NCBI GenBank assembly: GCA_031268615.1
Contig: JAIRWZ010000079.1
Coordinates: 1-11,289, forward strand
From: Actinomycetes bacterium
GTDB lineage: Bacteria; Actinomycetota; Coriobacteriia; WRKU01; WQUG01
Length of the DNA: 11,289 nucleotides
Direction: 5' to 3'
The first letter of the stretch is position 1; each line of letters starts with the position of its first letter. The notes beneath the pieces are model-generated. The model saw only the letters and a list, made by a program, of their open reading frames with translations. It did not search any database and was not told the DNA's origin. Shown in pieces: positions 1-11,289 of this stretch. Both the position numbers and the translations under genes were made by a program.

Positions 1-2
1 TG

Positions 3-77
3 TTGACTGGCGCCGACGACCCGGAAACCGCCGAAGTGGTACTATTGCGGGCAGCAAAAATCCTGAGCGCGCTCTGA
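3..77 (+). CDS. C-terminal end of an unidentified protein (5' truncated by window edge)
   Basis: An open frame runs from the window edge to a TGA at 75-77 and reads LTGADDPETAEVVLLRAAKIL followed by SAL. It has the look of a genuine alpha-helical C-terminus: charged turn, then an amphipathic helix. The other two forward frames carry an early stop or run on without plausible composition. It ends 43 bases before the aldo/keto reductase start, so the two genes could be co-transcribed. Too little is visible to name a family; a regulator C-terminal helix is possible but is only a guess. Confidence 0.45.
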   Translation: MTGADDPETAEVVLLRAAKILSAL

Positions 78-120
78 ACAGATTTCGGGCGCTCCGGATG
101 AGGCAAGAGGAAGGGCCGAT

Positions 121-1296
121 GTGCAGTACCGTATAAATCCGAAAAATGGCGACCGGATTTCAGCGCTGGGATTTGGTTGCATGCGTTTTCCGAAAGACGA
201 CGCGCTGACTGCTGATTTGGTGCGTCGGGCGATAGAGGGCGGCGTCAACTATGTCGATACGGCCTATATCTACCCGCACAACGAAGAGCGTCTGGGCGCT
301 ATTTTAGCCGGGACTGGGCTGCGGGATCGGGTGCATATTGCGACGAAAATCCCGCCTTATTTGGTGCGTCGCGCCGGTGACTTTGACCGGCTGTTTGCCA
401 CGCAGTTGCAACGCTTGCAGACCGACTATATCGACTACCAGCTGATTCATATGCTGACCACTCCCGAATCCTGGCAGCGTATGCTGGACCGGGGCGTCGC
501 GGACTGGGTGGCAGCGAAAAAGGCCAGCGGCGAGATTCGCAACTTTGGTTTTTCCTTCCACGGCGGGGGAGAGAATTTTCTGCATATTCTGGAGGCCTTT
601 GATTGGGATTTTGCTATGGTGCAGATTAACTATCTGGATGAATGCGACCAGGCCGGCGTGGTGGGACTGGAACGCGCCGCCGCCCTAGGCATTCCCGTCA
701 TAGTAATGGAGCCTCTGCGCGGCGGGAGGCTGGCGGCGGGGCTGTCCCCAGCTGCGACCAAGCATTGGCAGGAGGCGCGCGACGACGACGGGCGTGCGCA
801 CAGTCCGGCGGCGTGGGCGTTGCGCTGGGTCTGGAACCGTCCCGAAGTCCTGACCGTGCTGTCCGGCATGAACGCCGCCGACCAGCTGGACGAAAACCTG
901 CGCTTGGCCGACCAGTTTGGGGCGGCGGACGCAGCCGACACCCTCAGCGCCGACGAGCTGGCTCTGTATGCGCGCGCTCGCGAAGCGCTGCAAGGCGACG
1001 ATGCCATCGAATGTACGAACTGTGGCTATTGTCAGCCCTGCCCGCGCGGTGTCAACATTCCGCTGTGTTTCTCGCTGTACAATGGGCGGGCGCTGACGGC
1101 TTCTTCCTCGAAAATGCAGTATATGCTGCGCACCTACGGCGCCAACGCCGGACGCTGCAATGCCTGTGGACGCTGCGAGCCGAAATGCCCGCAGGGGCTG
1201 GCCATTCGCACGGGCTTGCGCCGGGTCAGAGGCGCCTTCGAAGGCCCCCTCTATCGCCCCGCCAACTGGGTTGCGCACAAGGTCCTGCATACCTGA
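121..1296 (+). CDS. Aldo/keto reductase with C-terminal double [4Fe-4S] ferredoxin domain
   Basis: A 391-residue cytoplasmic oxidoreductase. Residues ~10-270 form an aldo/keto reductase TIM barrel: N-terminal ISALGFGCMRF, and the family's catalytic tetrad is visible as D46 and Y51 (DTAYIY), K76 (ATK) and H110 (QLIH). Residues ~290-391 add a bacterial ferredoxin domain with two cysteine sets, C298-x2-C301-x2-C304-x2-C307-P and C346-x2-C349-x2-C352-x3-C356-P, each fit for a [4Fe-4S] cluster. This architecture is common in anaerobes and implies electron exchange between NAD(P)H or a carbonyl substrate and an iron-sulfur partner; the substrate cannot be told. The start is GTG 121, preceded by GAGGAAGGG (107-115). 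An ATG at 119 is out of frame and stops after five codons. No link to the B12 operon is evident beyond proximity. Confidence 0.93.
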   Translation: MQYRINPKNGDRISALGFGCMRFPKDDALTADLVRRAIEGGVNYVDTAYIYPHNEERLGAILAGTGLRDRVHIATKIPPYLVRRAGDFDRLFATQLQRLQTDYIDYQLIHMLTTPESWQRMLDRGVADWVAAKKASGEIRNFGFSFHGGGENFLHILEAFDWDFAMVQINYLDECDQAGVVGLERAAALGIPVIVMEPLRGGRLAAGLSPAATKHWQEARDDDGRAHSPAAWALRWVWNRPEVLTVLSGMNAADQLDENLRLADQFGAADAADTLSADELALYARAREALQGDDAIECTNCGYCQPCPRGVNIPLCFSLYNGRALTASSSKMQYMLRTYGANAGRCNACGRCEPKCPQGLAIRTGLRRVRGAFEGPLYRPANWVAHKVLHT

Positions 1297-1342
1297 AGCG
1301 CCTAAAGTCGCCGCGTCCATAGTAGTCACCGCACCCCTGTAA

Positions 1343-1356
1343 GCGATTGCAATCGC
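1343..1356. other. Perfect 14-bp palindrome, possible operator
   Basis: GCGATTGCAATCGC is exactly self-complementary and lies between the reductase stop (1296) and the B12-operon promoter, about 70 bp upstream of that promoter's -10 box. Its symmetry would suit a dimeric DNA-binding protein, or it could be a short hairpin in the reductase transcript's 3' end. A near copy of its left part, GCGATTGCGATC, sits at 1740-1751 next to the ribosome binding site of the next gene. Confidence 0.3.
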
Positions 1357-1371
1357 CTTCTGTTGCAGGTA

Positions 1372-1412
1372 TGGACCCCCGGTCAAGCCGGGGGCAGGCT
1401 CAATACTCACTT
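1372..1412 (-). repeat. Dispersed palindromic repeat element (copy 1), may also end the reductase transcript
   Basis: CCCCCGG (1376-1382) and CCGGGGG (1388-1394) form a perfect 7-bp stem around TCAAG. Read on the minus strand it contains CCCCCGGCTTGACCGGGGG and so belongs to the same family as the elements at 6723 and 8047. Bases 1386-1412 are a 27-base exact reverse-complement copy of 9950-9976, which spans the serS stop codon. The hairpin could terminate the reductase transcript, but no T-run follows it. Confidence 0.6.
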
Positions 1413-1423
1413 CCTCTCTCTTG

Positions 1424-1432
1424 TGATACGAT
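1424..1432 (+). promoter_or_regulatory. Probable promoter of the B12 operon (extended -10)
   Basis: TG (1424-1425), one base, then TACGAT (1427-1432) forms an extended -10 box, giving a predicted transcript start near 1439, just ahead of the riboswitch. No good -35 is visible in the expected place (about 1403-1410), where the end of a dispersed repeat lies. The same TGN-hexamer arrangement is seen ahead of serS, the tRNA and the amidohydrolase. Confidence 0.45.
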
Positions 1433-1454
1433 GGACGCGTGTTATGGAAGCCTT

Positions 1455-1668
1455 TGGTTTTCGCGGACGGGCGTGGGCACAGACCCAGGCGCACTCCCGC
1501 GAACGAAGAGGGAAATCGGTGCAAATCCGATGCAACCCCCGTTGCCGTAATCGGCGAGGGGACGGGAAAGGTACGACACAGACCACTACGCGCATATCCG
1601 CACTGATTGCGCCGGGAAGGTCTCTCGCCCCGCCAGAGCCGTTAGCCGGAAGACCTGCCACAAGGATG
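1455..1668 (+). promoter_or_regulatory. Cobalamin (adenosylcobalamin-type) riboswitch aptamer
   Basis: Conserved elements of the cobalamin riboswitch family appear in order. TTCGCGG (near 1460) and CCGCGAA (near 1496) form an early helix. The core GGGAAATCGGTGCAAATCCG starts at 1510. GCAACCCCCGTTGCCGTAAT follows, in the position of the usual CCCGC-ACTGT segment. The B12 box AGCCGGAAGACCTGCC is at 1644-1659. The aptamer sits on the leader of the five-gene operon starting at 1765. In this family, binding of the B12 cofactor normally lowers expression, so the downstream genes should be switched on when B12 is scarce. The outer ends of the aptamer are approximate. Confidence 0.93.
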
Positions 1669-1710
1669 TTCAGATTCTGTCTTTCGGCGGGAAAGGCTGG
1701 GCTGTCGGAG

Positions 1711-1760
1711 CTCATGGGAAGCAGTTCCCCGTCGCAGACGCGATTGCGATCGGAGGGATT
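1711..1760 (+). promoter_or_regulatory. Possible expression platform and ribosome binding site of the riboswitch
   Basis: The ribosome binding site GGAGGG (1752-1757) lies 7 bases before ATG 1765. Two exclusive pairings are possible. GGGAA (1716-1720) with TTCCC (1725-1729) forms a small hairpin that leaves the site free. Alternatively GTCGCA (1731-1736) with TGCGAT (1745-1750), extended by TCCC (1726-1729) with GGGA (1755-1758), covers it. No T-run suited to a transcription terminator is seen between aptamer and start codon. This points to control of translation, but the structure was worked out by eye. Confidence 0.35.
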
Positions 1761-1764
1761 GCAC

Positions 1765-3702
1765 ATGAAACGAATTGCACATGAGGAACACATCGGCGAA
1801 GAACAAAGCAGGGAAGTGAGTACGCCCAGACCAGCGCGCGCGCGGCGGTATCGCGCCAACGCGTGGCTGATGGTCGGAGCGCTACTGATTTCGACGCTAG
1901 CCGGACCGATAACGGCCGCTTTTGCTGCCACAAAAGATTGGGCGATGTTTCGTGGGGACGCGCGCAACAATGGAGTGACGACAGGCCACACCCCGCGTTC
2001 GGCAACGGAAGTCGTGTCTGCCTGGTCGGACTTGAAAGTGAGTGGTTCATCTGTATCCAGTCCTATTCTTGTTGATGGGACCCTTTATGTTGCCGTGGAC
2101 GATACCTTGCATGAGGTGGATGCGGCGACGGGGGTAATTTTGCGCAGCGCCGCGTTGGACGCAGCAATTGGATTTACGGCGTATTTGGCTGCTGGCGAAG
2201 GAAAAATCTTTGTGCCCATAGGGGGAGGACGCGTACAGTCCTTCGATGCGGCGACGCTGACCTCTCAGTGGACGAGCGCTGAACATACGGGTTTTTCGTC
2301 GGCTGCTGTAGTGACATATCATGAGGGACGGCTCTACACAGGAACCTATAAGTCCTACGACTTCAACGGCAACTCAACTGAGGGCGAGTTCTATTGTCTG
2401 AATGCTGCCGATGGGAAGCAGGTTTGGACGTACTCACCCTCTGTATCCGGAGAAACGACGTTGACCGGGTATAATTGGGCAGGTGCGGCGGTAGCAGACG
2501 ACGCGGAGGTAGTGCTGTTCGCGGGTGATGATGGAGTGTTGGTGTCACACGCGCTGGACAGCGACAGCGTGGTCGCGACAAGGAGTGTTGGGGCGCCGGT
2601 GCGCAGTTCGGTGTTGTTTGATGGTGGCGAAAACCACGCTTATGTAACCACGACGACTGGGAAACTGTATCGCTCCACTTTGACTGGCGCGGGGAGTTTT
2701 GACGCAGATGACCCGCTGACTGCTTGGGCGACTTTGTCCGGGAAGAGTTCCAGTTCTGTCCCAGTCCTATACCGACAACGCCTGTATGTGATTTCCGGTT
2801 TGTCCGAATGGAATTTATACGATGAGCCGGAGACTGGCTGGTTGGATGTCATTGACACGGCGGAAGGGCGACTTATTTCGCGGGCACAATTGCCCGGTTA
2901 TTCGCAGTCTTCCCCTTTGCTGACGACAGGGTATGCAACGTCTGCCAACGGCTATGAAGTCTATCTGTATCTGTTGTTAAATAGTGGTCGTGGCGATGAT
3001 GTTGTTGTGGTGAAAGATAGCGAACAGCTCTCGGCGCTGCAGGTTTCGCAGCTCTATCAGCCGGGCGGCACCAACGCGATGGGCAGTTTGCTGGCTGATG
3101 ATGCCGGACAGCTCTACTTTGTGGACGGTGGCGACTGGAGTGACTGGAACAATCCCGTGCCTGCGAAACTGCGCGCGCTGAAGGTCGGTACTCCTGCGCC
3201 CCCTGCACCCCCTGCGGCTGTTAGCGTGAAGGTAACGCCTGCGAAGAAAACGCTGAATCCGACCAAAACGGTGACCCTGAAGGCAACGGTGACGCCGTCC
3301 GGCGCCTCGCAAAAGGTCAGCTGGTCCTCGTCGGCGAAATCGGTGGCGAAAGTCAACGCGACGACCGGCAAAGTCACGGCGGTGAAACCGGGCAAAGCGA
3401 CCATCACGGCGCGCACGGCCAACGGAAAGGTCGCCCGGACGACCATCACGGTCAAAGCGGGCAAAGTGTCGAAATTCACCGTCAAAGCCCCGAAAACTCT
3501 GAAACGCGGCAAAACGGCGCAGCTGAAAGTCACGCTGAAACCGGCGACCGCCTTTGGCGCAAAGGTGACCTACAAATCTCACTACAAACGCGTTCTGACG
3601 GTCAGCAAAACCGGTAAAATTAAAGCCAGACGTCGCGGCATGGCGACGATTACCATAAAGGCAGGCAACAAGACCAAGAAAATCAGAATCAGAGTGAGGT
3701 AA
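1765..3702 (+). CDS. Secreted PQQ-like beta-propeller protein with bacterial Ig-like (BIG2) domains, first gene of the B12 operon
   Basis: The protein has 645 residues. ATG 1765 is chosen over upstream in-frame codons because these lie inside the riboswitch and because GGAGGG stands 7 bases ahead. GTG 1816 is a possible later start. A basic stretch (PARARRYR) and a hydrophobic segment end in AAFA (about residue 54), a Sec signal peptide. Residues ~58-475 begin WAMFRGDARNNGV, the usual opening of PQQ-type propellers, and carry repeated blade motifs such as GTLYVAVDDTLHEVDAATG, GEFYCLNAADGKQVW and QLYFVDGG. A Pro/Ala linker (~476-485) leads to a BIG2 domain (~486-566, with SVAKVNATTGKVTAVKPGKA) and a second Ig-like domain (~570-645). 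The C-terminus is strongly basic, with no LPXTG or membrane anchor. The role is not proven; its place behind a B12 riboswitch and before an ECF transporter suggests extracellular capture of B12 or a B12 complex. Confidence 0.88.
   Translation: MKRIAHEEHIGEEQSREVSTPRPARARRYRANAWLMVGALLISTLAGPITAAFAATKDWAMFRGDARNNGVTTGHTPRSATEVVSAWSDLKVSGSSVSSPILVDGTLYVAVDDTLHEVDAATGVILRSAALDAAIGFTAYLAAGEGKIFVPIGGGRVQSFDAATLTSQWTSAEHTGFSSAAVVTYHEGRLYTGTYKSYDFNGNSTEGEFYCLNAADGKQVWTYSPSVSGETTLTGYNWAGAAVADDAEVVLFAGDDGVLVSHALDSDSVVATRSVGAPVRSSVLFDGGENHAYVTTTTGKLYRSTLTGAGSFDADDPLTAWATLSGKSSSSVPVLYRQRLYVISGLSEWNLYDEPETGWLDVIDTAEGRLISRAQLPGYSQSSPLLTTGYATSANGYEVYLYLLLNSGRGDDVVVVKDSEQLSALQVSQLYQPGGTNAMGSLLADDAGQLYFVDGGDWSDWNNPVPAKLRALKVGTPAPPAPPAAVSVKVTPAKKTLNPTKTVTLKATVTPSGASQKVSWSSSAKSVAKVNATTGKVTAVKPGKATITARTANGKVARTTITVKAGKVSKFTVKAPKTLKRGKTAQLKVTLKPATAFGAKVTYKSHYKRVLTVSKTGKIKARRRGMATITIKAGNKTKKIRIRVR
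1816..1828 (+). repeat. Dispersed 13-base motif, copy 1 (GTGAGTACGCCCA)
   Basis: Twelve of 13 bases match GTGAGTACGTCCA, and GACCAGC follows as in copy 4. It is preceded by GAA like copies 3 and 5. It falls in frame in the propeller gene (VSTP), where its GTG could act as an alternative start. Confidence 0.6.
2425..2437 (-). repeat. Dispersed 13-base motif, copy 2 (exact, reverse strand)
   Basis: TGGACGTACTCAC on the + strand is the exact reverse complement of GTGAGTACGTCCA. On the minus strand it continues AACCTGC, matching the ACCNGC tail of the other copies. It lies inside the beta-propeller coding region (WTYSP), so the likeness is at the DNA level and not in the protein. Confidence 0.6.
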
Positions 3703-3708
3703 TAAGAA

Positions 3709-3721
3709 GTGAGTACGTCCA
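3709..3721 (+). repeat. Dispersed 13-base motif, copy 3 (exact), forming the lipoprotein start codon
   Basis: GTGAGTACGTCCA is exact here. Its first three bases are the GTG start of the lipoprotein gene, giving an N-terminus MSTS. It is preceded by GAA; the downstream tail ATCAAG differs from the other copies. Confidence 0.6.
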
Positions 3722-4587
3722 ATCAAGAAACTATTGGTATGGTGAACAGCTTTCCGGCGTTACGCGCCGGGAAGCTGCCCCTGCCCGTCACCGTTGTTAC
3801 TGTTCTTATTGCCCTTACGCTTGCGCTGGGCGGTTGTACCCGAAACACCGCAGGTGACCTTGACACCGTCCCGCAACCGACCCGCTCAACAGACGCCAGC
3901 GTTACGGCGTCTGCTCTCACAACTCCATCGGTTGCCACCACGCAAAACCCCGCGGGAACGTCGGCCAATGCAGAGAATCAGTCGGCGCCCTCCACCTCCG
4001 ACCCCGAAACAGCCAAAGACCAGCAGCTCGGTTCTGCAAACTCGCGGGTCAAACCCAAAAAAGACGCGACCGCAAAATCATCGACGTCAAAATCCGGCTC
4101 CGGCGCCACTGGTTCGGGAACGGCGAAATCCGGCTCCAGTTCCGGTTCCGGCTCCAACTCCAGCTCCGGCAACTCCAACTCCAACCCTGCCACTCCTGAC
4201 AAGCCGAGCGAAACCGCACCCCAAACGCTCAACGTCACGATTGCCATTGACTGCAAAACCGCCTACGCCGCCGACCCAACAGCCGTGTCCGGCCTGTCCA
4301 ACAAAGGCGTCATTCTGTCCGCCAAAAAGCTCGAACTGAAACCCGGCGCTACCGTAAAAACAGCGCTGGAATCCTGCGGTATCGACTTCAACGCGCGCGG
4401 CGCGTATGTGTCCACAATCAACGGCCTGTCAGAAGGAGACCTCGGCTCTGGCTCTGGCTGGCTCTATTCAGTCAACGGCGGTTGGCCTTCAACTGGCTAC
4501 AACAAATGCCAGCTGAAAAGCGGCGACAGTGTCTCCTGGCGCTATACCTTAAACCTGGGCAAAGACATAGGGGCGCCCTCCTTTTGA
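3709..4587 (+). CDS. Lipoprotein with transcobalamin-like C-terminal (DUF4430) domain
   Basis: The protein has 292 residues. The start is GTG 3709, six bases after the propeller stop, with GAGG at 3695-3698; ATG 3739 is an alternative with no ribosome site. A hydrophobic segment (PVTVVTVLIALTLAL) ends in the lipobox LGGC, so C43 should be lipidated and the protein anchored outside the cell membrane. Residues ~44-170 are a low-complexity Ser/Thr/Gly/Asn/Lys spacer, including SGSGATGSGTAKSGSSSGSG, which would carry the folded domain through the wall. Residues ~172-290 match the DUF4430 / transcobalamin-like C-terminal family: LNVTIAIDC, LKPGATVKTALE, GSGWLYSVNGGWPSTGY and LKSGDSVSWRYT. Three cysteines (DCK, ESC, NKC) lie in this domain. 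The same fold forms the B12-binding beta domain of animal transcobalamin and intrinsic factor. In a B12-riboswitch operon the likely job is cobalamin capture next to the ECF importer; binding is inferred. Confidence 0.88.
   Translation: MSTSNQETIGMVNSFPALRAGKLPLPVTVVTVLIALTLALGGCTRNTAGDLDTVPQPTRSTDASVTASALTTPSVATTQNPAGTSANAENQSAPSTSDPETAKDQQLGSANSRVKPKKDATAKSSTSKSGSGATGSGTAKSGSSSGSGSNSSSGNSNSNPATPDKPSETAPQTLNVTIAIDCKTAYAADPTAVSGLSNKGVILSAKKLELKPGATVKTALESCGIDFNARGAYVSTINGLSEGDLGSGSGWLYSVNGGWPSTGYNKCQLKSGDSVSWRYTLNLGKDIGAPSF
3747..3777. repeat. Inverted repeat with 13-bp arms inside the lipoprotein signal region
   Basis: CAGCTTTCCGGCG (3747-3759) pairs with CGCCGGGAAGCTG (3765-3777) around TTACG, with one G-U pair. 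It encodes residues 13-23 just before the hydrophobic core of the signal peptide. Its right arm, GGGAAGCTGCCCCT, resembles the right end of the element at 8405-8558 (GGAAAGCTGCCCCT), which suggests an inserted palindromic element. As RNA it would form a strong hairpin near the start of the gene. Confidence 0.5.
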
Positions 4588-5774
4588 CGACGACCCCACA
4601 TACCCCACATACTGCACATACCCCACGTACCGCCGCCAATCCACGCACGGCGACGGACCGGCGCGCGACAATCACGCCAACGCCGCCACCGGACCCCCCG
4701 CTCCATCCGCTCCAACAACGCCCCACGCCCGCCCGTCTCCCGCATTTCGCAGAGCTGCTGCACCCCGGAGCAGTCGCGTGTTGGTTCGCCGCGACCATTG
4801 TAGTCACCATGACGACCCTGCACCCGGCGCTGCTGGCCGCCTCCATCCTCACGGCCGCCGCAACGCTCACCGTCTACGGCTCAACCCGCCAGCTCACCCG
4901 CAGCCTGCGCTTCGCCCTACCGCTGGCCGCAAGCATCATCATCCTGAACGCCGCGTTCAATCACCGTGGCGCCACCACCCTGCTCCGCACCCGGCTCCCC
5001 CTGTCCATTCCAGGCACCTTTCAACTAACGCGGGAATCGCTGACCTTCGGCGCGGCCACCGCCCTGCTTATCTGCGCGACGCTCCTGTGGTTTGCCGTTT
5101 GGCAACTCTTCATCCCCTCGGACAAGTTCCTCTACCTCTTCGGCCGCCTGGCCCCCCGCACGGCACTATTGACCTCGATGATTATCCGCTGGGTACCCCT
5201 GACCGCTGACCGTGCCCGTCAAATTCGCACCGCACAGAAACAATTATGGGTGAGTACGTCCACACCAGCGCCCGTCCCGCACGACCAGCCCACCCATCGC
5301 AGGAAGCCGCACATCATCCGCGCTGCCGCCCGCGCAATCGTCCGTCACCTCGGCGCTCTCCGTACTGCCACCCACGGCGCCGTCCGTCAGGCTGGTGTGT
5401 TGATGTCCTGGTCTGCCGAAGACAGCATTCTGGCTGCGGACTCAATGCGTGCCCGCGCCTATACGCCGGGTCAGCGCCGCAGCTCCTGGCGCAATTACCG
5501 CTTTCGCACTCGTGACGCTCTCTTTCTCGCCGCCACGCTCGTTGCAGCCTCGGCACAGCTTGCCGTTGTCGTAATCTGGCTGCGCCATCTGGCCTGGTAC
5601 CCCATCATCCGGGGCGCAGAGCTGCCCCTCTACGCACTCGTGCCGGCGCTCCTGCTCTTTTCCCTACCCCTGCTGCTGGAAGGAGGCGAATACTTTCGAT
5701 GGATACGCAACAGCCACAACCACAGCCACAGCCACAGCCACAGCCAGCCTGTGCAATCGACGTCCAAAACCTGA
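4584..5774 (+). CDS. ecfT: ECF transporter transmembrane (T, CbiQ-like) component
   Basis: About 396 residues from TTG 4584, whose TTGA overlaps the lipoprotein stop and which has AGGGG at 4569-4573. The only in-frame ATG downstream (4809) would cut into the first membrane helix. Residues ~1-55 are a Pro/Thr/His-rich, low-complexity tail unusual for the family. Hydrophobic segments lie near 60-99, 106-125, 153-176, 314-343 and 347-372. The cytoplasmic part carries coupling-helix features of EcfT proteins: RWVPLTADRARQIRTAQKQLW (~202-222) and AEDSILAADSMRARAY (~278-293), where SMRARAY stands in place of the usual ARG motif that contacts the ATPases. A stretch VSTSTPAPVPHDQPTHRRK between them contains a dispersed repeat. 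The C-terminus is His/Ser-rich (HNHSHSHSHSHS) and overlaps the ATPase gene by 76 bases. It should bridge the ATPase and the S component in the membrane. Confidence 0.87.
   Translation: MTTTPHTPHTAHTPRTAANPRTATDRRATITPTPPPDPPLHPLQQRPTPARLPHFAELLHPGAVACWFAATIVVTMTTLHPALLAASILTAAATLTVYGSTRQLTRSLRFALPLAASIIILNAAFNHRGATTLLRTRLPLSIPGTFQLTRESLTFGAATALLICATLLWFAVWQLFIPSDKFLYLFGRLAPRTALLTSMIIRWVPLTADRARQIRTAQKQLWVSTSTPAPVPHDQPTHRRKPHIIRAAARAIVRHLGALRTATHGAVRQAGVLMSWSAEDSILAADSMRARAYTPGQRRSSWRNYRFRTRDALFLAATLVAASAQLAVVVIWLRHLAWYPIIRGAELPLYALVPALLLFSLPLLLEGGEYFRWIRNSHNHSHSHSHSQPVQSTSKT
4593..4628 (+). repeat. Four tandem 9-bp repeats (ACCCCACAT) at the 5' end of the T-component gene
   Basis: Units at 4593-4601 and 4602-4610 are identical; 4611-4619 (ACTGCACAT) and 4620-4628 (ACCCCACGT) are diverged. 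They encode TPH TPH TAH TPR right after the start. Because the unit is three codons long, gain or loss would only lengthen or shorten the tail. Confidence 0.75.
5250..5262 (+). repeat. Dispersed 13-base motif, copy 4 (exact)
   Basis: GTGAGTACGTCCA, then CACCAGC, sharing the ACCAGC tail with copy 1. In frame it reads VSTS in the cytoplasmic region of the T component, where related proteins usually run on with charged helix residues. An inserted piece is therefore possible. Confidence 0.6.
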
Positions 5775-7612
5775 CCTTCCGCTATCCTGAAAACGCCACC
5801 GCTGCCTTGAATGATGTTTCCTTTACGCTTGCCCACGGCGCTTTTGCGTTGCTGGCCGGCAAAACAGCTTGTGGTAAAACAACGCTCCTGCGTCATCTGA
5901 AACCCCAGCTCACCCCCGTTGGCGACCGCTCCGGCACGGTGACCATCACCGAGCCTGTCGGCTTCGTCATGCAAGACCCCGACGCGCAAATTGTCGCCGA
6001 CACGGTCTATGCTGAACTGGCCTTCGGTCTGGAAAACCTCGGCCTGCCCACGCCGACGATACGCCGCCGTATCGCGGAAGTCGTCGCCTTTTTCGGCCTC
6101 GAATCTCTGCTCGAACGCCACACACAGACCCTGTCCGGCGGCCAAAAACAAATGCTCAACCTCGCCGCCGTCGTAGCGTTGGCGCCCGCGCTCATCATCG
6201 CTGACGAGCCGACCGACCAGCTGGACCCCATCGCAGCCAAGGCCTTCCTGCAGATGTTGACCCGCACGAACACTGAACTGGGCACCACCGTTCTCATCTC
6301 CGAACACCGCCTCGACGAAGTCCTGCCGCTCGTCGATACCGTACTCTATATGAGCAGAAGTGAGTGCGTCCATACCGGCACCCCGCAGGAATTCGTTGAC
6401 TTTCTCATCGCCAGCGATAGCTCCTACCTGTGCGCCTTGCCCGAACCCGCCCGTGCAGCCCTGCCGTTCCTGTCAAACCCACCCTACCCCCTCTCCGTAA
6501 GAGAAGGCCGCCAATGGCTCAACGGGTTTCCCCCTTCGGTCGGTGTCCAATCATCCGGCAATGACACGGTAGGGACACCTCCCAACCCAAAAGAGTCAGC
6601 TGGTGTCCGCCACCCGGCAACAACTGACGGACCGCAATCCGCCTACTCACGCGCGCGTATTGCTGTCCCTACCAATACCCGCCCATCCAGGAACAACAAA
6701 CCTACCATCGACACCACCGCAAGGTCATTCTCGGGCTTGACCCGAGAATCCAGCCTCCCTGCCATTGACTTGCGTGAGGTCACGTTTTGCTATGACCGCA
6801 CGGGTGGCTTTGTCCTCAAACATCTCTCGGGACAGATTGCGGCTGGAGACGTCCACGCCATCGTCGGGGGTAATGGATCGGGCAAGACCACGCTAATTGG
6901 CGTTATCACCGGCACCCTGAAACCACAGCTCGGCAGCGTTCGTATTGCTCCCGGTATGAGCATGGGCGCTCTGCCGCAAAATCCTCGCGCCCTCTTCGAA
7001 CGGGACAACGTGCGTGCTGAACTTTCCGGAACCTCGGACGAACTATTGACTGAACTGGAACTCACTGACTTGCTGGAGCGCCATCCCTATGACCTTTCCG
7101 GTGGCGAAGCGCAAAAAGTTGCCTTGGCAAAACTATTGCTGGCAGACCCCGATATATTGCTGCTGGACGAGCCGACGAAAGGTTTGGACGCACTCGCTAA
7201 AGCGGAACTTGCCGACATTGTGGCACGTCTGTCGCAGCGTGGGCATACCCTGGTCCTCGTGACGCATGATTTGGAATTTGCTGCGGAGCATGCCCATACC
7301 TGCTCGCTTTTGGCTGATGGGGATTTCGTGGCAACCGAAGCGGTGCGTGATTTCTTTGCGGGCAATGAATTTTATACGACGCCGGTCAACCGGATGACGC
7401 GCGGTATGTTGCCCGATTGCATAACCGTCAAAGACCTGCATAACGCTCTGTCGTCCGACAATCCCACTTGTTCCACCGATTTTCCTTATATCCCTATCTC
7501 CACAAGTCATTCCCGCACCCCACCCAGTCATTCCCGCGAAAGCGGGAATCCAGTGCCCCCGGATAATGATGACGTTCAGACTTCCGAATCAAGCCCGAAG
7601 CCGGTACCGTGA
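5699..7612 (+). CDS. ECF transporter ATPase, two ABC domains fused in one chain
   Basis: The protein has 637 residues and powers vitamin import; the fusion supplies both ATPase halves. The start ATG 5699 follows AGGAGG (5681-5686) and lies inside the T-component gene. An N-terminal tail of Gln-Pro repeats comes from the hexanucleotide repeat. Domain 1 (~19-245) has Walker A G54-KTAC-GKT, Q92, signature LSGGQ 145-149, Walker B D169-E170 and H203. Domain 2 (~356-560) has Walker A G390-GNGS-GKT, Q427, signature LSGGE 466-470, Walker B D490-E491 and H523. Both sites therefore look complete, although the domain-1 P-loop (TAC) is unusual. The ~100-residue linker (~255-355) is low in secondary-structure character and is built from an inserted inverted-terminal-repeat element and a palindromic element. 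The C-terminal ~45 residues (SHSRTPPSHSRESGNP) come from another palindrome. It ends in GTGA, shared with the S-component start. Confidence 0.94.
   Translation: MDTQQPQPQPQPQPQPACAIDVQNLTFRYPENATAALNDVSFTLAHGAFALLAGKTACGKTTLLRHLKPQLTPVGDRSGTVTITEPVGFVMQDPDAQIVADTVYAELAFGLENLGLPTPTIRRRIAEVVAFFGLESLLERHTQTLSGGQKQMLNLAAVVALAPALIIADEPTDQLDPIAAKAFLQMLTRTNTELGTTVLISEHRLDEVLPLVDTVLYMSRSECVHTGTPQEFVDFLIASDSSYLCALPEPARAALPFLSNPPYPLSVREGRQWLNGFPPSVGVQSSGNDTVGTPPNPKESAGVRHPATTDGPQSAYSRARIAVPTNTRPSRNNKPTIDTTARSFSGLTRESSLPAIDLREVTFCYDRTGGFVLKHLSGQIAAGDVHAIVGGNGSGKTTLIGVITGTLKPQLGSVRIAPGMSMGALPQNPRALFERDNVRAELSGTSDELLTELELTDLLERHPYDLSGGEAQKVALAKLLLADPDILLLDEPTKGLDALAKAELADIVARLSQRGHTLVLVTHDLEFAAEHAHTCSLLADGDFVATEAVRDFFAGNEFYTTPVNRMTRGMLPDCITVKDLHNALSSDNPTCSTDFPYIPISTSHSRTPPSHSRESGNPVPPDNDDVQTSESSPKPVP
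5709..5744 (+). repeat. Hexanucleotide (CACAGC) tandem repeat translated in two frames
   Basis: Four perfect CACAGC units (5721-5744) follow two imperfect ones (AACAGC, CACAAC). One frame gives HNHSHSHSHS at the end of the T component, the other QPQPQPQPQP at the start of the ATPase. A change in unit number alters both proteins by two residues per unit without a frameshift. Confidence 0.85.
6360..6372 (+). repeat. Dispersed 13-base motif, copy 5 (GTGAGTGCGTCCA)
   Basis: Twelve of 13 bases match, preceded by GAA and followed by TACCGGC like the other copies. Here it is read in a different frame (SECVHTG in the ATPase), so the likeness cannot be due to a shared peptide. Confidence 0.55.
6568..6673. 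mobile_element. MITE-like element with 10-bp perfect terminal inverted repeats inside the ATPase linker
   Basis: GGTAGGGACA (6568-6577) and TGTCCCTACC (6664-6673) are exact reverse complements bounding 106 bp. The interior contains GTCCGCCACCCGGCAA and GCAATCCGCC, which also occur in the same order in the intergenic element at 8405-8558. No coding capacity is present, so mobility would need a transposase from elsewhere. It is read through in the ATPase frame (about residues 290-325) without a stop. No clear target-site duplication was identified. Confidence 0.6.
6723..6753 (+). repeat. Dispersed palindromic element (copy 2), in frame in the ATPase linker
   Basis: ATTCTCGGG (6727-6735) and CCCGAGAAT (6741-6749) are perfect 9-bp arms around CTTGA, with GGTC before and CCAG after. 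It translates as SFSGLTRESS, a typical product of this palindrome type, immediately before the second ABC domain. Confidence 0.75.
7506..7553 (+). repeat. Dispersed palindromic element (copy 3) with a preceding half copy, in the ATPase C-terminus
   Basis: ATTCCCGC (7530-7537) and GCGGGAAT (7542-7549) pair around GAAA. GTCATTCCCGC occurs twice in a row, at 7506-7516 and 7527-7537, so a half element precedes the full one. The translation SHSRESGNP is characteristic of this repeat type wherever it lies in genes. Confidence 0.75.
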
Positions 7613-8370
7613 ACCGTGTTCTTCGCATTCTGGAGCCGACCGCGCTCTTTGCTTGCCCTTTTCTGTTGGCAGCCCTGACTGTCGCGCGCGTTGGGTCGGC
7701 GGCGCTGCTCTCTGCACTTGTGTTGTTGGTGGCCTTGGCGCCGGCCATTGTTGGTTTTGAACGGGCGCGTCCGCGTCCGCGCGACTTCATGCCCGTGGTG
7801 GTTCTGGCGGCTCTGGCTATTGCCGGGCGACTGCTCTTCGACGCCATTCCCAACTTTCAACCCACCACTGCTCTTATCATCGTCTGCGGTTTTGTATTTG
7901 GCCGACGCGCGGGATTGATGGCGGGCATTACCGCGGCGCTCGTGTCCAATCTGTTCCTGGGGCAGGGGCTTTGGACGCCATGGCAAATGTATTGCTGGGG
8001 AACGGTAGGCTACTGTGCAGGCCTGTTCCCCCCAACTCTCCAGGTTCGTCATGCCGGGCTTGACCCAGCACCTCAGACCAGCGAGCCAGGGAGACGTTCG
8101 GATTCCGGCCCAAAGGTCGGAATGGCAATCCCGATGTATCTGTATGGGGTTGTCGCGTCTCTGGCTTTTGGCGTCCTGATGGACCTGCAATACTTTGTGG
8201 GCTTCAATGCGGACACCGGTCTGTCCGGTCTGGCTACAACTTTGGCGCTGGGTCTGCCGTTCAATGTGGCGCACGCGGCTTCAACCCTCGTATTCCTTGT
8301 CCTGACCCTGAACCCCTGGGGCAAAAAACTAACCCGCCTGAAAACCAAGTACGGTCTGCAGGACCTGTAA
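7609..8370 (+). CDS. cbrT: ECF transporter substrate-binding S component, probably for cobalamin (CbrT-like)
   Basis: The protein has 253 residues from GTG 7609, whose GTGA overlaps the ATPase stop, so translation is probably coupled. It is very hydrophobic, with helices near 11-27, 31-50, 61-79, 86-97, 101-120, 125-140, 175-192 and 205-235. This is somewhat more than the usual six, so some of these probably form one helix or a loop. FGRRAGLMAGITAALVSNLFLGQGLWTPWQMYCW is typical of the S-component group annotated as cobalamin-type CbrT, including the small-residue face (AGITAALVS) that packs on the T component. It should bind the vitamin in the membrane and be turned over by the ECF module. 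The B12 riboswitch upstream supports the substrate. Residues ~141-172 (VRHAGLDPAPQTSEPGRRSD) are an unusual polar insertion made of palindromic repeat DNA between two helices. Specificity is inferred. Confidence 0.86.
   Translation: MNRVLRILEPTALFACPFLLAALTVARVGSAALLSALVLLVALAPAIVGFERARPRPRDFMPVVVLAALAIAGRLLFDAIPNFQPTTALIIVCGFVFGRRAGLMAGITAALVSNLFLGQGLWTPWQMYCWGTVGYCAGLFPPTLQVRHAGLDPAPQTSEPGRRSDSGPKVGMAIPMYLYGVVASLAFGVLMDLQYFVGFNADTGLSGLATTLALGLPFNVAHAASTLVFLVLTLNPWGKKLTRLKTKYGLQDL
8047..8123. repeat. Two degenerate palindromic elements in the S-component gene (copies 4 and 5)
   Basis: CGTCATGCCGGGCTTGACCC (8047-8066) followed by AGCACCTCAG is a slightly decayed copy of the 6723 element (TGCCGGG against CCCAGCA, one mismatch). 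ATTCCGG (8102-8108) and TCGGAAT (8117-8123) form a second palindrome that, on the minus strand, resembles the 7530 element. Together they encode the extra loop of the S component without breaking the frame. Confidence 0.6.
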
Positions 8371-8404
8371 AACGTAATCCCTCCCAAAGAGATGTGTGGT
8401 GTGT

Positions 8405-8558
8405 GTAGGGACACCTTCCCGCCGTAGTCGGGTTGGCGTCCGCCACCACCCGGCAAAAACTCCAGCGTAGTAGGGCGGGCATTCCATGCCCGCCGCCCCA
8501 CCAAGCAACCGAGCGGACAGCAATCCGCCCGCTGACGGAGGCGGAAAGCTGCCCCTAC
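8405..8558. mobile_element. Intergenic MITE-like element related to the one in the ATPase linker
   Basis: GTAGGGACA (8405-8413) and TGCCCCTAC (8550-8558) are near-perfect terminal inverted repeats (one mismatch). The interior shares GTCCGCCACCACCCGGCAA and CAATCCGCC with the 6568 element. It also holds an extra palindrome, GGCGGGCAT (8474-8482) with ATGCCCGCC (8486-8494), probably a nested second repeat. It fills most of the 244-base gap between the S-component stop and serS, which otherwise holds only the serS promoter and ribosome site. No terminator with a T-run is seen. Confidence 0.55.
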
Positions 8559-8571
8559 AAAGCTGGGGATT

Positions 8572-8580
8572 TGCTATCAT
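8572..8580 (+). promoter_or_regulatory. Probable serS promoter (extended -10)
   Basis: TG at 8572-8573, one base, then TATCAT at 8575-8580 gives an extended -10 box and a predicted leader of about 28 bases before ATG 8615. No convincing -35 is visible; that position is taken by the right end of the repeat element. The same TATCAT hexamer serves the tRNA gene. Confidence 0.5.
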
Positions 8581-8614
8581 AACCTCTACCGATTTCGATG
8601 AAATGAGGCGCGGT

Positions 8615-9955
8615 ATGCTTGACGCAAAATTTATACGTGACAATCCTGACGCTATTCGCACGGCGATGAGCGCTCGCGGCAGCGCTTGGGACACCGATGA
8701 GTTTCTGGCGCTGGACGAGCGTCGGCGTGAACTCATTGCGCAGACCGAAGCTCTGCAGGCCCGGCGCAACGAACTGTCGCGCAGTATCGGTACGCTGCTG
8801 AAAGACCACCATACACAGGCTGTCGCGGACGCCAAGGCCGAAGTCGCCCTCATAAAGGACAGCCTCACCGTACTGGACGCTGACAGGGACCGGCTGGATA
8901 CCCAAACTCACGAGCTGCTGTCTACCGCCCCCAACCTGCCCGACGCCTCCGTCCCACTCGGCGTTGACGAACATGACAACGTCGAGGTCAAACGCTGGGG
9001 AACGCCCCGCGATTTCAGCGCCGAAGGCTTTGAGCCGAAAGCTCACTGGGATTTGGGGCCGGCTCTGGGGATTATCGACTTTGAGCGCGCCGTGAAATTG
9101 GCAGAATCCCGTTTCGTGCTGTTGGGTGGCGCGGGTGCGCAGCTGGAACGCGCGCTCATTAACTTCATGCTTGACCTGCATGCGGACGCTGGGTTTAAGG
9201 AGTGGTGGCCGCCAACGCTTGCCAACGCCCAGACCTTGTATGGCACCGGACAGTTGCCGAAATTTGCCGACGACCTCTACCAAACGGTTACGACTTCCGA
9301 CGCCAACGAAGGCATGGAATCCGGCGGCGAAGCCACAACCGCCGGCCGGCTCTACCTGACGCCGACCGCCGAAGTCACGCTCACCAACATTCACCGCGGC
9401 GAGGTCTTGAACGCGGACAGCCTGCCCCGCCACTACACGGCCTACACCGCCTGTTTTCGCGAAGAAGCCGGTAGCGCCGGGCGCGACACCCGCGGCATGA
9501 TTCGTATCCACCAGTTCGACAAAGTCGAGCTGGTCAAACTCACGACTCCGGAGACCAGCTTTAACGAACTGGAATCCATGACCTGCCAGGGAGAAAAGGT
9601 GTTAGAAATCCTCGGCTTGCCCTATCGTCGCCTGGCGCTCTGCACGGGCGACCTGGGCTTCGGCGCCGCCAAAACCTACGATTTGGAAGTCTGGCTGCCC
9701 TCCTACAACGACTATAAAGAAATCTCGTCTTGCTCGAACTGCGTGGATTTCCAGGCTCGGCGAGCCGGTATCAAATACCGCGACCCGGACGCCTTCAAAG
9801 GCAGCCGCTACCTGCACACGCTGAATGGTAGCGCTCTGGCGCTCAGCCGCACCTTCGCCGCGATTATCGAAAACTATCAAAATCCCGACGGCACGGTCAC
9901 CGTCCCCGAAGCCCTGCGCCCCTACCTCCGGGGCTTAAAAACAATCACGAAGTGA
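8615..9955 (+). CDS. serS: Seryl-tRNA synthetase
   Basis: The enzyme has 446 residues, a normal length for bacterial SerRS. In the cytoplasm it joins serine to tRNA-Ser using ATP. ATG 8615 is chosen because MLDAKFIRDNPDAIR is the standard N-terminus and GAGG stands at 8605-8608. The frame is open further upstream, but that part translates repeat DNA. Residues ~25-105 form the charged coiled-coil arm that grips tRNA-Ser (RRRELIAQTEALQARRNELS). The class II core follows: motif 2 with F281-R282-EEAGSAGRDTRGMIRIHQF and motif 3 with NGSALALSRT (404-413, R412). FGAAKTYDLEVWLPSYNDY and EISSCSNCVDFQARR are family signatures. The stop codon lies inside an inverted repeat shared with the convergent gene. 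It has its own promoter and is probably not part of the B12 operon. Confidence 0.98.
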   Translation: MLDAKFIRDNPDAIRTAMSARGSAWDTDEFLALDERRRELIAQTEALQARRNELSRSIGTLLKDHHTQAVADAKAEVALIKDSLTVLDADRDRLDTQTHELLSTAPNLPDASVPLGVDEHDNVEVKRWGTPRDFSAEGFEPKAHWDLGPALGIIDFERAVKLAESRFVLLGGAGAQLERALINFMLDLHADAGFKEWWPPTLANAQTLYGTGQLPKFADDLYQTVTTSDANEGMESGGEATTAGRLYLTPTAEVTLTNIHRGEVLNADSLPRHYTAYTACFREEAGSAGRDTRGMIRIHQFDKVELVKLTTPETSFNELESMTCQGEKVLEILGLPYRRLALCTGDLGFGAAKTYDLEVWLPSYNDYKEISSCSNCVDFQARRAGIKYRDPDAFKGSRYLHTLNGSALALSRTFAAIIENYQNPDGTVTVPEALRPYLRGLKTITK

Positions 9956-9986
9956 GTATTGAGCCTGCCCCCGGCTCAGTACTCAC
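9952..9986. terminator. Inverted repeat between convergent genes, candidate bidirectional terminator
   Basis: GTGAGTATTGAGCC (9952-9965) pairs with GGCTCAGTACTCAC (9973-9986) over 14 bp with one G-U pair and loop TGCCCCC. The serS stop (9953-9955) and the amidohydrolase stop (9983-9985) both lie within its arms, and TTCTTAT follows on the + strand. Left arm and loop are an exact copy, reversed, of 1386-1412, so this is a repeat element used at the ends of two genes. Confidence 0.6.
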
Positions 9987-10798
9987 TTCTTATATTCGAC
10001 CTGTTCCAGCAGATGCTCGGCATTGCCGTGATACAGAGCCTCCAGCTCGCTGTTAGAGAAACCCGCGTTGTTGAAGAAGGCGATGTCGTCCTCCGGGTAG
10101 GTCCAGGGGCTGTCGGTGCCAAACAGTACGCGGTCAAGGCCGTGTCCGCGCAAGATACGCAGCAGCTGGTCACTGCTCATTTCGGTCGTGGTGAAGGCCG
10201 TGTCCAGATAGACGTTTTCCCCCTGTCCGACCAGCAGTTCTTCGACCTCGTCCCACATACGATAGCCCCCGGCGTGCGCCAGTACCATTTTGATACCGGG
10301 GTAGGCGTCGATGACGGCGCGAAACTCTAAGGGAGAACCGTATCGGGTGCGCGGTCCCACGTCGTCGCCGGCGTGAAAGTAGCCGATTAGATTGAAGTCC
10401 ATCGCGGCGTCAAATATCGCCTGCATGCGCGGGTCGGTGGGCAAGACATCTTGATAGTCGGGGTGCATTTTGAAGCCCGGAAAACCCTGCTCGCGAAAGT
10501 CTGCCAGAATCCCCCGCGCGTCGTCGCAGTCGGGATGGATGGCGCCGAAGGGCACGCAGTATTCGCGCGGTTGTGCGGCGGCATATTCGTTAATGCTGGC
10601 GACTTGTGAGGCTTTCGTGGCGACCGGCACGGTCCAGCCCTGGGCGATTCCCAGTCGTTTAATGCGGTCGATAAAGTCTTCCAGCTTTCCGCCGATTTTG
10701 TTGACGCGTTCCGGTACGGTCAGAGCGGCGATTGCTGCCTGTTCGACTTTGTCGGGAAAGACATGGACATGCGTGTCGATGATTTTTATTCGGTTCAC
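9983..10798 (-). CDS. Metal-dependent amidohydrolase (amidohydrolase-2 / TIM-barrel type)
   Basis: The protein has 271 residues, running leftward from GTG (10796-10798), with AGGAA 7 bases ahead (10806-10810 on the + strand). It has the metal-binding pattern of the amidohydrolase superfamily: H10-x-H12 in DTHVHVFP, H112 in GFKMHPDYQ, H142 in YFHAGDD, H175 in VLAHAGGY and D229 in FGTDSPW. The length and these motifs fit the small amidohydrolase-2 group, which includes hydrolases and decarboxylases of many substrates. The substrate cannot be told. It has no signal peptide and should be cytoplasmic. It is convergent with serS, sharing the inverted repeat that holds both stop codons, and divergent from the tRNA gene. 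Confidence 0.92.
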   Translation of the reverse strand: MNRIKIIDTHVHVFPDKVEQAAIAALTVPERVNKIGGKLEDFIDRIKRLGIAQGWTVPVATKASQVASINEYAAAQPREYCVPFGAIHPDCDDARGILADFREQGFPGFKMHPDYQDVLPTDPRMQAIFDAAMDFNLIGYFHAGDDVGPRTRYGSPLEFRAVIDAYPGIKMVLAHAGGYRMWDEVEELLVGQGENVYLDTAFTTTEMSSDQLLRILRGHGLDRVLFGTDSPWTYPEDDIAFFNNAGFSNSELEALYHGNAEHLLEQVEYKK

Positions 10799-10904
10799 CA
10801 GTTCGTTCCTTTCGGGGTGGTGTCGTGGCTGTTACCTGTAGCTGACGTTTTGTTGGCAGACGCAAGGCATGTGCAGGTTTGCAATCAAGCCTTTGCAGGC
10901 AATG

Positions 10905-10913
10905 ATTGTATCA
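10905..10913 (-). promoter_or_regulatory. Probable amidohydrolase promoter (extended -10)
   Basis: On the minus strand TGATACAAT (TG, one base, TACAAT) gives an extended -10 box about 107 bases before the GTG start. No strong -35 is seen. It lies back to back with the tRNA promoter, whose -35 starts about 15 bases away. Confidence 0.4.
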
Positions 10914-10927
10914 CCCAAAACGCTGTC

Positions 10928-10955
10928 TTGACGTGTAGATGAAGGGTGGTATCAT
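10928..10955 (+). promoter_or_regulatory. tRNA-Arg promoter
   Basis: TTGACG (10928-10933) and TATCAT (10950-10955), 16 bases apart, with TGG just before the -10. It is the strongest promoter match in the window. The tRNA begins about 32 bases downstream of the predicted start. Confidence 0.75.
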
Positions 10956-10993
10956 AGATATCCGCGCGAAAGCGCTTTGGCTTTATTGAATGT

Positions 10994-11070
10994 GCGCCCT
11001 TACCTCAGCTGGATAGAGGGTCTGACTACGAATCAGAACGCCACAGGTTCGAATCCTGTACGGCGCGCCA
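10994..11070 (+). tRNA. tRNA-Arg, anticodon ACG
   Basis: A 77-base cloverleaf with encoded CCA. D stem CCTC/GAGG, anticodon stem TCTGA/TCAGA with loop CTACGAA (anticodon ACG, normally edited to ICG to read CGU/CGC/CGA), and T arm ACAGG-TTCGAAT-CCTGT all pair fully. The acceptor stem GCGCCCT/ACGGCGC has one C-C mismatch at the sixth pair (10999 against 11061). Confidence 0.96.
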
Positions 11071-11119
11071 TTTTTTTGCAGGCAACACATGGTGTGGCTT
11101 GGTATAAAGAGCCACTCCA
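11071..11119 (+). terminator. T-run after the tRNA followed by a hairpin
   Basis: Seven T bases (11071-11077) directly follow the CCA. Farther on, TGGTGTGGCT (11090-11099) and AGCCACTCCA (11110-11119) form a 10-bp stem with one mismatch, but no T-run follows it. The T-run may end the tRNA transcript, using the tRNA's own fold as the upstream structure. The remaining bases to 11204 show no gene. Confidence 0.3.
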
Positions 11120-11204
11120 CGCGTAAAATGGGTACAATTCTGGGGTACTTGGGTTCCACAACGCCTGCTCGCTTTGCTCCCCGTAATATCAGGCGGTCTG
11201 CGGT

Positions 11205-11288
11205 TCAGGGTTTGTGAGCACTGATGTGGACTGAGACGATTGCTTTGTTAACGATGGCCTCGTCGAGTCCAAACAGGGTCTCAACTCT
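11205..11288 (-). CDS. C-terminal end of an unidentified minus-strand protein (truncated by window edge)
   Basis: On the minus strand an open frame enters from the window edge and reads RVETLFGLDEAIVNKAIVSV then HISAHKP before a TGA (11205-11207 on the + strand). The even spread of hydrophobic and charged residues looks like real protein. Only 27 residues are visible, so the family cannot be named. A GC-rich imperfect inverted repeat (CGCCTG near 11162, CAGGCG near 11190) lies just beyond its stop and could help end its transcript. Confidence 0.5.
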   Translation of the reverse strand, partial: RVETLFGLDEAIVNKAIVSVHISAHKP

Positions 11289-11289
11289 T

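Follow-up and report, generated by a model that had tools for sequence, protein, structure and literature searches.

According to the textbook view, ECF transporters catch their vitamin with the membrane S component alone. The importer ECF-CbrT transports both cobalamin and cobinamide, and CbrT has been described in an nrdJ-cbrS-cbrT-pduO cluster (PMC5997447). In the BtuG-BtuB system of Bacteroides, an exported beta-propeller with an outer membrane partner is encoded together with B12 uptake genes (PMC6143338; PMC10404256), and the available text of the first of these papers gives the BtuG propeller seven blades, with reports of it confined to Bacteroidetes. Animal B12 carriers end in a DUF4430 domain at the C-terminus (PMC4350170). 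Finally, Burroughs et al. (2007, PMC1796856) predicted B12 scavenging for bacterial proteins, mainly of low-GC Gram-positives and planctomycetes, in which the SLBB/DUF4430 domain is joined to toroids or a propeller and whose genes accompany CbiO/CbiQ-like genes; they read the additional domains as tethers, and the available sections of that paper mention neither a riboswitch nor an S component.

Here we describe a stretch of 11,289 nt from a gut Actinomycetes bacterium (GCA_031268615.1, contig JAIRWZ010000079.1, forward strand), hereafter the window, in which one cobalamin riboswitch is followed by five tightly packed genes on the same strand (Table 1). We propose, with a probability of roughly 0.75, that this operon serves the acquisition of cobamides (vitamin B12) by surface capture and hand-over to an ECF-CbrT importer, and such surface-capture operons look real, widespread, and modular. 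Low cellular adenosylcobalamin would, judging from the riboswitch family, permit expression of the operon; cobamides would be captured at the surface of the cell by two proteins, the exported propeller and the DUF4430 lipoprotein tethered to the membrane; the latter, by means of a flexible linker, would pass its ligand on to S, the CbrT-type component; and S would deliver it through the T component and the A-A motor. That the two exported proteins bind the ligand, that the hand-over runs in this direction, and which cobamide is moved are the predicted parts of this scheme.

The locus resembles the systems of Burroughs et al. (PMC1796856) in its DUF4430 protein, its toroid or propeller partners, its signal peptides, and its adjoining ECF-type ATPase and T genes, but differs from them, as far as the available sections describe them, in that the set also occurs in Coriobacteriia, includes a CbrT-type S component and a cobalamin riboswitch, and uses propeller and toroid in a mutually exclusive manner. 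Similarly, it shares T, A, and CbrT-group S components with ECF-CbrT (PMC5997447), whereas in the window S is encoded in one operon with its own dedicated A-A fusion and T and with two exported proteins. The first-pass annotation of this DNA was not aware of any described system of this kind and saw in it a counterpart of the Bacteroides machinery. The idea itself had been predicted by Burroughs et al., and the parallel to Bacteroides holds as an analogy: an exported propeller is present here too, but it is of the PQQ/BamB/YxaL kind, apparently eight-bladed and probably of a different family from BtuG. In addition, a TonB-dependent receptor is absent among the eight window genes scanned, and the operon holds no outer-membrane BtuB transporter. 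The system was not found in the available text of four open-licence PubMed Central articles (PMC6593275, PMC2667541, PMC3766115, and PMC13398666). What the present analysis adds to the 2007 prediction is an argument, drawn from its exchange with the toroid, for the propeller as a candidate binding module rather than a tether. If the proposal is correct, many gut Actinomycetota and Clostridia add to their importers a surface relay built from animal B12-carrier parts, which bears on gut competition for B12 and on the origin of transcobalamin, and the 2007 prediction becomes testable through two small soluble domains.

Organization of the Operon

Table 1. Features of the cobalamin riboswitch operon in the window
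Feature	Position	Strand	Evidence
Cobalamin riboswitch aptamer with B12 box	1438..1676	+	RF00174, 86.6 bits (gathering score 31.5), E 9.9e-21; full length, model 1-189 of 189
Front protein, 645 aa: signal peptide (by eye), PQQ/BamB-type beta-propeller, Ig-like Big_2/Big-like domains	1765..3702	+	
DUF4430 (SLBB, transcobalamin C-terminal-domain-like) lipoprotein	3709..4587	+	PF14478, 48.9 bits (curated cut-off 23.8)
ECF T component, TTG start	4584..5774	+	CbiQ family through relatives
ECF double ATPase, A-A fusion	5699..7612	+	Two ABC_tran stretches, 154.6 bits
ECF S component, CbrT group, GTG start	7609..8370	+	phmmer and profile

The Rfam match bears out the earlier proposal of a B12-box aptamer ahead of five packed genes, and the spacing given for these genes was exact: a gap of 6 bases separates the front and DUF4430 genes, followed by overlaps of 4 (DUF4430/T), 76 (T/A), and 4 bases (A/S). 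Because no terminator-like site is listed between positions 1676 and 1765, control is probably translational. A mechanically called start of the front gene at 1363 was rejected, since that frame would include the riboswitch. The start adopted is the ATG at 1765, which by eye is preceded by a GGAGGG site. For the DUF4430 gene an alternative start at 3739 is possible.

The ECF Components

The assignment of the importer rests on several comparisons. The window T has no Pfam match of its own; it shares 32–38% identity with the nearest of its relatives and aligns to the CbiQ-positive protein of locus L045 at E 4e-32, and all three of the relatives' T proteins that were scanned match CbiQ (26.7–32.2 bits, cut-off 25). 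Through these relatives, the window T is thus classed as a putative CbiQ-family component. The best NCBIfam matches of the A-A fusion are ECF ATPases, with scores below the curated cut-offs. The window S matches 6fnp at E 4.7e-8 in phmmer, its sole match at E <= 1, and a profile of 25 S proteins recovers 6fnp at 1.2e-21, the FolT-type 4hzu at 2.6e-5, and RibU (3p5n) at 0.0056, with no other match at E <= 1. We take 6fnp to be the S component of ECF-CbrT; the structure record itself reads "Membrane protein." By profile, then, S groups with the B12-type CbrT, FolT and RibU scoring much more weakly. The names of its Pfam matches (DUF6580 and ECF-ribofla_trS) and of NCBIfam matches had raised riboflavin as a substrate, which we rejected because the profile places RibU far behind CbrT.

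The same Pfam matches could also be cited for a substrate other than cobalamin itself, such as cobinamide, other cobamides, or heme; CbrT also moves cobinamide (PMC5997447), and an ECF system for heme exists (PMC7299338). Nevertheless, no other solved S component comes nearly as close as CbrT, cobalamin riboswitches stand on the window operon and on its relatives, and the host encodes B12 enzymes. We therefore consider such a substrate improbable.

The Predicted Exported Proteins

The front protein matches Big_2 (81 bits) and the PQQ_2 propeller (44 bits) in Pfam, and a propeller profile matches it at 304.8 bits over approximately residues 58–455, a region whose blocks are mostly modeled at pLDDT >= 90 in AlphaFold2. 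Strand count and nearest folds in this model suggest an eight-bladed propeller of the PQQ/BamB/YxaL kind. Among the matches listed, the closest folds are PQQ dehydrogenases and BamB in Foldseek and YxaL and BamB in VIA-align; PQQ enzymes and cell-envelope scaffolds prevail, and a mycobacterial Rv3035-FecB complex is among them. No B12 protein appears among the 50 matches listed by either program; BtuG is likewise absent from the 50 listed by VIA-align, an absence that excludes nothing. A viral structure library returned generic propellers only.

The lipoprotein has a putative lipobox (LALGGC) and a long Ser/Gly/Thr-rich linker; the lipobox and the signal peptide in the window's exported proteins were read by eye. 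LPXTG-like tails were seen by eye in relatives, one of which matches Gram_pos_anchor at 19.8 bits against a cut-off of 20. We also sought a direct sequence link between this DUF4430 protein and transcobalamin, and rejected it: the whole-protein profile is swamped by the low-complexity linker, and the domain profile meets transcobalamin-2 only at E 0.72. Consequently, what ties the two together is Pfam membership and the domain's description in the animal carriers (PMC4350170).

Conservation of the Gene Set

At least 571 relatives of S were found, and the 80 loci nearest to the window's S were fetched. The gene set recurs in Coriobacteriia and Clostridia. Among these best 80 of at least 571 loci, DUF4430 is present in 64, T in 75, and A in 79, and front gene, DUF4430, T, and A occur together in 50. 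Since independent genomes show the same gene order, the operon is unlikely to be a product of chance. Of the first-pass annotation's reading, the conserved gene set and the CbrT-type S component thus stand: the neighborhood comparison recovers the full set, and the profile groups S with CbrT and not with another vitamin family.

The riboswitch recurs as well. When R1, a model built from nine riboswitches, was run over the 80 loci, it gave 41 matches at E <= 1 (33 at E <= 0.01), every one of them on the same strand as the operon; four come from records that had themselves contributed to the training set. Forty either overlap the 5' part of the first gene's frame or precede it by no more than about 540 bases; in L143 the position of the match relates to the frame of the front gene, and the exception, in L107, is 5.7 kb away. 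With Rfam, a cobalamin-family riboswitch was found in 11 of 29 neighborhoods of a first set, and in one (L099) of seven scanned loci that lack an R1 match.

Surface proteins often carry PQQ-type propellers and Ig domains, and the exported proteins of the operon might accordingly be surface proteins that merely share it and have nothing to do with uptake. In keeping with this, the front and DUF4430 genes of other genomes often stand together but apart from the importer genes, and of the 52 strong propellers in 148 genomes of the class, 31 have no S within 8 kb. That only 7 of these 31 show a cobalamin-family riboswitch upstream likewise counts against the capture scheme. However, strong propellers track S: 49 of the 82 genomes that have S (host included) carry one, as opposed to 3 of the 66 that lack it, kinship being uncorrected; a cobalamin-family riboswitch lies upstream of 7 of the 31 unlinked propellers (R1 at E <= 0.1 applied to all 31, Rfam at gathering thresholds to 23); and DUF4430 is the C-terminal domain of animal B12 carriers (PMC4350170). 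We regard a role outside uptake as highly improbable.

Exchange of Propeller and Toroid

The front gene encodes a propeller in 40 of the 80 loci, an alpha/alpha toroid in 11, both in none, and neither in 29 (Fisher one-sided p 2e-4 for the exclusion, kinship uncorrected). A contig edge interrupts the first gene in 18 loci; of the 62 whose first gene is uncut, 21 lack a front gene at this position. We considered a third kind of front gene and set it aside, as the ORFs upstream in L118 and in 19 of the 29 loci lacking a front gene appear by eye to be ordinary neighbors or spurious frames. On the S tree, the propeller/toroid label changes at least nine times, and at least four of these changes are forced by well-supported branches. 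The exclusion is not absolute per genome: in G105 and G132 a propeller and a toroid are both present, each unlinked from S, and in G031, G041, and G143 a weak partial propeller match lies beside S and a strong propeller elsewhere. A front gene of either kind was not found in 20 of the 82 genomes with S.

These patterns bear on the suggestion of Burroughs et al. (PMC1796856) that additional extracellular domains act as tethers. On this view, the propeller protein would be a structural tether or scaffold that places the DUF4430 lipoprotein in the cell wall, and only DUF4430 (elsewhere the toroid) would touch B12. The scaffolds among the nearest folds, BamB and the Rv3035-FecB complex, accord with such a role; an Rv3035 orthologue was identified as a partner of the lipoprotein FecB in cell-envelope assembly (PMC12802301). 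Many propeller proteins also contain DUF4430 repeats, which could themselves bind the ligand, and the 21 front-less loci suggest that the front gene may be dispensable, or may lie elsewhere in the genome. However, were the propeller purely a tether, one would expect to find it alongside a toroid, and none of the 80 loci has both at this gene position; moreover, repeated change of label on the S tree is what would be expected if one takes over the other's job. The exchange therefore argues for the propeller as a binding module, and we consider a pure tether rather unlikely.

The toroid in turn invites comparison with transcobalamin and intrinsic factor, whose two-domain composition the toroid and DUF4430 of some relatives (such as L041, L044, and L060–L062) recall, whether split over two genes or fused. 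The relatives' toroid model (pLDDT 91) retrieves transcobalamins at Foldseek ranks 1–3 (E 4.9e-5 to 2.6e-4, TM 0.52–0.55), at 14–16% identity. VIA-align gave terpene cyclases, with no transcobalamin among the 50 matches listed, and a toroid profile searched against PDB sequences gave squalene-cyclase-type chains, with no transcobalamin named among 43 at E <= 1. Unlike in the animal carriers, the host has no toroid match at E <= 1e-10 in its 62% complete genome (G000), and the TM of the relatives' toroid is only about 0.5. Tentatively, and at a little short of even odds, we suggest that the toroid and an unrelated eight-bladed propeller have repeatedly replaced each other at one operon position in Gram-positive gut bacteria and do the same job, forming an extracellular cobamide-binding cup that, with DUF4430 as its lid, feeds the ECF importer. 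Were this so, BtuG of Bacteroides would be an independently evolved propeller cup for B12.

B12 Use by the Host

The host encodes NrdJ (724 bits) and a MetH-type protein, and part of a cobalamin adenosyltransferase was found. De novo B12 synthesis was considered and set aside, as no corrin pathway was recognized in the 62%-complete genome. Two GATase_3 matches (33.9 and 28.3 bits, cut-off 27) and one TP_methylase match in a 277-aa frame are, judging by length, presumably of the GatD/PdxT/HisH and RsmI types. A second cobalamin riboswitch in the host lies ahead of nrdD. Separately, there is a second B12-binding match in the host, C89.

A Conserved Operon behind a Cobalamin Riboswitch

The operon is real and conserved, and it is very probably a B12 uptake system. 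The first-pass annotation had placed a riboswitch ahead of five tightly packed genes; its gene spacing proved exact on re-reading, and a full-length cobalamin riboswitch was indeed found there (see table). Since no terminator-like site is listed between the aptamer and the first start codon, we infer that the riboswitch acts on translation.

Coordinates of the features discussed (window positions unless a locus is named)
Feature	Position	Strand	Remark
Cobalamin riboswitch, full length	1438-1676	+	88 bases 5' of five-gene run
Five-gene run	1765-8370	+	front gene, DUF4430, T, A, S
17-base repeat (AGAAGTGAGTACGTCCA type), four copies	1812, 3705, 5246, 6356		within/between operon genes
28-base inverted pair, 100% complementary	1386-1413 and 9949-9976		flanks operon and serS
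Palindromic repeat, two copies	6725-6753, 7528-7553		inside ECF ATPase frame, translated
Second cobalamin riboswitch, 97 bits	L063:2741-2957 (host contig C19)		directly 5' of nrdD
Giant front proteins, examples	L047:1514-7171, L153:3814-10803, L165:2958-10247		
Rfam-positive first-set loci	L034, L035, L040, L041, L044, L045, L050, L054, L060-L062		

The S component was searched for in 59 genomes including the host, and 30 matched; the neighborhoods of the 29 nonhost matches, our first set, were read together with the contig that carries the host's second riboswitch. Among named genomes, at least 571 S relatives were counted; the 80 loci nearest the window S were fetched, and some of these are contigs already present in the first set. 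Within these 80, A is encoded in 79, T in 75, DUF4430 in 64, and a front gene, that is, the exported-protein gene at the operon start, in 51, among them a partial propeller (L118). Front gene, DUF4430, T, and A occur together in 50 of the 80, and thus the gene set is found elsewhere. Cultured carriers among the 80 are Slackia, Gordonibacter, Eggerthella, Adlercreutzia, Olsenella, Dorea, and Cuneatibacter. Eighteen loci run into a contig edge at their first gene, leaving 62 uncut; of the 21 uncut loci that are front-less, at least two (L067 and L091) start less than 240 bases from a contig end and are effectively cut.

Scanning the 80 loci with a covariance model built from nine riboswitches (R1) gave 41 matches (E up to 1), including 33 at E up to 0.01 and four from records that also gave training sequences. 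All 41 are on the operon strand, and 40 either precede the first gene's stop-to-stop frame (the front gene's frame in L143) by at most about 540 bases or overlap its 5' end region, the exception being the match in L107, at 5.7 kb. Among uncut loci, a match at this place accompanies 25 of 34 propellers (L143 counting as a miss), 7 of 7 toroids, and 7 of 21 front-less loci; loci with a match at E up to 0.01 at any place number 23, 4, and 6, respectively. Rfam at gathering detected a cobalamin-family riboswitch in 11 of the 29 first-set neighborhoods.

The Importer and B12 Use by the Host

At E up to 1 the sole PDB match of the window S is 6fnp, which we take to be the ECF-CbrT S component, and a profile from 25 S proteins places 6fnp (1.2e-21) far ahead of 4hzu (2.6e-5), presumably of FolT type, and RibU (0.0056). 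The S component thus does not group with a non-B12 vitamin family, in keeping with its original assignment. ECF-CbrT transports cobalamin and cobinamide (PMC5997447). Two ABC ATPase stretches were recognized in the A protein, whose top NCBIfam matches are ECF ATPases with scores below the curated cut-offs. The window T protein has no Pfam match of its own but aligns with its counterparts in relatives, and all three of the counterparts scanned match CbiQ.

The window is a contig (C10) of a 1.07-Mb host genome in 157 contigs, 62% complete. Judged by the S component, its nearest named relatives among the matches listed are Coriobacteriia metagenome-assembled genomes, whose isolate codes we take to resemble those of termite-gut samples. 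The host encodes NrdJ (724 bits), a MetH-type protein, and a partial cobalamin adenosyltransferase; two family searches of this 62%-complete genome recognized no corrin-synthesis genes, three matches being provisionally read otherwise. The gene after the C19 riboswitch encodes a class III ribonucleotide reductase (NRDD, 482 bits), and this riboswitch-led, B12-independent reductase coexists with the B12-dependent NrdJ. A cobalamin riboswitch ahead of B12-independent nrdD is the usual pattern in B12 users.

Propeller or Toroid

The front gene encodes a propeller in 40 of the 80 loci, an alpha/alpha toroid in 11, neither in 29, and both in none (Fisher one-sided p = 2e-4, kinship ignored); the 62 uncut loci divide into 34, 7, and 21 with neither (p = 0.0024, kinship ignored). 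On a quick S tree of 60 proteins (89 less 29 "neither" rows), weakly supported at 25 of its 57 inner branches, the propeller/toroid label changes at least nine times, four changes being forced by starred branches, and it clusters on the tree (none of 500 shuffles as low; their mean, 13.6). The window's own family has both kinds, propellers in L034, L035, and L050 and toroids in L060-L062.

For a toroid model from 15 sequences (pLDDT 91), Foldseek ranks rat and other transcobalamins 1-3 (E 4.9e-5 to 2.6e-4; TM 0.52-0.55, rmsd 6-9 Å), with terpene cyclases following from E 3.2e-4, whereas no transcobalamin figures among the 50 rows of VIA-align, which include terpene cyclases and sugar enzymes. 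The modeled toroid fold is secure; because VIA-align reverses the Foldseek ranking, a special kinship with transcobalamin is not. The toroid plus DUF4430 make-up of transcobalamin-type animal carriers is matched in some relatives, split or fused. We put at about even odds the proposal that the propeller replaces the transcobalamin toroid as B12 cup.

Some front proteins are giants, with stop-to-stop frames to about 2,400 aa, that combine propeller and DUF4430 repeats, often with a long N-terminal region; this region matched none of our in-house family models nor, in L047, Pfam.

Front genes also occur away from the importer. We surveyed 148 class genomes, evenly drawn and at least 90% complete save the host: S was detected in 82, a propeller match at E up to 1e-10 in 56 (strong in 52), and a toroid match in 15. 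Counting the window's own, 21 strong propellers are no more than 8 kb from S and share its strand, and the other 31 are elsewhere; eight toroids are near S and seven elsewhere. The neighborhoods of all 31 unlinked propellers and seven unlinked toroids were fetched. A separate DUF4430 gene adjoins 28 of these propellers, and a cobalamin-family riboswitch lies upstream of seven (R1 at E up to 0.1 on all 31, Rfam on 23 of the 31) and of four of the seven toroids (R1). None of the 31 genomes with an unlinked propeller has a strong linked front gene; a weak partial propeller match sits beside S in three of them (G031, G041, G143), and two (G105, G132) carry an additional unlinked toroid. A strong propeller occurs in 49 of the 82 genomes with S versus 3 of the 66 without (p = 1e-13, kinship ignored), and no front gene of either kind was found in 20 of the 82. 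In two genomes lacking an S match (L172, L173) a DUF4430-propeller gene has a raiA RNA nearby, and no separate DUF4430 gene was found next to it.

Proposed Mechanism and Earlier Predictions

Given their families, the riboswitch would permit expression of the operon when B12 is low, and the A-A motor would power import. In between, cobamide may be held at the cell surface by the propeller protein together with the DUF4430 lipoprotein, which would pass it to the CbrT-type S component; linkage, regulation, and propeller/toroid exchange suggest this capture and hand-over.

The first-pass annotation knew of no described system with exactly this set. That bacterial proteins with a DUF4430 domain scavenge B12 was, however, predicted in 2007 by Burroughs et al. 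(PMC1796856), who also recorded toroid and propeller fusions and CbiO/CbiQ neighbors and suggested that the extra domains act as tethers. Among the literature matches listed, none holds the tie to CbrT-type S components and cobalamin riboswitches, the exclusive choice of propeller or toroid, or a binding test on these proteins, any of which a preprint or subscription paper could hold. The operon is a variant of a system type already predicted.

Repeats within the Operon

Two short repeat types lie in or around the operon (see table). A third, the dispersed palindrome TCATTCYCG..CGRGAATCCAG, matches exactly at 20 places in the host genome, 18 of them outside the ATPase frame, versus none for a backward control. 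Because the two copies in that frame are translated and lie near stretches absent from six relatives, these repeats appear, from sequence, to be tolerated as protein segments in the ATPase.
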